A stretch of DNA of 34,887 nt, taken from the NCBI GenBank assembly GCA_937873225.1, contig CALMVN010000189.1, positions 1-34,887 of the forward strand. Reading direction: 5' to 3'. How positions within the stretch are numbered: the first letter of the stretch is position 1; every line of letters begins with the position of its first letter. This document shows positions 1 through 34,887 of the stretch, piece by piece. This stretch comes from an uncultured Acetobacteraceae bacterium. Its GTDB lineage: Bacteria > Pseudomonadota > Alphaproteobacteria > Acetobacterales > Acetobacteraceae. The notes under the pieces are model-generated. The model was not told where the DNA came from. It searched no databases and was given only the letters and a program-made list of their open reading frames with translations. The position numbers and the translations under genes were made by a program.

Positions 1-104
1 CACAGGCCGGACTGGATGCCAGGCACATCGTCCAGGTCGCGCTCGATGCGCTGGGCGTGGCTGACGCCGGGAGCCCTGCCGTCACCGGCCTCGCCGGGAG
101 GTGA
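1..104 (+). CDS. dxs: 1-deoxy-D-xylulose-5-phosphate synthase, C-terminal end (partial)
   Basis: Only the last 34 codons are inside the window. The frame beginning at base 3 reads Q-AGLDARHIVQVALDALGV and stops at TGA 102-104. An AGLDA..IV..AL tail is typical of the extreme C-terminus of Dxs, the thiamine-diphosphate enzyme that condenses pyruvate and glyceraldehyde 3-phosphate in the first step of the MEP isoprenoid pathway. The stop overlaps the GTG start of tlyA (GTGA), so the two genes are translationally coupled. A dxs-tlyA pair is a common arrangement in alphaproteobacteria, and this context carries much of the identification. The catalytic domains lie outside the window, so the call rests on a short tail and the neighbour. 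Confidence 0.6.
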   Translation, partial: QAGLDARHIVQVALDALGVADAGSPAVTGLAGR

Positions 105-835
105 GGAAGCGGGCGGACCAGCTTCTGGTCGAGCGCGGCCTGGTCGAGACCCGGACGCGGGCGCAGGCGCTGATCCTGGCCGGGCTGGTGTTCAGCGGCG
201 AGACCCGCATCGACAAGGCCGGCGACGCGCTGTCCGACGACGTGCCGCTCTCGCTTCGCGGCCAGGACCATCCCTGGGTGTCGCGCGGCGGGTTGAAGCT
301 GGCCCACGCGCTGGCCCATTTCTCCCTGTCGCCGGACGGTCGGATCTGCCTGGACATCGGCGCCTCCACCGGCGGCTTCACCGACGTGCTGCTGGCGCAC
401 GGCGCTGCCCGGGTGCACGCCGTGGACGTCGGGCACGGCCAGCTCGCCTGGAAGCTGCGCAGCGATGGGCGCGTGGTGGTGCACGAGAAGCTCAACGCAC
501 GCACCCTGACCGACCGCGAGGTTCCCGACCCGGTCGGCGTCCTGGTCTGCGACGCGAGCTTCATCGGGCTGCGCACGATCCTGCCGGCACCGCTCGCGCT
601 CTGCGCATCAGGGGCTTGGGCGGTCGCGCTGATCAAGCCTCAGTTCGAGGCGGGACGGTCGGCGGTCGGGGCGCGAGGCGTGGTGCGGGATCCTGCCGTG
701 CATGCGGCGGTCTGCGACAGCATCCGGGAATGGTGGGACGGGCTGCCGGGCTGGCAGGTGCTGGGAATCGAGCCGAGCCCGATCATCGGCCCCGAAGGCA
801 ACCGCGAGTTCCTCCTCGCCGCCCGACGAACGTGA
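101..835 (+). CDS. tlyA: TlyA family rRNA 2'-O-methyltransferase
   Basis: This 244-residue protein matches the TlyA family in length and layout. An N-terminal S4 RNA-binding domain (about residues 1-65, starting RKRADQLLVERGLVETR) precedes a FtsJ/RrmJ-like methyltransferase domain. The SAM-binding loop LDIGASTGGFTD is clear. A K-D-K-E tetrad typical of 2'-O-methyltransferases can be followed in RGGLKLAHA, LVCDASFIGL, ALIKPQFEAGR and GPEGNREFLL. Studied TlyA proteins methylate cytidines in 16S and/or 23S rRNA; the family is also annotated as hemolysin A, and no haemolytic role should be inferred. The GTG start overlaps the stop of dxs, which fixes the start and implies co-transcription with isoprenoid synthesis. 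Confidence 0.9.
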   Translation: MRKRADQLLVERGLVETRTRAQALILAGLVFSGETRIDKAGDALSDDVPLSLRGQDHPWVSRGGLKLAHALAHFSLSPDGRICLDIGASTGGFTDVLLAHGAARVHAVDVGHGQLAWKLRSDGRVVVHEKLNARTLTDREVPDPVGVLVCDASFIGLRTILPAPLALCASGAWAVALIKPQFEAGRSAVGARGVVRDPAVHAAVCDSIREWWDGLPGWQVLGIEPSPIIGPEGNREFLLAARRT

Positions 836-842
836 ACGATGT

Positions 843-986
843 TCAGATATGGCCGGCCTGCTGCAGGTCGTGGTGCGACACCTCGGCGAGAAGCTCCCAC
901 ACCCGCGCCGGCTCCATCGGCACGTCGAGGTCGTTCAGCAGGTGGTCGAGCTCGTCCAGCTTCGCGTTGTATTCCTGGTCGTTCAT
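843..986 (-). CDS. Small conserved-looking acidic protein (47 aa)
   Basis: From the ATG at 986 the protein begins MNDQEYNAKLDELDHLLND and continues DVPMEPARVWELLAEVSHHDLQ. It is acidic, predicted helical, and lacks membrane segments. A GGAG sequence 6 bases before this ATG supports the start over an upstream in-frame ATG at 1058, whose extra 24 residues look non-coding. The pattern of a helical segment followed by DPDVP/DVPM..P resembles short proteins in alphaproteobacteria that are sometimes mislabelled as peptide chain release factor fragments. The gene converges on tlyA, with only 7 bases between the stops. Function unknown. Confidence 0.55.
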   Translation of the reverse strand: MNDQEYNAKLDELDHLLNDLDVPMEPARVWELLAEVSHHDLQQAGHI

Positions 987-1112
987 GTCGAGCTCCGTCC
1001 CGGTGTCCACCACGATGCCGGCGTCATCATGGCCGTGAACGTGGCGCCAATGTGACACGTTCTCATGAATAAGACTCCATCACGGCTGCTCGCGCCGAGT
1101 TGATCGGCGGGG

Positions 1113-2378
1113 ATGCAGCCCTTGTCCCACACGAGCCTCGCGCCATCTGCACTGCCTGCCGTTGCCGGACCCGCCATGACCCCTCCCGACAGCCTTCCCG
1201 TTCCGCCTTCGCACGATGACCACGACCTGTCGGCAACGGAGCGGGACCGCATCCTGGCCAAGGCGGCCCTGTTCGCCCCGCCGGCGCCGGTGCTGCCGGA
1301 CGGCCGGCGCGAGATCGTCGGCCTGTCGCGCGAGGAGCTGACGGAGGCGCTGGTGGCGGTCGGCGAGAAGCCCTTCCGCACCAAGCAGGTCTGGCACTGG
1401 GTGTACCACCAGGGCGTCACCGACTTCCGGGCGATGAGCACGCTGGCGAAGCCGTTGCAGGAGAAGCTGGCCGCCCGCTTCGTGATCGGCCGCCCCGAGG
1501 CGGCTGTGGTGCAGACCGCCGCCGACGACACGCGAAAATTCCTGTTCCGCTTCCGCGACGGCCAGGAAGCGGAGACCGTCTACATCCCCGACCGGCGCGA
1601 GGACCGGGGGGCGGTGTGCATCTCCTCCCAGGTCGGCTGCACCCTGTCCTGCCGGTTCTGCCACACCGGCACGCAGAAGCTCGCCCGCAACCTGGGTGCT
1701 GCCGAGATCGTCGGCCAGTTCATGGCCGCCCGCGACAGCTACGGCGAGTGGCCGAGCCCGCACGGCGAGACCCCGCGCCTCTTGTCCACGGTCGTGCTGA
1801 TGGGCATGGGCGAGCCGCTGTACAACTACGAGAACGTCGCAAAGGCGATGCGCATCGTGATGGACGGCGAGGGCATCGGCCTGTCGCGCCGCCGCATCAC
1901 CCTATCCACCTCCGGCGTGGTGCCGATGATGGACCGCTGTGGCACAGAGCTCGGCGTCAACCTGGCGGTCAGCCTGCATGCCGTGACCGACGAGCTGCGC
2001 GACGAGATCGTGCCGCTGAACCGCAAGTATCCGATCAACGAGCTGATCGCCGCCTGCCGGCGCTATCCGGCTGCGAGCAACGCGCGCCGCATCACCTTCG
2101 AGTACGTGATGCTGGACGGGGTGAACGACAGCGAGGCGGAAGCGCGCGCGCTGGTGCGGCTGATCGCCGGCATCCCGGCCAAGGTGAACCTGATCCCGTT
2201 CAACCCCTGGCCCGGCAGCCAGTACAGGCCGTCCACCCGGCAGCGGCTGTCCCGGTTCGCGCAGATCGTGACCGACGCCGGCTTCGCCTCCCCGATCCGC
2301 ACCCCGCGCGGCCAGGACATCCTCGCCGCCTGCGGCCAGTTGCGCACCGACAGCAGGCGGGAGCGCCCGGCGGCCTGA
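1113..2378 (+). CDS. rlmN: Dual-specificity 23S rRNA/tRNA adenine-C2 methyltransferase RlmN
   Basis: A radical SAM enzyme that methylates C2 of A2503 in 23S rRNA, and A37 in a subset of tRNAs, helping reading-frame and proofreading accuracy. The 4Fe-4S motif CX3CX2C is at Cys176, Cys180 and Cys183 in GCTLSCRFCHTG. The catalytic methyl-carrying cysteine lies in the C-terminal GQDILAACGQL. The GMGEPLYNYENV segment (SAM binding) and NLIPFNPWPGS are also characteristic. At 421 residues the protein is somewhat longer than most RlmN; the extra length is a Pro/Ser-rich N-terminus. A second in-frame ATG at 1176 (MTPPDSLP) could be the true start. The gene stands alone between a reverse-strand small gene and the reverse-strand brnA. 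Confidence 0.95.
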   Translation: MQPLSHTSLAPSALPAVAGPAMTPPDSLPVPPSHDDHDLSATERDRILAKAALFAPPAPVLPDGRREIVGLSREELTEALVAVGEKPFRTKQVWHWVYHQGVTDFRAMSTLAKPLQEKLAARFVIGRPEAAVVQTAADDTRKFLFRFRDGQEAETVYIPDRREDRGAVCISSQVGCTLSCRFCHTGTQKLARNLGAAEIVGQFMAARDSYGEWPSPHGETPRLLSTVVLMGMGEPLYNYENVAKAMRIVMDGEGIGLSRRRITLSTSGVVPMMDRCGTELGVNLAVSLHAVTDELRDEIVPLNRKYPINELIAACRRYPAASNARRITFEYVMLDGVNDSEAEARALVRLIAGIPAKVNLIPFNPWPGSQYRPSTRQRLSRFAQIVTDAGFASPIRTPRGQDILAACGQLRTDSRRERPAA

Positions 2379-2392
2379 GCCGGGACCCAGGT

Positions 2393-2656
2393 CTATCCGA
2401 CCTTCGCCAGCCGCAACGCCTCGTTGATCCGGGTCTGCCAGCCGGGACCGGTGGCCCTGAACTTCTCGACCACGTCCCCGTCGAGCCGCAGGCTCACCAG
2501 TTGCTTCCGGTCGGCAGCGGGAGGCCGGCCGCGCCCACGACGCACCAGCACCTCGCCCTCATACACGCCGGCCCGATCGAAATGCGCTTCGGTCAGTTCC
2601 GGCGAGTCATCGGGATCAACCCAGGCGCCTGCGCCATTCCCGCTCTCCCCGCTCAT
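2393..2656 (-). CDS. brnA: BrnA family antitoxin
   Basis: An 87-residue protein with the BrnA layout: an N-terminal acidic stretch containing DPDDSPELTEAHFDRAGVYEG, a basic linker RRGRGRPPAADRKQ, then a ribbon-helix-helix DNA-binding domain (VSLRLDGDVVEKFRATGPGWQTRINEALR). BrnA binds and neutralises the BrnT ribonuclease toxin, and the complex represses its own promoter. Its ATG lies inside the 3' end of the brnT frame on the same strand, the usual toxin-first overlapping order of these operons. The antitoxin frame is intact, unlike the toxin frame. It converges on rlmN with 14 bases between the stops. Confidence 0.9.
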   Translation of the reverse strand: MSGESGNGAGAWVDPDDSPELTEAHFDRAGVYEGEVLVRRGRGRPPAADRKQLVSLRLDGDVVEKFRATGPGWQTRINEALRLAKVG

Positions 2657-2888
2657 GCGCGTACCTCATTGAGATGATGCGGCGTGCCTTGCCACGCCAT
2701 GTTCAGACCAGGACAACGAACCGGCCGCTAAGAGGCCCGGCGGTGACGAAACGCTCCTCGCCATGGTCGACGCGGTCATCCAGCTCGACCGTATGCCGTG
2801 CCATGAACACCTCGGCGGCATCCGCAAAATCCAGACCCCGATGCTCAAGGGTCGCGGCGCATTTCGCTGGATCGAACTGGATGCGCAC
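2616..2888 (-). pseudogene. brnT: BrnT family ribonuclease toxin, interrupted by an internal TGA
   Basis: Reading from GTG 2888 gives VRIQFDPAKCAATLEHRGL then DFADAAEVF and GEERFVTAGPLSGRFVVLV, a clear BrnT fold. The frame meets TGA at 2705-2703 (codon 62) exactly where family members usually carry Trp (VVxW). The same frame then continues with TWRGKARRIISMRYAHERGER to a second stop at 2616, which is the normal BrnT C-terminus including the RRIISMR motif. One base change, TGG to TGA, therefore explains the break with no frameshift. Full length would be 90 residues, normal for the family. The truncated product would lack the C-terminal strand and the arginines needed for RNase activity. TGA read-through or a sequencing error are the alternatives. 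Confidence 0.85.
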
Positions 2889-2927
2889 GTGCTGTTGTGG
2901 CCATTCCTGCCTCGCGCATCGAAGTAA

Positions 2928-2941
2928 TTCGTAGCTACGAA
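2928..2941. promoter_or_regulatory. Perfect 14-bp palindrome upstream of brnTA (candidate BrnA operator)
   Basis: TTCGTAGCTACGAA is fully self-complementary and lies 40 bases before the brnT GTG on the reverse strand, in a locally AT-richer patch (aagtaattcg). BrnA homologues are ribbon-helix-helix repressors that bind dyads at their own promoter, so an autoregulatory operator is the simplest reading. No convincing -10/-35 pair could be fixed around it. Confidence 0.5.
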
Positions 2942-2994
2942 GAGATGGGAACCAGCGTCTCTGCCGGCAAAGGCCGGGCTGTATCCGGCAGCGA

Positions 2995-3183
2995 TCATCG
3001 GAAGCGGGACGAGCCCGGCCCAGCACGGTCGGGGTTCAGCATCTCGCGCATCTTGTCGGCGCGGGCTCGGCGGAAGCGGCGGCCCGGCTCATCCCGCCGG
3101 CTGGGCACCGCGGCAAGGGTCGCGCGAAGGGCCACGAACCGGTCTGGCTCGCGCACCAGCCAAAGCGGCAGCGACAGCTCCAC
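2995..3183 (-). CDS. Possible small protein or gene remnant (62 aa), unknown
   Basis: From GTG 3183 the frame reads VELSLPLWLVREPDRFVALR followed by ATLAAVPSRRDEPGRRFRRARADKMREML. This has the residue balance of a real protein (hydrophobic strand, amphipathic helix, basic tail) rather than antisense noise. No family is recognised. The frame stays open upstream, but the sequence there loses protein-like character, so this may be the surviving 3' end of a decayed gene. It points toward brnTA and ends just over 50 bases from the palindrome. The remainder of 2889-3296 shows no other convincing gene. Confidence 0.3.
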   Translation of the reverse strand: MELSLPLWLVREPDRFVALRATLAAVPSRRDEPGRRFRRARADKMREMLNPDRAGPGSSRFR

Positions 3184-3296
3184 CTCGCCTGCTCGACCGC
3201 CGACACCCGCTGCGCGACGCGCGTCTCGGCCGGCGTCCGAGGGGAACCTGACCGACCGAATGGCATTTCGAGCAGACAGCAGGAGGCACTTCCGCC

Positions 3297-3518
3297 ATGG
3301 CAGATCACGGACAAACCACCGGCAACGTTCCGGTCGAAGGCATCGATCCGGGCGGCACGCATAAGGCGCCGGGCGGCAACGCCCTGAAGAAGGGGCCGGG
3401 CGACCATCCGGGCGCCGCTCCTGCGGTGGAAAGCGGCGACCGCAACACCGCCCCCAATCCCGGCATCCACGATGACGACCACGCCGGACACGGCAGCCAC
3501 GAGCATCGCTCTGTTTGA
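3297..3518 (+). CDS. Small hydrophilic His-rich protein (73 aa), unknown
   Basis: The ATG has a strong AGGAGG ribosome binding site 10 bases upstream, which is the main support for the gene. The product is Gly/Pro/Asp/His-rich and probably disordered, beginning MADHGQTTGNVPVEGIDPGG. It ends in a histidine- and aspartate-rich tail (HDDDHAGHGSHEH) that could bind divalent metal. There are no membrane segments or signal peptide. Its last 47 bases overlap the start of the acyl-CoA dehydrogenase-like gene in another frame, so it may be the first gene of that operon and couple its translation. No family recognised. Confidence 0.5.
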   Translation: MADHGQTTGNVPVEGIDPGGTHKAPGGNALKKGPGDHPGAAPAVESGDRNTAPNPGIHDDDHAGHGSHEHRSV

Positions 3519-4626
3519 GCCGGCCCTGTTCGACCGGCTGCGTGCCTCGCTGCCGGAGATCGAGGCCGAGGCCGGACGCTGCGACCGCGACGGGGCGTTC
3601 CCGGAGCAAGGCATCGCGCTGCTTCGCGAGGCCGGTGCGCTGTCCGCTCCCCTGCCGGCCACGGCCGGCGGCTTCGGGCTCGGCACCGAACCGGCCGGCG
3701 CGCTCGGGATGCTGCGCCTGCTCCGCCTGGTCGGCGCCGCCAACCTGTCGCTCGGGCGGCTGTTCGAGGGCCACGTCAACGCCCTGAAGCTGCTCGTGCG
3801 CTACGGCACCGCGGTGCAGGCGCAGGGCGCGGCCAACGCGGTCCGCGACGGCGCGCTGTTCGGGATCTGGGTCACCGAGGGCACCGACGGGTTGCGCTAC
3901 ACCCAGGACGTGCCCGGCGCACCGCTTCGGCTCGAAGGCGCCAAGCTGTTCGCATCCGGTGCCGCGCAGGTGACGCACCCGCTGGTCACCGCCCGGTCGC
4001 CGGACGGCGACACCCGGATGATGCTGGTGCCGCTCCGCGACGACCGCCAGGCCAGCGCCATGCCCGCCTCGCTCGCCGGCATGCGCGGCGCCTGCACCGG
4101 ACGACACGACTTTTCCGGCCTGGTCCGTCCGGCGGACGCACTGGTCGGCGCGCCTGGCGACTACCTGCGCCAGCCGGAGTTCTCCGCCGGTGCCTGGCGC
4201 GGCATGGCGGTGGCGCTGGGCGGCATCGACCGGCTCGTGTCGCTGTTCTGCACCGGGCTCGCCAGCCGCGGCCGCGACAACAACCCGCACCAGCAGGTCC
4301 GAATCGGCGAGGCGCTGATCGCCCAGGAAACCGCGGCCTTGTGGACCCGAAAGGCGGCGCTGGTGGCGGAAGGCGACCGGTTCGATCCGGCCGACGTGGC
4401 GGCCACCGTCAACCTGGCGCGGATCGCCTGCGAGACCGCCGGCCTCGATGTGATCCGCCTGGTGCAGCGCGGGCTCGGCCTGTCTGCGTTCCTGGCCGGC
4501 AGCGAGGTCGAGCGGGTGATGCGCGACCTCGCCACCTACCTGCGTCAGCCGGCGCCGGACGAGACCCTGGTCGAGGGCGCCGCCTGGTTCGCCGGCCGCA
4601 CCCTGCCGGACGCGGACGCCGCATGA
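3472..4626 (+). CDS. Acyl-CoA dehydrogenase family flavoprotein (PIG-L cluster)
   Basis: A 384-residue protein with the acyl-CoA dehydrogenase fold. The helical N-terminal domain is about residues 1-120 (LFDRLRASLPEIEAEAGRCD). The central beta domain contains the IWVTEG substrate/FAD-loop segment and LEGAKLFASGA. The C-terminal helical domain ends with VERVMRDLATYLRQPAPDETL. Classical members oxidise the alpha-beta bond of acyl-CoA with FAD; this branch is divergent and the usual catalytic Glu cannot be placed with confidence, so a monooxygenase-like or other acyl-oxidising role is possible. The start at ATG 3472 has no strong ribosome binding site and lies within the previous small gene. The stop overlaps the ATG of the deacetylase gene (ATGA). 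Confidence 0.8.
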   Translation: MTTTPDTAATSIALFEPALFDRLRASLPEIEAEAGRCDRDGAFPEQGIALLREAGALSAPLPATAGGFGLGTEPAGALGMLRLLRLVGAANLSLGRLFEGHVNALKLLVRYGTAVQAQGAANAVRDGALFGIWVTEGTDGLRYTQDVPGAPLRLEGAKLFASGAAQVTHPLVTARSPDGDTRMMLVPLRDDRQASAMPASLAGMRGACTGRHDFSGLVRPADALVGAPGDYLRQPEFSAGAWRGMAVALGGIDRLVSLFCTGLASRGRDNNPHQQVRIGEALIAQETAALWTRKAALVAEGDRFDPADVAATVNLARIACETAGLDVIRLVQRGLGLSAFLAGSEVERVMRDLATYLRQPAPDETLVEGAAWFAGRTLPDADAA

Positions 4627-5360
4627 CCGCCCGATCGGCCGGCACGCTGCACCACGGGTTCCGGGCGCTGCCGCTCGCCCCGCTGGACCGGATCGTGCCC
4701 GGCACCGCCCTGGTGCTGGCGCCGCACCCGGACGACGAAAGCCTCGGCTGCGGCGGGCTGATCGCCGAGGCCTGCCGGGCCGGCCGGCCGCCTTTGGTGG
4801 TGGTGGCGACCGACGGCGCCGGCTCGCATCCGAACTCGCCCACCTGGCCGGCGCCCCGGCTGCGCGACCGGCGCGAAGCGGAAACCCGGGACGCGGTCGC
4901 CTGCCTCGGCCTGCCGCCCGGCCGCCTGGCCTTTCTCCGCCTTGCCGACACGCAGGCCCCGCGCGAGGGGCCGGCATTCGAGCGGGCGGTGGACCGGCTG
5001 GCCGCCCTCGCCACGACCCATGGCTGCGACACGATCCTGGCGCCATGGCGTCACGACCCGCATTGCGACCACGAGGCGGCCTGGCGCATGGCGGAAGCGC
5101 TGGCGGCACGCGGCGGGCAGCGCCTGCTCGCCTACCCGGTCTGGGGCTGGCTGATCCCGCCGGACACGATGCTCGACGCGCCCGAGCCCGAAGGCTGGCG
5201 GCTTCCGATCGGTCCGCACCTCCAGGCCAAGGCCCGGGCGATCCGATCGCACCGGACCCAGTACGGCGCGCTGATCACCGACGATCCGGACGGCTTCCGC
5301 CTGCCGCCGGCGCTGTTGTCGGTGTTCGAGGCCCCGTTCGAGGTGTTCCTCCTGTCATGA
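4623..5360 (+). CDS. PIG-L family N-deacetylase
   Basis: A 245-residue zinc-dependent deacetylase of the PIG-L/LmbE family, whose members remove N-acetyl groups from GlcNAc-linked substrates (GlcNAc-PI, MshB and BshB substrates). The metal-binding signature APHPDDESLGCGG is near the N-terminus (His35, Asp38). A second ligand motif HDPHCDH covers residues 144-150. The rest of the fold is visible as VVVATDGAGSHP and RDRREAETRDAVACLGL. The ATG overlaps the stop of the acyl-CoA dehydrogenase-like gene, and its own stop overlaps the methyltransferase ATG, so the three are translationally coupled. The substrate is unknown; the neighbours suggest an amino-sugar conjugate. Confidence 0.9.
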   Translation: MTARSAGTLHHGFRALPLAPLDRIVPGTALVLAPHPDDESLGCGGLIAEACRAGRPPLVVVATDGAGSHPNSPTWPAPRLRDRREAETRDAVACLGLPPGRLAFLRLADTQAPREGPAFERAVDRLAALATTHGCDTILAPWRHDPHCDHEAAWRMAEALAARGGQRLLAYPVWGWLIPPDTMLDAPEPEGWRLPIGPHLQAKARAIRSHRTQYGALITDDPDGFRLPPALLSVFEAPFEVFLLS

Positions 5361-5941
5361 GCGGCGGGAGCTGGCCGGCCGAGGTGTTCGAGCGGCTCTA
5401 CGCCGGAAGCGCCGATCCCTGGGGCTTCGAGACCAGCGCCTACGAGCGCGCCAAGTATGCCGACACCCTGGCGGCGCTCGACGGGCGCCGCTACCGCAGC
5501 GGGCTGGAACTCGGCTGCTCCATCGGGGTGATGACGCAGGCGCTGGCGGCGCGCTGCGACGCCCTGCTCGCGATCGACATCAGCGCAACCGCGCTCGCCC
5601 ATGCCCGGACCCGCTGCGCGGCCCTGCCCGGCGTGCGGTTCGTGCAGGCGACGCTGCCGGACGAACTGCCGGCGCTCGACGGCAACTCCTGCGACCTGCT
5701 GGTGCTGTCGGAGCTGCTCTACTTCCTGAGCCCCGACGACATCGACCGGCTGATGGGCGGCGTGCTGGCGGCCAGCGCGCCGGACGCCGTGATCCTGCTG
5801 GTGAACTGGACCGGCACCACCAACACGCCCTGCACCGGCGACGAGGCGGCCGAGCGTGCCCGCGCCTGCTGCGCCCGCGCCGGCCATCGCCTGTCCGGGC
5901 CGCTTCGCCGCGAGGGCTACCGCGTCGACCGGATCGCCTGA
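5357..5941 (+). CDS. NodS-like class I SAM-dependent methyltransferase
   Basis: A 194-residue methyltransferase. The N-terminal ADPWGFETSAYERAKYADTL matches the NodS signature (DPW...SxYExxKYxxTL). The SAM-binding motif I is ELGCSIGVMTQALA, followed by LLAIDIS and the acidic motif LLVLSELLYFLS. In rhizobia NodS N-methylates the deacetylated terminal glucosamine of the Nod factor after NodB has removed the acetyl group. Here the gene directly follows a PIG-L deacetylase, repeating that biochemical order with a non-homologous deacetylase. The start overlaps the deacetylase stop (ATGA). There is no sign of nodulation genes, so the product is probably something else. O- rather than N-methylation cannot be excluded. 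Confidence 0.85.
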   Translation: MSGGSWPAEVFERLYAGSADPWGFETSAYERAKYADTLAALDGRRYRSGLELGCSIGVMTQALAARCDALLAIDISATALAHARTRCAALPGVRFVQATLPDELPALDGNSCDLLVLSELLYFLSPDDIDRLMGGVLAASAPDAVILLVNWTGTTNTPCTGDEAAERARACCARAGHRLSGPLRREGYRVDRIA

Positions 5942-5993
5942 TCGCACCTGTCCCGACGGTGCCGCATCGGCGCGTCGGCCGGATGCGGCGTTC

Positions 5994-7193
5994 CTACCGC
6001 ATGTCCGGCAGGGTCGGGATCCCGGGAGGCCGTGTGCCGTGCGGGCCTGGTGGTGCGGCGGCAACGCCCGGCTGTCTTTGCGCCTTCGGGGTCCGCGTCC
6101 CGGCTGCCTGCTCCAGCCGTCGGACGATCCGTTCCGCCTCGTCCCGATGCCGCGCGAGCTCGGCACGACGGACCGGATGACGGCGCAGGGCCGCGCTTTC
6201 GGCCTCGACCCGGGCCCAGGCGGTGCCGAAATAGCGTTCCTCCAGCCATCGCCCGACCAGGCGAGGCGGCAGCGAAACCAGGGCGGCATAGGCGGACAGC
6301 GCACCCGCCTCGGGCAGGCCGGCGAGGCGGGCGTCCCGGAGGGCAAGCAGGGACGCGCGCGCCTGCGCACGTCGCAGGCAGTCCCCGGCCGGCTCCAGAC
6401 TGTCGTCGAGCATCTCGTCCTGTTGCAGCACGCGGCGGGCGATGGTTTCCGCCATGCCGCCCGGCGCCCGGCCGACGGTGCGGCCGGACACCGTCACCAC
6501 CGCGTCCGGGGCATGGCGGATCCGGCGGTCGGCGCGACGCAGCGCGTGCAGGAAGCCGCGATCCTCGGCCGACGGGAGCGCCGGCACGCCGCCCACGAGG
6601 GCGAAGGCCTGCGCGGTCACGACGATGCTGGCGCCCGAATGCTCGACGTGGCGCGGCCAGGGATCGGCCGGGTCGGGGTCGGCCAGGTGATGGATCCGGT
6701 CGAGCAGGGTGGCGTAGGCGACCTCCGCGTCGTCGTCCCGGTGCAGGTGGGCCGGAATCGCCAGCGCCTCGAGCGGATCGATCTCGGCGCGTCCGCACAC
6801 CACGTCCGCCCCGTGCGCCAGGGCACGGAGGTTGGCGGCGAGCCAGTCGGGCCGGGCGGCGCCGTCGGCGTCGGTGGTGAACAGGATGCCGTCCGGACCG
6901 GCCAGGCCGGCCGCGATCGCCATCGCCTCGCGCCGTGCCGTGCCGGCATGGGCGAAGGCGCGGGGATACAGCCGCTCGACGCAGCACAGCTCGAACGGCA
7001 GGTGCCGGGCGGCGTCCCGGGCGCGACCGGCGGTGTCGTCGCTGCAGTTGTTGAGCAGAAGCACGACGTGGTCGAACGAGGCCCGCTCCTGTTCCCCGAG
7101 CGCACGGAGGCAGGCGGCGATTCGGTCCTCCTCGTCGCGAACCGGGATCGCGACAACGAGCGGACGGGCGAGGAAGCGGTCGAAGCTCGACAC
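5994..7193 (-). CDS. Family 2 glycosyltransferase (PIG-L cluster)
   Basis: A GT-A fold glycosyltransferase. The core starts [20 protein letters not shown], then [16 protein letters not shown], a DxD-type metal/nucleotide-sugar motif in [15 protein letters not shown], and a later ED motif in [14 protein letters not shown]. There are no transmembrane segments, so it is probably cytosolic or peripheral. GTG 7193 (VSSFDRFL) is preferred, with GGA 6 bases upstream; the frame extends to TTG 7244, giving 416 instead of 399 residues, but the extra sequence is not GT-like. The C-terminal 40 residues are Pro/Arg-rich. It converges on the acyl-CoA dehydrogenase/deacetylase/methyltransferase operon, and a shared pathway is inferred. 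Donor and acceptor are unknown. Confidence 0.85.
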
Positions 7194-7279
7194 GAACGGT
7201 CCAGATCTGGGAGGAGCGTCCGGAACGGCGCTGCGCCGCGGCAACGATCCAGCCGGAGCGGCGGTTCCGGCCGGCGGCG

Positions 7280-7329
7280 CTTTTCCGCCCGCAGCCTTTT
7301 CCGCGGCCCGTCCGCGCGAGCCTTTTCCG
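7280..7329. repeat. Three direct copies of CTTTTCCG upstream of argG
   Basis: CTTTTCCG occurs at 7280-7287, 7296-7303 and 7322-7329, the last two as GCCTTTTCCG. They lie in the 155-base gap between the glycosyltransferase and argG. T runs stand out in this GC-rich sequence. They could be binding sites for a regulator of argG or of the divergent glycosyltransferase, or chance. Confidence 0.35.
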
Positions 7330-7399
7330 TTCCGGGCGCGGATGCTACGGGACCCGACCGGCCGGTCGACGCAGCGCCGGCATTGCCAAGGATCCCCGC

Positions 7400-8629
<1,230 letters not shown>

Positions 8630-8683
8630 AGCTGGGCTGAGCTGGCCCGAGCCTGGCCCGGCCGCGTTGGCGCGCCGTCCGCG

Positions 8684-9109
8684 TCAGTTCGCGGAAGCCA
8701 GCTCGGCCTTGCCCGTTGCAGGTGTCCCGGTCGCCTGCGTCGCCGTTGCGCGGTCCGCGTCACGGGGGGCAGCGGGACGTGCGGCCGCGCCCTCGTGCAC
8801 GCAATGCTGCACCGTCCGGCAGTGATCGTCCGCACAGGCGGCCCAGGACGGAAGCGGGGCGTCGACCGCGAGCGGGCGGCCCTCCTGCTGCCTGAGCTGG
8901 CGCAGGCTCCTGGTCGCGGCCAGCGCACCGATCGCCGGCGCGGCGGCCGGGCTGCCAGCCATCGGGATGGCACGGAGCAGCAGCGCCGCCAGCCGCTCGG
9001 CGCCGTCCCGCGGCGTGGTCCAGCCGCGCGCGGGATCGCCGGCGGCCTCAAGGAACCGGGCGATCGTGTCGGTCATCGCGGCGCGAACATCCTCCTTGGA
9101 CGCAGTCAT
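8684..9109 (-). CDS. Hypothetical protein (141 aa)
   Basis: Starts at ATG 9109 (MTASKEDVRAAMTDTIARFL), with GAGGA about 9 bases upstream; an earlier in-frame ATG at 9145 adds 12 residues without support. The N-terminal half is helical and amphipathic. The middle is Ala-rich (AALLLRAIPMAGSPAAAPAIGAL). A cysteine-containing segment CADDHCRTVQHCVHEG has CX4C and CX5C spacing and two histidines, which could bind metal. The C-terminal 35 residues are low-complexity Ala/Thr/Pro. No signal peptide is evident. Family not recognised. Confidence 0.6.
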   Translation of the reverse strand: MTASKEDVRAAMTDTIARFLEAAGDPARGWTTPRDGAERLAALLLRAIPMAGSPAAAPAIGALAATRSLRQLRQQEGRPLAVDAPLPSWAACADDHCRTVQHCVHEGAAARPAAPRDADRATATQATGTPATGKAELASAN

Positions 9110-9224
9110 CTCGCCAGTTCCTCGTTCAGCCTCAACGGCCGGCACCCTATAGCCCGACCCGATAATGACAGGTTAACGCTCCTGCAACCGGTTGTCTTCC
9201 TCCGTGCGGGGCGCATCACGTTCG

Positions 9225-9674
9225 TCAGTATCCGTTCGAGCTGTCCTTCTGCATCCCGTCGCGCAGGATCCGCTTCGCCATGTCCAGCACCTTCGGCATG
9301 GTGTCGTTGTAGAACGAGATCAGGCGCATGGTCGGCCTGACGGCGCTGCCCGCCGCGTCGGCGGCCCCCTCCACCGCGACCAGGTGGACGGTCCGGAGCG
9401 TGTCCAGCGCCTGCTCGACCTCCATGGCGCTCCAGCGCGGCTCGAGGTCCTTCTGGTACTCGGCGAGGGCGCGGACGTGGCCCTCGGCGAAGAACAGGCA
9501 GATCGACCGCATCAGCTCGTCCCGCAGGGGATCGGGTCGGTAGTGCACGCCCATCAGCACGGCGAGCGCTTCCTCGCGGCTTTCCATGAACCAGTGCAGC
9601 AGGCGGAGCGAGATCGCCGCGTCCCGGCTCAGCGAGTTGTCGTTCGCCGCCTGCAGGTCGTCATACGCCACCAT
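9225..9674 (-). CDS. Hypothetical helical protein (149 aa)
   Basis: A soluble, mostly helical protein beginning MVAYDDLQAANDNSLSRDAA. The centre (LRDELMRSICLFFAEGHVRA) and the stretch EVEQALDTLRTVHLVAVEG followed by RPTMRLISFYND resemble a winged-helix layout (helix, strand, wing), so a small transcriptional regulator is possible; this is structural impression only. The ATG at 9674 lacks a clear ribosome binding site; GGGA is about 17 bases away. It is on the same strand as the SDR gene upstream, with an 85-base gap. Confidence 0.6.
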   Translation of the reverse strand: MVAYDDLQAANDNSLSRDAAISLRLLHWFMESREEALAVLMGVHYRPDPLRDELMRSICLFFAEGHVRALAEYQKDLEPRWSAMEVEQALDTLRTVHLVAVEGAADAAGSAVRPTMRLISFYNDTMPKVLDMAKRILRDGMQKDSSNGY

Positions 9675-9759
9675 GGTTCATCTATGAATCCCAGGATTCC
9701 TCGTTCTCGACGGTCCGTGTTCCACCACATAGTAAAGTCCCCGTGACGGGACGGCGGGG

Positions 9760-10689
9760 TCAGGAGGACAGCGCCGGATAGCGCACGCCGGTCAGCTGCT
9801 CCGACACCGTCCACAATCGTTGCCAGGCCGCCTGGTCGAGCGCATGGGTCGAGATCGCGGCGAGGGCCGGGTCGCCCTTGATCTCCTTGAACCCGTCCGG
9901 GCCCCAGTACTGCCCGCCCTTCACGTCGGGCATCGTCGCGGCATACAGGCCCGGCAGCGCCCCCCTCCCCGCATCCTGTCCGAACACGCCGATGCCGGCG
10001 TTGAGTGCCGCGACGGCGACGCGCGGCAGGCCGGTGGCGGCGACGAAGCCGGTGGTGGCGACGCCCGGATGCGCCGCCACGCTCACCAGACGCGATCCCG
10101 CCGCGCGGGCACGCCGGTCGAGCTCGAGCGCGAACATGAGGTTGGCGAGCTTGGACTGGCTGTACGCCCTGCTGCCGTTGTAGCGCCGCTCGCCCTGCAG
10201 GTCGTCGAAGTCGATCCGGCCGCGCCGGTGGGCGATGCTGCTGATCGCCACCATCCGCGGCGCGGGCGCGTTCAGCAGGACCGGCATCAGCAGCCCCGTC
10301 AGCGCGAAGTGGCCGAGGTGGTTGGTGCCGAACTGGCGCTCGAAGCCGTCAACGGTGACCGCGCGCGCCGCCTGCAGGCCGAGCCCGGCATTGTTCAGCA
10401 GCACGTCGCCGCGCGGCACCGCGTCGGCGGTGCGCCGGGCGAAGGCGCGCACGCTGTCCAGCCCGGCCATGTCCAGAAGCGACCCGGAAACCTGCGCCTG
10501 CCTGTGCCGTGCCCTGATCCGCGCGGCGACCGCGTCGCCGCGCGCCTGGCTGCGTACCGCCAGCACCACATGCGCGCCGCGTCCCGCCAGGGCGTCCGCC
10601 GCCTCGGCGCCGATGCCGCTGCTGCCTCCGGTGATGACGACGATGCGCCCGTCCTGGTCGGGCATGTCGGCGGGCGTCCAGCGTGGCAT
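9760..10689 (-). CDS. SDR family NAD(P)-dependent oxidoreductase
   Basis: A 309-residue short-chain dehydrogenase/reductase of the retinol dehydrogenase/WWOX-like branch. The Rossmann motif TGGSSGIG is at residues 20-27, the structural NNAG in VLLNNAGLGLQ, the catalytic Ser in AISSIAHRRG, and the active-site YxxxK in RAYSQSKLANLMFALE. The C-terminus (YWGPDGFKEIKGDP, QLWTVSEQLTGV-type ending) is typical of the group, whose substrates are usually not predictable. There is no membrane anchor. It precedes the small helical protein and follows the thioredoxin-reductase-like gene on the same strand (65-base gap). Confidence 0.9.
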   Translation of the reverse strand: MPRWTPADMPDQDGRIVVITGGSSGIGAEAADALAGRGAHVVLAVRSQARGDAVAARIRARHRQAQVSGSLLDMAGLDSVRAFARRTADAVPRGDVLLNNAGLGLQAARAVTVDGFERQFGTNHLGHFALTGLLMPVLLNAPAPRMVAISSIAHRRGRIDFDDLQGERRYNGSRAYSQSKLANLMFALELDRRARAAGSRLVSVAAHPGVATTGFVAATGLPRVAVAALNAGIGVFGQDAGRGALPGLYAATMPDVKGGQYWGPDGFKEIKGDPALAAISTHALDQAAWQRLWTVSEQLTGVRYPALSS

Positions 10690-10754
10690 CGGTCGAGCTC
10701 CTGTTGCCTGGGCGGCGGTGGCCGTTCATCACAACACAAGACCGGCCGGTCCGC

Positions 10755-11663
10755 CTATGATGCCCGCTCCGGACGGGGGAACGGCAGGCTGCGGTTGATG
10801 TCGTTGGCCGCGATCGCCGCATGCCCGCTCGCCACGCTCACCTGCGACAGGCCGCCGACCACGTCGCCGGCGGCGTAGAGCCCGTCCACGCCCGTGCGCT
10901 GGTGCCGGTCCACCAGCAGCGCCCCGTCCTCGTCCGCCGCAGCACCAAGGCCGAGGGCGAGGCCGGAGCGGATGCGCGTGCCGAGTGCGGAGTAGATGGT
11001 GTCGTAGCGTCGCTCGGTGCCGTCCTGCATGTGCCAGGCGGCGATGCGGTCACCTTCCACCGACAGCGCCGCGACCGGCGTCTCGTCGATCGCGATCCCC
11101 GCCTCGTGCAGCGTGCGCCGCTCGTCGTCCGGCATCTCCATCGCCCGGCCCAGGGTCAGCACGGTGAGGTCCGCGGTGTAGCCCCGTAGCAGCAGCGCCT
11201 CCTTGACCCGGCAGCGCCCGAAGGCGATCAGCGCCACCTTCTGCCCGATCACCTCGAAGGCGTCGCAGATCGGGCAGTAGCGCACCAGGCCGCGGCGCAC
11301 CGCGTTCCGCACCCCCGGCAGCTCCGGCTCCACGTCCAGGCCGCCGGTCGCCAGAAGCACGCGCGGCACGCGCAGGCTCGCGCCGGACACGGTCGCCTCG
11401 AACCCGCCTTCCGGCAGCGCCGACAGCGCGGATACCGTTCCCGGCTGGATGACCGCGCCGTAGCGGGTCGCCTGCACGCGCAGGCGATCCAGCAGGGCGT
11501 CGCCGGACAGGCCCTCGGGAAAGCCCACCAGGTTGTGCGACACCGGGATCCAGGACGCCCGGCTCGCGCCGCCGTCCACCACCGTCACCGTCCGGCGGAA
11601 CCGCGCCAGATAGACCGCGGCGGTCAGCCCGGCCGGTCCGGCTCCGATCACGAGGCAGTCCAT
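10755..11663 (-). CDS. Thioredoxin reductase-like FAD oxidoreductase with a degenerate NAD(P)H site
   Basis: A 302-residue flavoprotein of the TrxR-like fold. The FAD motif GAGPAG is at residues 7-12, and the second FAD motif is DGLYAAGDVVGGLSQVSVASGHAA near the C-terminus. The CxxC redox pair is present as Cys130 and Cys133 in YCPICDAFE. The second nucleotide-binding domain has AFGRCRVKEA (147-156) instead of the usual GxGxxA, and no HRRxxR NADPH motif. Related enzymes lacking these motifs take electrons from ferredoxin or from unknown donors. Disulfide reduction is inferred from the CxxC; the partner is not in the window. Confidence 0.85.
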   Translation of the reverse strand: MDCLVIGAGPAGLTAAVYLARFRRTVTVVDGGASRASWIPVSHNLVGFPEGLSGDALLDRLRVQATRYGAVIQPGTVSALSALPEGGFEATVSGASLRVPRVLLATGGLDVEPELPGVRNAVRRGLVRYCPICDAFEVIGQKVALIAFGRCRVKEALLLRGYTADLTVLTLGRAMEMPDDERRTLHEAGIAIDETPVAALSVEGDRIAAWHMQDGTERRYDTIYSALGTRIRSGLALGLGAAADEDGALLVDRHQRTGVDGLYAAGDVVGGLSQVSVASGHAAIAANDINRSLPFPRPERAS

Positions 11664-11744
11664 CGGGGCTCCTGAGGCTGCGCCGGCCGGCAGGGTGCCC
11701 GATCCAGGCCTGCCCCGCCATCATCCTGCCGCGTCCGGCCGTCG

Positions 11745-11960
11745 CTATCCGCCGGCCGCCACCCGGACGAAGCGCGGCACCGGCGCGCCGTCCACCAGCA
11801 CCGTCTCGTTCCACATCGACAGCGGCCGCACCCAGGTGCTGCCGTCGCGGTCGGCGCGATACACCACCAGCCATTCCTCGGTCTCGCTGTGCCGGCCGGT
11901 GGCCAGCACCATGTAGAGCCCGCCCTTGTAGTGCTTGTAGGCGCCCGGCGTCGGTTCCAT
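11745..11960 (-). CDS. DUF1653 domain protein
   Basis: A 71-residue protein covering almost exactly one DUF1653 domain: PGAYKHYKGGLYMVLATGRHSE, then EEWLVVYRADRDGSTWVRPL, then MWNETVLVDGAPVPRFVRV. The YRHYKG..Y.V....HSET and LWVRPL.MF.E patterns define the family. The fold is a small beta barrel; the biochemical role is unknown. ATG 11960 follows GGAGGAC. It is divergent from the exported protein gene starting at 12072 and shares a 111-base intergenic region with it. Confidence 0.88.
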   Translation of the reverse strand: MEPTPGAYKHYKGGLYMVLATGRHSETEEWLVVYRADRDGSTWVRPLSMWNETVLVDGAPVPRFVRVAAGG

Positions 11961-12071
11961 GGCACGTCGTCCTCCTGCGGGCGGGCCTCGGCCCCTCGTC
12001 GGCGCCGTTCCTCCCGCCTATGATGCGGCTCGACCAAGATCGCCGGCCCTAGCGCCGCTGGAAACCCCCGC

Positions 12072-12638
12072 ATGACCCGCCGCCCGACCGGCCTCGTTCC
12101 GCTCTGCCTGCTTGCGCTGCTGCCCCTGCTGCCGCCGTCGCAGGCGGCGGCGCAGACACGGCATCGCCACCACCATGGAGCCCCCGTCGCGTCCAGCCCG
12201 GTGATCCTGACGCAGCAGCCGGGCACGGCGCTCGACACCGCGGCACGGCAGCTCAACGCCGAGGACATCGCCGGCGCCCGCCGGCGCAACGAGACCCCGA
12301 TCGTGCTGATCGGCTCGGCGCCGCTGTCCACCGATCACGGCGACACCGCGCTGTTCGTGCAGACCCAGTCCGCCAGCCTGTGCGGCTCGGCCGGCTGCTC
12401 GACCTCGGTCTACCTCCGGCACGACGGGCACTGGGTGAAGGTGCTCGACTCCGTCAGCGGCCCGATCAAGGTGCTGGCGACCAGCTCGGGCGGCATGCAC
12501 GACCTGGTGGTGGGCGACAAGGACCGCTGGACCTGGTCCGGCCAGGCCTATCACGACACCCTGCCGGCGGCGCCGATCGGCAACCTCAGGCGCTCCGTCG
12601 AGCGGCACCAGGAGCAGGCAAGGCAGGGAGGCGGCTAG
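12072..12638 (+). CDS. Exported hypothetical protein (188 aa)
   Basis: A signal peptide is clear: basic MTRRPTG, hydrophobic LVPLCLLALLPLLPP, then a probable cleavage in SQAAAQ near residue 27. The mature protein starts with a short His-rich segment (RHRHHHG). It then has a globular part with two cysteines in LCGSAGCSTSVYL, likely a disulfide, and a repeated beta pattern (WVKVLDSVSGPIKVLATSSGG, MHDLVVGDKDRWTWSG). The second half recalls small periplasmic beta-rich domains in which a quantity is displayed as text or signal (LVVGD), but no family is assigned. The C-terminus is charged and helical. Confidence 0.7.
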   Translation: MTRRPTGLVPLCLLALLPLLPPSQAAAQTRHRHHHGAPVASSPVILTQQPGTALDTAARQLNAEDIAGARRRNETPIVLIGSAPLSTDHGDTALFVQTQSASLCGSAGCSTSVYLRHDGHWVKVLDSVSGPIKVLATSSGGMHDLVVGDKDRWTWSGQAYHDTLPAAPIGNLRRSVERHQEQARQGGG

Positions 12639-12640
12639 CT

Positions 12641-12660
12641 CGCAACCGGTTCACGGTTGT
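12641..12660 (+). terminator. Possible weak terminator hairpin
   Basis: CAACCG (12643-12648) and CGGTTG (12654-12659) form a 6-bp stem with a 5-base loop, immediately after the stop at 12638. There is no U tract, so this is a weak candidate. Confidence 0.3.
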
Positions 12661-12860
12661 TCACCGGCGGCAATCCAGCGCGTCGTCTTGGCGAGCATCT
12701 TCACCTTGCCGTCCTGCACCCCGACCTCGACCCAATCGGGGCCTTCGCCGGGCGCGAGGCGCTGTCGCGCAAGGTTGCCGTACGGACGAGGGGTGCCTTC
12801 CAGGCTGCCATCGGCCGCCGCAGCAGGGTACGATGCCAGTCGCGGAGGGACATGGTCCAG
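12651..12860 (-). other. Protein-like open frame, possible gene fragment
   Basis: The 263-base gap 12639-12901 holds one frame worth noting. On the reverse strand it reads RPYGNLARQRLAPGEGPDWVE-type sequence followed by DGKVKMLAKTTRWIAAGEQP and a stop at 12651. The residue pattern looks coding, but no start with a ribosome binding site is visible and upstream the frame runs into the TetR gene. It may be a remnant of a gene whose 5' part is lost. No family recognised. Confidence 0.25.
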
Positions 12861-12901
12861 CCGCTGATCGCGGCACGCAGGCCGCGGGCAGCCACATTCC
12901 T

Positions 12902-13468
12902 TCACCCGAGCAGCCCATGGACGACCAGCGCGACCCGTTCGGCGCGCGCGCCGCATCTGATCCGGCCCGAGCGCTCGAGCTCGGCAAGCCCGTGCAGGGT
13001 CGCCCAGAACGTCTCGGTCGCGACGGCGACATCGCCGCCTGCCGGCGCGACGACGGCCGCCAGCGCGTCGAAGGCAGCCTTCAGTTCCGGCTTGGTTTCC
13101 GGTTCTGCGAAGCGCAGACCGGTCGGCAGGGTGAACATGGCCTCATAGAGAGCCGGATGCCCCCGGGCGAAGGCGAGATAGGCCAGGGCGACGTTCTCCA
13201 GCGCATCGCGGCGGTCGATTGATCCTCGCGCCGCGGTCTGAAGCGCGATCATGATGTCCCGGAAACCCTCGACTGCGACCGCCGCCACGATCGCGTCCCT
13301 GTTCTCGAAGTGCGAGTAGAGGACCGGCTGGCTGTATTCGATCTCCTCTGCCAGGCGCCGGACCGTGACGGCACGCCATCCCTCGCCTTCCGCGATCAGG
13401 CGCGCCGCCGCGGTGATGCGGTGCTCGCGCTCGGCCCGCTGCCTGCCCTTCCGCTCCGCGATGCCCAC
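12902..13468 (-). CDS. TetR family transcriptional regulator
   Basis: A 188-residue repressor. The N-terminal helix-turn-helix is RITAAARLIAEGEGWRAVTV then RRLAEEIEYSQPVLYSHF, the TetR signature. The C-terminal ligand domain (DRRDALENVALAYLAFARGH, YEAMFTLPTGLRF) looks like the WHG/TetR_C_33 group. GTG 13468 is preferred as start because GGGAG lies 7 bases upstream; the frame extends to 13501. It is divergent from the DUF4267-DoxX pair, and a perfect inverted repeat sits between them, so it probably represses that operon and itself. The ligand is unknown. Confidence 0.9.
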   Translation of the reverse strand: MGIAERKGRQRAEREHRITAAARLIAEGEGWRAVTVRRLAEEIEYSQPVLYSHFENRDAIVAAVAVEGFRDIMIALQTAARGSIDRRDALENVALAYLAFARGHPALYEAMFTLPTGLRFAEPETKPELKAAFDALAAVVAPAGGDVAVATETFWATLHGLAELERSGRIRCGARAERVALVVHGLLG

Positions 13469-13518
13469 CCTTGATCTCCCGCCGTCGGACGGCCGACGCA
13501 CCTGGATGATAAAGGAGC

Positions 13519-13548
13519 TTGAAGATCTAGCAACGCTAGGTTATATAT
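13519..13548 (+). promoter_or_regulatory. Promoter with embedded TetR operator
   Basis: CTAGC-AAC-GCTAG at 13527-13539 is a perfect 5-bp inverted repeat in an AT-rich island. It lies between a -35-like TTGAAG (13519-13524) and a -10-like TATATA (13543-13548, spacing 18; TTATAT at 13541 gives 16). A repressor bound here would block polymerase on the DUF4267-DoxX operon. AGGAAGG before the ATG at 13570 is the ribosome binding site. Confidence 0.6.
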
Positions 13549-13569
13549 CCGCGCTATAGGAAGGCGTCG

Positions 13570-13950
13570 ATGCACTGGCTTGCTACCCGACTGGCGCTGC
13601 TGCTGGCGCTCGCGATCATCGCGATCGGTGCCCGCTATGTGATCACCCCCGTGGCCGCGACACGCAGCTTCGGCCTGCCGCTTCCCGAAGCGGGCACGAA
13701 CATCGCCTGGTGGCTTCGCCTCAAGGGGGTGCGGGACATCACCTCCGGACTGGCCGTGCTCGCCGTCATGACCTGGGGCGGCCCCCGGACGGCCGGCATC
13801 GTCCTGCTGGTCGAGGCGATCATCCCGGTCGGCGACATGCTGCTCATCCTTGCCGCGAAAGGCTCGGCCAGAAGCGCGTTCGGCATCCATGGTGTGACGT
13901 CGTTGGTGATGGTCCTGGCAGCGATCCTTCTGATCATGAGGTTGCCCTGA
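13570..13950 (+). CDS. DUF4267 family small membrane protein
   Basis: A 126-residue inner-membrane protein with four predicted transmembrane segments (ALLLALAIIAIGARYVI; DITSGLAVLAVMTW; AGIVLLVEAIIPVGDMLLIL; SLVMVLAAILLIM). The motif FGLPLP and the helix WWLRLKGVRDI are typical of DUF4267. The family resembles DoxX-like proteins in size and topology; its function is not established. A good ribosome binding site AGGAAGG is 7 bases before the ATG. The downstream DoxX-like gene begins 1 base after the stop, so they form an operon, probably under the divergent TetR. Confidence 0.85.
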   Translation: MHWLATRLALLLALAIIAIGARYVITPVAATRSFGLPLPEAGTNIAWWLRLKGVRDITSGLAVLAVMTWGGPRTAGIVLLVEAIIPVGDMLLILAAKGSARSAFGIHGVTSLVMVLAAILLIMRLP

Positions 13951-13951
13951 G

Positions 13952-14272
13952 ATGCTGCACACCGTCTCGGTCTGGCTTCTCGTCGCCGGGTTCTTCGGCG
14001 CAGGGCTGTTCAACGCGATCGGCACGCCCGCGACGCAAGCCGGCTTCGTCCGCTGGGGCTATCCCGCGTGGTGGTGCCGCTTGACCGGCGCCTTCGAGAT
14101 GGCGAGCGCCGTTCTGGTTGCCTTTCCTGCCGGTCGCGAGGCGGGCCTGATGCTGGGTACGGTGATCGTGGCGGCAGCGGTCCTGACCGTCCTGCGTCAC
14201 CGTGAGTTTCCACACCTCGTGCCGCTCGGCGCCTTTGTCGCCCTGCTTGCGCTGGCAGGGATCCCGTCCTGA
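13952..14272 (+). CDS. DoxX-like small membrane protein
   Basis: A 106-residue protein with four hydrophobic segments: WLLVAGFFGAGLFNAI, LTGAFEMASAVLVAF, LGTVIVAAAVLTVL and LGAFVALLALAGI. FNAIG.PA...GF..WGYP..W.RLTG..E matches the DoxX/DUF4870-like pattern in which a conserved Gly-Tyr-Pro precedes the second helix. Members are linked to thiol or oxidative-stress physiology in some bacteria, but activity here is unproven. It follows the DUF4267 gene with a 1-base gap, and both may form a complex in the inner membrane. Confidence 0.85.
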   Translation: MLHTVSVWLLVAGFFGAGLFNAIGTPATQAGFVRWGYPAWWCRLTGAFEMASAVLVAFPAGREAGLMLGTVIVAAAVLTVLRHREFPHLVPLGAFVALLALAGIPS

Positions 14273-14336
14273 GCGCGGCGCTGGAACGGCCCTGCGACAC
14301 GACGCCTGGACGGAAGATGCTCCAGGGTCGGGGACA

Positions 14337-14410
14337 TGGAGCGGGTGAAGGGAATCGAACCCTCGTATGAAGCTTGGGAAGCTTCCGTTCTACCATTGAA
14401 CTACACCCGC
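14337..14410 (-). tRNA. glyU: tRNA-Gly (anticodon CCC)
   Basis: Read on the reverse strand from 14410: acceptor GCGGGTG, D arm GTTC-AATGGTA-GAAC, anticodon stem GAAGC with loop TTCCCAA and GCTTC, T arm AGGG-TTCGATT-CCCT, acceptor CACCCGC, discriminator T, and an encoded CCA at 14339-14337. Loop position 34-36 is CCC, so it reads GGG glycine codons. It closely resembles E. coli glyU. Length is 74 including CCA. No terminator with a U tract is visible beyond it. Confidence 0.97.
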
Positions 14411-14511
14411 CCGCCGGGCCGTCCGCGCCTTATACGGCCGCCCGGCCCGGGCGGCAACGCCCCGCGCAGTTGACGCAGCCCGGAAGCGGCTCCTAGAACT
14501 GTCCGCGCCAA

Positions 14512-14601
14512 CTCCCTCGCGATCTGTCCGGCCGGCTTGCGGCGAGCTGAAAGCGCGCCGAGGCGGCCTCGGCGGAGGCTCGCGAAGCAGGCCGCCTCGG
14601 C
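14512..14601 (+). promoter_or_regulatory. Candidate SAM-II-like riboswitch leader of metZ
   Basis: CTCGC (14516-14520) and GCGAG (14542-14546) form a P1-like stem enclosing GATCTGTCCGGCCGGCTTGC, which closely resembles the conserved SAM-II loop (GAUuUG..CCGGCUUGC). CTGAAA follows, as UUAAA does in the family. The usual 3' CAAGUCGCUAAA is not obvious: either GCGCGCCGAGG takes that place with weak pairing, or GCAGGCCG (14587-14594) pairs with CGGCTTGC (14533-14540) over 8 bp, with a hairpin inserted. SAM-II elements control metA/metX/metZ in alphaproteobacteria, so the position is right. Confidence 0.5.
14557..14601 (+). repeat. 13-bp perfect inverted repeat in the metZ leader
   Basis: GCCGAGGCGGCCT (14557-14569) and AGGCCGCCTCGGC (14589-14601) are exact reverse complements around a 19-base loop. 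The stem ends 43 bases before the metZ ATG. Its 3' arm overlaps GCAGGCCG, which could instead pair with the riboswitch-like loop, so the two structures are mutually exclusive. No U tract follows. Confidence 0.6.
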
Positions 14602-14644
14602 ATCCACGTCCGGGCATCGCCTCCGACCGATCGGGGAAGCCGAG

Positions 14645-15859
14645 ATGAACGACCAGCACGCCCTTTATCCCGCCACCCTGCTGCTTCACTCGGGGATCGA
14701 TCGCACGCCGCACGGCGAGACCAGCGAGGCGATGTTCCTCACCTCCGGCTTCGTCTACGACGACGCCGAGCAGGCCGAGGCCACCTTCCTGGGGCAGGCC
14801 ACGCACTACCAGTACAGCCGCTTCGGCAACCCCACGGTGGCCGCGTTCGAGGCCAGGCTGGCGGCGCTGGAAGGCGCCGAGGCCTGCCGCGCCACCGCCA
14901 CCGGCATGGCGGCGGTGAGTTCCGCCCTGCTCAGCCACCTCAGGCACGGCGACCGCATCGTGGCGTCCCGCGCGCTGTTCGGCTCCTGCCACTGGATCGT
15001 GTCCCAGCTGCTGCCGCGCTACGGCATCGAGAGCGTGTTCGTCGATGGCGGCGACCTGGACGCCTGGGCCGAGGCGCTGTCGGTGCCCACCGCCTGCGTG
15101 CTGCTGGAAACGCCCTCCAACCCGATGCTGGACATCGTCGACCTCCGGGCGGTGTGCGACATGGCGCATCGCGCCGGCGCCGTGGTGGTGGTGGACAACG
15201 TGTTCGCGACCCCCTTGCTGCAGCAGCCTCTGCAGTTCGGCGCCGACGTGGTGGTGTATTCCTGCACCAAGCACATCGACGGCCAGGGCCGGGTGCTGGG
15301 CGGCGCGGTGCTGGGCACCAAGGCGTGGATCGAGACCACGCTGCAGCCGTTCCTGCGCAACACCGGGCCGGCGATGTCGCCGTTCAACGCCTGGGTGCTG
15401 TCCAAGGGGCTGGAAACGCTGACGCTGCGCGTGGACGCGATGACGCGCAACGCCCATGCGGTCGCGGACATGCTGGCCGCCTCGCCCGGCATCGCCCGCG
15501 TCTGGTATCCGGCCCGGGCCGATCACCCGCAGCACCGGCTGGCGATGCGGCAGATGAGCGCCGGCGGCACCCTGGTCACCTTCGCAGTCGAGGGCGGCAA
15601 GGCGGACGCGTTCCGGATGATGAACGCGCTCGAACTGGTCGCCATCTCCAACAACCTGGGCGACAGCCGCTCCATGGTGACGCATCCGGCCACCACCACG
15701 CACATGAAGATCGGGCCCGAGGAGCGCGCGGCGCTGGGCATCACCGACGGCGTGATCCGGCTGTCGGTGGGGCTCGAGGACGTGCGCGACCTCCTCCGCG
15801 ACCTCCGGCGCGGCCTTGATGCGCTGGCGGACCGGGGCCAGCGCCGGGCCGCGGAATAG
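14645..15859 (+). CDS. metZ: O-succinylhomoserine (or O-acetylhomoserine) sulfhydrylase
   Basis: A PLP enzyme of the Cys/Met metabolism family (404 residues). It replaces the acyl group of activated homoserine with sulfide to give homocysteine, bypassing cystathionine. The PLP lysine is Lys209 in VVYSCTKHIDGQGR. Other landmarks are the YQYSRFGNPTV active-site segment, ATGMAAVSSALL, LLETPSNPMLDIVDL, and SLVTHPATTTH-like SMVTHPATTTH near the C-terminus. ATG 14645 follows GGGGAAG and fits the family start (LLHSGIDRTPHGETSEAMFLTSGFVYD). An upstream in-frame ATG at 14537 lies in the leader structure. apaG and folE follow closely on the same strand. Acyl preference cannot be read from sequence alone. 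Confidence 0.93.
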   Translation: MNDQHALYPATLLLHSGIDRTPHGETSEAMFLTSGFVYDDAEQAEATFLGQATHYQYSRFGNPTVAAFEARLAALEGAEACRATATGMAAVSSALLSHLRHGDRIVASRALFGSCHWIVSQLLPRYGIESVFVDGGDLDAWAEALSVPTACVLLETPSNPMLDIVDLRAVCDMAHRAGAVVVVDNVFATPLLQQPLQFGADVVVYSCTKHIDGQGRVLGGAVLGTKAWIETTLQPFLRNTGPAMSPFNAWVLSKGLETLTLRVDAMTRNAHAVADMLAASPGIARVWYPARADHPQHRLAMRQMSAGGTLVTFAVEGGKADAFRMMNALELVAISNNLGDSRSMVTHPATTTHMKIGPEERAALGITDGVIRLSVGLEDVRDLLRDLRRGLDALADRGQRRAAE

Positions 15860-15877
15860 GATGCCGGGAGCAGCGCG

Positions 15878-16351
15878 ATGAAGGACAAGGAACGCATGAC
15901 CGCCATCCCGGCGCCGGACGCCGATCCCGGGCCGGAGACCGAGGACGGGATGCCCTGCTTCAGCGCCGTCACGCGCGCCATACGCGTCAGCGTGCGCTCG
16001 GTGTTCCTGGAGGACCAGTCGCAGCCGGACGAGCGGCACTACCTGTGGGCCTACCGGGTGCGGATCGAGAACCACGGCGCCGACACGGTGCGCCTGCTCG
16101 GGCGCTCCTGGCTGATCACCGACGCCACCGGCCACGTCGAGCGGGTGCAGGGCGAGGGCGTGGTCGGCGAGCAGCCGGAGCTGAAGCCGGACGAGGCGTT
16201 CGAGTACACCTCCGGCACCCCGCTGGCGACGCCGACCGGATTCATGTCCGGCCACTACCACATGGTCGCCACCAGGTCCGGCGAGCTGTTCGACGTGGCG
16301 ATCCCGGCGTTCAGCCTGGACAGCCCGCACCAGACCGGCATCGTCCACTAG
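15878..16351 (+). CDS. apaG: ApaG family protein
   Basis: A 157-residue ApaG with a single immunoglobulin-like beta-sandwich domain: [21 protein letters not shown] then [41 protein letters not shown], a [22 protein letters not shown] segment and DVAIPAFSL. The GxGxxG-like [10 protein letters not shown] loop has been linked to nucleotide binding; cobalt/magnesium resistance phenotypes gave the family its label, but the biochemical role is unresolved. About 35 N-terminal residues precede the domain and look disordered; ATG 15896 (MTAIPAP) is an alternative. It lies 18 bases after metZ and 13 bases before folE, so co-transcription is likely. Confidence 0.93.
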
Positions 16352-16364
16352 GCCCGGCAGGCCG

Positions 16365-16994
16365 ATGGACAGCGTGGAACCCGGTCCCGACGCGCGCGCC
16401 GCGCGCCGCCCCAGCCGCGAGGAGGCGGAGGAGGCGGTGCGCACCCTGCTGCGCTGGGCCGGCGAGGACCCGTCGCGCGAAGGGCTGCACGACACCCCGC
16501 CGCGCGTGGTGCGCTCGTACGAGGAGTTCTTCCGCGGCTACGCCACCGACCCGGCGGCGCTGCTGAGCCGCACCTTCGCCGAGGTGGAGGACTACGACGA
16601 GATCGTGCTGCTGCGCGACATCCGCTTCGAAAGCCATTGCGAGCACCACATGGTGCCGATCATCGGCCGCGCGCACGTCGCCTACCTGCCGCGCCACCGC
16701 GTGGTGGGGATCAGCAAGCTGGCCCGCGTGGTCGACGTGTACGCGCGCCGGCTGCAGATCCAGGAGCGCCTGACCGCGCAGATCGCCAACACCATCAACG
16801 ACGTGCTGCAGCCGCACGGCGTGGCGGTGATCCTGGAAGCCGGCCACCAGTGCATGACCACACGCGGCGTGCACCGTCCCGGCGTGTCCATGGTCACCAG
16901 CCGCATGCTGGGCGCGTTCCGCGACAACCGGAGCACGCGCCAGGAGCTGATGGCGATGCTGAACCGGCCCTCCGTGGCGACGCCGTTCGAGTGA
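16365..16994 (+). CDS. folE: GTP cyclohydrolase I, FolE type
   Basis: Converts GTP to 7,8-dihydroneopterin triphosphate, the entry step of tetrahydrofolate synthesis and also the precursor for queuosine. The zinc ligands are visible as Cys92 and His95 in ESHCEHHM and Cys163 in [10 protein letters not shown]. Other conserved parts are [40 protein letters not shown] and [16 protein letters not shown]. The 209-residue length is normal. It is the last gene of the metZ-apaG-folE run. The queD substrate made here links it to the que operon about 8 kb downstream. Confidence 0.97.
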
Positions 16995-17007
16995 ACGCGC
17001 CGATCCC

Positions 17008-17730
17008 TCAGCGCTCGTCCTGCCGCATCGCCATCGTCACCACGCGGGCGATCAGCACCGTGGGCAGGAGCTGGCCCATCGTCGCTTCCAGCATGCACAG
17101 GCTTCGCGCGACCGGATGCACCGGGGTGATGTCGCTGGTGCCGAGCGAGGTCAGCGTCGTGAACGACAGGTAGTCGAACGCGGCGTCGAAGGTCGCCTTC
17201 TGCTCCGGTGGCGGCAGGTGGAGATAGGCGCCGGGCAGCAGCTCCGCCAGCAGCCGGTCGGCGAAGGCGAACAGCAGGCCGAGGTTCAGGTAGAGCACGA
17301 CCGCGCCGCGGATCCGGTGCCCGGTCACCCGTCCCGGGCCGAATACCGCGCGCAGCACCACCACGCTCAGGAGCAGGAAGGCCAGCAGGCCCACCGCCTG
17401 GCTGCCTACCATCGCAGGCCTCGAATGGTTCCAGCGCTGCAGGATGGCCGTCGCGCCGGTCAGCAGCATCACCACCAGGCCGGCCGGAGCGGCCCAGCGC
17501 CCACGTGCCATCAGGACCGTCAGCGACGTGACCACGACCAGGAGCAGGGCCGCGAGGCCGGACGGCAGCGGCAGGCCGGCAGCCAGGGCCGGCACCAGCC
17601 CGAACACGACGACGAGCTGGATCACCAGCAGCACCGTCATGCTCGCCTCGCGCCAGCGCCGGCCTGCCGACGGCAACCAGGCGGGCAGCGCCCCGGCGCC
17701 TTCCGGTCCATCGTCATCTCCGCGCGGCAT
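17008..17730 (-). CDS. Ion channel protein with atypical selectivity filter
   Basis: A 240-residue membrane protein with about six hydrophobic segments (VLLVIQLVVVFGLVPALAAG; LAALLLVVVTSLTVLM; GLVVMLLTGATAIL; AVGLLAFLLLSVVVLRAV; AVVLYLNLGLLFAFADRLL; then the last after the pore). The pore helix and filter region is AFDYLSFTTLTSLGTSDITP, followed by an inner helix CMLEATMGQLLPTVLIARVV. In K+ channels of the two-pore-helix family the filter reads TxGYGD/TxGFGD; here it reads TSLGTSD. Ion selectivity is therefore uncertain. Converges on folE with only 13 bases between stops. Confidence 0.8.
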   Translation of the reverse strand: MPRGDDDGPEGAGALPAWLPSAGRRWREASMTVLLVIQLVVVFGLVPALAAGLPLPSGLAALLLVVVTSLTVLMARGRWAAPAGLVVMLLTGATAILQRWNHSRPAMVGSQAVGLLAFLLLSVVVLRAVFGPGRVTGHRIRGAVVLYLNLGLLFAFADRLLAELLPGAYLHLPPPEQKATFDAAFDYLSFTTLTSLGTSDITPVHPVARSLCMLEATMGQLLPTVLIARVVTMAMRQDER

Positions 17731-17786
17731 GCGTCATCTCCTGCGGACGAGGCCTGCGCCGGGGACGGCCGGCGCCGGGGGGATGG

Positions 17787-20012
17787 TCAGGAATGCGGCG
17801 CGGGGGCCTTCGCATCGGCCTGCGGGACGGCACCCTGCAGCGCCTTCTCCAGGAACGCCGCCCGCGCTTCCGACACCCGCGCCCGGATCAGCGGGTCCGG
17901 CAGCAGGTGCGTTCCCGGCAGCAGAAGCAGCTGGTACGGCTTGCCCGCCGCGATCAGCGCCTGGGTCAGCTTCACCGTGTTCTCGAAATACACGTTGTCG
18001 TCGGTCAGCCCGTGCATCAGCAGCAGCGGCCGGGACAGGGACGCGGCATAGGTCAGCACGTTGCTCTTGGCATATCCGTCCGGATCCTCCTGCGGCGTGC
18101 CGAGGTAGCGCTCGGTATAGGCAGTGTCGTAGTCGGCGAAGTCCACCACCGGGGCGCCGGCGACGCCCACCTTGAACAGGTCCGGACGGCGGATCGTCGC
18201 CATGGCGGTGAAGTAGCCGCCGAAGCTCCAGCCGGTGACGCCGACGCGGCCGAGGTCCATCTCCGGATAGCGGCTTCCCAGCGCCTTCACCCCGTCGGCC
18301 TGGTCCTGGAGCGGCAGGTCGATCAGGTCGTGCTTGGTGGCGCGTTCCCAGTTCCGCCCGCGCCCCGGCGTGCCGCGCCCGTCCAGGCTCACCACCACGA
18401 AGCCCTGGTCGGCCAGGCATTGGTCCTCCACCGCGCGGCGCGGCGCGCGCTCCACCATCTTCACCGTCGGCCCGGCATACACCGACAGCACCACCGGATA
18501 GCGGCGGCCGGCCGCGAAGCCGGCAGGCCGGATGACCATGGCGTCCATGTTCATCGGACCCACGGCGGTATAGGTCACGCGCGGCACCGCCGGCGCCTCG
18601 GCGACGCTCGGCAGGGTGGCGAGCACGTGGCCGTCCTTGTCGCGCACCAGCACGCGCAGGTGCCCGTCCGCGCCGTCGAAGGTGTCGGTGAACATCCCGT
18701 GTCCGTCGGGAGAAAACTGCGCCGCGTGCAGTCCGGGCTCGGCCGCGATCGGCATCGGCGCGCCGCCGTGCAGCGGGATCCGGTACAGCGCCGAGCCGAG
18801 CCGGTCCGGATCGCTGCCGATCGTCACCGTGCCGGCCGCCGCGTCCACGTCGGCCAGCGACAGGTACGGCACGGACGGCGTGGTCAGGGTGCGGTCCAGG
18901 CTGCCGTCCGCGTGGTGCAGCTCCAGCGCCCAGCGGTCGTTGCGTTCCGCCGCCCACAGGAAGCCCGAGCCGTCCGGCAGCCAGAACGGCAAAGCGCGTC
19001 CGCCGGCGGTGCCGCCGCCCGGCGTCAGGTCGAGCCAGGCCGGGTCGGTCTCCGTCAGCAAGGTCGTTGCGTGGCCGGTGGCGGGATCGACCGCCAGCAC
19101 CCGCTCGGCCGTCTGCGCCCGGTTCAGCACCACCAGCGTCAGGGGCCCCTTGCCATCCGGCCACACCACGCGGGCAAGATACGGGAACATCCCGCTGTCC
19201 CAGTCCACCCAGCGCGTGTCGCCGCCGTCCCGGGACACCAGCCCCAGCCGCAGCCGGGCGTTGGCGGTGCCGGCGCGCGGGTAGCGGAACGACACCGGCT
19301 GCACCGACGGGTGCTCCGGATCGGCGATGAAGTGCCGCTCCACGCCGGACAGGTCGGCCGCCTCGTAGAGCAGGGTCCGGCTGTCCGGCGACCACCAGGT
19401 GCCGTCCGCGCGCTCCAGCTCCTCGGCCGCCGCGAACTCGGCCACGCCATGGGTGAGGGTGTCGCCGGCGCCGGTGGTGAGCTGGCGGTCCTGGCCGTCA
19501 ACAAGACGCACCACGTGCAACTCGTCGTTCCGCACTGCCGCCACGTACTGGCCGTCCGGCGACAGGCGCGGGCCGATCCACCCGTCCCCCGGCACCGGGG
19601 CGGGTGCTGCGCTGCCGTCCAGCCCGATCCGGCTCAGCCGCCCGGCCTCGCTCACCAGCACCATCCGGCCATCCCGGGAGATGGCGTAGTCTGTGATGCC
19701 GGACAGCGTCATGCGCGCGCGCTCGCGTCGCGCCTTCTCCTCCACCGACGGGTGCTCGGCACCCGGATCGGGCCGCGCCAGCTCCGTGACGGCGTTGCCC
19801 TGCAGGTCGAACCGGTAGAGCCGAAGCGCCGTGTCGCGCGGGCCGCTGCGCAGGAACAGCACCGAGCGCCCGTCCGGCGTCGGCTCGGCGCGGGTCGGCA
19901 CCCCCAGCATCCCGTCCCGCGTCGCCGCCAGCCGCTCGAAGCAGGTCTCCGCCGCCACCGCCGGACCGATGCCGAGCAGCAGGGTGGACAGGCACAGCAC
20001 GTGACGCAGCAT
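17787..20012 (-). CDS. Secreted S9 family prolyl oligopeptidase (DPP IV-like)
   Basis: A 741-residue periplasmic serine peptidase. The signal peptide MLRHVLCLSTLLLGIGPAVA ends at AVAAE. A beta-propeller domain (about residues 40-480) shows repeated SRDGRMVLVSEAGR and SPDGQYVAAVRNDELHVV blades and the N-terminal DPP IV Glu motif in FAAAEELERADGTWWSPD. The alpha/beta hydrolase domain carries Ser596 in GVTGWSFGGYFTAM, the Asp in HGLTDDNVYFENT and His in LPGTHLLPD. DPP IV-type enzymes remove X-Pro dipeptides from peptide N-termini. ATG 20012 is chosen because it starts the signal peptide and has GGA 6 bases upstream; the frame extends to 20075. Confidence 0.92.
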   Translation of the reverse strand: MLRHVLCLSTLLLGIGPAVAAETCFERLAATRDGMLGVPTRAEPTPDGRSVLFLRSGPRDTALRLYRFDLQGNAVTELARPDPGAEHPSVEEKARRERARMTLSGITDYAISRDGRMVLVSEAGRLSRIGLDGSAAPAPVPGDGWIGPRLSPDGQYVAAVRNDELHVVRLVDGQDRQLTTGAGDTLTHGVAEFAAAEELERADGTWWSPDSRTLLYEAADLSGVERHFIADPEHPSVQPVSFRYPRAGTANARLRLGLVSRDGGDTRWVDWDSGMFPYLARVVWPDGKGPLTLVVLNRAQTAERVLAVDPATGHATTLLTETDPAWLDLTPGGGTAGGRALPFWLPDGSGFLWAAERNDRWALELHHADGSLDRTLTTPSVPYLSLADVDAAAGTVTIGSDPDRLGSALYRIPLHGGAPMPIAAEPGLHAAQFSPDGHGMFTDTFDGADGHLRVLVRDKDGHVLATLPSVAEAPAVPRVTYTAVGPMNMDAMVIRPAGFAAGRRYPVVLSVYAGPTVKMVERAPRRAVEDQCLADQGFVVVSLDGRGTPGRGRNWERATKHDLIDLPLQDQADGVKALGSRYPEMDLGRVGVTGWSFGGYFTAMATIRRPDLFKVGVAGAPVVDFADYDTAYTERYLGTPQEDPDGYAKSNVLTYAASLSRPLLLMHGLTDDNVYFENTVKLTQALIAAGKPYQLLLLPGTHLLPDPLIRARVSEARAAFLEKALQGAVPQADAKAPAPHS

Positions 20013-20312
20013 GGCGGATCCGACTCGGGCAGGGGACGACACGGTGATACGGCCACACGGGACTGCGGAAGACAAACCTCGTCATAACGCCCGGCCACCG
20101 GGGAGCGCAGGACGGGCCCCGGACCAGAAGTGACACGCATTCTCACCTGTAGTGGCAGCAGCTGCAAATCGCTCGCATTCTCCCAGTATTCGGTTCCGTC
20201 GTTACATGGCTTCCTGCGTTTTGTGCTGGCAGCCGGCGAAACCGGCGGCGACGACGCGCGTCCTGGTCGATGCGCCGTTCACGACGATCCGAACCGACCA
20301 GGGAGAAGCCAG
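20013..20312. other. Intergenic region, no gene seen
   Basis: The 300 bases between the divergent peptidase and the four-cysteine protein hold no convincing gene. CGCATTCTC occurs twice 39 bases apart, and GCAGCTGC is a short palindrome. Both divergent promoters should lie here, but no clear -35/-10 pair could be fixed. Confidence 0.4.
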
Positions 20313-20519
20313 ATGTCGCTCAGCCAGTCGCAGGACGTGTCCTGCACGAAGTGCAGGTTCTTCGACGACCACGTCGCCAAGCCGAGCGCCGAGGACGGGC
20401 TGTGCCGCTTCAACCCGCCCGTGACCCAGCCGAGCCCGGACGCGCACGGCCTATGGCCGGTGGTGTCCGGCATGGACTGGTGCGGCCACTTCAGCATGGA
20501 CCCGTCGAAGCCGAACTGA
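20313..20519 (+). CDS. Four-cysteine mini-protein (68 aa), probable metal binding
   Basis: ATG 20313 has GGGAGAAG ahead of it, a good ribosome binding site. The protein is MSLSQSQDVSCTKCRFFDDH... with Cys11, Cys14, Cys31 and Cys57 in the pattern CX2C-X16-C-X25-C (SCTKCRFF; LCRFNPPV; DWCGHF). The conserved order CxxCRF...CR..PP......DWCG.F is seen in many small proteobacterial proteins of unknown function; a structural zinc site or small Fe-S cluster is the likely use of the cysteines. No signal peptide. Stands alone between the divergent peptidase and the convergent flavin reductase. Confidence 0.75.
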   Translation: MSLSQSQDVSCTKCRFFDDHVAKPSAEDGLCRFNPPVTQPSPDAHGLWPVVSGMDWCGHFSMDPSKPN

Positions 20520-20581
20520 CCGGCTTCCCGTCCACCAGGCGGTGCGGGACGGTCGTCGCCGGATGACGGTCCCGCTCCGCG

Positions 20582-21073
20582 TCAGGGCTGGCCGTGCGGC
20601 AGCCCGTGATAGGTGCGGTTGAAGTAGACCAGCGCTTCCGCCGGGTCGCCGAGCCCGACCTCCTGCACCGCGCAGAAGATCACGCTGTGCGTGCCCACCT
20701 CCACCACCTGCGACACCAGGCAGTCGAACGACACCAGCGCCTGCTCCAGGATCGGCGCTCCGGTCACGCCGGTGGTCCACGATCCGGACACGAAGCGCTC
20801 CTCCATCTCCAGCGGCCCGGCGAACGCCATCGACACCGCCTTCTGCGCGTGCGCCAGCGTGTTGACGCAGATCGGGCCGCCGACCACGAACGAGTCGCGC
20901 GCCCGCGCCGCACGGTTGATGCACACCAGCAGCGTCGGCGGCGCGTCGGTGACCGAGCACACCGCGGACGCGGTCAGGCCGTGCCGGCTGCCGGCATCGC
21001 CCGTGGTGATGACGTTCACCGCGGCACCGAGCCGGGACATCGCCTCGCGATAGGTGGTTGCGTCCACGCCCAT
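20582..21073 (-). CDS. Flavin reductase family protein (RutF/HpaC-like)
   Basis: A 163-residue flavin reductase domain protein. It starts with YREAMSRLGAAVNVITTGDA, followed by GLTASAVCSVTDAPPTLLVC and RDSFVVGGPICVNTLAHAQK, then a WTTGVTGAPILEQALVSFDC segment and GTHSVIFCAVQEV. These enzymes reduce FMN or FAD with NAD(P)H and hand the reduced flavin to a partner monooxygenase. No partner monooxygenase gene is in the window, so the pathway is open. ATG 21073 is the only start that matches the family N-terminus. It follows the YeiH-type exporter on the same strand with a 117-base gap. Confidence 0.9.
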   Translation of the reverse strand: MGVDATTYREAMSRLGAAVNVITTGDAGSRHGLTASAVCSVTDAPPTLLVCINRAARARDSFVVGGPICVNTLAHAQKAVSMAFAGPLEMEERFVSGSWTTGVTGAPILEQALVSFDCLVSQVVEVGTHSVIFCAVQEVGLGDPAEALVYFNRTYHGLPHGQP

Positions 21074-21190
21074 GCCACTCGTCCCTTCCCCGGCCGGTCA
21101 TCGCCGCCACCGGAGGTGCGGTAGCACGACCGGCGCGGACAGGCGATCCGCCACCCCGGCCATCCGCCCCGGCCGCCGCTCCCGCCGGGT

Positions 21191-22261
21191 TCAGGCCGGG
21201 CGCAGCAGGACAACCAGGAGAAAGGCGGCCAGCCCCAGCGCCAGCAGCGACAGCGTGACCACCGCGCTGACCCGGAGGCCGGCGCGGGCCAGGGCGCGCA
21301 CGTCCACCCCGAGCCCGAGGGCCGCCATCGACACCACGGTCAGGGCGCCGGCGACCAGGCCGGCCGGATGCAGGGCCGCCTGCGGCACCAGCCCGGCCGA
21401 GCGGGCCGCCAGCAGCAGCAGGAAGCCGGCGATGAACCACGGCACCAGCGTTCGGAGCGGGAAACCGGCCTCGCCGCCCCGCCCGCGCCCGCGACGCACG
21501 AGCAGCGACAGCACCATCACCACCGGGCCCAGCATCAGCACGCGCACCAGCTTCACCAGCGTGCCGACCTGCGCCGACACCGAGCTGACCGGCGCGGTCG
21601 CCGCCAGCACCTGCGGCACCGCGTACACCGTCAGCCCGGCCAGGATGCCGAAGCCGTGCGGCGTCATGTGCAGCAGCACGGCCAGGATCGGCAGCGCGAG
21701 CACCACCGCCACCCCCAGCGCCGCAGTGAAGGCGATCGCCGCCGCCACGTCCCCGGCCTCGGCCCCGATCACCGGCGCCACCGCCGCGATCGCCGAGTTG
21801 CCGCAGATGGCGTTGCCGCAGGCGATCAGGGTCGCCATGCGCGGCGGCAGCCCGGCCAGCCGGCCGATGCCGTAGCTCCCGGCGATCGACGCGGCGACGA
21901 TGAGCGCGATCCCGACCAGCAGCGCCGGTCCCACGCCGGCGATCGCCCGGGCGCTGACGCTGCTGCCGAGCAGCACCACCGCCCCTTCCAGCAGGATCCT
22001 GCCGCTGAAGGCGATGCCGGGCCCGAACCGGGCCGGCGGCACCCAGACGGTGCGGACCGCCGTGCCGAGCAGGATCGCCAGCACCAGCGCCTCCAGCCAG
22101 GCCCGGCCGAACAGCCGCGTTTCCACCGCCTGGAGCAGGAAGGCGCCTGCGGTGACGCCGACGCTGAGCAGCAGGCCAGGCAGCAGGCGGGGCAGCAGAT
22201 GGGGCAGGCGTCCGGACACGCTCGGGACCGGCAGGCCGGGGGTGGTCGCGATGCTCGTCAT
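21191..22261 (-). CDS. YeiH/UPF0324 family putative sulfate exporter
   Basis: A 356-residue integral membrane protein with roughly ten to eleven hydrophobic segments. Conserved family features are RLFGRAWLEALVLAILLGTAV, GISFSGRILLEGAVVLLGS-like IAFSGRILLEGAVVLLG, LIACGNAICGNSAIAAVAPV (the CG.AICG.SAI signature), and PHGFGILAGLTVYAVPQVLA near TAPVSSVSAQVGTLVKLVRV. Homologues are annotated as putative sulfate or sulfonate-derived anion exporters; direct transport evidence is sparse. ATG 22261 is the family start, but no strong ribosome binding site is seen. Neighbours on the same strand are a dienelactone hydrolase upstream and a flavin reductase downstream. Confidence 0.9.
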   Translation of the reverse strand: MTSIATTPGLPVPSVSGRLPHLLPRLLPGLLLSVGVTAGAFLLQAVETRLFGRAWLEALVLAILLGTAVRTVWVPPARFGPGIAFSGRILLEGAVVLLGSSVSARAIAGVGPALLVGIALIVAASIAGSYGIGRLAGLPPRMATLIACGNAICGNSAIAAVAPVIGAEAGDVAAAIAFTAALGVAVVLALPILAVLLHMTPHGFGILAGLTVYAVPQVLAATAPVSSVSAQVGTLVKLVRVLMLGPVVMVLSLLVRRGRGRGGEAGFPLRTLVPWFIAGFLLLLAARSAGLVPQAALHPAGLVAGALTVVSMAALGLGVDVRALARAGLRVSAVVTLSLLALGLAAFLLVVLLRPA

Positions 22262-22362
22262 GCCTGGAGGCTACGCCGTCGCGATCAACCGTTCCAACGC
22301 ATCGTTACGCTCGAACCGATCTTCCGAGATGATCGGTATCGCCGTCCGGAGCAGGTTGCCGC

Positions 22363-23082
22363 TCAGCCGAGCGTTTCGTCGAACAGCGCCCGCATCGAGG
22401 CCCAGGAACGGGCATCGGCCTCCGGGCTGTAGCGGATCGCGTCCGGCATGTTGCGCTTCCCCGCCTCCTGGTTGGTGAAGCTGTGCACGGTGCGGCCGTA
22501 CAGGTGCATCTGCCAGTCCACCCCGGCCTCGCGCATCTCGGTCTCGAACTCCGCCCGCTGCCCCGCCGGGATCATCGGGTCGTCGGCGCCGATGCACACC
22601 AGCACCCGGGCCTGGATCGCCTGCGCGTCCGTCTTCGGCGCCACGGTGCCGAGGCCGCTGTGGAAGCCGACCACCGCCTTGAGCGCCGCCCCGCCGCGCG
22701 CCAGCTCCAGCGCCATGGTGCCGCCGAAGCAGAAGCCGATCGCGGCGACCCGCCCCCGGTCGACCTCCGGGCGGGCCAGCAGCGCATCCAGGCCGCCGCC
22801 GGCGCGGGCGCGTGTCCTCGACGGGTCGGCGAACAGCGGCTTCAGCAGCCCCAGCGCCTCGTCCAGCCCGTCCACCAGACGGCCGTCGCCGTGCAGGTCG
22901 CAGGCCAGCGCGGCGTAGCCGAGCCCGGCCAGGCGCTCGGCCCGCGCGACCGCGTGCGCGCCGAGCCCGAACGCTTCGGGGAACACCAGCACCCCCGGGC
23001 GCGGGTCGCCGCCCGGCTCGAGGAACAGCCGGCTCCGCATGGCGAGGCCGTCGGCCTGGTAGGTCAGGGTTTCCGTTCGCAT
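22363..23082 (-). CDS. Dienelactone hydrolase family protein
   Basis: A 239-residue alpha/beta hydrolase. The nucleophile elbow is GFCFGG with Cys118, as in classical dienelactone hydrolases, with Asp168 in CIGADDPMIP and His200 in LYGRTVHSFTNQEA completing the triad. The N-terminal PGVLVFPEAFGLGAHAV and CDLHGDGR are also characteristic. Family members hydrolyse dienelactones in chlorocatechol breakdown or act as general carboxylesterases; no other aromatic degradation genes are nearby. ATG 23082 starts the domain (MRTETLTYQADGLAM); the long in-frame extension upstream to 23319 has no family similarity. Confidence 0.92.
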   Translation of the reverse strand: MRTETLTYQADGLAMRSRLFLEPGGDPRPGVLVFPEAFGLGAHAVARAERLAGLGYAALACDLHGDGRLVDGLDEALGLLKPLFADPSRTRARAGGGLDALLARPEVDRGRVAAIGFCFGGTMALELARGGAALKAVVGFHSGLGTVAPKTDAQAIQARVLVCIGADDPMIPAGQRAEFETEMREAGVDWQMHLYGRTVHSFTNQEAGKRNMPDAIRYSPEADARSWASMRALFDETLG

Positions 23083-23294
23083 GGTCCGGCTGCATCCTCG
23101 AAGGCGGGGAGCCGAGGATATCCTGCAACGGTGCGAAGCCAAACCGGAGGCCGGGGCTTGCCCGCGACGAGGAGGTGCCGCCTTATCGCGGCCCCCCAGG
23201 CGGCCGCGCCCGGGAAGCGTTATTGACGCTCCGGCACCGAAACCTTCGGGCGCCAAAGCGTTGCTGCTCATCACGAACCGGAGGAATGATTCCG

Positions 23295-23660
23295 ATGAAC
23301 CATGCCGATCTCGTATCAAAGGTCGCAGCCGACGCGGACCTGTCCAAGGACGCCGCCGCCCTGGCCGTGGAAGCCATCGCCAAGGCGATCGCCGAGTCGC
23401 TCAAGAGCGGCGAGGAGGTGCGCTATTCCGGCCTCGGCATCTTCGACGTGTCCGAGCGCGCCGCCAGGCAGGGCCGCAACCCGCAGACCGGCGAGGCGAT
23501 CGCCATCTCCGCCAGCAAGGCGGCCCGCTTCCGCGCCGCCAAGGCGTTGAAGGACACGCTGAACCCGGCCGAACCCAAGCCGGCGGCGAAGAAGGAGCCG
23601 GCCAAGGCCGCGCCCGCGCCGAAGGCCGCCGCCGCCAAGGCCGCGCCGAAGAAGAAGTAG
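23295..23660 (+). CDS. hup: HU family DNA-binding protein with Lys/Ala/Pro tail
   Basis: A nucleoid-associated protein of 121 residues. The HU core covers about residues 1-90: MNHADLVSKVAADADLSKDA, then AIAKAIAESLKSGEEVRYSG, the beta-arm region with GRNPQTGEAIAI and ASKAARFRAAKALKDTLN. The arm motif RNPxTG that inserts into the DNA minor groove is intact. A C-terminal tail of about 30 residues is almost only Lys, Ala and Pro (AKKEPAKAAPAPKAA, ending PKKK), like histone H1 tails. ATG 23295 has AGGAGG 10 bases upstream; ATG 23286 would place it too close. Confidence 0.95.
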   Translation: MNHADLVSKVAADADLSKDAAALAVEAIAKAIAESLKSGEEVRYSGLGIFDVSERAARQGRNPQTGEAIAISASKAARFRAAKALKDTLNPAEPKPAAKKEPAKAAPAPKAAAAKAAPKKK

Positions 23661-23700
23661 GCCGGGCGCCGTCAAGTCGGGCCGCCGACAGGCCGGTCGA

Positions 23701-23730
23701 TCGGGCGCGGACCGTTTCCGCCGCGCCCGA
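23701..23730 (+). terminator. Candidate terminator hairpin after the HU gene
   Basis: TCGGGCGCGG (23701-23710) and CCGCGCCCGA (23721-23730) are a perfect 10-bp stem with a 10-base loop, 40 bases past the HU stop. No U tract follows, so an intrinsic terminator is only possible; it may also act as an mRNA-stabilising hairpin. Confidence 0.45.
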
Positions 23731-23808
23731 CCGCCGCCCGGCCCTTCCCGGTTGCGGCGCACAAGCCCCTCGCCCAAACTCTGCCGGCGAACGACGAGGG
23801 CAGTTCTC

Positions 23809-25116
23809 ATGGACATCCAGACCGCAGGCACCGGCAGCACCGGCAACGGCAGCACGGGCGCCGGCAACACGGGCAGGGACGGTGCGGGGTCGGCCATCGC
23901 CGCCCGCATGGACCGGCTGGCCGAGGTCGCGGTGCGTGTCGGGCTGAACCTCCAGCGCGGCCAGGAGCTGGTGATCACCGCCCCGCTCGACGCGGTGCCC
24001 CTGGTGCGACGCATCACCGAGCATGCCTACCGCGCCGGCTCCTCGCTGGTGACGGCCTTCTACACCGACGACGAGAGCCGTCTGGCCCGGTTCCGTCATG
24101 CGCCCGACGAGGCGTTCGATATCGCCTCCGGCTGGCTGTCGGACGGCATCGCCAACGCGTTCCGCGGCAACGCCGCCCGCATGGCGATCAGCGGCGACGA
24201 TCCCTCCCTGCTCGGTGCCGAGGACCCGGACAAGGTGTCCCGCGCCAGCCGCGCCGCGTCGCGCGCCAACCGGCCGTCGCTGGAGCTGATCACCACCTTC
24301 GCCATCAACTGGAACATCGTCGCCTGCGCCACCCCGGCCTGGGCGCGCACGGTGTTCCCCGGCGTGCCGGAGGCCGACGCGGTGGCGCGGCTGTGGGACG
24401 CGATCTTCGCTGCCTCCCGCATCGACGGCGCCGACCCGGTGGCCGACTGGGCCGCGCACAACGACGCCCTGGCCTCGCGCGGCCGGTCCCTGAACGAGCT
24501 GGACTTCGCCTCGCTGCACTTCCAGGGGCCCGGCACCGACCTTTCCGTCGGGCTGGCCGACGGCCATCTCTGGGCCGGCGGCGCCGAGCGCGCGGCCAAC
24601 GGCATCGTCTGCAACCCGAACATCCCGACCGAGGAGGTGTTCACCACCCCGCATCGCCTGCGGGTGGACGGCACCGTGCGCTCCACCAAGCCGCTGTCCT
24701 ACCAGGGCACGCTGATCGAGGAGATCGCGGTGCGCTTCGAGGCGGGCCGCATCGTCGACGCCCATGCCGCGCGCGGCGAACACGTGCTGACCCGCGTGCT
24801 GGGCACCGACGACGGCGCCAGCCGGCTTGGCGAGGTGGCGCTGGTACCGCATTCCTCGCCGATCTCGCAGAGCGGCGTGCTGTTCCAGAACACCCTGTTC
24901 GACGAGAACGCCGCCAGCCACATCGCGCTCGGCCAGGCCTACACCAAGTGCCTGCGCGACGCCGCCGGCCAGGACCCGGACGCGCTGGCCGCCCGCGGCG
25001 CCAACACCAGCCTGATCCACATCGACTGGATGATCGGCTCTGGGGAGGTCGACGTCGACGGCATCGCCCGGGACGGCGCGCGCACGCCGCTGATGCGCGG
25101 CGGCGAATGGTGCTGA
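23809..25116 (+). CDS. M29 family aminopeptidase
   Basis: A 435-residue metallopeptidase of the AmpS/thermophilic aminopeptidase (M29) family, which removes N-terminal residues using a two-metal centre. Landmarks are GLNLQRGQELVITAPLDAVP, VTAFYTDDESRLARFRHAPDE, NELDFASLHFQGPGTDLSVGL, then NIPTEEVFTTPHRLRVDG (metal-binding Glu), LGEVALVPHSSPIS (Glu and His ligands), LFDENAASHIALGQAY, and HIDWMIGSGEVDVDGI. The first 28 residues are a Gly/Thr/Ser-rich, repetitive extension (GTGSTGNGSTGAGNTG) absent from the core family; a start nearer the MDRLAEVAVRVG segment is possible. The gene precedes the que operon by 81 bases. Confidence 0.93.
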   Translation: MDIQTAGTGSTGNGSTGAGNTGRDGAGSAIAARMDRLAEVAVRVGLNLQRGQELVITAPLDAVPLVRRITEHAYRAGSSLVTAFYTDDESRLARFRHAPDEAFDIASGWLSDGIANAFRGNAARMAISGDDPSLLGAEDPDKVSRASRAASRANRPSLELITTFAINWNIVACATPAWARTVFPGVPEADAVARLWDAIFAASRIDGADPVADWAAHNDALASRGRSLNELDFASLHFQGPGTDLSVGLADGHLWAGGAERAANGIVCNPNIPTEEVFTTPHRLRVDGTVRSTKPLSYQGTLIEEIAVRFEAGRIVDAHAARGEHVLTRVLGTDDGASRLGEVALVPHSSPISQSGVLFQNTLFDENAASHIALGQAYTKCLRDAAGQDPDALAARGANTSLIHIDWMIGSGEVDVDGIARDGARTPLMRGGEWC

Positions 25117-25197
25117 CGGTCCCGGACCCGTAGCGGGACGCATCGCGCGCACGATCAAGGCTTGCGAAACCGTCCCGCCTGATCGACATCACGGCGC

Positions 25198-25830
25198 ATG
25201 GCCTATGCGGTGAAGGAGATGTTCGCGACCCTCCAGGGCGAGGGCGCGCAGGCGGGACGCGCCTCGGTGTTCTGCCGGTTCGCGGGCTGCAACCTGTGGT
25301 CCGGCCGCGAGCAGGACCGCGCCGCCGCCACCTGCCGGTTCTGCGACACCGACTTCGTCGGCACCGACGGCACCGGCGGCGGCCGGTTCGACAGCGCGCA
25401 CGCGCTGGCCGACGCCATCGCCGCCTGCTGGACCGGAGGGCCTTCGCACCGCTACGTGGTGTTCACCGGCGGCGAGCCGCTGCTGCAGCTCGACCGGGCG
25501 CTGCTGGACGCGGTGCGGGCGCTTGGCTTCGAGGTGGCGGTGGAAACCAACGGCACCCTGGAGGCGCCGGACGGGATCGACTGGATCTGCGTCAGCCCCA
25601 AGGCCGGCGCATCGCTGGTGCAGCGCACCGGCGCGGAGCTGAAGCTGGTGTTCCCGCAAGACGGGATCGACCCGGACACCGTGGCCGGCCTCCCGTTCCG
25701 CCACTTCTGGCTGCAGCCGATGGACGGCCCCGAGCGCGCCGCCAACACCGCCGCCGCCGTGGCCTACTGCCTGGCCCACCCAAGCTGGCGGCTCAGCCTG
25801 CAGACCCACAAGATGATCGGGATCCCCTGA
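25198..25830 (+). CDS. queE: 7-carboxy-7-deazaguanine synthase QueE
   Basis: Radical SAM enzyme that contracts 6-carboxytetrahydropterin to 7-carboxy-7-deazaguanine, step three of preQ1 synthesis. The cluster motif is CX14CX2C (Cys31, Cys46, Cys49), the atypical spacing seen in the Burkholderia multivorans subtype. Start [27 protein letters not shown] in [13 protein letters not shown] and the SPKAGASLV segment fit the family. At 210 residues it is normal. It is the first gene of queE-queC-queD-queF; the gap upstream (25117-25197) contains no preQ1 riboswitch that I can recognise. Confidence 0.97.
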
Positions 25831-25831
25831 G

Positions 25832-26560
25832 ATGCCCGAACCGGACACGCAGCCGTCCGGCGCGCTGGTGCTGTTCTCCGGCGGCCAGGACTCCGCCACC
25901 TGCCTGGCCTGGGCGCTCGACCGGTTCGAGCGGGTGGAAACCCTCGGCTTCGCCTACGGCCAGCGCCACGCCATCGAGCTGTCCTGCCGCGACGCCCTGC
26001 GGACCGGCATGACCGCCACCCGCCCCGACCGGGCCGCGCGCCTGGGCCCGGACCACACCCTGTCGCTCGACGCGCTGGGCCAGCTCTCCGATACCGCGCT
26101 CACCCGCGACGCCGCCATCGCGCTTGGCACGAACGGCCTGCCCAACACCTTCGTCCCCGGCCGCAACCTGCTGTTCCTGACCTTCGCCGCTGCCCTGGCG
26201 ACCCGCCGTGGCTTGCGCCACCTGGTCGGCGGCATGTGCGAGACCGACTATTCCGGCTACCCGGACTGCCGCGACGACACCATCAAGGCGCTGCAGGTCG
26301 CCCTCAACCTCGGCATGGACAGCCGCTTCGTGCTGCACACCCCGCTGATGTGGCTGGACAAGGCGCAGACCTGGCGGCTGGCAGAGACGCTGGGCGGCAA
26401 GGCGCTGGTCGACCTGATCCGCGAGCAGAGCCACAGCTGCTACCTCGGCGACCGCACCCACCACCACGACTGGGGCTACGGCTGCGGCACCTGCCCGGCC
26501 TGCGACCTCCGCAGCAGCGGCTGGGCCCGCTACCGTGCCGACACGGCTGCCCATGCTTGA
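25832..26560 (+). CDS. queC: 7-cyano-7-deazaguanine synthase QueC
   Basis: Converts 7-carboxy-7-deazaguanine to preQ0 using ATP and ammonia. The PP-loop SGGQDS is at residues 16-21 ([17 protein letters not shown]). YGQRHAIEL, the [19 protein letters not shown] segment and [15 protein letters not shown] are family landmarks. The zinc-binding cysteines are Cys203, Cys218, Cys221 and Cys224 (SCYLGDR...[11 protein letters not shown]). The 242-residue length is normal. It begins 1 base after queE and overlaps queD by 8 bases, so the operon is translationally coupled. Confidence 0.98.
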
Positions 26561-27062
26561 GCTGCGCTTCACCCGCCGCTTCTCCATGGGCCACCGCCTG
26601 ATCTCGGGACAGGCCGAGGCCTGCGCCCTGCCGCACGGCCACAACGAGTTCGTCACCGTCCACCTGCAGCCGACGCAGCCGGCGCCGCTGGACGGCCACG
26701 CCAACATGCTGATGCCGTTCGAGCGGGCCAAGGCGCGCTGGCACCGCTTCGTCGACGAGCGGCTGGACCACGCGCTGCAGCTCTCCGAGCACGACCCGCT
26801 GCTCGGCTGGTTCCGCAACAGCGAGCCGGCACGGGCGGAGCGCATCGTGGTCACGCCCGGCGATCCCACCACCGAGCTGATGGCCTGCCTGCTGATGGCC
26901 AAACTGGGCGCGATCCTCCTTGACGACGGCGGCCTGCTGCGCTGCGCCGCCCTCCGTCTGGAGGAAACGCCGACCAACACGGTCAGCGTGTCCGACGACG
27001 CCCTGTCGCTGCTGCCGCCGCGCGACGGCTGGTGGCGTCGCCCCGACATGAGCATCGCGTGA
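26553..27062 (+). CDS. queD: 6-carboxy-5,6,7,8-tetrahydropterin synthase QueD
   Basis: Converts dihydroneopterin triphosphate to 6-carboxytetrahydropterin, step two of the pathway. The zinc ligands are His14 (SMGHRL), His28 and His30 (LPHGHNE), and the catalytic cysteine is Cys24 in ACALPHGHN. The Asp/His relay can be followed in [13 protein letters not shown]. At 169 residues it is longer than the usual 120-140, with an extended C-terminal half. ATG 26553 overlaps the queC stop by 8 bases (ATGCTTGA); GTG 26535 upstream in frame is less likely. Confidence 0.93.
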
Positions 27063-27075
27063 GGAGGCGCGGACG

Positions 27076-27540
27076 ATGAGCGACGACGGATCGGCAGCGC
27101 TGACCCAGCTCGGCCGGCACACGGCCCAGCCGGCCAGCCCGGACGAGGCGCATCTGGAGCGCATTCCGTCGCCGCACCCCGCGCACCGCTACCTGGTACG
27201 CTTCACCGCGCCCGAATTCACCTCGCTCTGCCCGGTCACCGGCCAGCCCGACTTCGCCCACCTGGTGATCGACTACGTGCCGGACCGATGGATCGTCGAG
27301 AGCAAGTCGCTGAAGCTCTACCTGACCAGCTTCCGCAACCACGGCGCGTTCCACGAGGCCTGCTCGGTGCAGGTGGCAACCACGCTGGTCGACCTCCTTT
27401 CGCCGCTGTGGCTCCGGATCGGCGCGTACTGGTACCCTCGCGGCGGCATGCCGATCGACGTGTTCTGGCAGACCGGCGCCCCTCCGGACGGGGTATGGGT
27501 GCCGGACCAGGGCGTACCTGGATACCGCGGACGCGGCTGA
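27076..27540 (+). CDS. queF: NADPH-dependent 7-cyano-7-deazaguanine reductase QueF (type I)
   Basis: Reduces the nitrile of preQ0 to the amine of preQ1, the last free-base step before tRNA insertion. The catalytic cysteine is Cys52 in [13 protein letters not shown], which forms the thioimide. The QueF motif region is [19 protein letters not shown] then RNHGAFHE. At 154 residues it is the short unimodular type I form (YkvM-like). It is last in queE-queC-queD-queF, 13 bases after queD. The tRNA-guanine transglycosylase, QueA and QueG that complete queuosine are not in the window. Confidence 0.97.
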
Positions 27541-27547
27541 ACCGGCG

Positions 27548-28321
27548 ATGCGGCTCCCGCTTCCCGTGCTCGCGATCGCTGCCGCCTGCGCCGGCGCTCC
27601 GTCGTGCCGGGCCGTCACGCTCGACGCGGACTACGCCCTGTCGAGCCACGGCTTCCACCTGCTCGACGTGGACACGCACGCCGAGCTCACCCCGTTCGGC
27701 TACGCCATCACCGCGCACAGCCGCACCGTCGGGCTGATCGGGATGCTGGCGCACAGCGACGTGACCAGCGTCGCCTCCGGCCGGTTCGACGGCATCCACG
27801 TACAGCCGGACCACTACGCCAGCAGCGGCCGCTCGCGTGGCGCCAACCGGACCACCCAGATCGCCTACCCGGCGCACGACCCGGTGGTGGAGGTGCTGCA
27901 ACCGGCCGAGCCGGAGCGCGACCCGGTGCCGCCGGCGGACACCAGGAACAGCATCGACACCCTCAGCGCGATCGTCGGCCTGTCGCGGCAGGTGGCCGAG
28001 ACCGGGCGCTGCGACGGCACGGCGCTGGTGTTCGACGGCCACCGCCTGTCCCGGCTCGAGGCGCACACGGTCGGCACCGAGCCGGTGCCGTCGTCAGGCG
28101 CCGGGTTCTCCGGCCAGGCGCTGCGCTGCGACTTCACCAGCCGCCAGCTCGCCGGCTTCCTGCACGACGCCAACCGCGCCCGCCTGATGCGGCCGCTGCA
28201 CGGCAGCGCCTGGCTTGCCGCCCCGGTGCCGGGCGCCCCGGTCGCCGCCGTGCGCGCGACCTTCGAAAGCCCGCTGTTCGGCACCGCCACCCTGAGGCTG
28301 ACCAGAGCCGCCGTCCGCTGA
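27548..28321 (+). CDS. Exported DUF3108 family protein
   Basis: A 257-residue protein with a signal peptide (MRLPLPVLAIAAACAGAP, likely cleaved near SCRA-V). The mature domain has the beta-rich DUF3108 pattern: LDADYALSSHGFHLLDVDTH, AITAHSRTVGLIGML, then DTRNSIDTLSAIVGLSRQVAE, ALVFDGHRLSRLEAHTVG, and a C-terminal ATFESPLFGTATLRL. Family members are periplasmic and of unknown function, possibly lipid-binding. ATG follows the queF stop by 7 bases, so it may be co-transcribed with the que operon although the function appears unrelated. It converges on the efflux operon. Confidence 0.8.
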   Translation: MRLPLPVLAIAAACAGAPSCRAVTLDADYALSSHGFHLLDVDTHAELTPFGYAITAHSRTVGLIGMLAHSDVTSVASGRFDGIHVQPDHYASSGRSRGANRTTQIAYPAHDPVVEVLQPAEPERDPVPPADTRNSIDTLSAIVGLSRQVAETGRCDGTALVFDGHRLSRLEAHTVGTEPVPSSGAGFSGQALRCDFTSRQLAGFLHDANRARLMRPLHGSAWLAAPVPGAPVAAVRATFESPLFGTATLRLTRAAVR

Positions 28322-28338
28322 CCCGGCCCTGTCCCGCC

Positions 28339-28353
28339 GTGAACGCCGTTCAC
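28339..28353. terminator. Palindrome between convergent genes
   Basis: GTGAACG-C-CGTTCAC (28339-28353) can form a 6-bp stem with a GCC loop on both strands, in the 28-base gap after the DUF3108 gene and overlapping the last bases of the emrB-like gene. It may serve as a short bidirectional terminator; no U tract. Confidence 0.3.
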
Positions 28354-29897
28354 GCCGCCCGCGGCGCCGGCCTGCGCAGCAGCAGCAATCCCCCGAGGCA
28401 CAGCATCAGCGTCACGCCGATGATGGAGAACGCGTCGGAATAGGACATGATCGTCGCCTGCTGGCGCACCTCCGCCGCCAGCGTCGCCAGGGCCCGCCCG
28501 TGCGCCATCGCCCGGTCGGCCACGCCGCCGCGCGCGGCCATCGCCGCCACCCGCGCCTGCACCGCGACGCCGTTGGCGGTCAGGCGCTCGGCGATCACCG
28601 AGAAGTGGAAGTGCTCGCGCCGCTCGATCACGGTGGAGATCATGGCGATGCACAGCGAGCCGCCGAGGTTGCGCATCATCGACGACAGCGCAGCCGCATC
28701 CGCGGTGTCGCGCGGCGGGAGGCCCGCGGTGGCGAGCTGCGACAGCGGCACCGCGAACAGCGGCTGGCCGATCGCGCGCAGCACCTGCGGCAGGATCAGC
28801 TGCCGCATGCCGACATCCTGGGTCAGCGCCGTGTTGACGAAGCAGCTCACCGCGAACAGCAGCGTCCCCGCCCCCACCAGCAGCCGCGGATCGACGCGCC
28901 GCATCAGCCGCGGCATCAGCGGAAAGATCAGCAGCTGCGGCAGCCCGCTCCACATCACCACCGTGCCGATCTGCTCGGGGTCGTAGCCCTGGATCTGCGC
29001 GCAGTACAGCGGGATGATGTAGACAGAGCCCAGCGACACCGCGCCGAACACCGTCATCAGCACGCAGGCGGTGCCGACCGAGCGGTTGCCGAGCAGGCGC
29101 AGGTTGATAAGGGGCGCGCGCACCGTCAGCTCGCGCCCGACGAAGCCGGCGATCCCTACCACCGCCAGCACGCTGAGCGTGCGGATCAGGTCGGAGCCGA
29201 ACCAGGTTTCCCGCTGCCCTTCCTCCAGCACCACGGTGAGCGAGGACAGGCCGGTCGCCATCAGCGCGATGCCGGTCCAGTCGCCGTGCCTCAGCTCGCC
29301 CCAGCGCGCCGGCGCCGGGTCGAGCGCGCGGGCGAACAACACCAGCGTCACCGCGCCCGGCACGAGGTTGACGTAGAACAGGTAGTGCCAGGACAGGTTG
29401 TCGGTGAGCCAGCCGCCCAGCGTCGGGCCCAGCGCCGGCGCCAGGGTCGCGGTCAGGCCGAACAGCGAGATGCCGATCGGCTGCTGCGCGCGCGGCAGCC
29501 GGGTGCGCAGCACCGTCACCGCGGTCGGGATCAGCACCCCGCCGCAGAACCCCTGGCCGCACCGGCTCAGGATCAGCGCGGAAAGGCTGTCGGAGCGGGC
29601 GCAGCACACCGAGAACAGGAGGAACAGGGCGGAGTTGACCAGCAGGTAGCGCTTCAGCCCGACCACCTGGCCGAGCCAGCCGGTGAGCGGAATGGTGATG
29701 ATCTCGGCGATCAGGTAGGCGGTGGAGATCCAGGAGCCTTCCGACGGCGAGGCGCCGACCGCGCCCTCGATGTTGGCCAGCGACGCGTTGGTGATCTGGA
29801 TGTCCAGGATGGCCATGAAGGCGGCCAGCATCGCACTCATCACCGCGGCCCAGTCGCGGGCCGAGGCCTTGGCCGGCCCGGGCGCGGGCGGCGGCAT
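28350..29897 (-). CDS. emrB: DHA2 family MFS drug efflux permease (EmrB-like)
   Basis: A 515-residue inner-membrane transporter of the 14-helix DHA2 class. It starts DWAAVMSAMLAAFMAILDIQ, with the motif D1 LDIQITNASLANIEGAVGAS and the EIITIPLTGWLGQVVGLKRY loop (motif A). GFCGGVLIPTAVTVL and ALGPTLGGWLTDNLSWHYLF (motif C) are clear. It partners the membrane fusion protein encoded just upstream; the ATG overlaps that stop by one base (TGATG). EmrAB pumps use proton motive force to export hydrophobic drugs, usually through TolC, which is not in the window. Confidence 0.95.
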   Translation of the reverse strand: MPPPAPGPAKASARDWAAVMSAMLAAFMAILDIQITNASLANIEGAVGASPSEGSWISTAYLIAEIITIPLTGWLGQVVGLKRYLLVNSALFLLFSVCCARSDSLSALILSRCGQGFCGGVLIPTAVTVLRTRLPRAQQPIGISLFGLTATLAPALGPTLGGWLTDNLSWHYLFYVNLVPGAVTLVLFARALDPAPARWGELRHGDWTGIALMATGLSSLTVVLEEGQRETWFGSDLIRTLSVLAVVGIAGFVGRELTVRAPLINLRLLGNRSVGTACVLMTVFGAVSLGSVYIIPLYCAQIQGYDPEQIGTVVMWSGLPQLLIFPLMPRLMRRVDPRLLVGAGTLLFAVSCFVNTALTQDVGMRQLILPQVLRAIGQPLFAVPLSQLATAGLPPRDTADAAALSSMMRNLGGSLCIAMISTVIERREHFHFSVIAERLTANGVAVQARVAAMAARGGVADRAMAHGRALATLAAEVRQQATIMSYSDAFSIIGVTLMLCLGGLLLLRRPAPRAA

Positions 29898-31027
29898 CAG
29901 CCGGGCCGGGCCGGGGCGGCCGCGCCGCGCGTGTCGACGCTGACCTCGACCGACAGCCCGGCACGCAGCAGCCGCAGCGCGCGGTCCGGAGCCAGCCGGA
30001 TCCGCACCGGAACCCGCTGCACGATCTTGGTGAAGTTGCCGGTGGCGTTCTCCGGCGGCAGCAGCGCGAACTGCGCCCCGGTCCCGGGCGAGAAGCCGTC
30101 GATCACGCCGCGGAACGGGTGGCCGGGAAACGCGTCGGCGGTGACGGTGACCGCCTCCCCCGGCTGCATCCGGGCGAGCTGGGTTTCCTTGAAGTTCGCG
30201 GTGACGTACAGCCCCTGCCCCATCGGCACCACCGTGAGCAGGCCGAGGCCGGGCTGCACGTAGTTGCCGGCCCGCGCGCTGCGGTCGCCGACCACGCCGT
30301 CGACCGGCGCGCGCAGCACGGTGTCGTCGAGGTTGATCCGCGCCCGGTCCACGTCCGCGCGCGCCTTCGCCAGGCTGCCCGCGGCGTAGGCGCCTTCCGC
30401 CTCCAGGGTCTGGACCTTGGCCCGTGCGACGCCGAGGGCTGCGAGGGCGTGGCGCAGGTCGGCCTCGGCCTCGTCGAACGCGGCCCCCGTGCGCTGCTGC
30501 GCTTCCCGGCTGCCGACCCCGGTCGCGGACAGGGTCGCGGCCCGGTCCCGCTCGACCGCCGCGAAGCGCAGCTTGGCCTCGTCGCCGTCGAGATCGGCCT
30601 GCGCCTGGGCGATCGACTGCCGCTGCTCGGCCGCCTGGCTGTCCACCGCCAGCAGCGAGGCCCGGCCTTCCGCGACCTCGGCCTGCGCCTGCGCCAGCGC
30701 CGCCCGGTAGTCGCGGTCGTCGATCCGGGCCAGCACGTCGCCCGCCCGCACCACCTGGTTGTCGCGCACCGGCACGGCGAGGAGGTAGCCGGCGACACGC
30801 GGCGCCAGCGTCACCGCGTCGGCCGCCACGTAGGCGTCGTCGGTGGTCTCGAAGAACCGGCCGACGCTCCACCAGCTCCAGCCATAAAGGCCGGCGCCGA
30901 CCAGCGCGGCCCCGATCGCGAGCCGCAGCAGCCACCGGCGAAGCAGGCCGGCACGCGTCCCGTCCGTCACCGCCGTGCTGAACCCGGCCGACCTGACCGG
31001 GACCGCATCCTTGATCGTCGAGGACAT
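29897..31027 (-). CDS. emrA: HlyD/EmrA family membrane fusion protein
   Basis: A 376-residue periplasmic adaptor. A single N-terminal transmembrane segment (LLRLAIGAALVGAGLYGWSW) follows a basic cytoplasmic start. The lipoyl/biotinyl half domains are DAVTLAPRVAGYLLAVPVRD then VVRAGDVLARIDDRDYRAAL on one side and DTVLRAPVDGVVGDRSARAG on the other, separated by an Ala/Gln/Glu-rich coiled coil of about 110 residues. The C-terminal beta barrel includes VTANFKETQLARMQPGEAVTV. ATG 31027 is chosen, with AGG 6 bases upstream; a GTG at 31036 is in frame. Divergent from the TetR gene by 44 bases. Confidence 0.94.
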   Translation of the reverse strand: MSSTIKDAVPVRSAGFSTAVTDGTRAGLLRRWLLRLAIGAALVGAGLYGWSWWSVGRFFETTDDAYVAADAVTLAPRVAGYLLAVPVRDNQVVRAGDVLARIDDRDYRAALAQAQAEVAEGRASLLAVDSQAAEQRQSIAQAQADLDGDEAKLRFAAVERDRAATLSATGVGSREAQQRTGAAFDEAEADLRHALAALGVARAKVQTLEAEGAYAAGSLAKARADVDRARINLDDTVLRAPVDGVVGDRSARAGNYVQPGLGLLTVVPMGQGLYVTANFKETQLARMQPGEAVTVTADAFPGHPFRGVIDGFSPGTGAQFALLPPENATGNFTKIVQRVPVRIRLAPDRALRLLRAGLSVEVSVDTRGAAAPARPG

Positions 31028-31071
31028 CGCGCGCACCTGGAAAACTTAACCGTTCCGTTCTATTATGGCGC
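31028..31071. promoter_or_regulatory. Divergent promoter region of emrAB and tetR
   Basis: This 44-base AT-richer gap contains AACTTAACCGTTCCGTTCTA, with AAC-C-GTT as a short dyad and CCGTT repeated twice in tandem. On the reverse strand CATAAT is a 5/6 match to a -10 box, with TTGCAC 16 bases upstream as a poor -35; the repeats would then lie at the emrAB transcription start. The divergent TetR is the likely repressor. Confidence 0.4.
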
Positions 31072-31779
31072 ATGTCCGACGACGTGCAAGCCAATCCGAC
31101 CCTCCGCGCCGGCAGCGGCGGCCGTCCGACCCGCGAGGAAGCGGCCGCACGCGACCGGCGCATCCTGGACACCGCCGCCGCCATGTTCGAGCGGCGCGGC
31201 TACGAGGGCACCACGATCGACGCCCTGGCGGAAGCGGCAGGGGTCGGCAAGCCGACCCTGTATGCCCGGTTCGGCGACAAGGGCGGGCTGTTCGCCGCCG
31301 TGTTCCGGATGCGCGTCGAGGCGGTGCTGGCCCCGGTGGTGGCCGAGGCGACCGCTGCGGCGGAAGCGCACGAGCGGGCCGACACGCCACCCGACCTGGG
31401 CCACGTGCTGCGGACGATCGGCATGCTGATGCTGCAGCGCTGGCTGCTGCCGGATTCGATCGCGCTGAGCCGGGTCATCGTCGCCGAGGCGGAGCGCTTC
31501 CCGGAGCTCGCCCGGCTGTCCCACACGGAAGGCTGGCTGCGCTGCGTCGGCACGGTCGCGGACCTGCTCCGCTCCTACGACCGGGCCGGCGCGATCGCGG
31601 TGCAGCCGGACGTCGAGGAAGCCGCCGACCTGTTCCTGTCGCTGATCATGGGCCGCAAGCAGCGCGCGGTGATGCTGGGCCTGCCGGCACCCGACCTGGC
31701 CGCGATCACCCGGCGGGTGACGCGCTGCGTCGACATCTTCCTCAACGGCGTCGCCACCCGGACTGCCGGACCGGGTTGA
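31072..31779 (+). CDS. TetR family regulator divergent from the efflux pump
   Basis: A 235-residue TetR/AcrR repressor. The helix-turn-helix is DRRILDTAAAMFERRGYEGT then TIDALAEAAGVGKPTLYARF with GDKGGLFAAVF. The C-terminal domain (TIGMLMLQRWLLPDSIALSR, VIVAEAERFPELAR) is the AefR-like/TetR_C_7-type domain common in regulators next to RND or MFS pumps. It probably represses the divergent emrAB pair and senses pump substrates. The ATG at 31072 lies only 44 bases from the emrA start, so promoters and operator must overlap. A 17-residue Gly/Arg-rich N-terminal arm precedes the domain. Confidence 0.92.
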   Translation: MSDDVQANPTLRAGSGGRPTREEAAARDRRILDTAAAMFERRGYEGTTIDALAEAAGVGKPTLYARFGDKGGLFAAVFRMRVEAVLAPVVAEATAAAEAHERADTPPDLGHVLRTIGMLMLQRWLLPDSIALSRVIVAEAERFPELARLSHTEGWLRCVGTVADLLRSYDRAGAIAVQPDVEEAADLFLSLIMGRKQRAVMLGLPAPDLAAITRRVTRCVDIFLNGVATRTAGPG

Positions 31780-31884
31780 AAGCCGCCACCGGAGGTCGAT
31801 CCGAGCCCGGTTCTTGCATCGCGCCTGCGGATGAAGTCCATGGACCGGAAGCGGTCCCCTGGACGCCTTCGGAGCGGAGCGCAC

Positions 31885-33243
31885 ATGGAGGAAACGGCAC
31901 GGCCACTGCGGCCGAGGCAGGTGGCCGCGGTGGCGGTCGGCAACGCGCTCGAGTTCTACGACTTCGTCACCTATGCCTTCTTCGCGGTGCAGATCGGGCG
32001 CAGCTTCTTCCCCGCGCATTCCCCGACCGGCAGCCTGCTCGCCTCGCTCGCCACCTTCGGCGCCGGCTTCCTGTTCCGGCCGCTGGGCGCGCTGGTGATC
32101 GGCCGCATCGGCGACCGGCGCGGCCGCAAGCCGGCGATGCTGCTGTCGTTCGGGCTGGTCGGCCTCGCCGTGGCCGGGCTGGCGTGCACGCCGTCCTACC
32201 GGCAGATCGGGCCGGCGGCGCCGGTGCTGGCGGTGGGCTTCCGCATGCTGGGCGGCTTCGCGCTGGGTGGCGAGGTGGGGCCCAGCACCGCCTTCCTCCT
32301 GGAGGCCGCCCCGCCGCTGCGGCGCGGGCTCTACGCCTCGTTCCAGGCGATGAGCGCGGACGTGGCGGTGCTGGTGGCGGGCCTGGTCGGGGTGGTGCTG
32401 TCGAACCTCCTGGACGAGGCGGCGCTGGACGCCTGGGGCTGGCGGATCGCGCTGCTGGGCGGCGCGGTGATCGTCCCGTTCGGGCTGCTGCTGCGTCGCA
32501 GCCTGGACGAGACCCTGCACGACCCGGCACCGGCCGCGGCGCCGCCCCCGGCTGGAATCGCCCGGATCGCCGTGCTCGGCGTCGCCCTGCTGGCCGGCGC
32601 CACCACCACCGCCTACCTGCTCGACTACCTCACCACCTATGCCGCCACGGTGCTCGGCATGCCGACCCGGCTGGCGTTCGGCGCCACGGTGACGGTCGGT
32701 CTGTGCAGCGCCGCCTGCGACCTGCTCGGCGGCTGGCTGTCGGACCGTTATGGCCGCAAGCCGGTGCTGATCGTGCCGGCCTGCGTGCTGCTCCTCCTGG
32801 TGTTCCCCTGCTTCCGACTGCTGGACCAGTTCCGCACGCCGCTGGCGCTCTACGCGGCCGCCGCAGCGCTGGCGAGCGCGTCGGCGCTGTCCACCGTGTC
32901 GATGATCGTGGTGGTGACGGAGTCGCTGCCCAGGGGGATCCGCTCCGCCGGCCTCGGCCTGATCTACGCCGGGGCGATCTCGGTGTTCGGCGGCTCGGCG
33001 CAGTTCATGGTCGCCTGGGTGATCGCCGTGACCGGCAACCCGCTGGCGCCGGCCTGGTACATGGCGGGCGGCGTGCTGGTGGGCCTGGCGGCCATGCTGA
33101 TGCTTCGCGAAACCGCACCGATCCGCGTCGCCGGGGCCTCGCCCGGTCCCGGCGGCGGCCGTGCCCGGGGGATGACCGGGCGCAGGCCTCCGGCCGGTTC
33201 CGCTCCCGGCCGCACCGTGCAAGGCCGTCCAGGGCGGCGCTGA
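31885..33243 (+). CDS. MFS transporter, MHS (metabolite:H+ symporter) family
   Basis: A 452-residue permease with about 12 membrane segments. AVGNALEFYDFVTYAFFAVQIG is the MHS-family first helix, and GALVIGRIGDRRGRKPAML the cytoplasmic motif A, repeated in the second half as GGWLSDRYGRKPVLI. GFALGGEVGPSTAFLLEAAP matches motif with the GGE conserved in citrate/tricarballylate/shikimate carriers. The C-terminal 40 residues are Gly/Arg/Pro-rich and probably disordered. ATG 31885 has GGAG 6 bases upstream and fits the family start; the frame extends to 31831. The substrate is likely an organic acid. It follows the TetR gene by about 100 bases, and regulatory coupling is uncertain. Confidence 0.92.
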   Translation: MEETARPLRPRQVAAVAVGNALEFYDFVTYAFFAVQIGRSFFPAHSPTGSLLASLATFGAGFLFRPLGALVIGRIGDRRGRKPAMLLSFGLVGLAVAGLACTPSYRQIGPAAPVLAVGFRMLGGFALGGEVGPSTAFLLEAAPPLRRGLYASFQAMSADVAVLVAGLVGVVLSNLLDEAALDAWGWRIALLGGAVIVPFGLLLRRSLDETLHDPAPAAAPPPAGIARIAVLGVALLAGATTTAYLLDYLTTYAATVLGMPTRLAFGATVTVGLCSAACDLLGGWLSDRYGRKPVLIVPACVLLLLVFPCFRLLDQFRTPLALYAAAAALASASALSTVSMIVVVTESLPRGIRSAGLGLIYAGAISVFGGSAQFMVAWVIAVTGNPLAPAWYMAGGVLVGLAAMLMLRETAPIRVAGASPGPGGGRARGMTGRRPPAGSAPGRTVQGRPGRR

Positions 33244-33325
33244 CGCCCCGCACCGGAGCAGGGTGCCCGATCAACGCGTCCGTTCGGCACGGGCAGGCCG
33301 CCGCACACGCTCATCCGTCCGAGGG

Positions 33326-33799
33326 CTACCAGCCGGCGCTGCCCGGACCGCCCTTGAACGGGCCCCTGACCCAGCTGGTCACCCAGCCGCCGTAGAAGCC
33401 GCCCGGCTGCGGCGCCACCACCTCGTCGCCTACGCGGCACTCGTCCATCGGGCCGGCATACACCGCCAGGTGGCCGCGCAGGGCGGCGAACTCGGCATGC
33501 GGCGCCGGGTAGCTCCAGGCCACCCGCTCCGCCACGTGGGTGCCGACGCGCAGGTTCCAGTAGCGCGCGACGCCCTTCCATTCACAGAAGCTCTGCCCGC
33601 CGGCCGGCTCCAGGATGCAGCCGGTGAAGGCGCTCCGCGGCAGGTAGTAGACCGGCGGGTGGGAGGTTTCCAGCACCCGGAGCGCCGCGTCGGTTTCGGC
33701 GATCACCCGGCCGGCAAAGGCGATCCGCACCGGCAGGCCCACCGGCTGCAGCGCCGGCGGGCGCGGATAGTCCCAGACGTTCTCGATCTTGTTGTCCAT
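33326..33799 (-). CDS. DUF427 domain protein
   Basis: A 157-residue protein dominated by one DUF427 domain: PVRIAFAGRVIAETDAALRV then LETSHPPVYYLPRSAFTGCI, SFCEWKGVARYWNLRVG and AWSYPAPHAEFAALRGHLAVYAG. The SCEWKG.A.Y and PP.YY.P signatures are clear. The fold is a small beta barrel; no enzyme function is established. The C-terminal 35 residues (GPMDECRVGDEVVAPQPGGFYGG) extend beyond the usual domain. ATG 33799 directly precedes MDNKIENVWDYPRPP, a common DUF427 N-terminus; the frame upstream to 33991 is not similar. Convergent with the MHS transporter. Confidence 0.93.
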   Translation of the reverse strand: MDNKIENVWDYPRPPALQPVGLPVRIAFAGRVIAETDAALRVLETSHPPVYYLPRSAFTGCILEPAGGQSFCEWKGVARYWNLRVGTHVAERVAWSYPAPHAEFAALRGHLAVYAGPMDECRVGDEVVAPQPGGFYGGWVTSWVRGPFKGGPGSAGW

Positions 33800-33907
33800 C
33801 GCACAGCAAGGACCAGGATCGCGGACGGTTGCCGGCCCGTCATCACGATCCGTCAAGCTTGGGCAGGCAACGGAACGGCGGCAGAAGCGCCACAATCCCG
33901 ACGCGCC

Positions 33908-33937
33908 TTGGACGTGTTCCCGACGAGGTTCTAGGCT
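33908..33937 (+). promoter_or_regulatory. Weak candidate sigma-70 promoter
   Basis: TTGGAC (33908-33913) and TAGGCT (33932-33937) are separated by 18 bases, 32 bases before the ATG of the FecR/DUF6600-type gene. Both boxes are imperfect. Confidence 0.3.
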
Positions 33938-33969
33938 CGGATCGTGATCCACCGGGGGTTGGGGCGTCG

Positions 33970-34887
33970 ATGAACACGAGCAGAAGATCACCCGGCGTGG
34001 CGCGCTTCCTCGCGGCGACCAGCCTGACGGTGATCGGCACCGGCACGCCGGGGGCGCTGGCGCAGGACAGTTCCGACCCGCCCTGGCGGGTGGGCCGGCT
34101 GGCGCAGGTCAGCGGCAGCGTGTCGAGCCACGGCGCCAGCAGCACGCAATGGACTCCCGCCACCCTCAACGTGCCGCTCACCAGCGGCGACGCGCTGTGG
34201 ACCGAGCCCGGGGCCGGGGCAGCGGTGCAGATCACCGACAACGTGGTCGCCCTCGCGGATTCCACCGAGCTCGACCTGGCGACGCTGGACAACACCCGGT
34301 TCGCCGCCACCGAGCCGCAGGGGGCGCTGTTCCTCGACCTGCGCGACGTGCCCTCCGGCGACAGCTGGGCCGTCACCACGCCGCGCGGCACCGTGCAGCT
34401 GGGCGGCGCCGGCCAGTACGAGATCGCCGCCGGCGACAGCGCCACGCCCACCACCATCAGCGTGGTCAGCGGCTCGGCGCAGATCGTGAGCGGCAGCTTC
34501 TCGCTCGCGGTGGGCGCCAACCAGACCGCCACGGTGAACGGCATCGACGCGCTGCAGGGCGCGGTGGGCGCGCTGGTGCGCGACCGCTTCCTGTCGGCGC
34601 AGCTGGGTCGGCTGGCCCCCGCGCCGTCCGGGCCGCCCGCGGTCCGCTACATGACCGGAGCGGCGTCGCTCGCCAGCTACGGCAGCTGGCAGTCCAGTCC
34701 GCAGTACGGGGAGGTCTGGTATCCGCGCGTCGGCAGCGACTGGGCGCCCTACCGCGAAGGCAGCTGGTCCTACGTGGCGCCCTGGGGCTGGACCTGGGTC
34801 GACCAGGAGCCCTGGGGCTTCGCGCCGTTCCATTACGGCCGCTGGTCGCAGGTCGACGGGCGCTGGGGCTGGGTGCCGGCGGAGGGG
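33970..34887 (+). CDS. FecR-domain/DUF6600-type exported protein (partial, C-terminus beyond window)
   Basis: The frame is open from ATG 33970 to the end of the window (306 codons, no stop). A signal peptide is evident: basic MNTSRRSPG, hydrophobic VARFLAATSLTVIGTG, cleavage near ALAQ-D. Residues about 35-190 form a FecR-like beta-helical domain (VGRLAQVSGSVSSHG, AVQITDNVVALADSTELDLA, WAVTTPRGTVQLGGAGQYEI, SVVSGSAQIVSGS). The last part begins the Trp-rich DUF6600-type repeats (DWAPYREGSWSYVAPWGWTW, then PWGFAPFHYGRWSQVDGRW). Such proteins are exported and usually carry long disordered Pro/Gln-rich C-termini; role unknown, presumed envelope structure. Confidence 0.85.
   Translation, partial: MNTSRRSPGVARFLAATSLTVIGTGTPGALAQDSSDPPWRVGRLAQVSGSVSSHGASSTQWTPATLNVPLTSGDALWTEPGAGAAVQITDNVVALADSTELDLATLDNTRFAATEPQGALFLDLRDVPSGDSWAVTTPRGTVQLGGAGQYEIAAGDSATPTTISVVSGSAQIVSGSFSLAVGANQTATVNGIDALQGAVGALVRDRFLSAQLGRLAPAPSGPPAVRYMTGAASLASYGSWQSSPQYGEVWYPRVGSDWAPYREGSWSYVAPWGWTWVDQEPWGFAPFHYGRWSQVDGRWGWVPAEG

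Follow-up and report, generated by a model that had tools for sequence, protein, structure and literature searches.

It is well shown that four neighbouring genes in the 34,887-nucleotide stretch of DNA analysed here (the window), which comes from an uncultured Acetobacteraceae bacterium, are one copy of a widespread cassette whose members are inherited together. The cassette encodes an ACAD-like flavoprotein, a PIG-L/LmbE N-deacetylase, a NodS-like SAM methyltransferase (MT) and a GT2 glycosyltransferase, and the likeliest role that we infer for it is the production of a soluble N-modified amino-sugar glycoside that would serve as a stress protectant. An earlier sequence-only reading of the same DNA knew of no characterised product for this set, and likewise no described product of the four genes was found in the open-licence literature.

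The ACAD-like gene occupies positions 3472..4626 of the forward strand (384 aa; Pfam Acyl-CoA_dh_N 23.9 bits, cut-off 22.9) and is followed on the same strand by the PIG-L gene at 4623..5360 (245 aa; Pfam PIG-L 79 bits, cut-off 28.2) and the MT gene at 5357..5941 (194 aa; Pfam NodS 51 bits, cut-off 24). The GT2 gene lies on the reverse strand at 5994..7193 and encodes 399 aa if translation starts at GTG 7193, TTG 7244 being the other candidate start codon (Glycos_transf_2 35.7 bits, cut-off 23.3). The layout first described from the letters, with three forward genes joined by ATGA junctions and a GT2 gene converging on them, was recovered in full: the overlaps are at 4623-4626 (ACAD-like/PIG-L) and 5357-5360 (PIG-L/MT), and 52 bases separate the MT stop from the convergent GT2 stop. 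A short ORF upstream of the ACAD-like gene was dropped, since the frame that was read contains a stop. The window copy is flanked by rlmN and argG, not by stress genes. Among 102 cassette loci, rlmN and tlyA occur near only two (L069, L075) and argG near one (L075), so that in other genomes the cassette mostly resides elsewhere and the idea of a conserved chromosomal site was dropped.

The ACAD-like family was detected in 22 of 298 other Pseudomonadota genomes (the searched set of 299 included the window's own; at an E-value limit of 1e-20, scoring was confined to each genome's best 6 ACAD-like or best 10 MT candidates). The family is sharply bounded, with members at 199.9 bits or higher and the next match at 96.6 bits. 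Within 5 kb of the ACAD-like gene a PIG-L gene is present in 18/22, an MT gene in 21/22 and a GT2 gene in 15/22 of these genomes, all four families being found within 5 kb in 14, and the parts that are absent from the neighbourhood are mostly encoded elsewhere in the same genome. A search for the four-gene set across alphaproteobacterial genomes had been proposed with the sequence-only reading; it has now been run, and the co-occurrence extends beyond that class. An MT homologue of at least 138 bits occurs in 20 of the 22 ACAD-bearing genomes versus none of the 276 others, and at a looser threshold of 99 bits in 21 of the 22 and in nine of the 276, the latter having MT without ACAD. The pairwise distances of the four families are correlated (r 0.70-0.89, Mantel p 0.001; 53 loci chosen by the author). 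ACAD stands alone within 5 kb at 12 of 80 contig loci; most of the 80 come from Methylobacterium and Acetobacteraceae, and they cannot be treated as independent.

Copies of the cassette were encountered in Alpha-, Beta- and Gammaproteobacteria, Deinococcota, Actinomycetota and one cyanobacterium, the carriers including acetic acid bacteria, methylobacteria, sphingomonads, Acinetobacter, Deinococcus, a Kitasatospora and a Nostoc. Some copies are plasmid-borne (Acinetobacter, sphingomonad and Rubrobacter plasmids). Fifteen plasmid loci were considered (L023-L037), of which L037 lacks the ACAD family and was left uncounted and L035 has ACAD only; L191-L195 were assessed from annotation alone, and L190 has PIG-L without the cassette. 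On one Rubrobacter plasmid a polysaccharide deacetylase directly precedes ACAD and there is no PIG-L within the stretch, as would be expected if the step concerned is N-deacetylation of a sugar.

The GT2 protein has a GT-A fold (model pLDDT 91.7) and a TTDAD motif, and a fold search returned general GT-A enzymes with no close relative, giving no hint of donor or acceptor. Polymer-modifying and polymerising glycosyltransferases are among its fold matches, which, together with the GT4 and two further glycosyltransferase genes that precede the cassette on two sphingomonad plasmids, would fit a role in tailoring a cell-surface or extracellular polysaccharide by deacetylation, methylation and side-chain addition. 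Such a role is unlikely, given that flippase, polymerase and export genes are not constant neighbours and that the polysaccharide-like locus L190 contains PIG-L and no annotated ACAD member. The lack of a transporter or polymerase as a constant member of the annotated loci suggests that the cassette product is a cytoplasmic small molecule; six of the 17 annotated cassette loci (L024, L029, L034, L036, L194, L195) include an MFS transporter gene within the stretch, so that export of the product is possible.

The ACAD-like protein has, in its predicted structure (model pLDDT 94.4), the ACAD fold, with VIA-align Z values of 37.8-39.5 over some 350 residues and dehydrogenases and monooxygenases matching equally well among the 50 matches listed. 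A profile search of solved structures placed MsuC, 5z8t/5gj7 and DszC closest, the best flavin monooxygenase scoring 94.5 bits versus 89.8 bits for the dehydrogenase 2dvl, and the nitrososynthases ORF36 (69.6) and DnmZ (65.9) below several dehydrogenases. In Foldseek, ranks 1-10 are taken by DszC, TdsC, KijD3, 5z8t and 5gj7; the entry 5gj7 carries the title 'putative Acyl-CoA dehydrogenase'. The protein shares its fold with the group D flavin monooxygenases and nitrososynthases (MsuC, DszC/TdsC, KijD3, ORF36, DnmZ), but at about 20% identity it belongs to a family of its own, marked by the motifs RDLxxYLRQxxPD and EGHVNA. In D. radiodurans the ORF has about 400 additional residues ahead of the ACAD part. 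Residue H101 is invariant in 48/48 sequences and aligns with a histidine of MsuC, 5z8t, 5gj7 and DszC but not with one in 2dvl. At the classical base sites, glutamate is replaced by P360 and G240, again invariant in 48/48; we take these to be the positions of the MCAD and IVD (helix G) catalytic bases, and for 2dvl the offset of the first site is assumed, the printed alignment ending just short of it. Among 13 diverse members, none has glutamate at the first (MCAD-type, after RDA..) site. The family thus lacks the catalytic glutamate by which an acyl-CoA dehydrogenase is recognised. Because both base sites are without glutamate and a histidine aligns with that of the monooxygenases, the protein is probably an ACAD-fold flavoenzyme of the oxygenase or oxidase type rather than an acyl-CoA dehydrogenase. 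The earlier proposal, in which an acyl-CoA dehydrogenase takes the place of the acyltransferase and the outcome is an oxidised acyl or thiol group, is not supported: the base-site glutamates are missing, and monooxygenases rank closest, with 2dvl nearly equal.

If the enzyme did nevertheless dehydrogenate an acyl thioester or acyl chain, the cassette would make an acylated or oxidised glycolipid, a reading that comes near to the sequence-only one. The fold, shared with acyl-CoA dehydrogenases (many of them at Z about 39), the score of 2dvl near those of the monooxygenases, the acyl-CoA thioesterase and GNAT genes in a Komagataeibacter stretch and the AMP-binding protein on a Methylobacterium plasmid with ACAD alone are compatible with this, but the invariant P360 and G240 and the fact that the annotated loci do not regularly include acyltransferase, ligase or acyl-carrier genes make it rather improbable.

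The PIG-L protein carries HPDDE and HCDH motifs with invariant H35, D37, D38, H147, D149 and H150; its assignment to the PIG-L rather than the NodB type, as first read, is borne out by the Pfam score given above, and the closest solved structures in a profile search are TT1542 and diacetylchitobiose deacetylases, MshB being more distant. With bacillithiol and mycothiol synthesis (BshA/BshB/BshC, MshA-D) the cassette shares the combination of a glycosyltransferase and a PIG-L deacetylase. It differs in having GT2 where these pathways have GT4, the family of BshA and MshA, and in its added MT and flavoenzyme. Membership in bacillithiol synthesis was rejected, since the PIG-L protein scores 37 and 29.7 bits against the BshB1 and BshB2 models with cut-offs of 182.5 and 195.25; no BshC/MshC cysteine ligase is annotated, by product name, in the named cassette loci. 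The PIG-L family also includes mycothiol S-conjugate amidase, and arsenic genes lie near two cassette copies, in line with a degradative or detoxifying cassette in which PIG-L, as an amidase, would cleave damaged conjugates and the part set free would be oxidised by the flavoenzyme. This is quite improbable: enzymes of the GT2 type are anabolic, and the cassette GT2 has diverged in parallel with its three partners (r 0.70-0.89).

Nod factor synthesis (NodC, NodB, NodS, NodA) resembles the cassette in combining GT2, an N-deacetylase and a NodS-like methyltransferase, and NodS and the MT have the DPW motif and a subsequent glutamate in common (DPW...YE..K in the MT, with D20, P21, W22, Y29, E30 and K33 invariant). 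It differs in that the cassette deacetylase has the PIG-L fold and a flavoenzyme is added. The MT reaches 56.6 bits against the NodS equivalog model with its cut-off of 300, for which reason membership was rejected; no NodA is annotated, by product name, in the named loci. Among solved structures PDB 4isc ('Methyltransferase') scores 196 bits with the MT profile, nearly twice the 103.7 bits of NodS 3ofj. With PADLOC anti-phage models the one match is of the MT to a portion of mad2 (45 bits), the ACAD-like, PIG-L and GT2 proteins having none; this gives no convincing sign of a defence role. That four common enzyme types became neighbours by chance, as could be imagined from the large size of every superfamily and from plasmid PIG-L matches being commonest in Sinorhizobium (69/148 records), a genus that is missing from the ten named with ACAD matches, can practically be dismissed in view of the bounded ACAD family, the co-occurrence counts (14/22 with all four; MT in 20/22 versus 0/276) and the correlated distances.

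Stress-type neighbours were present at 9 of 22 cassette loci and at none of 20 control regions (p 0.001). The comparison pools a list of families that the author had drawn up beforehand from plasmid loci, and the control regions were picked arbitrarily by the author, in all of the 22 genomes except G131 and G334. No stress neighbour from the list occurs at the other 13 loci, and no single family is significant alone among the 22 (p 0.13 or more). TreY, MalQ and GlgX are absent from the list, which leaves L157 and L158 outside the nine. Neighbour proteins, predicted by a rough gene caller with some wrong frames, were scanned against Pfam and NCBIfam, the best 25 families being considered in each case. 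The most frequent Pfam families of the 146 neighbours, among the matches listed, include alpha-amylase, GH77, catalase, GT20 and trehalose phosphatase, none of which is in the best 25 families of 140 control proteins; EAL, GGDEF, BrkB, TonB receptor and chemotaxis domains were each seen twice among the neighbours. In two genomes of one genus the gene order is malQ, treY, a small ORF, glgX, ACAD, PIG-L, MT. EcfG-type promoters showed no clear enrichment upstream of ACAD in Alphaproteobacteria (10/95 versus 25/500 control upstreams); eight of the ten matches are Komagataeibacter copies, and the window copy has none.

In a published table (PMC5660220), A. baumannii ACICU_02432-02435 (GT, MT, LmbE, ACAD-related) stand under one operon label and are down 31-62-fold, and the genes tabulated with them include otsA and otsB, for trehalose synthesis, and a catalase gene; the four appear there as regulated genes, with no function stated alongside. 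Their names and order equal those of the Acinetobacter plasmid copies L029 and L194, a match by names and order, not by sequence.

Since the cassette is often found beside genes for survival of dryness and oxidative damage, it may build a protective sugar compound. That it makes a small soluble amino-sugar conjugate as stress protectant is a tentative proposal, which we put at just short of an even chance. The GT2 enzyme would first attach an amino sugar, in N-acetylated form, to an acceptor; PIG-L would then take off the N-acetyl group, and the NodS-like enzyme would methylate the freed amine, although O-methylation would also be possible. The ACAD-fold flavoenzyme would oxidise the molecule, possibly at the amine itself, in the manner of KijD3, ORF36 and DnmZ, which are nitrososynthases acting on amino sugars. 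The most specific form of the proposal is doubtful: a new class of stress metabolite, a soluble glycoside on whose amino sugar the nitrogen is deacetylated, methylated and, by the ACAD-fold flavoenzyme, oxygenated, and which bacteria of at least four phyla would produce together with trehalose and catalase and pass between them on plasmids.

A four-enzyme set that recurs across distant bacteria and has no described product that we could find represents a gap in the understanding of how bacteria cope with stress, and one that experiments can address directly. A protectant, if that is what the set makes, would join trehalose and the low-molecular thiols in the defence against drying and oxidation, and the proposal, if true, would provide a function for many genes that are currently annotated as 'acyl-CoA dehydrogenase', 'PIG-L deacetylase' or 'nodulation' methyltransferase.

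The window is contig C189 of a 4.06-Mb genome. A gene for an acyl-CoA dehydrogenase-like protein (ACAD; 3472-4626, forward strand, 384 aa), which matches Pfam Acyl-CoA_dh_N weakly (23.9 bits), is followed on the same strand by a PIG-L deacetylase gene (4623-5360, 245 aa, Pfam PIG-L 79 bits) and a NodS-like methyltransferase gene (MT; 5357-5941, 194 aa, Pfam NodS 51 bits), the three being joined by ATGA overlaps. The GT2 glycosyltransferase gene (5994-7193, reverse strand, Pfam Glycos_transf_2 35.7 bits) ends 52 bases beyond the MT gene end. Since protein matches place RlmN at 1113-2378 and argininosuccinate synthase at 7400-8629, the cassette stands between rlmN and argG. Nod factor and bacillithiol assembly, with which the sequence-only reading had compared the set, are represented by NCBIfam equivalogs whose cut-offs were far from reached: MT scored 56.6 bits for NodS (cut-off 300), and PIG-L 37 for BshB1 (182.5) and 29.7 for BshB2 (195.25).

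That these genes belong together, as had been proposed, is borne out by the spread of the cassette. Among 299 Pseudomonadota genomes including the window's own, a profile built from 13 ACAD-like proteins scored at least 199.9 bits in 22 of the 298 others, the next match reaching 96.6 bits, which gives the family a sharp boundary; in one of the 22 (G334) the copy is only partial. The MT profile reached at least 138 bits in 20 of these 22 genomes versus none of the 276 others, and 99 bits in 21 versus nine (Fisher p <1e-23 at both thresholds, genomes being taken without kinship correction). A region of 13 to 18 kb was inspected around each of the 22 ACAD genes: PIG-L lay no more than 5 kb from ACAD in 18 loci, MT in 21 and GT2 in 15, and 14 loci had the full set of four at that distance. 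For the best 80 of 568 relatives in named genome contigs, mostly Methylobacterium or Acetobacteraceae and some broken off at contig ends, the corresponding numbers were 46, 68, 49 and 44, with ACAD alone in 12. A kinship search of 60 genomes (own included) gave a PIG-L match in 22; 20 short loci were kept, again with the own one, and the 16 holding ACAD had PIG-L in 16, MT in 15 and GT2 in 12. Fourteen of 15 plasmid loci carried the ACAD family, accompanied by PIG-L (12), MT (13), GT2 (12) or all three (11). Gene order varies whereas membership is kept: GT2 converges on the other genes in 35 of the 80 contig loci and elsewhere stands first, or last on the same strand. Pairwise distances of the four families, compared over 40 to 48 shared loci from a set that we chose, were correlated (r 0.70-0.89; Mantel p 0.001 in each of six pairs); because shared ancestry of the hosts also yields such correlation, this demonstrates joint inheritance, not joint selection.

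Members missing nearby are often found elsewhere. Four genomes have no PIG-L of 100 bits close to ACAD: two carry one elsewhere (239 and 247 bits), the third a copy 12 kb off (171 bits) and the fourth a match of 80 bits only. Seven lack a near GT2, which occurs elsewhere in the genome at 191 bits or more in five and is absent at E 1e-15 in two. Genomes G208 (locus L150) and G086 (locus L153) keep the ACAD-MT pair, and their displaced PIG-L lies 1 to 3 kb from a GT2, as a separate pair elsewhere.

Profile matches place all four families together on plasmids of Komagataeibacter, Bradyrhizobium, Nostoc, Pandoraea, Paracoccus, Acinetobacter, Kitasatospora, Sphingobium, Sulfitobacter and Deinococcus sp. 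NW-56; annotation adds Novosphingobium, Jiella and Sphingomonas parapaucimobilis. The Roseomonas copy has no annotated GT, and that of Cupriavidus reads ACAD-MT-GT with PIG-L about 3 kb off. The D. radiodurans copy has no near GT2, and a helicase gene separates PIG-L and MT; its annotated ORF (L025:4669-7008) encodes 779 aa, about 400 residues without Pfam match preceding the ACAD part. On a Rubrobacter plasmid (L031:7099-10917) no PIG-L is present in the stretch, and a polysaccharide deacetylase (PF01522, Polysacc_deac_1, 92 bits) directly precedes ACAD. This is a natural exchange of the deacetylase fold, a single case which hints at sugar N-deacetylation as the step irrespective of fold. On the same plasmid, MT and GT are separated by a pyridine-nucleotide oxidoreductase gene.

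The PIG-L protein keeps the HPDDE and HxDH motifs, its nearest solved relatives being TT1542 and diacetylchitobiose deacetylases. MT shares a DPW motif and one glutamate with NodS and is far nearer to PDB 4isc. The GT2 model (pLDDT 91.7) has a GT-A fold, for which a fold search returned no close relative among solved structures. Against solved structures the ACAD profile scored best with MsuC (94.5 bits), 5z8t and 5gj7 (92) and DszC (91), followed by the dehydrogenase 2dvl (89.8) and KijD3 (82.9); ORF36 (69.6) and DnmZ (65.9) rank under several dehydrogenases. With the AlphaFold model (pLDDT 94.4), Foldseek filled ranks 1-10 with DszC, TdsC, KijD3, 5z8t and 5gj7 and placed 2dvl eleventh, and VIA-align gave tied rows (Z 37.8-39.5). 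Pro360 and Gly240, invariant in 48 of 48 family sequences, occupy what we take to be the two sites of the dehydrogenase glutamate base. His101, invariant in both family alignments, aligns with a histidine of MsuC, 5z8t, 5gj7 and DszC, but not of 2dvl, the sole dehydrogenase in the printed alignment. We read the enzyme as a probable oxygenase or oxidase, for which neither sequence nor fold is proof.

Plasmid copies have annotated neighbours such as catalase, OtsA/OtsB, GlgE, CsbD, DUF2171 and PA2169-type proteins, Ku and LigD, catalase being annotated in six of 17 annotated loci (L029, L030, L033, L034, L191, L194). When the stress families listed from the plasmid loci were sought around the 22 genome loci and in 20 control regions taken from 20 of those genomes, the pooled counts were 9/22 versus 0/20 (Fisher p 0.001), with no individual family significant by itself. 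Pfam counts among 146 neighbour proteins were headed by alpha-amylase (6), GT4-type models (5 and 4) and GH77 (3); catalase, GT20 and trehalose phosphatase had two each, as had EAL, GGDEF, BrkB, TonB receptor and chemotaxis domains. None of these sugar and catalase families was among the 25 families listed for 140 control proteins. NCBIfam assignments among the neighbours included TreY, MalQ, GlgX, OtsA and catalase HPII. Two genomes of one genus (L157, L158) share the order malQ, treY, small ORF, glgX, ACAD, PIG-L, MT. L158 continues with GT2 and an additional PIG-L, which is present in L157 too, where GT2 is on a separate contig. This PIG-L paralogue (L157:11476-12117, L158:6032-6709) is weaker and adjoins the cassette. 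The window copy has no stress-type or trehalose/catalase neighbour. As separate observations, two sphingomonad plasmids (L033:2676-7956, L191:2346-7932) carry catalase, GT4 and two more GTs before the cassette, and an EcfG-type element GGAACCAA...CTGTT lies upstream of ACAD in 8 of 10 Komagataeibacter contig loci (L078, L079, L080, L082-L086).

Four A. baumannii genes bear a single operon label (PMC5660220, Table 2): ACICU_02432 (glycosyltransferase), 02433 (SAM-dependent methyltransferase), 02434 (LmbE) and 02435 (acyl-CoA dehydrogenase-related). We matched them to the cassette by gene name and order, which agree with those on the Acinetobacter plasmids L029 and L194, rather than by sequence. 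In two colistin-dependent mutants, a condition other than drying or oxidative stress, their expression drops 31-45-fold and 42-62-fold, respectively; the same list of 33 down-regulated genes includes otsA (27- and 50-fold), otsB (12, 35) and catalase (22, 31), and no function is assigned to the four genes there (PMC5660220). The row is described as adjoining blsA (PMC6240043). The existence and distribution of the cassette are established; its stress setting is supported by the pooled test and one published table.

Searches of an openly licensed literature library, which lacks most subscription papers, found no named product of the cassette. From the enzyme families we infer a soluble, N-modified amino-sugar glycoside. 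MFS transporters lie near six of 17 annotated copies, and this, together with the ranking of nitrososynthases under several dehydrogenases, makes both readings of its role slightly less likely. A stress glycoside whose amino sugar is N-deacetylated, N-methylated and then N-oxygenated by the ACAD-fold flavoenzyme seems rather improbable. The broader reading is a stronger candidate, tentative as it is: the cassette may make a small soluble amino-sugar conjugate that serves these bacteria as a stress protectant.
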